DNA from: Hyphomicrobiales bacterium
GTDB lineage: Bacteria > Pseudomonadota > Alphaproteobacteria > Rhizobiales > HXMU1428-3
Direction of reading: 5' to 3'
Assembly: GCA_017640685.1 (NCBI GenBank)
Contig: JAEPQF010000026.1
Coordinates: 1 to 35,132 of the forward strand
DNA length: 35,132 bases
The notes below the pieces were generated by a model. That model had not been told where the DNA came from. It saw nothing but the letters and a program-made list of their open reading frames with translations, and did no database searches. Position 1 is the stretch's first letter. Each line of letters starts with the position of its first letter. The position numbers were made by a program, and so were the translations under genes. Positions 1 to 35,132 of the stretch are shown one piece after another.

Positions 1-350
1 GAATAGTAATCCATATATATTTCATCACCAGATAAAGCTAGAACAGTTCCAGCGGAATAAGCAAAATTCGGTATTACAAAAAGTACTGAATCAAAATGAT
101 GACGAAAAACATCACTAATGCGCTCAACAACCTCAACAGATCCACCATTAGTCTCTAATAAAACTACAAGCTGCTTTCTATGTCCCGTAGTTGCTGTTAA
201 AGCCTCAACTTCTCGTCGAACAATATCGTCTAATGGCTGCTGCATCGGTGAGCGGATCATAATTACTTCACCTTCTAAAACAGACTCTAAGTTTTTACAT
301 TTTTCGATCAAAAGATTTTGAATAATGTCGTCTGTCTTCATTGACGCCAT
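1..350 (-). CDS. ClpP-like serine dehydrogenase proteinase (SDH family), 3' part cut by window edge
   Basis: The 5' end of a minus-strand gene, with 116 codons visible before the window edge. It resembles the SDH proteinase family (ClpP/crotonase fold, cytosolic serine peptidase or related). The signature LETNGGSVEVVERI (residues 65-78) is the oxyanion and loop region. FAYSAGTVLALSGDEIYMD (97-114) carries the likely nucleophile Ser99, followed by the usual 'SAGT..A..GD.I.M' pattern. The start ATG at 350 has a GGGGGAG ribosome site just upstream; a second ATG three codons in is less well placed. There is no signal peptide, so it is probably cytosolic. The catalytic Asp/His part lies outside the window and cannot be checked. 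A different ClpP-fold protein (for example an SppA relative) is possible but fits less well. Confidence 0.75.
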   Translation of the reverse strand, partial: MASMKTDDIIQNLLIEKCKNLESVLEGEVIMIRSPMQQPLDDIVRREVEALTATTGHRKQLVVLLETNGGSVEVVERISDVFRHHFDSVLFVIPNFAYSAGTVLALSGDEIYMDYY

Positions 351-975
351 TTACTTTCTCCCCCAAATAATTTACGTCGCGCAATTAGTAAGATATTTTT
401 TACTACGAACGATTTTTTCTTTGCCCAACTTGAATGAGTTAAAATATTTTTTTCTAAAATAGTTCTGGGGACATATTTGGTATTGATTGAAACAAGAATT
501 TATCAAGCACCTAAACGTACTAAGATCCCACTTCTCTTATCATTTCAAAACTATGCAACACCTATTAATCACAACTAATAAATACTTTGCAATGTTTGAA
601 TCAGTTAATCACAGATACTTGAAATGCTACCTATTAATGAAGTTGAAAACATTATCTATACATTTTTCATTTTATAAAAAACTGAGTGTATTAGGACAGT
701 AGTTATATACTCGATAATTTTGCTATTTATTTTGTAATTTTCTACTCAATATAAATCGCAAACCATGCCTCAGATGGTGTTCACTAATTCTAACATTCGC
801 CAGAAAAAAGATTGGTAAAATATTTTTTTATTTCCCTAAAACATGGCTTTAAGCCATAAGATTCCACTAAACCTAACGCGTGTTGATTTTTACTAAACCA
901 TTGATTTTAGTGATAAAAATCACAAATACGATTTTAAGTTATTGATTTTATAGGGATTTTTTTAGGTGAGAAAAA
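351..975. other. AT-rich non-coding spacer
   Basis: About 625 bases with no convincing gene. The only long open frame (plus strand, 487-702) begins with TTG, lacks a ribosome site and encodes a low-complexity peptide, so I leave it out. A small perfect palindrome (ATGGCTT/AAGCCAT) lies at 843-857. The words ACCTATTAAT recur at about 560 and 630. The promoter of the minus-strand proteinase gene should lie near 360-450, but I cannot point to clear -35/-10 boxes. Confidence 0.5.
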
Positions 976-1052
976 TGGTACCACCTCTCCGATTCGAACG
1001 GAGGACCTCTTGATCCACAATCAAGCGCTCTAACCAACTGAGCTAAGGCGGC
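976..1052 (-). tRNA. tRNA-His (GTG)
   Basis: Minus-strand cloverleaf of 77 nt with an encoded CCA. The acceptor arm GCCGCCT pairs with AGGTGGT, with G1:U72 and G4:U69 wobbles. The D arm starts TAGCTCAGTTGG. The anticodon stem CTTGA/TCAAG encloses loop TTGTGGA (anticodon GTG). The T arm is CTCCG-TTCGAAT-CGGAG. The discriminator is A73 and the base before G1 is T, so the usual His identity element G-1:C73 is absent. That is the known alphaproteobacterial state, in which HisRS reads the anticodon and the G1:U72 pair. A T-run follows the gene (about 971-975 on the plus strand) and may end transcription. Confidence 0.96.
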
Positions 1053-1320
1053 ACAAATTTTTGGTATGATGATAATATCAAAAATAAGATACTGTTCAAA
1101 CCAATTCTAAGAGCATTCGTCAAGTTATTTTTTGTTTTTTATCAGATTATTTTCTCGCAGTATTTTACCGTTAAGCCCCTATCTTAAATTCATCACGGCC
1201 TGTTTACGCCATTTCAGCCACAGGCAAAATTAAAGTGGGTTAACCTTGTCTTATTTTTCTTGCAGTACCAGAAAAATTAACCATAAATTTCGACATAATC
1301 TTATTAGGGAGTTTGGACTT

Positions 1321-1596
1321 ATGAAAATGAAAAAATTAGCAATCTTCGCTGTAGCAGCTGCACTACTTACACCTTTCGGCTCATCTGCATCTGCTGCAAA
1401 GAATTGCAAAGTGGCTTCTGTTGAAGGGTGGGGGCTGACTGAAGCATTGGCTAAATCTCAAGCTCACAGTCTTTTACTTTTATCGACTGGAAACTTTCCT
1501 GTTCAGAATGATAAATTTTCAAAACCAAAAGATGAGTGCAAACTAACGCCGCTTGGCTGGACTTGCAAGACAACTGCTAAAGTTTGTAAGAAATAG
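1321..1596 (+). CDS. small secreted cysteine-containing protein, function unknown
   Basis: A 91-residue protein. Residues 1-30 form a clear Sec signal peptide: MKMKK, a hydrophobic run AIFAVAAALLTPFG, then SSASA before AKNCK, with cleavage near ASA|AK. The mature part of about 65 residues has four cysteines (in KNCKV, DECKL, WTCKT, KVCKK), probably two disulfides in the periplasm. I do not recognise the family. The ATG at 1321 is preferred over upstream starts because AGGGA lies about 10 nt before it and the signal peptide begins there. It stands alone and is followed by a strong hairpin at 1625. Confidence 0.75.
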   Translation: MKMKKLAIFAVAAALLTPFGSSASAAKNCKVASVEGWGLTEALAKSQAHSLLLLSTGNFPVQNDKFSKPKDECKLTPLGWTCKTTAKVCKK

Positions 1597-1624
1597 GGGC
1601 TAGACCACATTTTCTAAGAAACAT

Positions 1625-1680
1625 GTCACCGTGCAAAACTTCTATTCTAAATAAGCTTTGCATGGTGACCATTTGTTTTA
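1625..1680 (+). terminator. rho-independent terminator, probably bidirectional
   Basis: GTCACCGTGCAAA (1625-1637) pairs with TTTGCATGGTGAC (1657-1669), 13 bp with one G-U, followed by a T-rich stretch. It lies between the convergent small secreted protein gene and the TerB-like gene. Just downstream (about 1671-1709) a 19-nt AT-rich word, TTTTACTTAAT(C/T)TCATT, occurs twice in tandem. Confidence 0.75.
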
Positions 1681-1717
1681 CTTAATCTCATTTATTTTAC
1701 TTAATTTCATTGCTTTC

Positions 1718-2272
1718 TTAGTGGAGGTGAGTTTCTTGGCTCACATCACCAAAGCGATATTTTAACTGCTGGACGGTATGTGCTTGTAACTCTGTGAGTT
1801 CCTTTTTATTTGACCGCCTTCCTTTAGCGGCACTTTCAACCAAATTAATAATATCTGCTCTTTGCTCGCCTGTGCAATTTCTGGTTAATCCTTTAGATAA
1901 TCTATATAGCACTGCTCCAGATTCAACATGATCTCGCACATGCCATCTTGCTAGCTTCACCATATCCGCCGGGTTATTATAATTTAAGCGATATTCCGCC
2001 CAATATTCTAAATCAGCTATTTGCTCAGCTGACAAATCCCCCTTGTCTTTCATAATAGCTACCATTAGCGCAAGGACCGCTTCTCGAGGATCTTCTATTA
2101 GTTCAAGCGGGTGAGTGTTTGCTTTTCGCTTGAAGAAAAACCTTCGAATAGCGCCTCTAATTCCGGCGGCTTCACCAGAGAGGTTTTTCATGGCTTCAAC
2201 GGTATAATTCGCTCTGATTATAAGAAAAGCTATAAAACTTAGAAATGATAGTATGGCAATTAAGATATGCAT
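1718..2272 (-). CDS. membrane-anchored TerB-like protein
   Basis: A 184-residue protein. Residues 1-21 are one hydrophobic segment (MHILIAILSFLSFIAFLII), a membrane anchor with the bulk probably cytosolic. A basic stretch, IRRFFFKRK, follows. Residues 60-165 are all-helical with the TerB-like pattern DPREAVLALMVAIMKDKGDLSAEQ, an acidic helical bundle that in TerB proteins is linked to metal or stress responses. The tail is basic and rich in Gln/His. The start ATG at 2272 has GGAG 8 nt upstream. No other ter genes are nearby. TerB membership is by pattern only; the function is not known. Confidence 0.6.
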   Translation of the reverse strand: MHILIAILSFLSFIAFLIIRANYTVEAMKNLSGEAAGIRGAIRRFFFKRKANTHPLELIEDPREAVLALMVAIMKDKGDLSAEQIADLEYWAEYRLNYNNPADMVKLARWHVRDHVESGAVLYRLSKGLTRNCTGEQRADIINLVESAAKGRRSNKKELTELQAHTVQQLKYRFGDVSQETHLH

Positions 2273-2454
2273 AAGAAGCTCCTCCGCTCTTTTGGGTTTC
2301 TATTTCCCATCAGTCGGTTTCACCTCACATTTGGTTCAATTACTAGCTCTTTTTCTCAAAACTTATTGCACATACAGTCATCAGCTTTTATGGTCATCAG
2401 CGGAATTAACTCATTAAGCACTTGTGGATGAGGACCTCAGTATTGGCCCAAATA

Positions 2455-3030
2455 ATGACAGACTTTGACAGCTCTTCATCACCCCAAGACCCTTTGTTAA
2501 GACTGCTTCAGGAGACAGCTTCTGGGGAGCGGGATGCTTTTCGCCTTCTCTATGACAGCAGCTCGGCGAAACTTTTTGGAGTTATTTTACGTATTGTAAA
2601 AAGACAGGACCTTGCTGAAGAGATTTTGCAGGAAGTTTATTTGATTATATGGAACCGGGCCAATTCGTATAATCCATCTCTTGGGCGCCCTTTAAGCTGG
2701 ATGGTGACAATTGCCAGAAACAAAGCCCTTGATAGTTTGCGCGGTTTAGAAGCCAAAGCGCAAACGCAAGATTTTGATGAAGGCGATGATGCGCAAATTC
2801 AAACTGCATTACTTGCTATTCGCCCCGAAGCTCTAGATGCTGGAGATCGATTGGCGTTACAAGATTGCTTAGATGAGGCAACTGAACAGGCTCGTGAAAG
2901 TGTTTTACTTGCTTATGTCCATGGGTTTTCACGCGAAGAACTGGCCAAACGTTATTCCGTGCCACTTAGTACTATTAAAACATGGCTACGGCGTGCCTTG
3001 ATTGATTTAAAAAACTGTTTAGAGCGATAA
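2455..3030 (+). CDS. ECF RNA polymerase sigma factor (SigK-like)
   Basis: A 191-residue ECF sigma factor from this start. Region 2 is at about residues 30-95 (DAFRLLYDSSSAKLFG, LAEEILQEVYLIIWNRA, SWMVTIARNKALDSLR). Region 4 is at about 135-190 and ends with the helix-turn-helix ELAKRYSVPLSTIKTWLRRAL. The next gene, one base away, is its RskA-type anti-sigma factor, and a fasciclin gene follows. The same trio is known from mycobacteria (sigK-rskA-mpt70/mpt83). The start is uncertain: ATG at 2428 and TTG at 2422 are in frame upstream, and the only ribosome-site-like sequence (GAGGA at 2430) is too far from 2455. I prefer 2455 because family members begin shortly before region 2. Confidence 0.88.
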   Translation: MTDFDSSSSPQDPLLRLLQETASGERDAFRLLYDSSSAKLFGVILRIVKRQDLAEEILQEVYLIIWNRANSYNPSLGRPLSWMVTIARNKALDSLRGLEAKAQTQDFDEGDDAQIQTALLAIRPEALDAGDRLALQDCLDEATEQARESVLLAYVHGFSREELAKRYSVPLSTIKTWLRRALIDLKNCLER

Positions 3031-3031
3031 G

Positions 3032-3802
3032 ATGGATAAAGAAACAAACGAACACATCGCTGGTGAATATGTTTTAGGCACACTTTCTCATGAGGAGCGG
3101 GTGACGGCTTCTGAGCGCTTGAAGACAGATGCTGAATTTGCCCGCCTTGTTCATGAATGGGAGGATCGTTTATCCCCCCTTGCAGATGCCGGTGAGCCCG
3201 TTGCAGCACCACTTGGTATTTGGCACAAAATATCGAACCGTCTTGATGAGCAACCTCCTCGTGTAGAGAGTGCTGATATTTTAAATATCAATGAAACACT
3301 TGAAGAAGTTACACATTCTGCCATTTCTCCTGTTGCACAACTCAGAACCAGTCGCAATCGTTGGCGAGCTGCTTTTGTTGGTGCCATGGCATTAGCTGCT
3401 AGTTTTATTGGCTTGCAAGCTGTTGGCATTTATCTTCCATTTTTCCCGAAACCCGTTGCAGAAGGCCGCTTTATTGCCGTACTCAACCCTTCTGGCTCTT
3501 CAACAGGGTTTGTCATCAGAGTTGATGTCTCCTCTAAAAGACTTGAAATTCAACGGTTGGCTGAAAAAGCCCCTTCGGGCAAAGATTATGAACTTTGGGT
3601 GATTGAGCCGAAACAGCCTCCTAAATCTCTCAATGTAGTTGGCAGAAATAATGTGCAACAGGTTGGCTACTCGCCTTTGGATGATAGCACTGATGGCTCT
3701 ACCCCCCTCACCTTTGCCATTAGCCTTGAACCTGAGGGTGGCTCTAAAACTGGCCAGCCGACCGGGCCTATTGTTTTCTCAGGGCAATTGATTTCGCAAT
3801 AA
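3032..3802 (+). CDS. anti-sigma factor, RskA family
   Basis: A 256-residue membrane anti-sigma factor. The N-terminal cytosolic domain has the RskA/ChrR-like opening IAGEYVLGTLSHEER (residues 8-22) and a helical WEDRLSPLADA segment that should clasp the sigma factor. No HxxxCxxC zinc motif is present. One membrane helix is at about 112-134 (AAFVGAMALAASFIGLQAVG). The periplasmic C-terminal RskA domain (about 145-256) includes KDYELWVIEPKQPPKSLNVVG. The ATG at 3032 starts one base after the sigma stop, so the two are translationally coupled. In the mycobacterial system, regulated proteolysis of the periplasmic domain frees the sigma factor; the same mode is inferred here, not shown. Confidence 0.88.
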   Translation: MDKETNEHIAGEYVLGTLSHEERVTASERLKTDAEFARLVHEWEDRLSPLADAGEPVAAPLGIWHKISNRLDEQPPRVESADILNINETLEEVTHSAISPVAQLRTSRNRWRAAFVGAMALAASFIGLQAVGIYLPFFPKPVAEGRFIAVLNPSGSSTGFVIRVDVSSKRLEIQRLAEKAPSGKDYELWVIEPKQPPKSLNVVGRNNVQQVGYSPLDDSTDGSTPLTFAISLEPEGGSKTGQPTGPIVFSGQLISQ

Positions 3803-3860
3803 ACTCGAGCATGCATTAGATGGTTGCATTTCTTTTTACAAAAAGTTTTTAACTTTTTTG

Positions 3861-3886
3861 AAACTTTCTCTGCGCCCCTTTCGTTA
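3861..3886 (+). promoter_or_regulatory. candidate ECF-type promoter of the fasciclin gene
   Basis: GAAACT (3861-3866) and CGTT (3883-3886) are separated by exactly 16 bases, the layout of group-IV sigma promoters. It would give a leader of about 70 nt. That leader contains two GC hairpins: GCGC/GCGC around 3899-3913 and GGCG/CGCC around 3922-3937. A good AGGAG ribosome site lies at 3951. The inference is that the sigma factor encoded upstream reads it. I found no equally good copy upstream of the sigma gene itself. Confidence 0.5.
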
Positions 3887-3964
3887 CTACTCCTGAGCGC
3901 ATTTGAAGCGCTTCTCTAAGAGGCGTTTTCAAGCGCCGTTTCATTTGATCAGGAGTTTAAAAAA

Positions 3965-4564
3965 ATGAAATCTGTTTCCTCATTGTTAAAACAAGTTACT
4001 CTTACCGCTGCTGTGGCTGGGGTTTTAGCGCTTGGTTCACAAAGTGCTTTTTCTGCGCATCATAAATCTATGGGGCATAGTTCAATTAAAGTTGGCGGTG
4101 AAGCGATGTTGCCAACGAAGAATATTGTTCAAAATGCTGTGAACTCAAAAGATCACACAACACTTGTTGCCGCTGTAAAAGCAGCTGGTCTGGTGGATAC
4201 ACTGCAAGGTAAAGGCCCTTTTACGGTTTTTGCACCTACGAACAGTGCGTTTGGCAAGTTACCTAAAAACACAGTACCGACATTGCTCAAAAAAGAGAAT
4301 CTTGGCACACTTAAAGGTGTTTTGACCTATCACGTTGTTGCTGGCCGTCTTGATAAAGCCACACTTTGGAAATGGGTTAAAAAGGGAAATGGCAAAACTG
4401 AGCTGAAAACAGTTGCCGGTGGCAAATTATGGGTGATGGCGAATGGCCCAGCGAATTTGATCATCAAAGATGAAAAAGGCAACACAGCTAACGTTCCAAC
4501 TTATGACGTGATGCAATCAAATGGTGTTATTCATGTGATCGACACCGTTTTAATGCCGAAATAA
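3965..4564 (+). CDS. secreted fasciclin (FAS1) domain protein
   Basis: A 199-residue protein with a Sec signal peptide (about residues 1-30, hydrophobic VTLTAAVAGVLALG, cleavage near SAFSA|HH) and one FAS1 domain (about 50-197). The FAS1 H1 box is seen as GPFTVFAPTNSAFGKLP, the central YH motif as LTYHVVAG, and the H2 box near the end as NGVIHVIDTVLMP. Single-domain bacterial FAS1 proteins are extracellular or periplasmic adhesion or envelope proteins. Position after an ECF sigma/RskA pair and behind an ECF-like promoter makes it the likely main regulon target, as MPT70/MPT83 are for mycobacterial SigK. AGGAG lies 10 nt before the ATG. A strong terminator follows. Confidence 0.9.
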   Translation: MKSVSSLLKQVTLTAAVAGVLALGSQSAFSAHHKSMGHSSIKVGGEAMLPTKNIVQNAVNSKDHTTLVAAVKAAGLVDTLQGKGPFTVFAPTNSAFGKLPKNTVPTLLKKENLGTLKGVLTYHVVAGRLDKATLWKWVKKGNGKTELKTVAGGKLWVMANGPANLIIKDEKGNTANVPTYDVMQSNGVIHVIDTVLMPK

Positions 4565-4631
4565 GTTCCTATATATTCTTATATTCCCTTCAAGCTTACA
4601 TTCGCGATTGTGTAAACTTGCTCGGGGATTT

Positions 4632-4675
4632 GAAACCAGGCCCGTCCCTCTTTGAGTGGCCTGGTTTCTCTTTTT
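4632..4675 (+). terminator. strong rho-independent terminator after the fasciclin gene
   Basis: An 11-bp perfect stem GAAACCAGGCC/GGCCTGGTTTC with a 15-nt loop is followed by TCTTTTT. It closes the sigma / anti-sigma / fasciclin unit. Confidence 0.88.
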
Positions 4676-4679
4676 AATG

Positions 4680-4709
4680 GCACTTTAGGTTGCCCACAAG
4701 CAACCGCGC
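4680..4709 (+). repeat. nested-stem hairpin repeat, copy 1
   Basis: The inner stem GGTTGC/GCAACC encloses loop CCACAA. The outer arms GCAC/GCGC pair at three of four positions, with TTTA unpaired on the 5' side. It belongs to the 31-nt hairpin family described in the findings and lies directly behind the fasciclin terminator. Confidence 0.7.
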
Positions 4710-4715
4710 TCTATT

Positions 4716-4855
4716 CTCTCTCACGGCTATTTCAAGCACTAAGAGTGCTTGAGCCTCCGAGGGGCGGTGTTTATGATTGTGCTCTAGGTTGCCCAACATG
4801 CAACTGCACTAGCACCGGGCTTCACTGGCGCTACGCCATGTCCTGACGCCGATAA
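4716..4855. repeat. composite palindromic intergenic repeat, block A
   Basis: Shares a series of words, in the same order, with 23336-23516: CACGGCTATT, a palindrome AAGCACT/AGTGCTT, GCCTCCGAGGGGCGGTG, GCACCGGGCTTC, a 'GC.CATGTCC.GACGCC' segment, and ACTCCTT followed by TTCGTAT. The order and spacing suggest a dispersed element of about 140 nt made of consecutive hairpins. Relative to the other copy, it carries an extra segment (4770-4810) between GGGGCGGTG and GCACCGGG, which contains the next hairpin unit. No coding potential was seen. Confidence 0.7.
4779..4809 (+). repeat. nested-stem hairpin repeat, copy 2
   Basis: Outer arms GTGC/GCAC; inner arms GTTGC/GCAAC; loop CCAACAT; five unpaired bases (TCTAG) on the 5' side and one (T) on the 3' side. 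Total length is 31 nt. It sits in the loop between GGTG and GCACC of block A, where the other copy of the large repeat has only a three-base TAG loop. Confidence 0.75.
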
Positions 4856-4878
4856 GGCACCACTCCTTATTCGTATAT

Positions 4879-5208
4879 CTATTCGCAATTATCTTTAGGA
4901 TTACAACATGACTGGACTGTATTATTACCTTTACAGCAATCGTGAATAAGGTAATGGACTAGATTTCCAATAGAATTAAAATTGACTTTGTAAAAAATTT
5001 CTCTTGAACGTCGTTCTGATACGAGTAAGCCTGTTTCTGTCATGGTAGCAAGGTGGAAGGATGCACGTGAGGGAGTTGCTTCAACCGCTTTTCCAATCTC
5101 TCCAGCGGTCTTACCATTACATCCCATCCTCACCAGATATTTTAAAATCCTTAACCTTGTAACATTTGAAAGTGCTCCAAAAGTCGCCAACGCATTAAAT
5201 TCATCCAT
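4879..5208 (-). CDS. ArsR/SmtB-family metalloregulator
   Basis: A 109-residue winged-helix repressor. The helix-turn-helix spans about residues 20-80: ALSNVTRLRILKYLV, TAGEIGKAVEATPSRASFHLATM, then the wing with SERRSREIFYKV. The C-terminal tail is rich in cysteine (HDCCKG, QSCCNPKDNCE), giving a probable thiolate site for As(III) or a soft metal that would release it from DNA. The start ATG at 5208 has GGGAGAA upstream. It is divergent from the DUF6428 gene, with two near-identical operator-like palindromes between them, so it likely controls both itself and that gene. No arsenate reductase or arsenite efflux gene lies next to it in this window. Confidence 0.88.
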   Translation of the reverse strand: MDEFNALATFGALSNVTRLRILKYLVRMGCNGKTAGEIGKAVEATPSRASFHLATMTETGLLVSERRSREIFYKVNFNSIGNLVHYLIHDCCKGNNTVQSCCNPKDNCE

Positions 5209-5227
5209 AATTATTCTCCCGCCCCTT

Positions 5228-5247
5228 ATTTCAATAAAACTTGAAAT
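5228..5247. promoter_or_regulatory. ArsR operator candidate 1
   Basis: A 20-bp imperfect palindrome, ATTTCAATAAAACTTGAAAT, with half-sites TTTCAA/TTGAAA spaced by 6. It is the reverse complement of the site at 5273-5292, so the divergent promoter region carries the same 20-mer twice, facing inward. It lies about 20 nt before the arsR ATG. Confidence 0.7.
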
Positions 5248-5272
5248 GTTAACCTCCGCATGTCAAGCTTAT

Positions 5273-5292
5273 ATTTCAAGTTTTATTGAAAT
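5273..5292. promoter_or_regulatory. ArsR operator candidate 2
   Basis: The exact inverted copy (ATTTCAAGTTTTATTGAAAT) of operator 1, ending 13 nt before the start of the DUF6428 gene. A dimer bound here would block that gene's translation start region and transcription. Confidence 0.7.
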
Positions 5293-5305
5293 ATGGACAA
5301 ATAAC

Positions 5306-5797
5306 ATGACTTTGGAAAAACTGCTAAATGAATTGAAACACCTAGATTTAACTCTCCCATTAATATTTTCTTATGAAGGTGGTGAAATTGGTGCTGGTTA
5401 TCACGTTACTGAAATTAAAAGCGCTCACATAAAAAGTATTGATTGTGGCAGGCGAATTTCTGAGTGGGATGAAATGCTTATACAGCTCCTAGATGGCCCA
5501 AAAGGTCAACATATGATTGCTAGCAAATTTGTAAATATCGTTGAACACAGTAGTAAGGTTTTGGGAAGTCTTGAAACTAAACCAGTTTATTTTGAATTTG
5601 CACTGAAAAATTTAGGTTTAGAGTTATTTTCTTTGGAAAGAATCGAAGTTATTGAAGATAGAATTCTTGCGCGGCTGATCTCAAAAAGAGCCATGTGCAA
5701 ACCTGCAAGTCTTTTTGTAGGAGATAATTTTACTGCAGATGATACAAATTCTTACTGCTGCGGAAAAAGCTTATCTACGTCTGTTTGCTGCGCGTAA
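5306..5797 (+). CDS. DUF6428-family protein next to arsR
   Basis: A 163-residue cytosolic protein. The N-terminal part matches the DUF6428 pattern: short leader, SYEGGEIGAGYHVTEIKSA, then SIDCGRRISEWDEMLIQLLDG. A tail follows that is rich in cysteine (AMCKP, SYCCGK, VCCA at the very end), suggesting soft-metal or arsenic binding. The frame is open well upstream, but the ATG at 5306 is chosen because the region before it holds the operators and the arsR gene. The ribosome site is weak (GGA 8 nt before). The biochemical function of the family is unknown; linkage to ArsR suggests an arsenic or metal response. Confidence 0.78.
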   Translation: MTLEKLLNELKHLDLTLPLIFSYEGGEIGAGYHVTEIKSAHIKSIDCGRRISEWDEMLIQLLDGPKGQHMIASKFVNIVEHSSKVLGSLETKPVYFEFALKNLGLELFSLERIEVIEDRILARLISKRAMCKPASLFVGDNFTADDTNSYCCGKSLSTSVCCA

Positions 5798-5813
5798 TTA
5801 TTAGGAACAAATA

Positions 5814-5847
5814 AAAAGAGCTAAGATGATTTTCATCTTAGCTCTTT
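5814..5847. terminator. bidirectional terminator between DUF6428 gene and sdhB
   Basis: AAAAGAGCTAAGATGA is followed, after a TTT loop, by its exact inverse, giving a long perfect stem with A-tract and T-tract flanks usable in both directions. It ends both convergent units. Confidence 0.88.
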
Positions 5848-5855
5848 TGAAATAA

Positions 5856-6635
5856 TTAATATTTGCGCTCCACCATTTTCTTTTTTAACTCAGCAATGGC
5901 TTTGGCTGGGGACAAGCCCTTTGGGCAGGCCTTGGCGCAGTTCATGATTGTGTGACAGCGATAGAGACGGAATGGATCTTCTAGGTTATCCAAGCGCTCG
6001 CCTGTTGCTTCATCACGGCTGTCTGCTACCCAACGGTAAGCTTGCAGCAGGGCTGCTGGGCCTAAGTAGCGGTCTGAGTTCCACCAATATGATGGGCAAG
6101 ATGTTGAGCAACATGCACAAAGGATACACTCATAAAGGCCGTCAAGTTCTGCACGGTCTTCAATGGATTGTTTCCATTCTCTTTGCGGCTCTGGCGTTGT
6201 TGTTTTTAGCCATGGCTCAATAGAGCGGTGCTGTGCATAGAAGTGATTTAAATCTGGCACCAAATCTTTAATAACCGCCATGTGTGGTAATGGGTAGATT
6301 TTCACAGCGCCCTTAATTTCATCAAGACCTTTGGTGCAGGCCAGTGTGTTCGTTCCGTCAATATTCATCGAACAAGAGCCACAAATACCTTCGCGGCATG
6401 AACGACGGAATGTTAATGTTGGATCAATTTTGTTTTTAATCCAAATGATTCCATCCAAAACCATTGGGCCGCAATCATCCATATCAACGAAATATGTGTC
6501 AATTTGCGGGTTTTCATCATCGTCAGGTGACCAACGATAAATATGAAATTCACGCCAATTACCGCCCTTTTCAGGCTTGTTCCAGGTTTTACCCTGTTTT
6601 GGTTTTGATTTTCTTGGCAGTGTTAGCTGGACCAT
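5856..6635 (-). CDS. sdhB: succinate dehydrogenase iron-sulfur subunit
   Basis: A 259-residue iron-sulfur subunit of complex II, carrying electrons from the flavin in SdhA to ubiquinone at the inner membrane. Cysteine sets: [2Fe-2S] in [10 protein letters not shown] and later LAC; [4Fe-4S] in [11 protein letters not shown]; [3Fe-4S] in CHTIMNC and KACPKG. The start at 6635 (MVQLTLPRK) is chosen over the ATG at 6653 because AAGGTGGG lies at ribosome-site distance and the length then equals the family norm. Last gene of the operon C-D-A-B, about 80 nt after sdhA, followed by a bidirectional terminator. Confidence 0.97.
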
Positions 6636-6715
6636 CTTTTGTCCCACCTTCATCTAATCAGCTTGTGCAATTTGCACTGGTTTTATTAATTCTAACGTTA
6701 AAATAATTAACGAAC

Positions 6716-8530
6716 TTAGTACACTCGAGCTTTTGGTTTGATGTAATCAATTTCGTCCGTCAGTGTATAGTTATGAACGGGGCGGAAATCGAGTTTGACT
6801 TTGCCATCGTCTCCAACCCACGCCAATGTGTGTTGCATCCAGTTTTCATCATCCCGATCTGAATAATCTTCACGCGCATGGGCGCCGCGGCTTTCTTTAC
6901 GGTTTACCGCTGAGTAAGCCGTTGTCAGCGAGCATGCCATGAGGTTATCAAACTCTAATGTTTCCATGAGGTCTGAGTTCCAGATGAGTGATCTGTCTGT
7001 GACTGAGATGTCGTCTTTACCATCCCACACTTCTGTGACGCGGCGGCAGCCTTCTGCCATGCTTTCTTCTGTGCGGAACACAGCCACATCTTCTTGCATC
7101 GCTTTTTGCATGGTCAAGCGCATTTCTGCGGTTGAAGTGCTGCCCTTTGCGTGGCGCGCTTTATCAAAACGGCCAAGAATTTTATCAATTTGTTCTTTGC
7201 TTGCTTTTGGCGTTGCTTCTTCGCTGTCAACGATTTGACCAGCGCGAATGCCAGAAGCCCTGCCGAATACAACTAAGTCAATCAATGAGTTAGACCCCAA
7301 ACGGTTTGCACCGTGAACGGACACACAAGCTGCTTCACCAACAGCCATCAAGCCTGGCACAACGGCATCTGGATCACCACCTTTTTTGGTGAGCACTTCG
7401 CCCCAATAGTTACATGGGATGCCGCCCATATTGTAGTGCACTGTTGGCAATACTGGGATTGGCTCTTTGGTTACATCAACGCCAGCAAAAATCTTCGCGC
7501 TTTCTGAGATGCCTGGAAGACGCTCACCAAGAACAGCTGGATCCAGATGATCAAGGTGCAAGAAGATATGGTCGTTTTCTTTGCCGACACCGCGGCCTTC
7601 TCTGATTTCCATGGTCATTGAGCGAGACACAACATCACGGCTAGCAAGGTCTTTGGCGGTTGGTGCATAACGCTCCATGAAGCGCTCGCCTTCAGAGTTG
7701 ACCAGGTAACCACCTTCACCGCGGGCACCTTCTGTGATCAAGCAACCAGCGCCGTAAATGCCTGTAGGGTGGAATTGAACGAATTCCATATCTTGCAATG
7801 GTAAACCGGCCCGAGCTACCATACCGTTGCCATCACCTGTACAGGTGTGAGCAGACGTACATGAAAAGTATGAACGGCCATACCCGCCCGTTGCTAAAAT
7901 AACCAACTTGGCGTTGAAGATGTGCATTGTGCCATCATCAAGGTTCCAAGCGACTAAGCCTTCACATTTGCCGTCATCACTCATGATAAGGTCTAGACCA
8001 AAATATTCAATGAAGAACTCAGCGTCATTTCTCAATGATTGACCATAAAGTGTGTGCAAAATGGCATGGCCTGTTCTATCTGCTGCGGCGCATGTGCGCT
8101 GCACGGGTGGGCCATCACCAAAGTTCTGCATGTGGCCACCGAATGGACGCTGGTAAATTGTACCTTCTTCTGTGCGTGAAAATGGCACGCCGAAGTGATC
8201 GAGTTCATAAACGGCTTCTGGTGCTTCACGGCATAGATATTCAATCGCGTCTTGGTCACCTAACCAGTCAGACCCTTTTACAGTGTCAAACATATGCCAT
8301 TGCCAGCTGTCTGGTCCCATATTACTCAGCGATGCGGCGATGCCACCTTGTGCGGCTACCGTGTGTGAGCGGGTTGGGAACACTTTAGTGACGCAGGCGG
8401 TTTTTAGCCCTGCTTGTGCTGCGCCTAATGTTGCGCGCAAGCCAGAGCCACCAGCACCTAACACCACAACATCATATGAATGCTCAATGGTTTTATAGCC
8501 CAAACCGTTGGTTTCGTTGGTTGCGTTCAT
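6716..8530 (-). CDS. sdhA: succinate dehydrogenase flavoprotein subunit
   Basis: A 604-residue catalytic subunit oxidising succinate to fumarate. The FAD-binding loop is GAGGSG (residues 25-30). [10 protein letters not shown] carries the histidine (about 56) that binds FAD covalently. The central [21 protein letters not shown] segment contains the active-site region. The C-terminal [11 protein letters not shown] and [10 protein letters not shown] are family signatures. Length is normal and nothing is broken. The start ATG at 8530 has GGAG upstream, and the gene begins 7 bases after the sdhD stop, so it is co-transcribed. Confidence 0.98.
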
Positions 8531-8537
8531 GGGTTTC

Positions 8538-8918
8538 TTAAGCTCCGAAGCTGAGTTTTAATAGAGAATATACACCTGCCAAAGCAACAAAGGCGGTGTA
8601 AAATGTATTGAGGATGACAAGACCAATTTTGCTGCCTTCATTGTGTACATAGTCTTCGATAACGACCTGCATGCCTAAGCGCATGTGATATGTTGCTGAC
8701 ATGACAAATGCCGTTGATAAAACGAAGTGCAATGGATTTTGGAAAAAGGCTTTCACAGTTGTGAGATCCTGTCCCACGAGGTGAAATGCCGCATAGACAA
8801 GAAACACTGATAATAATAGGTTTGCTAGACCGGTTACCCGTTGGCGCCAAAAGTGCTCTGAACCTTCATTTGCGGTTCCTAAGCCTTTCACATTTGAAAG
8901 AGGTGTCCTGTAAGACAT
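8538..8918 (-). CDS. sdhD: succinate dehydrogenase membrane anchor subunit
   Basis: A 126-residue membrane subunit with three predicted helices (about 33-50, 60-80, 95-120). The opening [24 protein letters not shown] is typical of alphaproteobacterial SdhD, and [18 protein letters not shown] contains the likely haem/quinone-side histidine. GGAGAAG precedes the ATG. It is separated from sdhC by an unusually long 255-base gap but sits directly before sdhA. Confidence 0.93.
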
Positions 8919-9173
8919 AGCTATTCTTCTCCGGCTTGGCAGTTGTTCTTTTTGCCCTCTAGGTGAGGTGAGAACTCATACCTTTTGACTTTTTGTTTAA
9001 GCTTGTTGTAATTCTTAAAACGGTACCCACTTTAAAGTAACAAGCCTTTGTTATTCATTTGGTATATCTCGCTGATTTTATTGGCGAGACTGTCATTCAT
9101 TTAGAATCGTATGTTACCTGCTAAACTTTTTTGCCCTCAACACAAAGAGCTTTTCCTTAGCAACTATTTTATA
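8919..9173 (-). other. long sdhC-sdhD intergenic region
   Basis: 255 bases between two genes that usually overlap or nearly touch. It contains a 6-bp stem TCTCGC/GCGAGA (around 9066-9088) and no open frame of note on either strand. Possible roles are an extra promoter for sdhDAB, an mRNA processing site or remains of an insertion. None can be settled from the sequence alone. Confidence 0.5.
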
Positions 9174-9566
9174 TTAGCTGCAAAGCAGATACCATAAAAC
9201 GCCTGTAATCATGATTGGGGCTACAACGCCAATTCTGGCCATTGTTTCAACTGTTGCTAAATTAAAGCCTTTGGCAAAATCCCAAATAAAATGACGAATA
9301 CCGCCAAACATGTGATGGAAAAACCCCCACGTTGCCAGCAATAGAACCAATTTACCGAGCATTGTATCGAGCAATGAGTTGACCCAATCAAAATAGGCTG
9401 GTCCGCTTGCGGCCGCCATGAGCCACCAGGTAAAAATCAAAATTCCAAAGTAAAGGCCAACGCCGGTTAGCCTGTTCATGATTGACATCATCATTGTCAA
9501 CATTGGAGAGTAAATTTGTAAATGCGGCGATAAGGGCCGCGCAGCTTTGAGCTTGTGTTGGCTCAT
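9174..9566 (-). CDS. sdhC: succinate dehydrogenase cytochrome b556 subunit
   Basis: A 130-residue membrane subunit with three helices. RPLSPHLQIY at the N-terminus and the SIMNRLTGVGLYFG segment are the SdhC signatures around the quinone site. HHMFGGIRHFIWD contains the axial haem b histidine. The start at 9566 (MSQHKLKAARPLS) is chosen over 9578 because GAGGG lies 6 nt upstream. First gene of sdhCDAB; its promoter should lie in the 216-base divergent region before 9783. Confidence 0.94.
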   Translation of the reverse strand: MSQHKLKAARPLSPHLQIYSPMLTMMMSIMNRLTGVGLYFGILIFTWWLMAAASGPAYFDWVNSLLDTMLGKLVLLLATWGFFHHMFGGIRHFIWDFAKGFNLATVETMARIGVVAPIMITGVLWYLLCS

Positions 9567-9782
9567 TATTTCCCTCACTATTGTATCTCATCAGCTCGAA
9601 CTAAAAGAGTTTATCATTCATATACGCGAATGAGTGATGAGCAGATTAGATAAGCAGCAATTCATTATTAATATTAGATGGTTTGTTTTTTGTATCTTAA
9701 GATGTACCAAAGTCTTTGACTAAAGGTCAATACTAAACTCAATGGGTTTTCTTATTGCCCGTTTATTGTGCAGGATCGCTAT

Positions 9783-10364
9783 ATGCCTTTGTTTTTTAAG
9801 ATTTTTATTTGCCCCGCAATCATGTGCCTTGTGCTTTTTATTCAGACTTTTTCTGCACTCGCTGAAGATAAGGGCAGCTTACCTGCTCCTCAAACTTGGA
9901 CTGCTTTTCAAGAAACTGATTATGGCGCTACACTTTATTACCCTTCAAATTGGTTTGCTGAGCCAGAGAAAAAAGGCAATTTTTTCACTTTTGCTTCCCT
10001 TCATGATGACGCTATCTTAACTTTCAGAACCTATTTAGACCCACTTCGAATAGGAGCTGAAGAGACAGCTAAAAAATTAAAGACAAGCCTTGGGGCACAC
10101 CGGATTATTTCATTAAAGCAAGAAAATATGTGGTATGAAGCTGAACTTAATGGAGATGAATATGTTCTTCCTGGGCATGCAGCTAAGCCTGTTCTCAAAA
10201 CCTTTATTCGTACCGTTTATAGTTGCAAAGAGCGGATTGTTAGCCAAATTAGTTTAACTTACCCAACCTCAACAGGTGAACAATATGAGGCAATGCTAAA
10301 AAAGCTGATCCGGCGGTTTCAACAAGGTGTGGGGTCGAAAACGCCGGTTCGAGACTGTAGTTAA
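9783..10364 (+). CDS. secreted protein of unknown function
   Basis: A 193-residue protein starting at ATG 9783, with AGGA 7 nt upstream; a GTG at 9768 is in frame but poorer. Residues 1-27 form a signal peptide (FFKIFICPAIMCLVLFIQTFSALA|ED). The mature domain has the look of a PsbP/Mog1-like or lipoprotein-type fold, with YGATLYYPSNWF and FFTFASLHDDAILTFRTY, a pattern seen in periplasmic proteins of unknown role. It ends with two mature cysteines (SCKER and DCS) that could pair. Divergent from sdhC; no functional clue from neighbours. Confidence 0.7.
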   Translation: MPLFFKIFICPAIMCLVLFIQTFSALAEDKGSLPAPQTWTAFQETDYGATLYYPSNWFAEPEKKGNFFTFASLHDDAILTFRTYLDPLRIGAEETAKKLKTSLGAHRIISLKQENMWYEAELNGDEYVLPGHAAKPVLKTFIRTVYSCKERIVSQISLTYPTSTGEQYEAMLKKLIRRFQQGVGSKTPVRDCS

Positions 10365-10381
10365 GCCCTCGTATTTTTAAT

Positions 10382-10882
10382 TTATGCTCGTTTTTCCTGA
10401 AGTTTTTCTTCTGCCTTAACGCCTTTTTGGTAGGTTTCATAGATGAAGATTGGAATATTTAGTTCACCTAAATGTTTTTCAATTAACGGTTCAACTTCGC
10501 TCCATTCACAGCCGCCAACACCTGTTGCTAATTTCGGCAATGCAAGTGAATGAATGTTATTTTCAATCACTTGTTTTTGCAGGTCTTTTAAAGCGTGATT
10601 GATATTGGCATGGGTTGCTTTGCCTGGATTTGCGCTTTTGTCTTTTGCTGGCTCTTGAGTGAGAAGATTAAAGATTACCCTTTCTGGCCCTGCCCAAATC
10701 CATGCACTGCCAGCTTTTGGATTAAATTGAAAACAATAGTGGCGAAAATCTTTGACCATTGCTGGGTGTAGCTGCTTTAAACTCAGCGCTAGTCCCTGGT
10801 TGAAATGATCATGAGGGGCAACGCCGTGGGCTATTGCTCTTGCTTCACTTAAAAGAATGTCACCGGATACTTTGGTAATCAT
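10382..10882 (-). CDS. macro domain protein (ADP-ribose-binding, DarG/TARG1-like)
   Basis: A 166-residue stand-alone macro domain. ITKVSGDILLSEARAIAHGVAPHDHFNQGLA is the N-terminal strand and ADP-ribose-binding region. LPKLATGVGGCEWSEVEPLIEKHL (about 112-135) is the phosphate-binding loop and following helix typical of the Poa1/TARG1/DarG branch. Such domains hydrolyse ADP-ribose derivatives, including ADP-ribosylated DNA bases or acidic residues. No DarT-like ADP-ribosyltransferase is adjacent, so a toxin-antitoxin role is not supported here. GAGG precedes the ATG. Confidence 0.82.
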   Translation of the reverse strand: MITKVSGDILLSEARAIAHGVAPHDHFNQGLALSLKQLHPAMVKDFRHYCFQFNPKAGSAWIWAGPERVIFNLLTQEPAKDKSANPGKATHANINHALKDLQKQVIENNIHSLALPKLATGVGGCEWSEVEPLIEKHLGELNIPIFIYETYQKGVKAEEKLQEKRA

Positions 10883-10999
10883 GGTTAGCCTCGTTTATTG
10901 GGGATGGTTCATATCCTTTTCTTATCACGATACTGGAGGCTAACTCATTGATATATCTCAAGAGTGAATGTGAAACTTTCAGGTCTTCATTCTTAAATT

Positions 11000-11767
11000 T
11001 TAACTAAAATGTTCCTTTGCTAATTCAGCTAATGCTGCCTGAACTTTTAAAAATGGTTCTGGCCCGAAACTCACTCGTGCGACGCCCAACTCGCTGATCC
11101 GCTCTTTTGTGAGAGTGCTGGCTCGTCCCATGATATTTACCGGTAAGTTCACTGAGCTGCATAATTTCTCGATTAAAGCTTCATCTTTTAAGCCGGGTGC
11201 AAAAAAGCCTGATGCGCCCGCTTGCTCATATGCGTTTGCGCGCTCTATTGCCTCATTAATCATTGTTTTATCATGAGTATCTTGAGGGGCTTTTAGGAAA
11301 ATATCGGTTCTCGCATTAATAAAAGCAGGAATGCCCGCTTCTTCGCATGCTGTTAACAGTCCTTTTATACGATCACTTTGTTCCGCAATTGAATATAAAT
11401 CATTTGCCTTGACGATTTGATCTTCAAAATTAACTCCAATGACACCAGCACTTAATACTTTTTGCATGGTCTCTTTCACTTCACGGGCTGTTTCTTCATA
11501 GCCGCCTTCTATGTCCATAGTTACTGGAAGAGTGACACTCTTGATGATGCGTTTGATATTCTCAATGGCAAAATCGAGCGGCAGCTCTTCTCCATCTTTA
11601 AAGCCATTTGCCATTGCAACCGGGGCACTTCCTGTTGCGAGTGCTTTGGCGCCAGCTTTAGCAACCGTTTTGGCGCTGCCCGCATCCCAGATATTATAAA
11701 GTATGATCGGATCTCCCTTAACATGAAGGGAGCGAAAATGGTTTGCTTGCTCTTTTTGTGATGACAT
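11000..11767 (-). CDS. isocitrate lyase / PEP mutase superfamily enzyme
   Basis: A 255-residue TIM-barrel enzyme of the PEP mutase/ICL family. NIWDAGSAKTVAKAGAKALATGS (about 25-47) is the substrate loop. MDIEGGY provides the acidic Mg2+ ligands, and GVNFEDQ and INARTD are further family motifs. The KKCGH catalytic loop of true isocitrate lyase is absent, so it does not supply a glyoxylate shunt. It resembles 2-methylisocitrate-lyase-like, oxaloacetate decarboxylase or carboxyphosphonoenolpyruvate-mutase-like proteins; the substrate cannot be told. AAGGTG precedes the ATG. It stands 43 bases downstream of the GFA gene and may be co-transcribed with it. Confidence 0.85.
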   Translation of the reverse strand: MSSQKEQANHFRSLHVKGDPIILYNIWDAGSAKTVAKAGAKALATGSAPVAMANGFKDGEELPLDFAIENIKRIIKSVTLPVTMDIEGGYEETAREVKETMQKVLSAGVIGVNFEDQIVKANDLYSIAEQSDRIKGLLTACEEAGIPAFINARTDIFLKAPQDTHDKTMINEAIERANAYEQAGASGFFAPGLKDEALIEKLCSSVNLPVNIMGRASTLTKERISELGVARVSFGPEPFLKVQAALAELAKEHFS

Positions 11768-11809
11768 TTAGAACACCTTTTTCATTGGTTTTATATTCAT
11801 TTAAAGTCA

Positions 11810-12244
11810 TTAGTCTGAAGAAAATTCGGCCATTACTTCTTCTGTTGTTTGCCTTAAATGATCTCCAGCAAACTCATAACCACCTGGTTTTTCATCGATG
11901 AAAATTTCTCTTTCCATTGTTAAGTTTGAGTTCTCATCTAATAATCCCATGGAGATATATGTTATCCCGTGGTGCTTTCCTTCAGCTGTGACTTTATAAT
12001 AAAGATTTGTTCCACAATTATTGCAGAAAGTCCGCTCGGCCCATTCAGATGATTTATAGGCTTTAATATGCTCTTCACCTTTGAGATTTGTTAAATGAGC
12101 AGCTATTGCTAGGTAGGGACCGCTTCCCCATCTGCGGCACATATCACAATGGCAGGCAGAGAATGTTTCTTTTATCAATTCGGCTGTGAAAGAAATTTCA
12201 CCGCATAAGCAGTGGCCCTCAATTGTCCTCAGTCCTTTGGTCAT
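11810..12244 (-). CDS. GFA/CENP-V fold zinc protein
   Basis: A 144-residue protein of the glutathione-dependent formaldehyde-activating (GFA) family. The zinc-site cysteines are seen in GHCLCGEISF, CHCDMCRRWG and FCNNCGTNLYY. The family binds two zinc ions and is often annotated as S-hydroxymethylglutathione synthase, but most members have no proven activity. The ATG at 12244 is preferred over a GTG three codons upstream because AGGGG is at the right distance. Upstream of the PEP-mutase-like gene on the same strand. Confidence 0.87.
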   Translation of the reverse strand: MTKGLRTIEGHCLCGEISFTAELIKETFSACHCDMCRRWGSGPYLAIAAHLTNLKGEEHIKAYKSSEWAERTFCNNCGTNLYYKVTAEGKHHGITYISMGLLDENSNLTMEREIFIDEKPGGYEFAGDHLRQTTEEVMAEFSSD

Positions 12245-12340
12245 TTTGCTCACCCCTCATAGATTCAATATTTCCATTACCAAAAATTGAAGCTTATCGC
12301 AGATATTCAAAAGTTGAGAGTGGTTGACTTTATTTTATGT

Positions 12341-12847
12341 TCACAATTTGGAGAGCAAGACACATAAGTAACAAACACCAAGCCCAAGACAAAGAGGCGC
12401 GTAGTATTTTTTATCTAATGACCTGAAAGGTTCTTCTGGAGTTTGCTGTTGCGCCAAAGATGTGTAGGTGACCAAGCCTCTTGCAAAGAAGATCAATGTG
12501 AGGCCAATCATTGCGGTTTTTAAAACCCAGAGGGGGAGCATGCTATTCATCAATGCTAAAATTGGGTGAAAACTGACTGGGGCCATTTGGGTTAGCTCAA
12601 GAGGTCTATCTTTCCCTACGAGCCAAAGCAAGGGGATTATACCTGCAATGAAAATTAACAATGCGACAAGGAAGGTTAGGCCAGCTTTGGGTATTTTTGT
12701 CATCCCCTTTCTACCAATGACGGCTTTGGCCAAACTCTCATCATCTTTTCCTGGCCATTTGCCGCCCACTGCCCAAAAGAGATGGAGTAAAGCAACCAGG
12801 GTCAGTATCACAAAAATTAAAAGGGCTATTGCTAGAGTTAAGCTCAT
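12341..12847 (-). CDS. DUF3995 integral membrane protein
   Basis: A 168-residue protein with four hydrophobic helices (about 3-25, 55-78, 105-125, 148-166). The first contains LLHLFWAVGGKWPGKD, the DUF3995 signature. No function is known for the family. The ATG at 12847 has GAGGA 5 nt before it, better than the TTG one codon earlier. It lies 36 bases after the next membrane protein gene on the same strand, probably in one transcript opposite the TetR gene. Confidence 0.78.
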   Translation of the reverse strand: MSLTLAIALLIFVILTLVALLHLFWAVGGKWPGKDDESLAKAVIGRKGMTKIPKAGLTFLVALLIFIAGIIPLLWLVGKDRPLELTQMAPVSFHPILALMNSMLPLWVLKTAMIGLTLIFFARGLVTYTSLAQQQTPEEPFRSLDKKYYAPLCLGLGVCYLCVLLSKL

Positions 12848-12883
12848 CAAATCCTCTTACAATTTCTTTTGTATTTTCGACCT

Positions 12884-13267
12884 TTAAGCTCTGCGTCTAT
12901 TTCGACACCCAAATAATATAAGAGCCGCTATAGTGATAAAAATGGTCCATTGAGGCATCAAGAACAATGTTCCTAATTTGCTTAATCCATAAAATATAAA
13001 AAGGCCGGCGAAGGCTAAATATTGCAGAGCTATGAGAAAACTTAAACTTTGAAATCGAATTGGTTTAAAGGCAGCGCAAAAAAGCGCGACGCTGTTAATG
13101 ATTAAAACAACGGTTACAGCATGCCAAAGGATGGATGTGTAAGCCTTTAGGATGGTCGTTAAATTCGCATCTAAAATTGGTTCGTGCACTTCTTTTCCGC
13201 CGCCTACAATATGCAAACCAATAGTGATTGTAGATATGATAGCGGCAAGTAAGATCGATTTACTCAT
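12884..13267 (-). CDS. small four-helix membrane protein of unknown family
   Basis: A 127-residue protein with about four hydrophobic segments (3-22, 42-65, 74-97, 101-121) and an Arg-rich end (CRNRRRA). I do not recognise the family. The ATG at 13267 is chosen because AAGGACG lies just before it. The gene is divergent from a TetR regulator with a short 56-base region holding a palindrome, so it is the likely TetR target, together with the DUF3995 gene behind it. Confidence 0.68.
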   Translation of the reverse strand: MSKSILLAAIISTITIGLHIVGGGKEVHEPILDANLTTILKAYTSILWHAVTVVLIINSVALFCAAFKPIRFQSLSFLIALQYLAFAGLFIFYGLSKLGTLFLMPQWTIFITIAALILFGCRNRRRA

Positions 13268-13300
13268 TTCACGTCCTTTAATCAAAAAATTTCAACAACC

Positions 13301-13314
13301 ATACGGTAGCGTAT
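13301..13314. promoter_or_regulatory. candidate TetR operator
   Basis: ATACG-gtag-CGTAT is a perfect inverted repeat in the 56-base divergent region, 9 nt before the TetR ATG. Its position suits autorepression and control of the divergent membrane protein gene. Confidence 0.55.
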
Positions 13315-13323
13315 AGATTTTTC

Positions 13324-13890
13324 ATGATTTTAAAAAAAACACTCACTTCTGAAGATTGGATTAGAGCCTCTTTTCGCGCTCTAACCCAAGGCGGGCCTGG
13401 CGCCATTCGTGCTGAAGCAATTGCGCGAGACCTGAAAGTTAGCAAGGGCTCTTTTTATTGGCATTTCAAAGATGTAGCTTCTTTGCAATCAGAAATGTTA
13501 GAACACTGGCAACTGGCTGCTACAGAAGCAATCATTGAAAATGTTGATGAGAGTGGGATGAAGCCTGAAGAGCAATTGCATTTGCTAATTATGCTTGCGA
13601 CTAGCACACGCAATGAACCCTATGGCGGCGTGTTAGCCGAGGCTGCCATTCGCGATTGGGGGCGATATTATCAACTTGCTGCTGATACCGTGACAGCTGT
13701 TGATGAGAAACGTTTGAAATATACAAGAGACTTATTTTTAAGTTGCGGCCATAGTAAAAAGAGGGCTACTCAAAATGCGAATTTACTTTACGGAGCCCTC
13801 ATCGGCTTAGAAGGTTTGGCGTGCCAACAGCTTGTCAATTTGCGTGAAGACATGCTTTATTTATTAGAATTAGCTTTGCAGAATGATTAG
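13324..13890 (+). CDS. TetR-family transcriptional regulator
   Basis: A 188-residue protein. The N-terminal helix-turn-helix spans about residues 9-55: DWIRASFRALTQGGPGAIRAEAIARDLKVSKGSFYWHFKD, a textbook TetR motif. The C-terminal domain has a GALIGLEGLACQQL helix of the dimer interface. The ligand is unknown. There is no ribosome site before the ATG and the operator ends 9 nt upstream, so the message may be nearly leaderless. Divergent from two small membrane protein genes, its likely targets. Confidence 0.85.
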   Translation: MILKKTLTSEDWIRASFRALTQGGPGAIRAEAIARDLKVSKGSFYWHFKDVASLQSEMLEHWQLAATEAIIENVDESGMKPEEQLHLLIMLATSTRNEPYGGVLAEAAIRDWGRYYQLAADTVTAVDEKRLKYTRDLFLSCGHSKKRATQNANLLYGALIGLEGLACQQLVNLREDMLYLLELALQND

Positions 13891-13927
13891 GAGCAAGTGA
13901 ATATTAAAATTTCTCGCACTTGCTCCT
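13889..13927. terminator. hairpin between convergent tetR and hydroxylase genes
   Basis: AGGAGCAAGTG (13889-13899) pairs with CACTTGCTCCT (13917-13927), an 11-bp perfect stem with a 17-base loop. Only short T/A runs flank it, so efficiency is uncertain. It lies between two converging units and the 5' arm overlaps the tetR stop codon. Confidence 0.6.
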
Positions 13928-13959
13928 CTCAAATAAAAATGGCGTCCGGATAAATAGAG

Positions 13960-14871
13960 CTAGTTTTCTCTCATACCTTTGCTTGCATCTAAAGAGAGTT
14001 CCTGATCTTTTTTGTTTCTTTTTGGCCTCCAACCAGGTCGGCCAAAAATGTAGCCGAATGCATCATTGATGCTTTTTGATGACCTCACGTCTTTTGCAAT
14101 CAACCAATATTCTTTGAAGTTTATGGTCAATGGGTTTGAAGAATTAAGCGGGATCGTTACCCCATATTTGACCTTTTCTTCTTCAGCCTGATAAGTGCCA
14201 AATAGATGGTCCCATATCATCAAAACACCGCCATAATTTTTATCAAGGTATTTCCGGTTAGAGCCATGATGTACACGGTGAACGGAGGGGGTGTTAAAGA
14301 TTTTATCAAGGCCTTTTAACTTACCAATTTTTTCGGTGTGGATCCAGGTTTGATAAACCACGATGAATAAAAAGGCGATAATGGTCTGGGTAACCTCAAA
14401 ACCAATGACAATCATCGGCACTAAGAATATCCACTCAATCAGGCTATCTACCCAAGCCAACCTAAGAGACGTTGTTAAATTATATTCTGGTGACGAATGA
14501 TGGACAATGTGATTTGCCCAAAGAATTCGGATTTCATGCTCAAAACGATGCATCCAATAATAGGTTAAATCAGCAGCCAGTAACGCAAGAGCCCAACTCC
14601 ACCAGGTTAAAGGGATTTTATATGAAATGAAACTTTCGGTGACTGTGAGGCATATGACAAATATGGCGCCATAAAGAGTTCTCTCTAAAAGGGCGCTGAT
14701 AAATGCAATAAAGAAGTTTGCTATTGTCTCTTTGTATTTGGTGCGCCGTTTTGTGTAAATATCCCAAGCGGTTTCCAAGACAATGAGAGAGAAGAAAAAA
14801 ATGGCTATATATTCTAGAACACCTAAGACAGAAGAAAGTTCTTCAAAACGTTTTTCTAAATTTTCAAACAT
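13960..14871 (-). CDS. fatty acid hydroxylase / sterol desaturase family membrane enzyme
   Basis: A 303-residue integral membrane di-iron enzyme. The histidine clusters are HRFEH, HIVHHSS and HRVHHG, with further His in TWIHTEKIG, the set expected for the family. Several membrane helices lie before the first cluster and around the centre. Substrate unknown: fatty acids, carotenoids, alkylglycerols or sterol-like lipids are all possible. The frame is open to a TTG at 14922, but that lies in an operator-like sequence; the ATG at 14871 is the better start. Divergent from a TetR gene that should repress it. Confidence 0.85.
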   Translation of the reverse strand: MFENLEKRFEELSSVLGVLEYIAIFFFSLIVLETAWDIYTKRRTKYKETIANFFIAFISALLERTLYGAIFVICLTVTESFISYKIPLTWWSWALALLAADLTYYWMHRFEHEIRILWANHIVHHSSPEYNLTTSLRLAWVDSLIEWIFLVPMIVIGFEVTQTIIAFLFIVVYQTWIHTEKIGKLKGLDKIFNTPSVHRVHHGSNRKYLDKNYGGVLMIWDHLFGTYQAEEEKVKYGVTIPLNSSNPLTINFKEYWLIAKDVRSSKSINDAFGYIFGRPGWRPKRNKKDQELSLDASKGMREN

Positions 14872-14954
14872 AGAGTTTTTCCAACTAATCTTTAATTTTT
14901 TAAAGAGTGAAACGTCGTTCAAATCATGCTAGTTTAAAACTTACAAACAAATAT

Positions 14955-14972
14955 AATGAACGACCGTTCATT
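14955..14972. promoter_or_regulatory. TetR operator (AATGAACG/CGTTCATT)
   Basis: A perfect 18-bp palindrome, AATGAACGACCGTTCATT, of the form seen at many TetR-family operators. A degenerate second copy (TGAACGACGTTTCA on the minus strand) lies near 14910-14924, so both divergent promoters could be covered. Confidence 0.75.
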
Positions 14973-15012
14973 CAAATATAATGCAAAAAATATTTTTTGC
15001 AAGAGATCGCGC

Positions 15013-15627
15013 ATGAATAGAAAAACACAGATAAAAAAAACTCGATTAGAAACCACGCAGGAAAAGCGGCATTTGATTTTGCTTGCTGCTATTGATTGCT
15101 TTTTGCAAAAAGGGTTTCATCAAACCAGCATGAGGGATATTGCAAAAAAATCTGGCAGTAGTTTGGGGAATATTTACAACCACTTTAAAAGTAAAGATGT
15201 GCTCATAACTGAAATCGCAACTTTAGAAGCTGGGGAACTTGATGATATTATTCGCCTTTTGGAAGGAGAGCGCTCTGCATCTCTTATTCTTCAAGACTTT
15301 ATAGATGTTTACCTGAAATTGGTTTCTAAACGGGAGAATATTCTATTAACAGCCGAGATTACAACCGAAGGGTTGAGAAATAAATCAATCGGCAAAGGTT
15401 TTGTTGCGAATAGAGTTAAGTTAACAAAAGCACTTTCAGGTTTGATTGATAAAGGGCTTCAATCAAAAGAGTTTACTCTTAATATTGATAAAAAAGAAGT
15501 TTCTCATCTTATTTTAGACCTTATTGAAGGGCTGGCTATGCGAACAGCTTTTGCTGGAGGCCGCATTTCTCCGAAAGCAAAAAAAGCATTGAAGGCCTTG
15601 ATAGAGAAAACGATTATGGCGGCTTAG
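15013..15627 (+). CDS. TetR-family transcriptional regulator of the hydroxylase unit
   Basis: A 204-residue protein. The helix-turn-helix EKRHLILLAAIDCFLQKGFHQTSMRDIAKKSGSSLGNIYNHFKSKDVLI falls at about residues 17-65 from this start. An upstream in-frame ATG at 14956 lies inside the operator palindrome, so translation from there is unlikely; the ATG at 15013 gives the usual short basic N-terminus. The C-terminal domain is typical (DLIEGLAMRTAF). It is followed without a gap by a 2TM protein and divergently transcribed from the hydroxylase gene. Confidence 0.85.
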   Translation: MNRKTQIKKTRLETTQEKRHLILLAAIDCFLQKGFHQTSMRDIAKKSGSSLGNIYNHFKSKDVLITEIATLEAGELDDIIRLLEGERSASLILQDFIDVYLKLVSKRENILLTAEITTEGLRNKSIGKGFVANRVKLTKALSGLIDKGLQSKEFTLNIDKKEVSHLILDLIEGLAMRTAFAGGRISPKAKKALKALIEKTIMAA

Positions 15628-15942
15628 ATGGATAAATACGAACTAGCGAAAAAACGGGTGGAAGCCAAAATTGGCTTTTTCATTCACCTTGCTATTTTTA
15701 TTCTTGTAAACAGCATTTTGGCTGCAGTTGATATTCTTGGCTCACCAGAAAAGCTATGGTTTTATTGGCCTCTTTGTGGCTGGGGCATAGGTGTTTTACT
15801 ACATGGTGTTGGTGTTTATTACCACCCTGCTTCATCGAATAATAGACTTAGTTTTAAAGAGAGCTTGATTGAAAAAGAACTTAAGGCAATTGAGCGATCA
15901 CAAAAGGAACAGCTCAATGAAGCTGGAGATAAAAAAGAATAA
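15628..15942 (+). CDS. 2TM-domain membrane protein
   Basis: A 104-residue protein. The pattern KKRVEAKIGFFIHLAIFILVNSILAAVD, then FYWPLCGWGIGVLLHGVGVYY, is that of the 2TM domain: two helices at about 14-35 and 46-67 with a conserved His in each. A charged coiled tail follows (SLIEKELKAIERSQKEQ). In other proteins this domain is attached to LytTR or histidine-kinase regulators; here it is free-standing. The ATG follows the tetR stop directly (TAG then ATG), so it is in that operon. Confidence 0.8.
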   Translation: MDKYELAKKRVEAKIGFFIHLAIFILVNSILAAVDILGSPEKLWFYWPLCGWGIGVLLHGVGVYYHPASSNNRLSFKESLIEKELKAIERSQKEQLNEAGDKKE

Positions 15943-15979
15943 GTTTTACCCCAGCCCATCAAAAGTTACTCATCTCTGT

Positions 15980-16867
15980 TTAAGATGTAACTTGCTCCTT
16001 TAGAAACTCATCCAGGATTTTCGTTGTTTCTTCTGGGAACTCATCAACAAAGAAATGCCCTCCAGGCAAGCTCGCTGTTTTCATTGTTTTACAACGTTTT
16101 CGCCATGTAGCGGGTAGATCAAAACATTCAGCCATGGTGCCATTTGCGCCATAGAATACCAATGTAGGGCAGCTGACTTGTTTTTTAATATCAACATCAT
16201 CAAGTTCTAAATCTATGGTGGCGGCTGCTCGGTAATCTGCGCATGATCCGTGGACCATTTCAGCATCACGCCAGCAGCGCCGATACTCAGCTAATTGCTC
16301 TTGATCGAAATCTTCTATCTTCGTTGCGCCCCACCCTAGCAAGCATGTTTCATAGAAAAAGTCCGGGTCATTGCCAATCAACTTTTCTGGAAATGGTTCA
16401 GGTTGTGAGAGAAAATACCAATGCCAATAAGCACCAGAGACTTTATTCGTTGTTTCCATGAACATGGCATGAGTTGGCACGATATCCAAAACAGCGAGCG
16501 AGAGGAGTTTGTCTTCATGATCAAGTGCCATACGATGTGCAGTTCGCCCGCCTCGATCATGACCAATAACATGAAACTGATCAAAGCCTTCATTTTGCAT
16601 TAGCGCTACATTGTCATTTGCCATAGCGCGAAATGAATAGTTGCTAAAATCCCCTGTTGATTTTGGTTTACTGCTATCTCCATAGCCACGCAAATCAGCA
16701 CAAATTACCGTGTATTTTTCAGACAATTTCGGGGCGATATTAGCCCACATTGAAAGGTTCTGAGGGAAGCCATGCAAGAGAAGAATAGGTGGTCCCTCGC
16801 CTCCAATCACATAATTGATTGCTACATCCTCTAGCTGAATTTTCTTTTTCTCAAATCCTTCAAACAT
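15980..16867 (-). CDS. alpha/beta hydrolase, fluoroacetate (haloacetate) dehalogenase-like
   Basis: A 295-residue cytosolic alpha/beta-fold enzyme. The nucleophile motif is [12 protein letters not shown] with Asp104 in place of Ser, plus Arg105 and Arg108 that in fluoroacetate dehalogenases hold the carboxylate. The halide pocket His149-Trp150 (AYWHWYF) and Tyr212 ([10 protein letters not shown]) are present. Acid Asp128 (LAVLDIVPT) and catalytic His271 ([11 protein letters not shown]) complete the set. All residues I know to be important in the family are kept, so C-halogen hydrolysis of a small haloacid is likely. An epoxide hydrolase role is less likely. Its ATG overlaps the stop of the methyltransferase gene by one base. 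Confidence 0.85.
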
Positions 16868-17622
16868 TAAAATTCAATCCTTCCTACTCTAGATGAAATT
16901 GGCCATGTGATTGTTCTTATTTGTTCTGGTTCTCCCCAAAGAGAGCTCATATCTTCATAAAATTTATTATAGAGATCGTCGGCCCCTTTTGTTTTTAGTG
17001 TTTTCATGGCTGACCAGGTGTTGATGTAGCCAACGAACTGATGGAAGTTCCACTCGCACACAATATTTATCGGCTCCAGGATTAATTCTTTGAAAGGAAA
17101 GTCAAAATTCTTATAACCCGTCTCGACATGCCTTCTATCAGGCGCCCAAAATTTATGAATTTCTTTCCAATAAAATTGCTGAAACCGTTCATCTGCCTCA
17201 CCTTCAATATTTAAAATTCCGTAAGACAGGAGAGCAACGATAGCTTCATCAACTGCTATTCGCTTTGCTTCTTTATAAAACTCATTCAAGTTAAACCAAT
17301 GAGCAGCTTGGGCAGCGACAATTAAACTGGCTGCATTGTTTTCTACTGAAATTTTCTCAGCTGGTTCGCATTTAAAGGTTATGTTTTTGTGAGGTTCCGC
17401 TTGTTTTATTTGCTCTTTGCTTAAGTCTGTTGCGATCACTTGTTCGAAATTTTCAGCAAGGCAATGAGAAAATTGCCCCGTACCGCAACCAACTTCCACA
17501 GCTAGCTTTTTATTGGGGCAAAGATCTGCAAGCACTTTGGCTAAATCATTTGGATATTTGGGGCGATGTTTTGCATAGTTTTCAGAGCCCTCGCTAAATG
17601 GGTTTTCAGTTTCTTTATTCAT
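16867..17622 (-). CDS. SAM-dependent class I methyltransferase
   Basis: A 251-residue methyltransferase. SAM motif I is [18 protein letters not shown] (about 41-58), followed by [14 protein letters not shown] (motif II) and [17 protein letters not shown] (post-motif region). It resembles the Methyltransf_11 group that includes yeast Tmt1-like carboxyl methyltransferases; the substrate is unknown. The start at 17622 overlaps the marR stop (ATGAATAA), which marks translational coupling. A start 13 codons earlier lies inside marR and is less likely. The C-terminal SSRVGRIEF is typical of this subgroup. Confidence 0.85.
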
Positions 17623-18115
17623 TGTGAGGTCTTTTTTTTGTTTTTGATTTTTTACAAGCATCTTCTATGCGCTCTGAAAAATCTTTTTTCTCCAGCGCCG
17701 TTGCTATGACTTGAAGTTGGCTTCGTATGGGTATTGCCAGTTCTTTTTCTAAGTCTTCAATAGCATCAAACCTGGCTTGCCATTGTGGCTTTAAGGTTTT
17801 GGTTAGAGCCTTGCCTTTATTTGTAAGTTTTATAAATGTCTCTCTTGCGTCTTTCTTTCCCTGTTCTCTTTCAATGAAGCCATCTTTTTCCATCAATCTT
17901 ATGGTTTGGCTCACGGCCCCTTGGGTGATTTGTAATTGTGCGGTTATCTCCTTCACCGTTTGGGCATCCACTTCAGCAAGGGCTCTCAAGACAGGTGTGT
18001 ATCTTGATTTGATGGGAATATTGGCTTTTTTATAATGCTCTTCCGAGCCTGAATCGAATAGTTCGCTCAAGTGGCGCAGCAGCTCACCTAACCCCGGTTT
18101 TAAAATATTCGCCAT
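17615..18115 (-). CDS. MarR-family transcriptional regulator
   Basis: A 166-residue winged-helix protein. The DNA-binding core is VKEITAQLQITQGAVSQTIRLMEKDGFIEREQGKKDARETFIKLTNKGKAL (about 54-105), with the DxR wing motif, flanked by dimerisation helices. First gene of the operon marR - methyltransferase - dehalogenase. It probably responds to the compound that the two enzymes act on, but no operator palindrome stands out between 18116 and 18200. Confidence 0.87.
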   Translation of the reverse strand: MANILKPGLGELLRHLSELFDSGSEEHYKKANIPIKSRYTPVLRALAEVDAQTVKEITAQLQITQGAVSQTIRLMEKDGFIEREQGKKDARETFIKLTNKGKALTKTLKPQWQARFDAIEDLEKELAIPIRSQLQVIATALEKKDFSERIEDACKKSKTKKRPHNE

Positions 18116-18201
18116 GTAATTTTCTGAAGCCTTTTACGTTTTCTTGCAAATTACATTAGCGCTAATATATTTTCAAGCGTTTTTTCTCTATCTCTGAACA
18201 A

Positions 18202-18236
18202 AAACGAAAAAGCCGCTGCAATTTCTTGCAGCGGCT
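18202..18236 (-). terminator. terminator after the mesaconyl-CoA hydratase-like gene
   Basis: AGCCGCTGCAA/TTGCAGCGGCT is a perfect 11-bp stem with loop TTTC. On the minus strand it is followed by a T-rich run (TTTTTCGTTTTTG). It separates the MaoC gene from the marR operon downstream. Confidence 0.87.
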
Positions 18237-18271
18237 CGTGTTAAAAAATTCCGATGATTTAAGTGATCAAT

Positions 18272-19321
18272 TTAGCGTGGCATTGCCAACCAATAATCAA
18301 GATCAAGCATTACGCTTTCATGATAGCCATCTTCTGTTTTACCTGGGAAATCAGCGCAAGGGTGATTTTTAGTTGCAATTGTTTTCACGCGCAATGCCCC
18401 CACATCTTCACGGCCTGGAATGGCTTCTTTTTCTAAAATTTCAGACCAAGCGTAAATTGTGTCACCCGCAAAACAAGGGCTTACATGACGACCACCATTT
18501 ATTGCTGCAACATGAAAACCGTTCGCTAAACCATTAAATGATAATGCTCTGGCCATAGAAATTACATGCCCGCCATACATAAGACGTTTGCCGAAACGAC
18601 CTTGGCTTTCTGTGTGGTTATTAAAATGAACCTTGGCTGTGTTTTGATAAAGCCGTGTTGCCATTTGATGCTCGGCTTCTTCAATTGTCATACCATCAAC
18701 ATGGTCAATTTTTTCGCCCACTTCATAATCATCCCAGCGATAAGGGCTGCCTGCAAGATCATTATTATAATCGGCCACATTAATCTCTGGAGTTGATTCT
18801 GCAAAATGGGTTGGCTCAACGCGCTTTGGTAACTCAGGCACGTCTGGTGTTGGGGCTGGTGAGTTTTCATCCTTCTTGCGGACCATCACCCAGCGCACAT
18901 AATCGAGGACGATTTCACCCAACTGATTGCGACCAGTTGAGCGAACATAGACAACGCCTGTTTTGCCGTTTGAATTTTCTTTTAAGCCGATGACTTTTGA
19001 CGTGGTTGAGACTGTGTCTCCTGGGTAAACAGGCTGGACAAATTTACAATCGGCATAGCCTAGATTGGCGACAGCGTTGAGAGAAATATCAGGTACTGTT
19101 TTACCGAACACCATATGAAAAACCAAAAGATCATCAATTGGCGCTGCTTCATACCCAATATCCATTGCAAAGCTATCTGCTGATTGCACAGCAAAACGCA
19201 TTCCATAAAGCGCTGTATATAAAGCGATATCACCTTCAGTGATGGTGCGCGGCGTTGCGTGATGCAAAACCTGGCCTACAGAGAAATCTTCAAAATAATT
19301 ACCTGGATTGGTTTTGCTCAT
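18272..19321 (-). CDS. mch: double-hotdog MaoC dehydratase, mesaconyl-CoA hydratase-like
   Basis: A 349-residue protein with two MaoC/hotdog halves. GNYFEDFSVGQVLHHATPRTITEGDIALYTALYG starts the first. SPYRWDDYEVGEKIDHVDGMTIEEAEHQMATRLYQNTAKVHFN starts the second. GRFGKRLMYGGHVISMARALSFNGL is characteristic of alphaproteobacterial mesaconyl-CoA hydratase (beta-methylmalyl-CoA dehydratase), which works in the ethylmalonyl-CoA pathway for C2 assimilation. AAGGAA precedes the ATG. A CitE/Mcl-like lyase gene, which would use the product, lies 2 kb upstream on the same strand. Related MaoC dehydratases of other pathways remain possible. Confidence 0.82.
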   Translation of the reverse strand: MSKTNPGNYFEDFSVGQVLHHATPRTITEGDIALYTALYGMRFAVQSADSFAMDIGYEAAPIDDLLVFHMVFGKTVPDISLNAVANLGYADCKFVQPVYPGDTVSTTSKVIGLKENSNGKTGVVYVRSTGRNQLGEIVLDYVRWVMVRKKDENSPAPTPDVPELPKRVEPTHFAESTPEINVADYNNDLAGSPYRWDDYEVGEKIDHVDGMTIEEAEHQMATRLYQNTAKVHFNNHTESQGRFGKRLMYGGHVISMARALSFNGLANGFHVAAINGGRHVSPCFAGDTIYAWSEILEKEAIPGREDVGALRVKTIATKNHPCADFPGKTEDGYHESVMLDLDYWLAMPR

Positions 19322-19435
19322 GCTTTCTATTCCTTATTCAACGATCACTTTTTCAGTAACTCATAGACAATTGCAGAAAATTAACAAGGATTTTTTTATT
19401 GGATTTTTGTCAAATGAACAGACACACCTATTTTT

Positions 19436-20803
19436 TCATGATGGGTTCTTTTCACTTTTTAGGAAGAAAGGTAACGAGAGCACATTGAGGCGCATTTTTA
19501 TAGCTAAAAAGAGCATTAATGCCATAAAGGTGAAGGAAATAGACGTAGCAAAAGCTGCACCTTGAATGCCATATTCAGGGATTAAAAACAGGTTCAATGC
19601 AATATCAACTGTTACTGTTCCTAAATAGATGATTGCACAGCTAAATTGCTGCCCAGCCATCATTAAAATACGCTCACCTGGCCCAACTAGCGCACGAAAT
19701 ACCAAACCTATTGCCAAAGGCATAATTACAATTTCAGCATTTTCAAACCCTTCACCAAAAAGAGATAAAATCTCCTCATTGAGAAAAACGATAAATAATA
19801 TCATCAAAAGTGATGGGAAAAAGGTGAGGCAAGCTGAGCGCTGGATGATTGAACTTAACGCTGTATGATCATTATTTGCATGAGCTTCTGCATATTTCCG
19901 GTTAAACGCTGAACCAATCGCAAAATTTAAAAATGCAACAAAGGCCATTATTTTGGTTGCCGCGAAATAAATTCCTGTTTGGTCTGGCTCTAGAAAATGG
20001 CTGATCATTAGAACATCAACATTGAACAATAAGAGTTCAAATGAAGAAATCATCATCATTGGGAGAGCGGCCCAAATCCATGTTGGGATTTTGTATTCCC
20101 TCTTACCGCTACGTTCCACTTTTGGAATTTTAAAGCCTGTAATGGCAAATGAAAGCAACAGAGTGGTCCAAATGGTTATGACAGCAACTGAAATCGCAAC
20201 CGTGGCGGATGCGTTAACTCCTAGTGAGGCAAGCCCTGCCAACAAACCTATTATTGCAAGGGGGCGGAAAATGGCAGCGGGAGCGAAGGCACGTATCATC
20301 CAACCATAACTCCGGCCAATGCCAGATAGATAATCTGATAGAGCAAAAGCTGGTAAGCTTAGGAGTGCGATCATCAATGGCGTTGCATAAATTGAAGATA
20401 GATTACCACTTGAAGTTGCCCAAAAGAGCCCGGCATAAAGCAAGCAGCACGTTAAGATAGAGGCTACAATGATACTTGCGGCATTGCCCCATATGGCACC
20501 TCTTAGCAATTCATGCTTGCCCTCAATTCTATATTCAGGGATTAGGCGTTGAATAAGATTATAAAGCCCGAAACTGAGTAACTCTCCAGCGATTATGAGA
20601 CATGACCATACCAATGCAAAGAGACCATACTCATATTTCCCCATCCAACGGGCGAGAAAAATTTGCAAAAGAAAGGTTAGAAAGGCGCCGAATATTCTCA
20701 GGCCATAAACGATAACGGCATTAAATTCAGTATGAAACTTTTCAAATAATAATGAGGTGGATTTGCTTAATAGATCTTTTTTCATTGTTAGTTTTATATC
20801 CAT
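19436..20803 (-). CDS. polysaccharide/lipid flippase, MOP superfamily (Wzx-like)
   Basis: A 455-residue membrane protein with about 12-14 hydrophobic helices evenly spread. The N-terminal LRIFGAFLTFLLQIFLARWMGKYEYGLFALVW is the oligosaccharide-flippase (MATE/MOP) signature, and DVLMISHFLEPDQTGIYFAATKI is the middle repeat. Such proteins move undecaprenyl-linked sugars across the inner membrane. No glycosyltransferase or polymerase gene is nearby, so the substrate is open. A second ATG at 20785 could be the start; neither has a good ribosome site. It lies inside an otherwise coherent carbon-metabolism neighbourhood. Confidence 0.83.
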   Translation of the reverse strand: MDIKLTMKKDLLSKSTSLLFEKFHTEFNAVIVYGLRIFGAFLTFLLQIFLARWMGKYEYGLFALVWSCLIIAGELLSFGLYNLIQRLIPEYRIEGKHELLRGAIWGNAASIIVASILTCCLLYAGLFWATSSGNLSSIYATPLMIALLSLPAFALSDYLSGIGRSYGWMIRAFAPAAIFRPLAIIGLLAGLASLGVNASATVAISVAVITIWTTLLLSFAITGFKIPKVERSGKREYKIPTWIWAALPMMMISSFELLLFNVDVLMISHFLEPDQTGIYFAATKIMAFVAFLNFAIGSAFNRKYAEAHANNDHTALSSIIQRSACLTFFPSLLMILFIVFLNEEILSLFGEGFENAEIVIMPLAIGLVFRALVGPGERILMMAGQQFSCAIIYLGTVTVDIALNLFLIPEYGIQGAAFATSISFTFMALMLFLAIKMRLNVLSLPFFLKSEKNPS

Positions 20804-20820
20804 TATCGCAAATACACTTT

Positions 20821-20852
20821 ACGCTTCGCACATCTTACACTTCGTACATCGT
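20821..20852. repeat. two-copy 16-bp direct repeat
   Basis: ACGCTTCGCACATCTT is followed directly by ACACTTCGTACATCGT, 16-bp units with 12 identical positions, in the leader of the flippase gene. It could be a regulator site spaced at about 1.5 helical turns, or a slippage product. Confidence 0.4.
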
Positions 20853-21013
20853 GCTGCTGGCTCTAGACACGTCATCATCTAACTTTAGTCAGTTACCGAA
20901 CTATTGCGCCAGCAATTAACTCTTAACGCCAACCTTAACATTAAAAGTTTTACTTTAAAAACATCTCTTAATTATATGTCTTTATTAAGAAAAATTAATT
21001 CTTTTTTGCGCAC

Positions 21014-21220
21014 CTATTGTTCTGATAATTTCAAATCAGGTGTGTAGTCTTTACCGTCCACAGTTTTAACAACAGCTTGGCCGCACAACATAGCTTGCTT
21101 CTTATGATCATAGCTATATTGCGGATCTCCATGGAGTTCCCAGCCTTTGTTTAAGGCATCAGTTACTCTATGACAAAAACTTGCATCATCCGGGCCAGTT
21201 AAAAACCTATATAATTTCAT
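21014..21220 (-). CDS. DUF1737 small protein
   Basis: A 68-residue protein, MKLYRFLTGPDDASFCHRVTDALNKGWELHG..., with the DUF1737 signature (YRFLTG at the start, a LNKGW.L.G core, then a YDH segment and QAVVK strand). The function is unknown. It often accompanies CoA-ester lyase genes in alphaproteobacteria, and here the CitE-like gene is the next one upstream on the same strand. GGGAGAA precedes the ATG. Probably cytosolic. Confidence 0.8.
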   Translation of the reverse strand: MKLYRFLTGPDDASFCHRVTDALNKGWELHGDPQYSYDHKKQAMLCGQAVVKTVDGKDYTPDLKLSEQ

Positions 21221-21281
21221 AACTTATTCTCCCAAATTCGAACAGTTTTTCAATTGAATATGATTAAGATTAAAGGGACTT

Positions 21282-21321
21282 AGCTCGGCAAAATTGTATG
21301 AAAGTACAATTATGCCGAGCT
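21282..21321. repeat. long hairpin between CitE-like and DUF1737 genes
   Basis: AGCTCGGCAAAATTGTA pairs with TACAATTATGCCGAGCT, 16 of 17 positions, around a 6-base loop. In the sense direction of the flanking genes (minus) no T-run follows, so it is not a good terminator for them. It may be an mRNA-stabilising or processing hairpin. Confidence 0.7.
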
Positions 21322-21422
21322 TTGTTACTTTTCTTATAGAACGATAATTCATTTTCTAGAAATGAGCGTTTTTTATTGCCATTAACCTAAGTTAAGTTAA
21401 TTGCTTAAAGATTGTGCAATTC

Positions 21423-22304
21423 TCAAGACATGGCTTTGATCGCTTCAGAAATAGCAACTGTGCGTTTTGCCATTTCTGCGTGCAGGAGTTCAACCATTTT
21501 GCCCTCGACTGTGATGGCGCCTTTTCCTTGATTTTCAGGCAATTCAAATGCCTCAATGATTTTTTGGGCCCACTCAACCGCTTCAGATGATGGTGAGAAG
21601 ATTTCATTACAAGGTTCAATTTGCCCTGGATGAATGAGTGTTTTACCATCCATACCTAGATCAAGACCTTGTGCGCATTCTGTTTTAAAGCCCTCCTCGT
21701 CTTTAAAGTCGTTATAAACGCCATCAACGATGTCAATACCAAAAGCTTTGCCTGCTGCCACACATGTTGAGAGCCAAGACAACATTGCTTCTCTGCCTGG
21801 TTTAATAGCTGCGCCGGTTTCTTTTGAAAGATCATTTGTGCCCATGATGAACACAGATAAACGATGACTATCAGCAGGGCCATTTTCAGCAATGTCCAAC
21901 GCTTTAAGCATTGCTAAAGGTGTTTCCATCATAGCCCAGAGGTCAATTGAGGGATCGGCTCCTAAAGCTTTTAATTGCTCACGAACATTTCGTATGTCTT
22001 CACCTTTTGAAACTTTTGGCACCAAAATGGCATTTGGTTTTGCGCTTGCAGCTGCTTTTAAATCTGCTTCAAACCAAGGTGTATCAAGGCCATTTACACG
22101 AATGACAAGTTCTCTTTGACCATATCCGCCTGCCTCAACGGCTTTTGCGACCTGTTCACGGGCCATATCTTTCATATCTGGTGCAACGGCATCTTCCAAA
22201 TCAAAGATGATGGCATCTGTAGGTAGGGTTTTGCCTTTTTCCAAGGCACGTTCTTTTGAACCTGGCATGTATAATACTGAACGACGTGGGCGGATAGTGG
22301 CCAT
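21423..22304 (-). CDS. HpcH/HpaI-family CoA-ester lyase (CitE/Mcl-like)
   Basis: A 293-residue TIM-barrel enzyme. PRRSVLYMPGSKERALEKG (about 5-23), AIIFDLEDAVAPD, LVIRVNGLDT, AMMETPLAM and GKTLIHPGQIEPCNEIF are the CitE/malyl-CoA lyase motifs, with the Mg2+ ligands Glu in MET and Asp in FDLEDAV. Likely roles are malyl-CoA or beta-methylmalyl-CoA cleavage, or (3S)-malyl-CoA thioester hydrolysis (Mcl2 type). The MPGS opening fits the Mcl2/CitE branch better than the Mcl1 branch. The start at 22304 has GGAGA 6 nt upstream, better than the ATG at 22316. Linked to the mesaconyl-CoA hydratase-like gene. Confidence 0.82.
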   Translation of the reverse strand: MATIRPRRSVLYMPGSKERALEKGKTLPTDAIIFDLEDAVAPDMKDMAREQVAKAVEAGGYGQRELVIRVNGLDTPWFEADLKAAASAKPNAILVPKVSKGEDIRNVREQLKALGADPSIDLWAMMETPLAMLKALDIAENGPADSHRLSVFIMGTNDLSKETGAAIKPGREAMLSWLSTCVAAGKAFGIDIVDGVYNDFKDEEGFKTECAQGLDLGMDGKTLIHPGQIEPCNEIFSPSSEAVEWAQKIIEAFELPENQGKGAITVEGKMVELLHAEMAKRTVAISEAIKAMS

Positions 22305-22433
22305 TATTTTCTCCATTTTTATGATTTGGCGGCAATTTATCGGGTTATTTATAAAAACGAAAGCCCTATAAAGTATAGTGATTTAAAAATTTACTTTTTG
22401 TGCTTTGTGCCATGTCATTTTTAAGGAAACCAG

Positions 22434-23282
22434 ATGCGCAGCTTTAACGACTGTGTTGTTCTTGCCATTAGCTCTGAAGTTGGGGTTGGGGCTGTTGGAC
22501 TTTCTATTGCGCGCTTCAGCTTTGCTTGTGAAAAAATTAAAGCCATTTGTTTACCAACCATAATTTTAGCGTCGCGTCCTGATTTGGGAAAATTTGCTGG
22601 ACATAAAATTCCTGCAGATAGCCTTAAGATGCAGCTAAATGCGCTTAGCGAAGATGGCTGGCTCCCCAAACTGAATGGAGTTATGACGGGTTATTTCGCA
22701 AGTGTTGAGCAAGTTGAGATAACGGCAGATTTCTTTCAAAAATTGCGGCTGGAAAATCCTTCAGCTCTTATTCTTGTTGATCCTGTTCTTGGTGATTGCG
22801 ACACCGGGCTTTATGTTTCGGCAGACGTTGCTCAGGCTGTTCGAGATTTACTTCTGCCACTTGCCGATGTGATTACACCTAACCTTTTTGAATTTTCTTG
22901 GCTTTGCGGCATCTCACAACCAAATTTTGATGAACTGCTTCCAAGCACGAACCTTTTAAAAGTGCCGCAAATTGTGATAACATCAGCTCATATTGGTGTT
23001 TCAACTGATGCCCCTTCATCTCGAGAAGCGACTGAGATTTCAACTCAACAAAGATCAATTAAAACTGTTCTTATTCACCAAGGGGAGAAAACAATTTTTT
23101 CAAGTCCCTTTATTGCAGAAATGCCAAAAGGTACTGGCGATGTTTTTGCCTCTCATTTGCTTTCCCGCTTGGTAAAAGGGGACGAATTGAAAGCAGCCGT
23201 TGGTGAAAGTGTGGAATTTTTGGAGAGGATTGCAGAAAGGGCTGAAGGGGCATTATCCATTGAGCCCTCGGTTTTCTTTTAG
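22434..23282 (+). CDS. pdxY: pyridoxal kinase, PdxY-like
   Basis: A 282-residue ribokinase-fold kinase that phosphorylates pyridoxal or pyridoxine in the PLP salvage pathway. SEVGVGAVGLSIARFSF (about 14-30) corresponds to the family's 'S.V..G.VG' substrate loop, LPTIILASRPDLGKFAG to the B6-binding strand, and VDPVLGD to the phosphate region. MPKGTGDVFASHLLSRL (about 233-249) carries the catalytic Asp and anion hole. An insert rich in Ser/Thr around residues 195-210 is unusual. AAGGAA precedes the ATG. It stands alone; convergent with the buf operon and separated from it by the second repeat block. Confidence 0.88.
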   Translation: MRSFNDCVVLAISSEVGVGAVGLSIARFSFACEKIKAICLPTIILASRPDLGKFAGHKIPADSLKMQLNALSEDGWLPKLNGVMTGYFASVEQVEITADFFQKLRLENPSALILVDPVLGDCDTGLYVSADVAQAVRDLLLPLADVITPNLFEFSWLCGISQPNFDELLPSTNLLKVPQIVITSAHIGVSTDAPSSREATEISTQQRSIKTVLIHQGEKTIFSSPFIAEMPKGTGDVFASHLLSRLVKGDELKAAVGESVEFLERIAERAEGALSIEPSVFF

Positions 23283-23316
23283 CGCCCCTTCAGGTTGCCC
23301 ACTAGCAACCGGGGCG
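23283..23316 (+). repeat. nested-stem hairpin repeat, copy 3
   Basis: Outer arms CGCCCC/GGGGCG, inner arms GGTTGC/GCAACC, loop CCACTA, 5' unpaired TTCA. It starts at the base after the pdxY stop codon and could act as that gene's 3' hairpin. Confidence 0.78.
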
Positions 23317-23362
23317 TGATGGTTGCTTACTCACACTCACGGCTATTCTAAGCGCTTTTTTA

Positions 23363-23389
23363 CACTTCAGTTACCCACCAACAACCGTG
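23363..23389 (+). repeat. nested-stem hairpin repeat, copy 4 (degenerate)
   Basis: Outer arms CAC/GTG, inner arms GTT/AAC, loop region ACCCACCAAC, 5' TTCA kept. It lies between the two AAGCGCTT arms of block B. Confidence 0.6.
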
Positions 23390-23454
23390 CTAAGCGCTTA
23401 GGCCTCCGAGGGGCGGTGCTAGGCACCGGGCTTCGCTAAAGCTGCCCATGTCCC

Positions 23455-23503
23455 GACGCCTTTTCTTCACTTCAGTTACCCTCTAGGTAACCATATTGGC
23501 GTC
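23455..23503 (+). repeat. nested-stem hairpin repeat, copy 5
   Basis: The inner stem GTTACC/GGTAAC with loop CTCTA follows TTCA. The outer arms GACGCC/GGCGTC are the host palindrome of block B. Block A has only a short GATAA-type link in the corresponding place. Confidence 0.6.
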
Positions 23504-23623
23504 ACTCCTTCTTCGTATAGAAAGTTGCCTTTCTCTCACGGCTATTCTGACGCGGACTTCTTTGACGCTGTGCCAAGTGCCCCCAGCCCAAAATGGGCTA
23601 GGTATCAGTTTACATATTGAGGT

Positions 23624-24070
23624 TTAGCCTCTTGATTTTTTGATGAAATAATCAAGAGACAATGGCCCAGCGCCATTAACGATGATGGTAAGTAGCGCAA
23701 CGGCCCACAAACCGTGAAGCACGTAAGAGCCAGGGAAAACAAAAATTTGGATTACCGCTGTCATTATGAGCAAGCCTAAAGCTGCAAAACGAGCGCCCAA
23801 ACCAATCCATAGTAAAATTGGTAATGTGAGTTCAGCATAGGTTGCGAAAACCGCTAATATATCTATGACGCCTTTTGAGAGCGGTAGTCCTTGAAAATAG
23901 ATGTCATTGAACAAAGCTTTTGTTTTGCTCAAGATGATGTAATTGTCATCAACTTTCGTCAGCCCTGAATTGAAAAAAGTAAGGCCAATAACAAAGCGCG
24001 CTAATGTTGTGTAGATCCAGTTTGGTATACAACTGAAAATGCTAATAAAAAAATTGATTAATCCAGTCAT
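23624..24070 (-). CDS. bufD: DoxX-family membrane protein of the bufferin operon
   Basis: A 148-residue protein with four membrane helices (about 17-37, 62-80, 85-105, 118-136) and the DoxX motif ARFVIGLTFFNSGLTKVDD. In bufferin operons the DoxX protein is the last gene; a redox or oxygen-related membrane role is assumed but not proven. AAGGGGAC precedes the ATG. It follows the DUF2063 gene after 38 bases. Alone, DoxX would say little; the order DUF2282-DUF692-DUF2063-DoxX gives the assignment. Confidence 0.85.
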   Translation of the reverse strand: MTGLINFFISIFSCIPNWIYTTLARFVIGLTFFNSGLTKVDDNYIILSKTKALFNDIYFQGLPLSKGVIDILAVFATYAELTLPILLWIGLGARFAALGLLIMTAVIQIFVFPGSYVLHGLWAVALLTIIVNGAGPLSLDYFIKKSRG

Positions 24071-24108
24071 TTTGTCCCCTTTTTGACTTTACTATTGCTG
24101 ATTATTAG

Positions 24109-24897
24109 TCAGCTTGTTGTTGTTAAATTCACGCCTGTGACGGCGCCTAAGTTAAAGAGACCAGCTAAGTTTGCTGGAATGTCGAAAGATGGTTCAATTG
24201 CGATTGCCTGCTCGACAGACAGGGAAAAAGAGAGCCCTTTATTTAGGCTTTGTAAAAATTCATATGTACCGATGGAGACTTGGTTTATGAGCACATCTAG
24301 CTCTGGGCGAATGATAAGGGCTGCTTCCCCTTGTTCCATCGTTAACCCTTTTAGAAACTCAGGCGGGTTATCTTGCTGATGCGCTTGCCAGATGGTGACA
24401 ATGGGATAATCGCTTTTGATGAGAGCGAAGGTTGGATGCAACTCAAAGCTTAAATTTGGTACGTCTTCTTCTTTATATTCACCTAAGGCTTCAATTGTCA
24501 CTGGGGATGCGTTTGCGCCATGATAGGCTGTGTTGCGATGCCATTCGAGACGAGCAACGTCACTTAGATAAGGCAATTCTTTCACAGGGGCGAAGGTTTT
24601 TAAAAAGTCTGGAAATTCCTCACCGTAATTGATCATTACCGGAGATTGTGGCAGGTGAGAAAGAGCAAACTCCCTTGCCATGGTGGCAAAAAATTCATCG
24701 CCGACAATTTCTTCAACAACAGGATATGTGCTTGCTAAAACAGAAATTAAACTGAGGGTGACATTATTGCGATAAACGCTAAATCGTTTTTTGGGCACCA
24801 CACCATTTTTTAAACGTTTAATGCCTGATGGCACTTCTAAATTTAAATCCTCAAGTGCGTTTGAAACTGATGATTGAAGTTTAGACCATTCACTCAT
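24109..24897 (-). CDS. bufC: DUF2063 partner protein of the MNIO enzyme
   Basis: A 262-residue protein. The N-terminal DUF2063 domain (about residues 5-95) is marked by FSVYRNNVTLSLISVLASTYPVVEEIVGDEFFATMAREF and PVMINYGEEFPDFL, followed by a smaller C-terminal domain with SIGTYEFLQSL. In characterised systems this protein binds the precursor leader and delivers it to the DUF692 enzyme. Its ATG lies one base after the bufB stop, so synthesis is tightly coupled. Cytosolic; no signal peptide. Confidence 0.9.
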   Translation of the reverse strand: MSEWSKLQSSVSNALEDLNLEVPSGIKRLKNGVVPKKRFSVYRNNVTLSLISVLASTYPVVEEIVGDEFFATMAREFALSHLPQSPVMINYGEEFPDFLKTFAPVKELPYLSDVARLEWHRNTAYHGANASPVTIEALGEYKEEDVPNLSFELHPTFALIKSDYPIVTIWQAHQQDNPPEFLKGLTMEQGEAALIIRPELDVLINQVSIGTYEFLQSLNKGLSFSLSVEQAIAIEPSFDIPANLAGLFNLGAVTGVNLTTTS

Positions 24898-24898
24898 C

Positions 24899-25816
24899 TC
24901 AAGCCACTCTCTCTTTCAAACCCAGATATTTCGTTTCTGAACTGGTTTTTGTGGTTTGGTTTTTATATTTTTCTAAAACAGCTTCAGCTCGCTTGGCTTC
25001 ACTGAATAAAACCTCCCAAGTTGGGACGTCATTATCCCATTCAATCAAGGTTGCAACAGGCCCTTTTTGACTGATGGCTTGATCATATAGATCCCAAACA
25101 TCATCAATCACTTCTCTATCATGAGCGTCGATAAGCAAAGGATTGCCAAGGTCATCTTCATCTGGCGCGTGACCACCCAAGTGAATTTCTCCAACAGCTT
25201 CCATTGGGAAATTTTTAATATAATCTTGCGGGTCGTGCTCATGATTGGTGCAAGACACAAAAACATTATTTACATCAAGTAGCAAACCGCAGCCAGTGCG
25301 TTTTACAACTTCTTTTAAAAATTCAATTTCTGTGAAATCTTGGCGGTCAAATGCGACATAGGTCGAGGGATTTTCCAATAGCATTTTTTGACCAATCGTT
25401 GTTTGGATATGGTCAATATGCTCTGATACGGTTTGGCATGTTTCTTCAGTTAGAGGTAAGGGAAGCAAATCATTAAAAAAACCTGCTTCGTGAGATGACC
25501 AAGCTAAGTGCTCGGAGAAACTTTCTGGTTGGTACCGACCGACTAAACCTTTCACCCTAGCTAAATGTTCTTTTGAAGGGGGCTCGGAGCCACCAATTGA
25601 GAGACCAACGCCATGTAAACTTAGAGGATAATTTTCTCTTATTTTTGTGAGATAATGATGGGGGGCACCGCCCGCGCCCATGTAATTTTCTGGGTGCACT
25701 TCAAACCAGCCAATACCCGGTGAAGTTTCGCAGATATCTTGATAATGCTCAGCTTTAAGGCCGACACCAGCTCTTGCTGGTAAATTTGTTTCTTTTAGGT
25801 TTGGCGTTTTTTTCAT
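24899..25816 (-). CDS. bufB: MNIO (DUF692) iron oxidase modifying the bufferin precursor
   Basis: A 305-residue TIM-barrel enzyme of the multinuclear non-heme iron-dependent oxidative family, the family of MbnB. Likely metal ligands sit in WFEVHPENY, SLHGVGLSIG (His68), SFSEHLAW (Glu102, His103), LLENPSTY (Glu148), LLDVNNVFVS (Asp181, Asn183), EIHLGGHAPD (His212, His216), LIDAHDREV and LIEWDND. In characterised bufferins these enzymes turn core cysteines of a DUF2282 peptide into 5-thiooxazole rings. It sits 171 bases downstream of the precursor gene, with a hairpin between them. Confidence 0.92.
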   Translation of the reverse strand: MKKTPNLKETNLPARAGVGLKAEHYQDICETSPGIGWFEVHPENYMGAGGAPHHYLTKIRENYPLSLHGVGLSIGGSEPPSKEHLARVKGLVGRYQPESFSEHLAWSSHEAGFFNDLLPLPLTEETCQTVSEHIDHIQTTIGQKMLLENPSTYVAFDRQDFTEIEFLKEVVKRTGCGLLLDVNNVFVSCTNHEHDPQDYIKNFPMEAVGEIHLGGHAPDEDDLGNPLLIDAHDREVIDDVWDLYDQAISQKGPVATLIEWDNDVPTWEVLFSEAKRAEAVLEKYKNQTTKTSSETKYLGLKERVA

Positions 25817-25932
25817 TGGGCACCTGCCTTGTTAAAGCATCAATCAAATAGAGATATTTATTTGATGCAAAGCTTGTTTGCTCTTGAACGTAACCAAACA
25901 GAACAGGTTGTTTTGTTTCGTTTTGTTTTAAG

Positions 25933-25986
25933 AGCTCTTCCCATCTCCATTATTATGGTCCGTATTGATGGGAAGAGCTTTTTTAT
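25933..25986 (+). terminator. terminator-like hairpin in the bufA-bufB gap, T-run on the plus strand
   Basis: AGCTCTTCCCATC (25933-25945) pairs with GATGGGAAGAGCT (25967-25979), a 13-bp perfect stem followed on the plus strand by TTTTTTA. On the minus (buf) strand the stem is followed by CTTAAAAC, not a T-run. So it reads as a terminator for a plus-strand transcript antisense to the buf message, or as a stable processing hairpin that separates abundant bufA mRNA from bufBCD. Confidence 0.65.
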
Positions 25987-25987
25987 A

Positions 25988-26284
25988 TTATGCAGGGTTG
26001 TCGCGATCTAGCGCTTTAAGGCTACCTTTACGACCACCTGGCAATTCCATTTTTTCACATGTGCCTTTTGGTACATATGTCCAAGCGTTACCTTGATAAT
26101 CGATTGTTGATGTGCCTGCACAGCTTGTGCCTTTACCAGCTGCACAATCGTTTTTACCTTTTAGAGAAATGCCGTAGCACTTTTCATTATCTGCAGCGCC
26201 AGCTGGTTTAATGTCTGCTGCACCTGTTAGAGCTGTTGCAACTGCGCCAGCAAGAATTGCTGCTGAAATTGTTGATTTAGACAT
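25988..26284 (-). CDS. bufA: bufferin precursor, DUF2282 family
   Basis: A 98-residue ribosomally made peptide precursor. It has a long Sec-type leader (about residues 1-30, [18 protein letters not shown]...AGAA) and a core with four cysteines: [26 protein letters not shown] and KGTCEKM (36, 47, 55, 76). The core pattern, ending in a [12 protein letters not shown]-like stretch, is that of DUF2282 bufferins, periplasmic copper-sequestering RiPPs whose middle cysteines are modified. AAGGAG lies just before the ATG. First gene of bufA-B-C-D. Whether this copy binds copper is inferred from the family. Confidence 0.92.
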
Positions 26285-26692
26285 TGACGTCTCCTTTTAA
26301 ATTTAAGTTCGAGTTATTAAACTTCAGTTCCCACATTTCATTTGGAATATGATCAAATTAATGTAGTAATCAGAAACATTCATCAAACATATTGTAACAA
26401 AACTGTGAGAGCCCGTGAGGAAAAGACCACTTAAACCCACAAGACTCTTCGATTAAAGAGCGCTTAAAAAGAGATTTAACCATCTCTTTAAAGCACCTCT
26501 CTAATTAACGGGACTAATCAGCATTTTGAGGGACTTCTTGGTGAAAGTTTGACGCGGGCTAGCCTTCACCCACTGTTATGGGCACAAAGAGACGATCTTT
26601 TTGTAAAATTCAATAGATTACAAATAGTTATACACACATGCTGATTTAAAAAAACAGCAGATTTTAAAGGGTGTTTTTTATGTGTCTATAGC
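26285..26692. other. non-coding region between buf operon and AAA+ ATPase gene
   Basis: About 408 bases. Besides the bufA promoter candidate it holds a hairpin at 26462-26494 (GCTTAAAAAGAGAT against ATCTCTTTAAAGC, one bulge). AT-rich sequence lies around 26630-26690, where transcription of the ATPase gene probably ends (a weak stem with TTTTTTT on the minus strand). No credible open frame was seen. Confidence 0.55.
26307..26331 (-). promoter_or_regulatory. possible ECF-type promoter of bufA
   Basis: On the minus strand GGAACT (26331-26326) and CGAA (26311-26308) are 14 bases apart. The GGAAC plus CGAA words resemble ECF promoters, and known bufferin operons are ECF-controlled, but the spacing is 2 bases short, so this is a weak call. 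It would leave a leader of under 20 nt with the ribosome site in it. Confidence 0.3.
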
Positions 26693-28747
26693 CTAATTAA
26701 AAAAACCGATATTTTCGCTATTGCCGGGTTTGGTTTGGCTTACATCTTTCAAGAGGGCGATTAAGCGCTCTGGCTCATCAAGAGCACCTAAAACCTCGGC
26801 TTGCTTTTTCACTTGTGCGAAATCGCCCGGTGTTAAGTTCTCAAATTTTAATCCGTATTCGGGCACATTTTTCAAATTAAAGAATACATCATAAGCTAAT
26901 TTCAAAGCCTCTTTATCCATGAAGTTAAAACGTACATGGAATGTGAAACGACGCAAAGATGCTGTATCCAAGCGGTCCATTAAATTCGTGGTGAAACAAA
27001 CTGGTAAAGGGTGTTCTTCCATCCAGGTTAGCATTTCGTTGACTTGCGTCACCTCCCATGAACGAGAGGCATCTTGCCTTGAGTAAAGAAAGCTATCTGC
27101 TTCATCGAAAATTAAAAATGCATTCGCTTCACGCGCCTCTAAAAATGCGTCAGCAATTTGCTTTTCTGTTTCGCCAACGAAGGCTGAGAAAATATCTGAG
27201 GCCCGTTTTTGAATGACCTCTAGACCAAGCTCTTTAGCTAAAAAGCGAGCGTAAGCAGACTTACCTGTACCTGGGGGACCAGAAAGACAGAGTGAAAAAT
27301 TATGTTTACCGGATGATTTTAATTGCGATGATAAATCATAAATGTCGCGACTAGCTTTTGATAGTTTTGGATCATAGACATAATTGTCTGCAACCCGGCG
27401 TGCTTGAAGACCAGAAACCGCTCTTGTGATCCCAAGAGCAGCGCGTTCAACTTCCTTGGCTCCGCCTTTGGAATATTTGGCAACCTTCAACGCATTTTCC
27501 ATGATGGCCGGTGTGGCATCAAGTTTTTGCGCTAGAGATATGATTTCTTCTTTTTTAAGTTTAACTCCAATTCGTTCAGCCATTCTTTCAATGATGCGCT
27601 GACGCTGAGAAGTTGGAGGTGACTTTAATTCAAACGCCAAGATCATCCGGCGAAGGATCGCTGCATCAATGTCGCTGATGTTATTTGATGTCCACAGAAT
27701 AGGAACCGGATTATTCTCAAGCAAACGGTTGAGATAAACTTTCGAGCCGCCTCTTCTAATGAGTTGCAGCGCAATATCTTCCATTTCATCGAAAAGAATG
27801 GCGGCGTTCTTCGCCCCTCTTAACAAACTGATAGCAAAGACTAAATCTGACAAACGCCCTTTTCGATCAACTTCACCTTCAGCGCCAACATCTTCACCAG
27901 CTGCATAAATGGAAAGCCCTGCTTTTTTAGCTGCGACTTTTGTTAGCTCCGTTTTGCCAGATCCTGGTGGGCCATAAAGAAGGATGTTCACACCGCTGGC
28001 TTTTTCAGCAACCGCCCCTTTTAATACATTACAGATTAAATCACGATCACCTTTGATGTGATCATAATCAGTTAGATCGATATTGGCGACAAGTGGAGAA
28101 CCAAGAAGAGCTTCGCGCATTTGATCGAACTTTTTAAAGCGTTGATCTAAGCACGCATCTAACCTTGAGGTGATAGCGAAGTGCCCACCTGGGCCTGATA
28201 GCTCCCCGCCTTCATTTTTTAACTGAAGCAAACCGGCTGCTACCATCTCACCAGCTGGGCCAGTGAAACGCTCTACATCATTCACACTTAAGTCAGTTAA
28301 AAGGGCAAGTGAGCGGCTTAACGGGCCGATGGATTCGGTTACCGAGTTACACAAATATTGCACTTGATCAAAGCGATGGAAACAAGCAATGAGCCCAACA
28401 ATTTCCTGGCATTTTGGATCAAGTTCCAAAGCTTTGGTAAGGTTCTTGATATTGGTCCACATCGGCTCAGGCCAACCGGTTTTTTTAGCGGCTTCATCAA
28501 GCATCTCTAAAATTTCATCACGGTGGTCAAGAAAGGCGCTATTAAAGTCTGCCTGACTAAAGCTTGAGGAATAGATGTTACCAATCGCACCGCTTAGCTT
28601 TTTAGGCAGAGGCAAAGACAGCATTTCTGTGCGGTCATTTAACCAATATAGAATGTAGCGTGCGGCCCGGGTAGGAATATGGTCAGCGCGCAAAACACGG
28701 TGCAAATATTTTGCTACCAATCCGCGTTCAATATCTTCTGATGCCAT
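26693..28747 (-). CDS. double AAA+ ATPase of unknown function
   Basis: A 684-residue protein. An N-terminal helical domain of about 200 residues is not recognised. AAA module 1 has Walker A GPPGSGKT (259-266), Walker B AILFDEME (316-323), sensor TSNN and an ILRRM arginine element. A linker follows. AAA module 2 has Walker A GPPGTGKS (490-497), SAFVGETEKQ, Walker B FLIFDEAD (544-551), sensor TTNL and SLRRF. Module 2 looks like the classic CDC48/FtsH-like clade, while module 1 is more divergent. Probably a cytosolic hexameric remodelling motor. GGAG precedes the ATG. No partner gene is adjacent; a hairpin repeat cluster begins 23 bases upstream. Confidence 0.82.
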   Translation of the reverse strand: MASEDIERGLVAKYLHRVLRADHIPTRAARYILYWLNDRTEMLSLPLPKKLSGAIGNIYSSSFSQADFNSAFLDHRDEILEMLDEAAKKTGWPEPMWTNIKNLTKALELDPKCQEIVGLIACFHRFDQVQYLCNSVTESIGPLSRSLALLTDLSVNDVERFTGPAGEMVAAGLLQLKNEGGELSGPGGHFAITSRLDACLDQRFKKFDQMREALLGSPLVANIDLTDYDHIKGDRDLICNVLKGAVAEKASGVNILLYGPPGSGKTELTKVAAKKAGLSIYAAGEDVGAEGEVDRKGRLSDLVFAISLLRGAKNAAILFDEMEDIALQLIRRGGSKVYLNRLLENNPVPILWTSNNISDIDAAILRRMILAFELKSPPTSQRQRIIERMAERIGVKLKKEEIISLAQKLDATPAIMENALKVAKYSKGGAKEVERAALGITRAVSGLQARRVADNYVYDPKLSKASRDIYDLSSQLKSSGKHNFSLCLSGPPGTGKSAYARFLAKELGLEVIQKRASDIFSAFVGETEKQIADAFLEAREANAFLIFDEADSFLYSRQDASRSWEVTQVNEMLTWMEEHPLPVCFTTNLMDRLDTASLRRFTFHVRFNFMDKEALKLAYDVFFNLKNVPEYGLKFENLTPGDFAQVKKQAEVLGALDEPERLIALLKDVSQTKPGNSENIGFFN

Positions 28748-28770
28748 AATCTACTCCAGACTTGTTCGAT

Positions 28771-28801
28771 GCACCTTTAGTTGCCCACCAGCAACCGGTG
28801 C
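28771..28801 (+). repeat. nested-stem hairpin repeat, copy 6
   Basis: Outer arms GCACC/GGTGC, 5' unpaired TTTA, inner arms GTTGC/GCAAC, loop CCACCA, 3' unpaired C; 31 nt. It has the same geometry as the copy at 28991 but different outer arms. Confidence 0.82.
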
Positions 28802-28810
28802 TTATTGGAT

Positions 28811-28841
28811 GCACCTTCAGTTGCCCACAATGCATCCGTGC
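28811..28841 (+). repeat. nested-stem hairpin repeat, copy 7
   Basis: Outer arms GCAC/GTGC; inner arms GTTGC/GCATC (one mismatch); loop CCACAAT; 31 nt. A truncated unit (CACTTCAGTTG only) follows at about 28856-28867. Confidence 0.72.
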
Positions 28842-28874
28842 TATTTATTTCGTCACACTTCAGTTGACTTCTCT

Positions 28875-28973
28875 GTGCTTCAGATGCCCACAGAGCATCC
28901 GCAATATGTGCTTCAGATGCCCACAGAGCATCTGCAATATGTGCTTCAGATACCCACAGAGCATCCGTATGAA
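28875..28973 (+). repeat. three tandem 33-bp units of the hairpin repeat (copies 8-10)
   Basis: Units start with GTGCTTCAG at 28875, 28908 and 28941, an exact 33-base period. Inner arms are GATGC/GCATC in the first two and GATAC/GCATC in the third; the loop is CCACAGA. Units 1 and 2 end in GCAATAT. The third can form an outer stem TGCTTCA/TGAAGCA with the sequence after it. There are no unique spacers, so this is not a CRISPR array. On the minus strand the 33-base period reads as a repeated 11-residue peptide, which I take as a by-product. Confidence 0.82.
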
Positions 28974-28990
28974 GCAACCTGCGTTTTTTT

Positions 28991-29021
28991 GTGGCTTCTG
29001 TTGCCTACCAGCAACCGCCAC
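28991..29021 (+). repeat. nested-stem hairpin repeat, copy 11
   Basis: Outer arms GTGGC/GCCAC, 5' unpaired TTCT, inner arms GTTGC/GCAAC, loop CTACCA, 3' unpaired C; 31 nt. Compared with 28771-28801 four of the five outer base pairs have changed on both sides, which keeps pairing. Confidence 0.82.
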
Positions 29022-29496
29022 AAGCATCCACATGTTTTGTTGCGCTTAAAGTTAATTAAAGTTCTTTTTATAACTCATTACAAATTAAAATTATTTTATT
29101 CATTAAGCTCTTACCTTAGTTCTGCTTGCTCATCAGAATTTATTATTAGAATGGTAAAATTTCTCCATAATTCTCGCTTTTTATGCAAATAAAGCAAATT
29201 AACACTTCCATTTTAGATAAAAACCAGAGAATGCCAGTCTCATTACAAGAGCTAGTGCTAAAAGAGCTATTTATCACTTGAATAACTTAAGATGTCGTCA
29301 AGACCAATTGGCAAGAGGTTTATTTAGTGCCTTAACATATTTGTTATAATAAATAAAAATGGCAAAAAACCTATTATGTGGAAATAATATTTTTTGTTTC
29401 GTGCTCAATTATTTTAAGTTTAAGTTTTAGCTATGTTATTTGAGTGCTTATCTCACTCTCAATATAGAGATAAAGTTTTTTTAAGGGGGCATCATT
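29022..29496. other. AT-rich non-coding region upstream of the EVE gene
   Basis: About 475 bases without a credible gene. A TATAAT word occurs at about 29344-29349, and other -10-like sequences are frequent because of the base composition, so no promoter is called firmly. The region separates the hairpin cluster from the EVE-domain gene. Confidence 0.45.
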
Positions 29497-29925
29497 TTGA
29501 AATATTGGCTATTTAAATCTGAACCGAATACCTGGTCATGGGATGACCAAAAAGCAAAAGGCAAAAAAGGTGAGGAATGGGATGGTGTGCGAAATTATCA
29601 AGCACGCAACAATATGAGAGAAATGAAAAAAGGAGACCTTGGTTTCTTTTATCATTCCATTAAAGAAAAAAGCATTGTTGGAATAGTTGAAGTTTTACGT
29701 GAAGCTCATCAAGATTCGACCACTGAGGATGAACGTTGGGAATGCGTGGATGTGATGGCAGTGGCCGACATTCCGGAGCCAGTTTCACTTGATCAAATTA
29801 AAGAAGAACCAAAACTTGAAAAAATGATTTTGGTGAATAATTCTCGGCTTTCAGTGCAACCTGTTCTTAAATCTGAGTGGAAACTCATTTGCAAAATGGG
29901 TGGTTTGAAAAACCCTCCGCTTTAA
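29497..29925 (+). CDS. EVE-domain protein
   Basis: A 142-residue stand-alone EVE domain (PUA-like fold that binds modified bases in DNA or RNA). YWLFKSEPNTWSWDD at the start, WDGVRNYQARNNMREMKKGDLGFFYHS, and SVQPVLKSEWKLICKMGGL near the end are the family blocks. The start is TTG at 29497: no ATG fits, the conserved N-terminus begins there, and AAGGGGG lies 7 nt upstream. In eukaryotes the relative is thymocyte nuclear protein 1; in bacteria a housekeeping RNA role is suspected for such single-domain forms. Nothing adjacent suggests restriction. Confidence 0.92.
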   Translation: MKYWLFKSEPNTWSWDDQKAKGKKGEEWDGVRNYQARNNMREMKKGDLGFFYHSIKEKSIVGIVEVLREAHQDSTTEDERWECVDVMAVADIPEPVSLDQIKEEPKLEKMILVNNSRLSVQPVLKSEWKLICKMGGLKNPPL

Positions 29926-30030
29926 ATTAGTTTTAGTAGCCAGTTAATTAGAGTTAGTATGTTTGACACCTGGCTTATAAAATAGACCTTTTAACCGCTT
30001 TTATATGAACCATATTAGGAGACCTTAATC

Positions 30031-30459
30031 ATGGATTTTGCCGGACAAAGTATGATTGCCATTTTAGTTGCTGCAGTCATTGGATTTTTCATAGGTGGTA
30101 TTTGGTATGGAATTCTTGGGAATGCTTGGATGAAGGCTGCGTCTATCGACCCCGCTGACATGGTCGATGAACAGGGCAAAAAGAAAATGCCTGTTGTTCC
30201 TATGGTTCTTGCTGCTCTTGCGAACCTCGTGCTCGCCATCACTCTTTCAGGTTTGATGGGCCATATGGTGGTTGATGTTCGCCATGGACTGATCACTGCG
30301 GCTTTCGTTGCGCTTGGGTTTATTCTCCCAACACTTCTTGTTAATTATAGTTTTCAAGGTCGCCCCTTTAAACTGACACTCATTGACGCTGGACATTGGC
30401 TGCTAGTGCTATTGGCTATGGGAGCTATAATTGGGTTTATTGGGGTTGAAACTCAATAA
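30031..30459 (+). CDS. DUF1761 membrane protein
   Basis: A 142-residue protein with four hydrophobic helices (about 7-28, 56-76, 86-106, 118-138). AAVIGFFIGGIWYGILGNAWMKA is the DUF1761 opening motif. Function unknown; inner membrane. AGGAG is well placed before the ATG. It stands alone between the EVE gene and grxC. Confidence 0.85.
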   Translation: MDFAGQSMIAILVAAVIGFFIGGIWYGILGNAWMKAASIDPADMVDEQGKKKMPVVPMVLAALANLVLAITLSGLMGHMVVDVRHGLITAAFVALGFILPTLLVNYSFQGRPFKLTLIDAGHWLLVLLAMGAIIGFIGVETQ

Positions 30460-30573
30460 TATTGACATTATATCAACGTTTTAGACTTTGTATTTCGTGC
30501 TTTAGATTGCGATTTGAGGCTTAGGTGCTTTAAGAACAATTTAGAACGCCTAGTTTTTTTTAGGGATTTTTAA

Positions 30574-30843
30574 ATGGCAGCTGTGACTGTATATACCGGA
30601 TTTGCATGTGGTTTTTGTGAGCGCGCTAAAATGCTTCTCAATCATAAAGGTGTTGAGTTTACTGAAATTAATGTTGCTCGCCAGCCTGATCAACGCGCCA
30701 TCATGATGGAGCGGGCTGCTGGTGCCCGCACTGTTCCACAAATTTTTATTGATGATGTGCATGTTGGTGGCTGTGACGACCTCTATGCCCTAGATCGTGC
30801 AGGCAATCTTGATGAGCTTCTTGGATTAGACGCATCAAATTAA
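30574..30843 (+). CDS. grxC: glutaredoxin 3
   Basis: An 89-residue thiol oxidoreductase using glutathione. The active site is CGFC (Cys12, Cys15) rather than the enteric CPYC. TVPQIFID (54-61) provides the cis-Pro, and VGGCDDLYALD the glutathione-binding GG.DD segment. Full family length. AGGGA precedes the ATG. First of the conserved trio grxC - nitrilase - DUF1178 common in Rhizobiales. Confidence 0.95.
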   Translation: MAAVTVYTGFACGFCERAKMLLNHKGVEFTEINVARQPDQRAIMMERAAGARTVPQIFIDDVHVGGCDDLYALDRAGNLDELLGLDASN

Positions 30844-30902
30844 GCTTCGTTTTATTTGATATTAGCTGCTTTAAGTTTCTTGAAATAGAGAGAGATTAAA
30901 TT

Positions 30903-31820
30903 ATGCCCCCTCACTCTTCTGAAATGGCTGACCAATCAAATATCAAACTTGCTCTCATTCAAATGACTTCCGGCAAAACTCTTGAGAAAAACTTTGATTT
31001 TCTCACTGAGCATATTGCACAGGCTGCAAAGCTTGGGGCTACTTATGTTCAATCTCCTGAAAATAGTTTGTTGATGGAATTGAACCCAAAAGAAGTCGCG
31101 CGAATTACAAAAAGTAATGCTTATAAAGATGCGCTAAACCAACTCTTTTTAAGCGCTGCACATCATAAAATTTGGCTGCATGTGGGCTCCGTTGCAATTC
31201 CCTTGCCTGAAAACAAAGACGCGGGTGATGGTAAGTTCCTTTTTGCAAACCGGTCTTATCTCATCAGCCCTGACTATTCCCCTCATAGTGATAAGCAGCA
31301 TATGTATTTTTATGATAAAATACATATGTTTGACGTGACTCTACCTAATGGAGAGCGCTATAATGAATCAGCCTCTTATAGGGCTGGTGATAGAAGCGTC
31401 GTGGTTGATTGTGATTTTAATTCCACGCACAACCCAACTCCACTAAGTGCTAAACTTGGCATGACGATTTGTTATGACCTACGGTTTCCAGCTTTGTTTC
31501 GTCATTTAGCAAAACAAGGCGCTCAGCTCATTAGTGTTCCTGCGGCTTTTACGAAAACAACAGGAGAGGCACATTGGCATGTTTTACTGCGAGCGCGGGC
31601 TATTGAAACTGGATGTTTCATTGTAGCCAGTGGGCAAACTGGTGAGCATGATAATGGCAGAAAGACCTTTGGGCATAGCTTAGTTATTTCGCCATGGGGT
31701 GAGGTTTTATTAGATGCAGGGTTCGAGCCTGGTGTCTATACGCAAACCATTGATTTAACTGACGTTGAAAAGGCACGACAAATTGTGCCATCTTTAACCC
31801 ATGGAAAAAACTTTGAATAA
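30903..31820 (+). CDS. carbon-nitrogen hydrolase (Nit1/Nit2-like amidase)
   Basis: A 305-residue nitrilase-superfamily enzyme with the catalytic triad Glu53 (SPENSLL), Lys139 (YDKIHMFDV) and Cys190 (MTICYDLRFP). It is closest in pattern to deaminated-glutathione amidase and omega-amidase types that act as metabolite repair enzymes; placement after glutaredoxin makes a glutathione-related substrate attractive. The ATG at 30903 has AGAGAGA upstream; the ATG at 30924 is an alternative and would match the usual family start closely. Confidence 0.9.
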   Translation: MPPHSSEMADQSNIKLALIQMTSGKTLEKNFDFLTEHIAQAAKLGATYVQSPENSLLMELNPKEVARITKSNAYKDALNQLFLSAAHHKIWLHVGSVAIPLPENKDAGDGKFLFANRSYLISPDYSPHSDKQHMYFYDKIHMFDVTLPNGERYNESASYRAGDRSVVVDCDFNSTHNPTPLSAKLGMTICYDLRFPALFRHLAKQGAQLISVPAAFTKTTGEAHWHVLLRARAIETGCFIVASGQTGEHDNGRKTFGHSLVISPWGEVLLDAGFEPGVYTQTIDLTDVEKARQIVPSLTHGKNFE

Positions 31821-31895
31821 GTTATAGACTTATTCTTTGTAAAATTTCGACTTTTGATCACCGATATTGAATGACTGACTTTTGAGGACTAATTT

Positions 31896-32327
31896 ATGAT
31901 CCGCTATCAACTTGTTTGCAAATGTAAAAATGAGTTTGAATCGTGGTTTCGCTCTAGCGATGATTTCGAACAACAACGTAAAAAAGGGTTATTATCATGC
32001 CCTCAATGCGGTGGATCAGATGTTTCTAAAGCTTTGATGGCTCCCAATGTCAGTACCTCTCGCAAAAAGAAACAAATTTCAGCCAGTAAAACTCAGACGA
32101 ACGCTATGGAAGAATTAAACACAGCACTACGTAATTATCGCACTCATGTTACTGAAACAGCGGATTATGTGGGCGACCAATTTGCCACTGAGGCGCGCAA
32201 AATTCACTATGGCGATGAACCCTCACGGGGCATTTATGGCGAAGCTCAAGTTAGTGAGATTAAAGAACTGCACGATGAAGGCGTTGAGGTATTGCCGCTT
32301 CCTTCTTTACCTGAAGATAAAAACTAG
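31896..32327 (+). CDS. DUF1178 zinc-ribbon protein
   Basis: A 143-residue protein. MIRYQLVCKCKNEFESWFRSSDDFEQQRKKGLLSCPQCGGSDVSKALMAPNV is the DUF1178 block, with a CxC...CxxC set likely to bind zinc. The middle is helical (NTALRNYRTHVTETADYVGDQFATEARKIHYGDEPSRGIYGEA) and conserved. Function unknown. GAGGAC precedes the ATG. Third gene of the grxC - nitrilase - DUF1178 unit. Confidence 0.92.
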   Translation: MIRYQLVCKCKNEFESWFRSSDDFEQQRKKGLLSCPQCGGSDVSKALMAPNVSTSRKKKQISASKTQTNAMEELNTALRNYRTHVTETADYVGDQFATEARKIHYGDEPSRGIYGEAQVSEIKELHDEGVEVLPLPSLPEDKN

Positions 32328-32653
32328 TTTTGCTGCTAAATTAGCTTTTAAAATCACCTAATTTTTTTCTATTCTCTCCAAACCGCACTTCCATTTTGAG
32401 TGAAATGTTCTGACCTTTTAGACAAAATACTCTGAAATTTGTCATTCTCTTGGAAATTATTGATTTTTTGCTGGAATGACTTTCTGTATCTGAGCAGAGA
32501 TTTATGAAAATTTATTCTAACCCATCATTCAAAGCGGAATAATAATCCTTTTTAGCCCGCAGCTATTGCATTTTAATAGAAAAATCACCTAATAATAGTG
32601 AAAAAATATAAAAGTTATTTTTCTGTTTTTAATAAACGCTGTGGATTTGAAAC
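32328..32653. other. promoter region of the cysH unit
   Basis: About 326 bases, AT-rich. An interrupted inverted pair TTATTC/GAATAA (about 32514-32544) could be a regulator site, but I see no recognisable sulfur-regulator box. No open frame of note was found. Confidence 0.45.
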
Positions 32654-33442
32654 ATGACTATGCAAGCTGAAAAGTCTGTAAATGCAAAAAATCAAGATGA
32701 AGAAACTCTTCGTTTTCAATCGTCACCAGATATTTCTTTGGAACGTGTTGAGGAATTGAATGAGATCCATCGATTTGCATCCCCACAAGATGTTCTAAGA
32801 GTTGCAATTCATGAGCTTTACAATGGCAAGATTGCACTTGTTTCCTCTTTTGGAGCTGAATCAGCAATTTTATTGCATATGGCCTCTGAGATTGATCCGA
32901 ATATACCCGTGATCTTTGTGGATACAGGTAAGCTTTTTCCTGAAACCATTGCTTATCGTGATCAGCTTGCACAACGATTTGGCTTAACCAATATTCAAAC
33001 TGTGACCCCAGATGATAGTTTGATACACCTTAAAGATCCAAACGGTAATTTATGGGAAACTGATACGGATGGATGCTGCCACATTCGAAAAGTTTTACCA
33101 TTTGATCAGGCTTTGGCACCTTTTATTGCTGAAATTTCAGGACGTAAACGGTTCCAGAATGATATTCGGTCTCAGCTAGGTTTCTTTGAAAAAACTGAAC
33201 GATCAATCAAAGTTAACCCTTTGATTAACTGGACGCCGACTGAATTAGCGGATTACATCATTCAGCATGATTTACCAAGGCATCCGCTGGTGGCCAAAGG
33301 CTATCCTTCTATTGGGTGTGCTCCTTGCACATCACCAGTAGCTGAAGGAGAAGACCCAAGAGCTGGTCGTTGGCGCGGCGCTGATAAAACTGAATGTGGT
33401 ATCCATTTTGTGGATGGAAAGCCTGTTCGAATAGCTCGTTAA
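32654..33442 (+). CDS. cysH: phosphoadenylyl/adenylyl-sulfate reductase, iron-sulfur type
   Basis: A 262-residue enzyme that reduces activated sulfate to sulfite. ALVSSFGAES (61-70) is the PP-loop-like nucleotide site. DGCCHIRK (Cys141, Cys142) with GCAPC (Cys222, Cys225) is the [4Fe-4S] set of the APS-using bacterial type. ECGIH (Cys248) is the catalytic cysteine of the C-terminal tail. APS rather than PAPS is thus the likely substrate. The ATG at 32654 is the first of two close starts (MTM). First gene of a unit with a ferredoxin and cysG. Confidence 0.93.
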   Translation: MTMQAEKSVNAKNQDEETLRFQSSPDISLERVEELNEIHRFASPQDVLRVAIHELYNGKIALVSSFGAESAILLHMASEIDPNIPVIFVDTGKLFPETIAYRDQLAQRFGLTNIQTVTPDDSLIHLKDPNGNLWETDTDGCCHIRKVLPFDQALAPFIAEISGRKRFQNDIRSQLGFFEKTERSIKVNPLINWTPTELADYIIQHDLPRHPLVAKGYPSIGCAPCTSPVAEGEDPRAGRWRGADKTECGIHFVDGKPVRIAR

Positions 33443-33456
33443 CAGGGGTAATTACC

Positions 33457-33486
33457 AAGGCCTCTTAGAGATTAAAAACAGGCCTT
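33457..33486 (+). other. small hairpin between cysH and ferredoxin genes
   Basis: AAGGCCT/AGGCCTT, 7 bp around a 16-base loop, with no T-run after it. It may be a processing or weak attenuation site rather than a full terminator, since the downstream genes belong to the same pathway. Confidence 0.45.
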
Positions 33487-33545
33487 CACTTGTGATAAAC
33501 AATAAGTCTTTCTCAATTTAGACTTCATGAATGGATGATTTTAAA

Positions 33546-33917
33546 ATGGGCGTTATTAACGTAATCGATCAACTAGGCAAACTACATGAACTTGAAGCAG
33601 TTGAAGGCTGGCGTGTGATGGAAATTATTCGTGAGCATGGCTTGCCTATTAAAGCTGAATGTGGTGGTGCTTGTGCTTGTGCGACATGTCAAGTTGAAGT
33701 GGCACCTGAATGGGTCGAGAAACTTCATGAAATGCGCGATGATGAAGAAGATATGCTTGATAGCTTACCGATTGTGACGGATTATTCTCGACTTTCTTGC
33801 CAGATTATTTATGAAGAAGAGCTTGATGGGCTGGAGCTTCGTTTAACGGATGCTTCTTTGCCAGATTCGATGCCAAATGGGGCATCATCTAACATTAAAG
33901 CTGAGGCAACTGCTTAA
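33546..33917 (+). CDS. [2Fe-2S] ferredoxin, putidaredoxin/Fdx type
   Basis: A 123-residue small electron carrier. The cluster ligands lie in AECGGACACATCQV (Cys-x5-Cys-x2-Cys) and LSCQI (fourth Cys), the vertebrate-type/putidaredoxin pattern. The acidic EKLHEMRDDEEDMLDSLP is a typical partner-docking helix. The ATG at 33546 is preferred over 33531 because GGATGA lies before it and it aligns with the family start. It stands between cysH and cysG, so it may donate electrons to sulfite reductase or a related enzyme; a general role such as Fe-S assembly cannot be ruled out. Confidence 0.9.
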   Translation: MGVINVIDQLGKLHELEAVEGWRVMEIIREHGLPIKAECGGACACATCQVEVAPEWVEKLHEMRDDEEDMLDSLPIVTDYSRLSCQIIYEEELDGLELRLTDASLPDSMPNGASSNIKAEATA

Positions 33918-33920
33918 ATT

Positions 33921-35132
33921 ATGAAATATTTTCCAATATTTGTTGAAACAAAAAATGCCCACATATTGGTGGCTGGAGGTGGTGAGACCGCTTTGCAGAA
34001 ATTGCGGCTTTTGAGCAAAACAGAAGCCACAATCACTCTTGTTGCGCCTGAATTTGATGAGGAAATTTTAAGCTTCATCAAAGATTTTCCGAATGTAAAT
34101 CTTATTAAGCGTGACTTTGAGAAAAAAGACATTGAAGGCAAACGGCTTGTTTATGCTGCGCATGATGATGAAGTGCTTGATACACTCGTTGCAGATGCTG
34201 CACGCGCCGCTGATGTATTGGTGAATGTTGTGGACACACCTGATCAATGCGACTTTCTAACTCCCTCTCTTGTGGAGCGTGCACCTATTACTGTTGCTAT
34301 TGGCACCGAGGGCACAGCGCCAATGATGGCTAGAGACATAAAGGCACTGTTAGATAAAAACTTGCCCGCAAATTTAGGAGATTTAGCGCGCCATGCAACA
34401 CGCATTCGGGAAACATTAAAGTCTCGCATTGAAGATGGACGGGCGCGCCTTCGTGTCTGGGAGCGTTTGATGCAAGGTGCGTTTCGCCGAGCGGTTTTGC
34501 GCGGAGACCAACCTGGTGCAGCCCTGGCGCTTGAAGCTGAAATTTTGGCTGAGCTTGATCATTCTAATTCGGAAGATGGAGGAACGCCTGTTGGCTCTGT
34601 TGCACTCATTGGTGCTGGGCCTGGTAATCCAGAATATTTAACACTTAAAGCGCATCGCCTTTTGCAAGAAGCTGATGTTCTCGTGGTTGATCGTTTGGCC
34701 AACCCCGCCATTTTGGATTATGCTCGCAGAGATGCAAAACGCATTTATGTTGGTAAACAAGCTGGAAAGCCATCTACATCTCAAGAAGAGATCAATCAAA
34801 TTATCGTGCGAGAAGCTATGGATGGCTCTCGTGTTGTTCGCCTTAAAGGTGGAGACCCAAGTATTTTTGGTCGCTTACAAGAAGAACTTGCGGCATGTCA
34901 ACTGTTTGGTATTGAGGTTGAAGTTGTGCCTGGCATTAGTGCCGTGCAAGCAGCCAGTGCCTCTATTAAACTCCCACTTACCTTTCGAGGTGAACATCGT
35001 TCAATCACATTGCTGACAGCTGCTACGAAAGATCAGGTGGTTGCTGATGATGTGGTTGAGTTCATGAAAACTGGTCGTCCTTTTGCGATTTATATGGGCA
35101 TTAGAATTGCTTCTGAAATTGTTGAGACCCTC
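33921..35132 (+). CDS. cysG: siroheme synthase (multifunctional CysG), 3' end cut by window edge
   Basis: 404 codons visible, then the window ends. The N-terminal part (about 1-220) is the precorrin-2 dehydrogenase/ferrochelatase module: PIFVETKNAHILVAGGGETALQKLRLL is the NAD-binding strand, then VNVVDTPDQCDFLTPSLVERAPITVAIGTEGTAPMMARDIK. The second module is the SUMT methyltransferase: VALIGAGPGNPEYLTLKAHRLLQEADVLVVDRL (about 230-262), VRLKGGDPSIFGRLQEEL and VVPGISAVQAA. It makes siroheme for sulfite reductase. It begins 3 bases after the ferredoxin stop, so it is in that operon. No frameshift in the visible part. Confidence 0.95.
   Translation, partial: MKYFPIFVETKNAHILVAGGGETALQKLRLLSKTEATITLVAPEFDEEILSFIKDFPNVNLIKRDFEKKDIEGKRLVYAAHDDEVLDTLVADAARAADVLVNVVDTPDQCDFLTPSLVERAPITVAIGTEGTAPMMARDIKALLDKNLPANLGDLARHATRIRETLKSRIEDGRARLRVWERLMQGAFRRAVLRGDQPGAALALEAEILAELDHSNSEDGGTPVGSVALIGAGPGNPEYLTLKAHRLLQEADVLVVDRLANPAILDYARRDAKRIYVGKQAGKPSTSQEEINQIIVREAMDGSRVVRLKGGDPSIFGRLQEELAACQLFGIEVEVVPGISAVQAASASIKLPLTFRGEHRSITLLTAATKDQVVADDVVEFMKTGRPFAIYMGIRIASEIVETL

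Follow-up and report, generated by a model that had tools for sequence, protein, structure and literature searches.

A short nested-stem hairpin repeat of one-sided strand orientation in a Hyphomicrobiales genus

REPs are described as palindromes of 20-40 nt that occur in high copy number and mostly outside genes (PMC3733652, PMC3116915, PMC8266576), and for some of them, in E. coli, the same sources describe a conserved stem irregularity that is required by the enzyme (PMC3733652, PMC3116915, PMC8266576). The CGTC REPs are characterised as mostly alphaproteobacterial, devoid of a dedicated transposase and arranged predominantly as head-to-head dimers (PMC3733652), and the way in which they spread without such a transposase is left open in that account (PMC3733652). 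Two further systems act on folded single strands. The ends of IS200/IS605 elements (IS608, ISDra2) are reported to be hairpins with unpaired bases that are read as single-stranded DNA (PMC6006769, PMC5371812); insertion is into the lagging-strand template, and the orientation of the elements follows replication (PMC5371812). For the attC sites of integrons, the folded single strand is given as the substrate, and orientation to replication matters (PMC5371416). Here we describe a hairpin repeat that resembles each of these systems in part and differs from all of them.

The hairpin and its copies in the window

The window analysed here, a stretch of 35,132 nucleotides from a Hyphomicrobiales bacterium, contains three clusters of a 31-nt hairpin, identified at all sites by reading the sequence, with a common plan: an outer stem, a TTCA-type bulge, an inner stem, a CCACNNN loop, a single C on the 3' side and the closing arm of the outer stem. 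Of the 11 positions given in the original prediction, eight were recovered at E <= 0.01 by a covariance model built from 67 copies, which found eight places in the window, and a ninth (28908) is present as an exact match to the core; the remaining two, 4779 and 23455, fall below the model threshold. All features listed below lie on the + strand. The copy at 28770-28803 (40.0 bits) has outer arms GCACC/GGTGC and inner arms GTTGC/GCAAC and folds to the plan, and the next one, at 28810-28844 (34.9 bits), has one mismatch in the inner stem (GTTGC/GCATC). Three 33-nt tandem units follow, at 28873-28907 (45.2 bits; outer arms partly paired), 28906-28940 (exact core match; a row of the alignment) and 28939-28973 (26.7 bits), the second of which was probably missed by the model search because its range overlaps both neighbours by 2 nt. 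Read by eye, the sequence around these units suggests a probable interrupted parent copy (28856-28983), with TTCAGTTG at 28859-28866 and GCAACC at 28974-28979 as its candidate halves and with weak outer arms. The last copy of this cluster, at 28990-29023 (40.3 bits), has outer arms GTGGC/GCCAC and folds to the plan at -6.6 kcal/mol as DNA.

In the second cluster, the copy at 4678-4712 (25.5 bits) immediately follows, on the 3' side, the T-run of a stem-loop that resembles a terminator, recognised by eye. It is followed by a larger multi-arm repeat at 4718-4875 (CTCTCACGGCTATTTC ... GCCTCCGAGGGGCGG ... CATGTCC ... CACTCCTTATTCGTA), recognised by eye and with strand counts available for its blocks, and in the arm GGCGGTG/GCACCG of this repeat a further copy is nested (4779-4809; sequence and fold), which folds to the plan minus the single C. 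The third cluster begins with a copy at 23283-23317 (36.9 bits; outer arms CGCCCC/GGGGCG; -12.7 kcal/mol as DNA), straight after the stop codon of the ORF at 22434-23282. A second larger multi-arm repeat, at 23336-23518 (by eye), has two hairpins nested in its arms, one at 23360-23393 (22.9 bits) in the arm AAGCGCT/AGCGCTT and a degenerate one at about 23468-23494, seen in the sequence only and below the model threshold, in the arm GACGCC/GGCGTC. The predicted position 23455 is the first base of this latter arm, GACGCC, whose loop holds the degenerate copy. When folded as single-stranded DNA, the copies at 28770 and 28990 adopt the plan and that at 23281 adopts it without the unpaired C; on their own, those at 28810, 28873, 4678 and 23354 come short of the full plan.

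It had been proposed that the structure is kept while the sequence changes, and in copies chosen by their core the outer stem indeed both pairs and covaries. Among 153 such copies, positions -2/+2, -3/+3 and -4/+4 form Watson-Crick pairs in 92, 81 and 67%, compared to 60, 37 and 40% after shuffling; no copy matching the pattern was dropped, and the pattern leaves out the class with the longer inner stem. For the analysis of covariation, 84 copies were picked, from which L023:6399 and L046:7544 were omitted by eye before the first alignment (82 rows), and 15 rows were omitted thereafter, namely 14 shifted by MAFFT, all with a longer inner stem of the GG/GA type, and L020:2988. The alignment that resulted, of 67 copies under 11 genome labels, has 91.6% of its cells paired, and the covariation score is 0.405 vs. 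a shuffled mean of 0.121 (0 of 500 shuffles as high). Of five measures, three (the paired cells, the cells with both sides changed, and the score) were above all 500 shuffles, and the two others gave weaker results: 6 pairs show changes on both sides vs. a shuffled mean of 5.0 (reached by 34 of 500 shuffles), and further pair types numbered 17 vs. 14.7 (reached by 38 of 500). When the partners were shifted by 1-3 columns, the score was at most 0.128; this control preserves relatedness, yet favours the structure derived from those very sequences. At single positions of the outer helix, GC, CG, UA, AU and GU pairs all occur. Because the core patterns include the bulge, its conservation was re-tested with the inner stem and loop only. 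Among the 276 copies found by the inner stem and CCAC loop alone, TTCA precedes 166 and a close variant (TTCG, TTTA, TTAA, TTCT, TCAG or TTAG) precedes 104, such that 270 have one or the other, and a C follows 263.

Distribution, nesting and turnover

In the genome of origin (G000), we identified 46 blastn matches to the cluster, the query itself counted, and at least 158 model matches, so that the hairpin is not a product of chance; the predicted family is real, larger than had been stated and not confined to the three loci of the window. It is present in all eight genomes of the genus, a group within the Hyphomicrobiales, with at least 170 model matches in G002, 163 in G004, 162 in G003, 139 in G007, 38 in G005, 25 in G006 and 3 in G001, all of these counts being lower bounds (in G000, 150 of 2227 candidates were scored). 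From 126 copies found by regular expression in 662 kb of G002 and G004 (43 in G002:C6, 19 in G002:C1, 46 in G004:C5 and 18 in G004:C1), stretches that were not picked for hairpins, although some of C5 and C6 had first been obtained for their orthology to the window, we estimate about 670 copies per genome of 3.5 Mb. Further carriers include Filomicrobium ih4 (at least 76 model matches), 336R (at least 35), Bin_29_3 (at least 26) and Ga0077524 (at least 24). In a sample of the order, 19 of 397 genomes match at E <= 1e-5, that is, the 8 of the genus and 11 of 389 others, and in a sample of 385 genomes of the class the only match is in the genome of origin; these searches used stricter filters, with 17-18 candidates scored per genome, and would miss weak or rare copies. 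The plasmids searched gave no hairpin match. A locus titled Nanopelagicales, outside the order (L090), was taken as a chance match; its inner arms are mismatched. Three stretches of viral contigs contain the exact pattern; the model hits both strands of L234 and of L235, and L236 has a single hit. The stretch 87-493 of L234, a high-GC IMG/VR piece, has 11 model matches; three of these fall within an open frame, spaced at 39 nt, and translation of that frame would render the hairpin as a repeated peptide. Of 91 copies on two contigs, 76 are located outside called ORFs, and 16 of these 76 fall between convergent genes, vs. 42 of 292 gaps.

Neighbouring copies (within 120 nt) are nearly always arranged head to tail: for 423 copies at 101 non-overlapping loci, we counted 194 head-to-tail, 3 head-to-head and 0 tail-to-tail neighbours (293, 3 and 1 when overlapping loci are included). 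Parent halves flank 66 of 610 unique copies in the same orientation and 1 in the opposite orientation, although some of the 66, the window row included, are spurious, the match being to a tandem neighbour or a T-rich flank. With stricter selection, the halves match each other in 46 of 58 cases, compared to a shuffled mean of 35.7, the highest of 2000 shuffles also being 46. As judged by eye, copies also lie within a third repeat and in the arms of the larger multi-arm repeat, of which the window has examples at 4718-4875 and 23336-23518. The suggestion that the core repeatedly lands in palindromes holds in part, for copies in the loops of other hairpins.

The larger repeat consists of the constant blocks CTCTCACGGCTATTC, GCCTCCGAGGGGCGG, CATGTCC and CACTCCTTCTTCGTA, with hairpin arms of varying sequence between them; three of the blocks occur 72:1, 57:1 and 39:3 on the strand that carries the majority of hairpins. 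This repeat is also found (L146) in G001, the genome with the fewest model matches. The third repeat is of the type GCGTTCC-TTTTT-CCCAAAACCGGTATCCACTTTTGGG-CGGAACGC (L175, L167, L166, L158, L154 and others), and lies 10:0 on the same strand as the hairpin majority. T-runs are common 5' of the hairpin, with TTTT at -20 to -5 in 401 of 612 copies and AAAA in 8; TTTT at -40 to -25 occurs in 132. In three copies of the third repeat (L026, L066 and L167, one degenerate), the hairpin lies directly 3' of the T-run, and among the 19 rows compared (16 distinct) the uninterrupted copies have the T-run without a hairpin. Copies nested in hairpin loops bring a T-run, and intact parent loops are without one. 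The T-run may thus be either a target or part of the element, travelling with it.

Comparison of the sister genomes G002 and G004 (91% identical) shows 19 copies in common in aligned DNA, of 43 and 35, respectively; 22 and 16 copies fall in alignment gaps and 2 of G002 are missing from aligned G004, and since gap copies may have counterparts, the turnover is an upper bound. The hairpin at 23283 of the window occurs in G000 and G004 and is missing from G002, G007, G005 and G001. Many differences between species are array rearrangements or replaced stretches, and the between-species comparisons that were made yielded no clean single-copy empty and filled site with exact ends. Between G004:C5:253695-271982 and G002:C6, a block of 18.3 kb is 99.0% identical, compared to an average of 91.2% for the aligned chain with the block included, and a recent exchange is possible.

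Strand polarity and replication

A feature not contained in the original prediction is that the hairpin is strand-specific, with 97-99% of the copies on one strand in the genomes measured (G002, G004 and G000). Over 18 contigs of G002 and G004, 250 of 257 copies (250:7) lie on one strand per contig, and over 21 contigs of the genome of origin, 127 of 128 (127:1) do. In G002 and G004, the hairpin strand has both a positive third-codon GC skew and a positive TA skew in 17 of the 17 contigs in which both gene strands could be measured; for 14 of the 18 contigs, sampling was done close to known hairpins, and no bias of the strand is expected from this. In the genome of origin, the hairpin strand is that of the summed GC + TA skew, again in 17 of 17 measurable contigs, and GC skew taken alone is near zero and of opposite sign in four contigs (L018, L021, L033 and L036). 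On the two longest stretches, genes are distributed 105:95 and 71:67 and hairpins 44:2 and 1:42, and of the copies located between co-directional genes 28 have the gene direction and 17 the opposite one; gene direction therefore fails to explain the polarity of the hairpins. Some short samples have uneven genes, and in G002:C7, 21 of 29 genes run against its 29 hairpins.

Among the 61 matches listed for the Filomicrobium record (the best 61 of 76), 56 are on the + strand. The third-codon GC skew of this record (G031:C1; CP051234, Filomicrobium sp. ih4, called a chromosome) is positive in 19 of 20 samples taken around it, a one-sidedness that reflects either misassembly or unusual replication. 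Hairpins track the skew even here, where it does not turn over. A chromosome-wide strand bias unrelated to replication was considered and rejected, as the Filomicrobium skew is one-sided too and the sister contigs agree one by one. In three further genomes (G032, G033 and G034), contigs with several hits listed are mostly one-sided, 38 to 4 with tandem neighbours counted singly. The IMG/VR contig L234 has mixed strands (6 and 5), and polarity is accordingly not universal. The leading strand and the lagging-strand template have the same sequence, and the latter is single-stranded and exposed at the fork. An excess of G is described as a mark of the bacterial leading strand (PMC8941118), and the G/T-rich strand that carries the hairpins is presumed to be the leading strand here, in which case the hairpin strand would be that of the lagging-strand template.

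Mode of spread and comparison with known systems

On balance, and with some reserve, we favour a REP-like mobile element, short and non-autonomous, as the explanation of the hairpin; it would be copied or moved at the replication fork, as single-stranded DNA in the lagging-strand template. This explanation draws on the dispersal of the hairpin, its covariation, the occupation of one strand per contig in agreement with the skew, nesting, and presence or absence between sister genomes; from these we infer a single-stranded intermediate, with the fork as the likely site. The hairpin would be recognised in its folded form, the outer stem being maintained by pairing and the TTCA-type bulge, the single C and the CCAC loop by sequence, and it would land 3' of T-runs and in the exposed loops of folded repeats, its own copies included, giving rise to nested arrays. 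The protein that presumably reads the hairpin may have been lost, may be supplied in trans, or may belong to an unrecognised family.

A REP-type tyrosine transposase, which had been suggested as the partner, was found in one of the eight genomes of the genus and in one of 15 further carriers; the Y1 transposase (PF01797) had no match in the other 7 and 14, near-complete G002 included, in a search that was positive in 5 of 14 named control genomes. G004 is the only member of the genus with such genes, two Y1_Tnp genes of about 225 aa that lie 3.5 kb apart (G004:C1:11499 and 15047). The loci around these two genes and around one Y1 gene of G395 contain no hairpin model match, the nearest match to the G004 genes being about 3.3 kb away. 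The Y2 HUH transposase (PF04986) has matches in 7 of 16 carriers (0 of 14 control genomes), of which the only one within the eight genomes of the genus covers just profile positions 151-181 of 183. None of 16 genomes has an integron integrase over the curated cut-off; weaker matches, none over the cut-off, occur in 16 of 16 genomes and 14 of 14 controls and were taken as general tyrosine recombinases, with no true integrase in any control. Among the 25 gene families listed (from 2357 ORFs), none was seen to recur within 400 bp of hairpins at unrelated sites, and families that do recur beside hairpins were rejected as partner genes, as they looked like orthologous neighbours. The original statement that no named family has this plan agrees with the searches made: in Rfam, only tRNAs exceed the gathering score, with two chance-level hits elsewhere and none at the hairpins, and the open-licence PMC articles searched contain neither a description of the hairpin repeat nor its core strings.

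The absence of a partner gene from these searches is in line with a different account, doubtful in our view, in which no transposase takes part: polymerase slippage or template switching at folded lagging-strand DNA would duplicate units in tandem and into loops, and palindrome correction by template switching would make the arms match. The near-identical tandem units (window 28873-28973, and an array in G003) and the excess of head-to-tail neighbours agree with such errors, from which lagging-strand polarity would follow as well. Local arrays are explained in this way, but not some 670 dispersed copies per genome or copies in unrelated repeats; moreover, template correction should erase the bulge, yet the bulge is kept in nearly all copies that were found by a pattern lacking it. 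Somewhat speculatively, and we think it unlikely, the hairpins could exemplify self-nesting single-stranded DNA elements, served by an unrecognised enzyme or by no transposase, that spread one way at the fork together with repeats of the same polarity and so lay down a polar map of replication, possibly with a role as lagging-strand signals of the host.

The polarity itself, 97% or more in G002, G004 and G000, together with the occurrence of the hairpin in several genera, could also be read as selection for a chromosomal signal, in which hairpins in the lagging-strand template mark the direction of replication (as a cue for priming, for the restart of forks or for segregation, for example) and copies that face the other way are removed. 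We regard this as improbable given the many differences between sister species, the range from at least 3 to at least 170 model matches within one genus, the same polarity of blocks of two other repeats, and the mixed strands in one relative. A classical REP/REPIN system, whose RAYT gene would have been lost or missed in assembly, appears very unlikely: the hairpin resembles REPs in its size, copy number, extragenic location and irregular stem, and GT(A/G/T)G is found at -7 in 116 of 612 copies, but GTAG proper is there in only 10, neighbours stand head to tail rather than inverted, and near-complete genomes such as G002 have no Y1_Tnp match. Least credible of all is an RNA element (a terminator, a stabiliser or a protein-binding site in transcripts), which would account for the covarying stem, the position outside ORFs and the share between convergent genes but is at odds with an orientation that is nearly independent of genes (28 with, 17 against) and follows the strand skew, and with the lack of an Rfam family at the hairpins.

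For the favoured reading, a mobile element moved as single-stranded DNA, the hundreds of copies with 97-99% strand polarity tie amplification to the lagging-strand template and make the question of spread without a dedicated transposase testable. For draft genomes, hairpin orientation might also serve as an aid in calling the direction of replication or in recognising misassembly.

Comparison with the described systems places the hairpin near several of them. With REPs it shares a short palindrome, high copy number and a mostly extragenic location, whereas it is without a GTAG or CGTC tag (the flanks of 612 copies hold no strong tag, with CGTC in at most 8 at any flank position), has a Y1 transposase in only 2 of 23 carriers, forms head-to-tail rather than inverted pairs, shows strong strand polarity, and nests in loops. 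The tag, inverted dimers and the Y1 gene, three defining features of REPs, were all looked for and did not turn out as in REPs; the hairpin is REP-like in size and habit. CGTC REPs are likewise short palindromes without a dedicated transposase, but here CGTC is rare and the arrangement is head to tail. An IS91/Helitron-like system would call for a Y2 transposase, for which the genus offers just the partial match. The attC sites of integrons are similar in that a folded single strand is the substrate and orientation to replication matters; in contrast to them, the hairpin is dispersed genome-wide, with no integrase over the cut-off and no cassette arrays noticed. From IS200/IS605 elements the hairpin differs in that tnpA was not found in most carriers, no two-ended element was seen, and the unit is a single hairpin. 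It shares with their ends a hairpin with unpaired bases and, judged by skew and with the exception of L234, an orientation that follows replication; by this analogy, and with no claim of membership, the hairpin appears to work like an IS200/IS605-type substrate.
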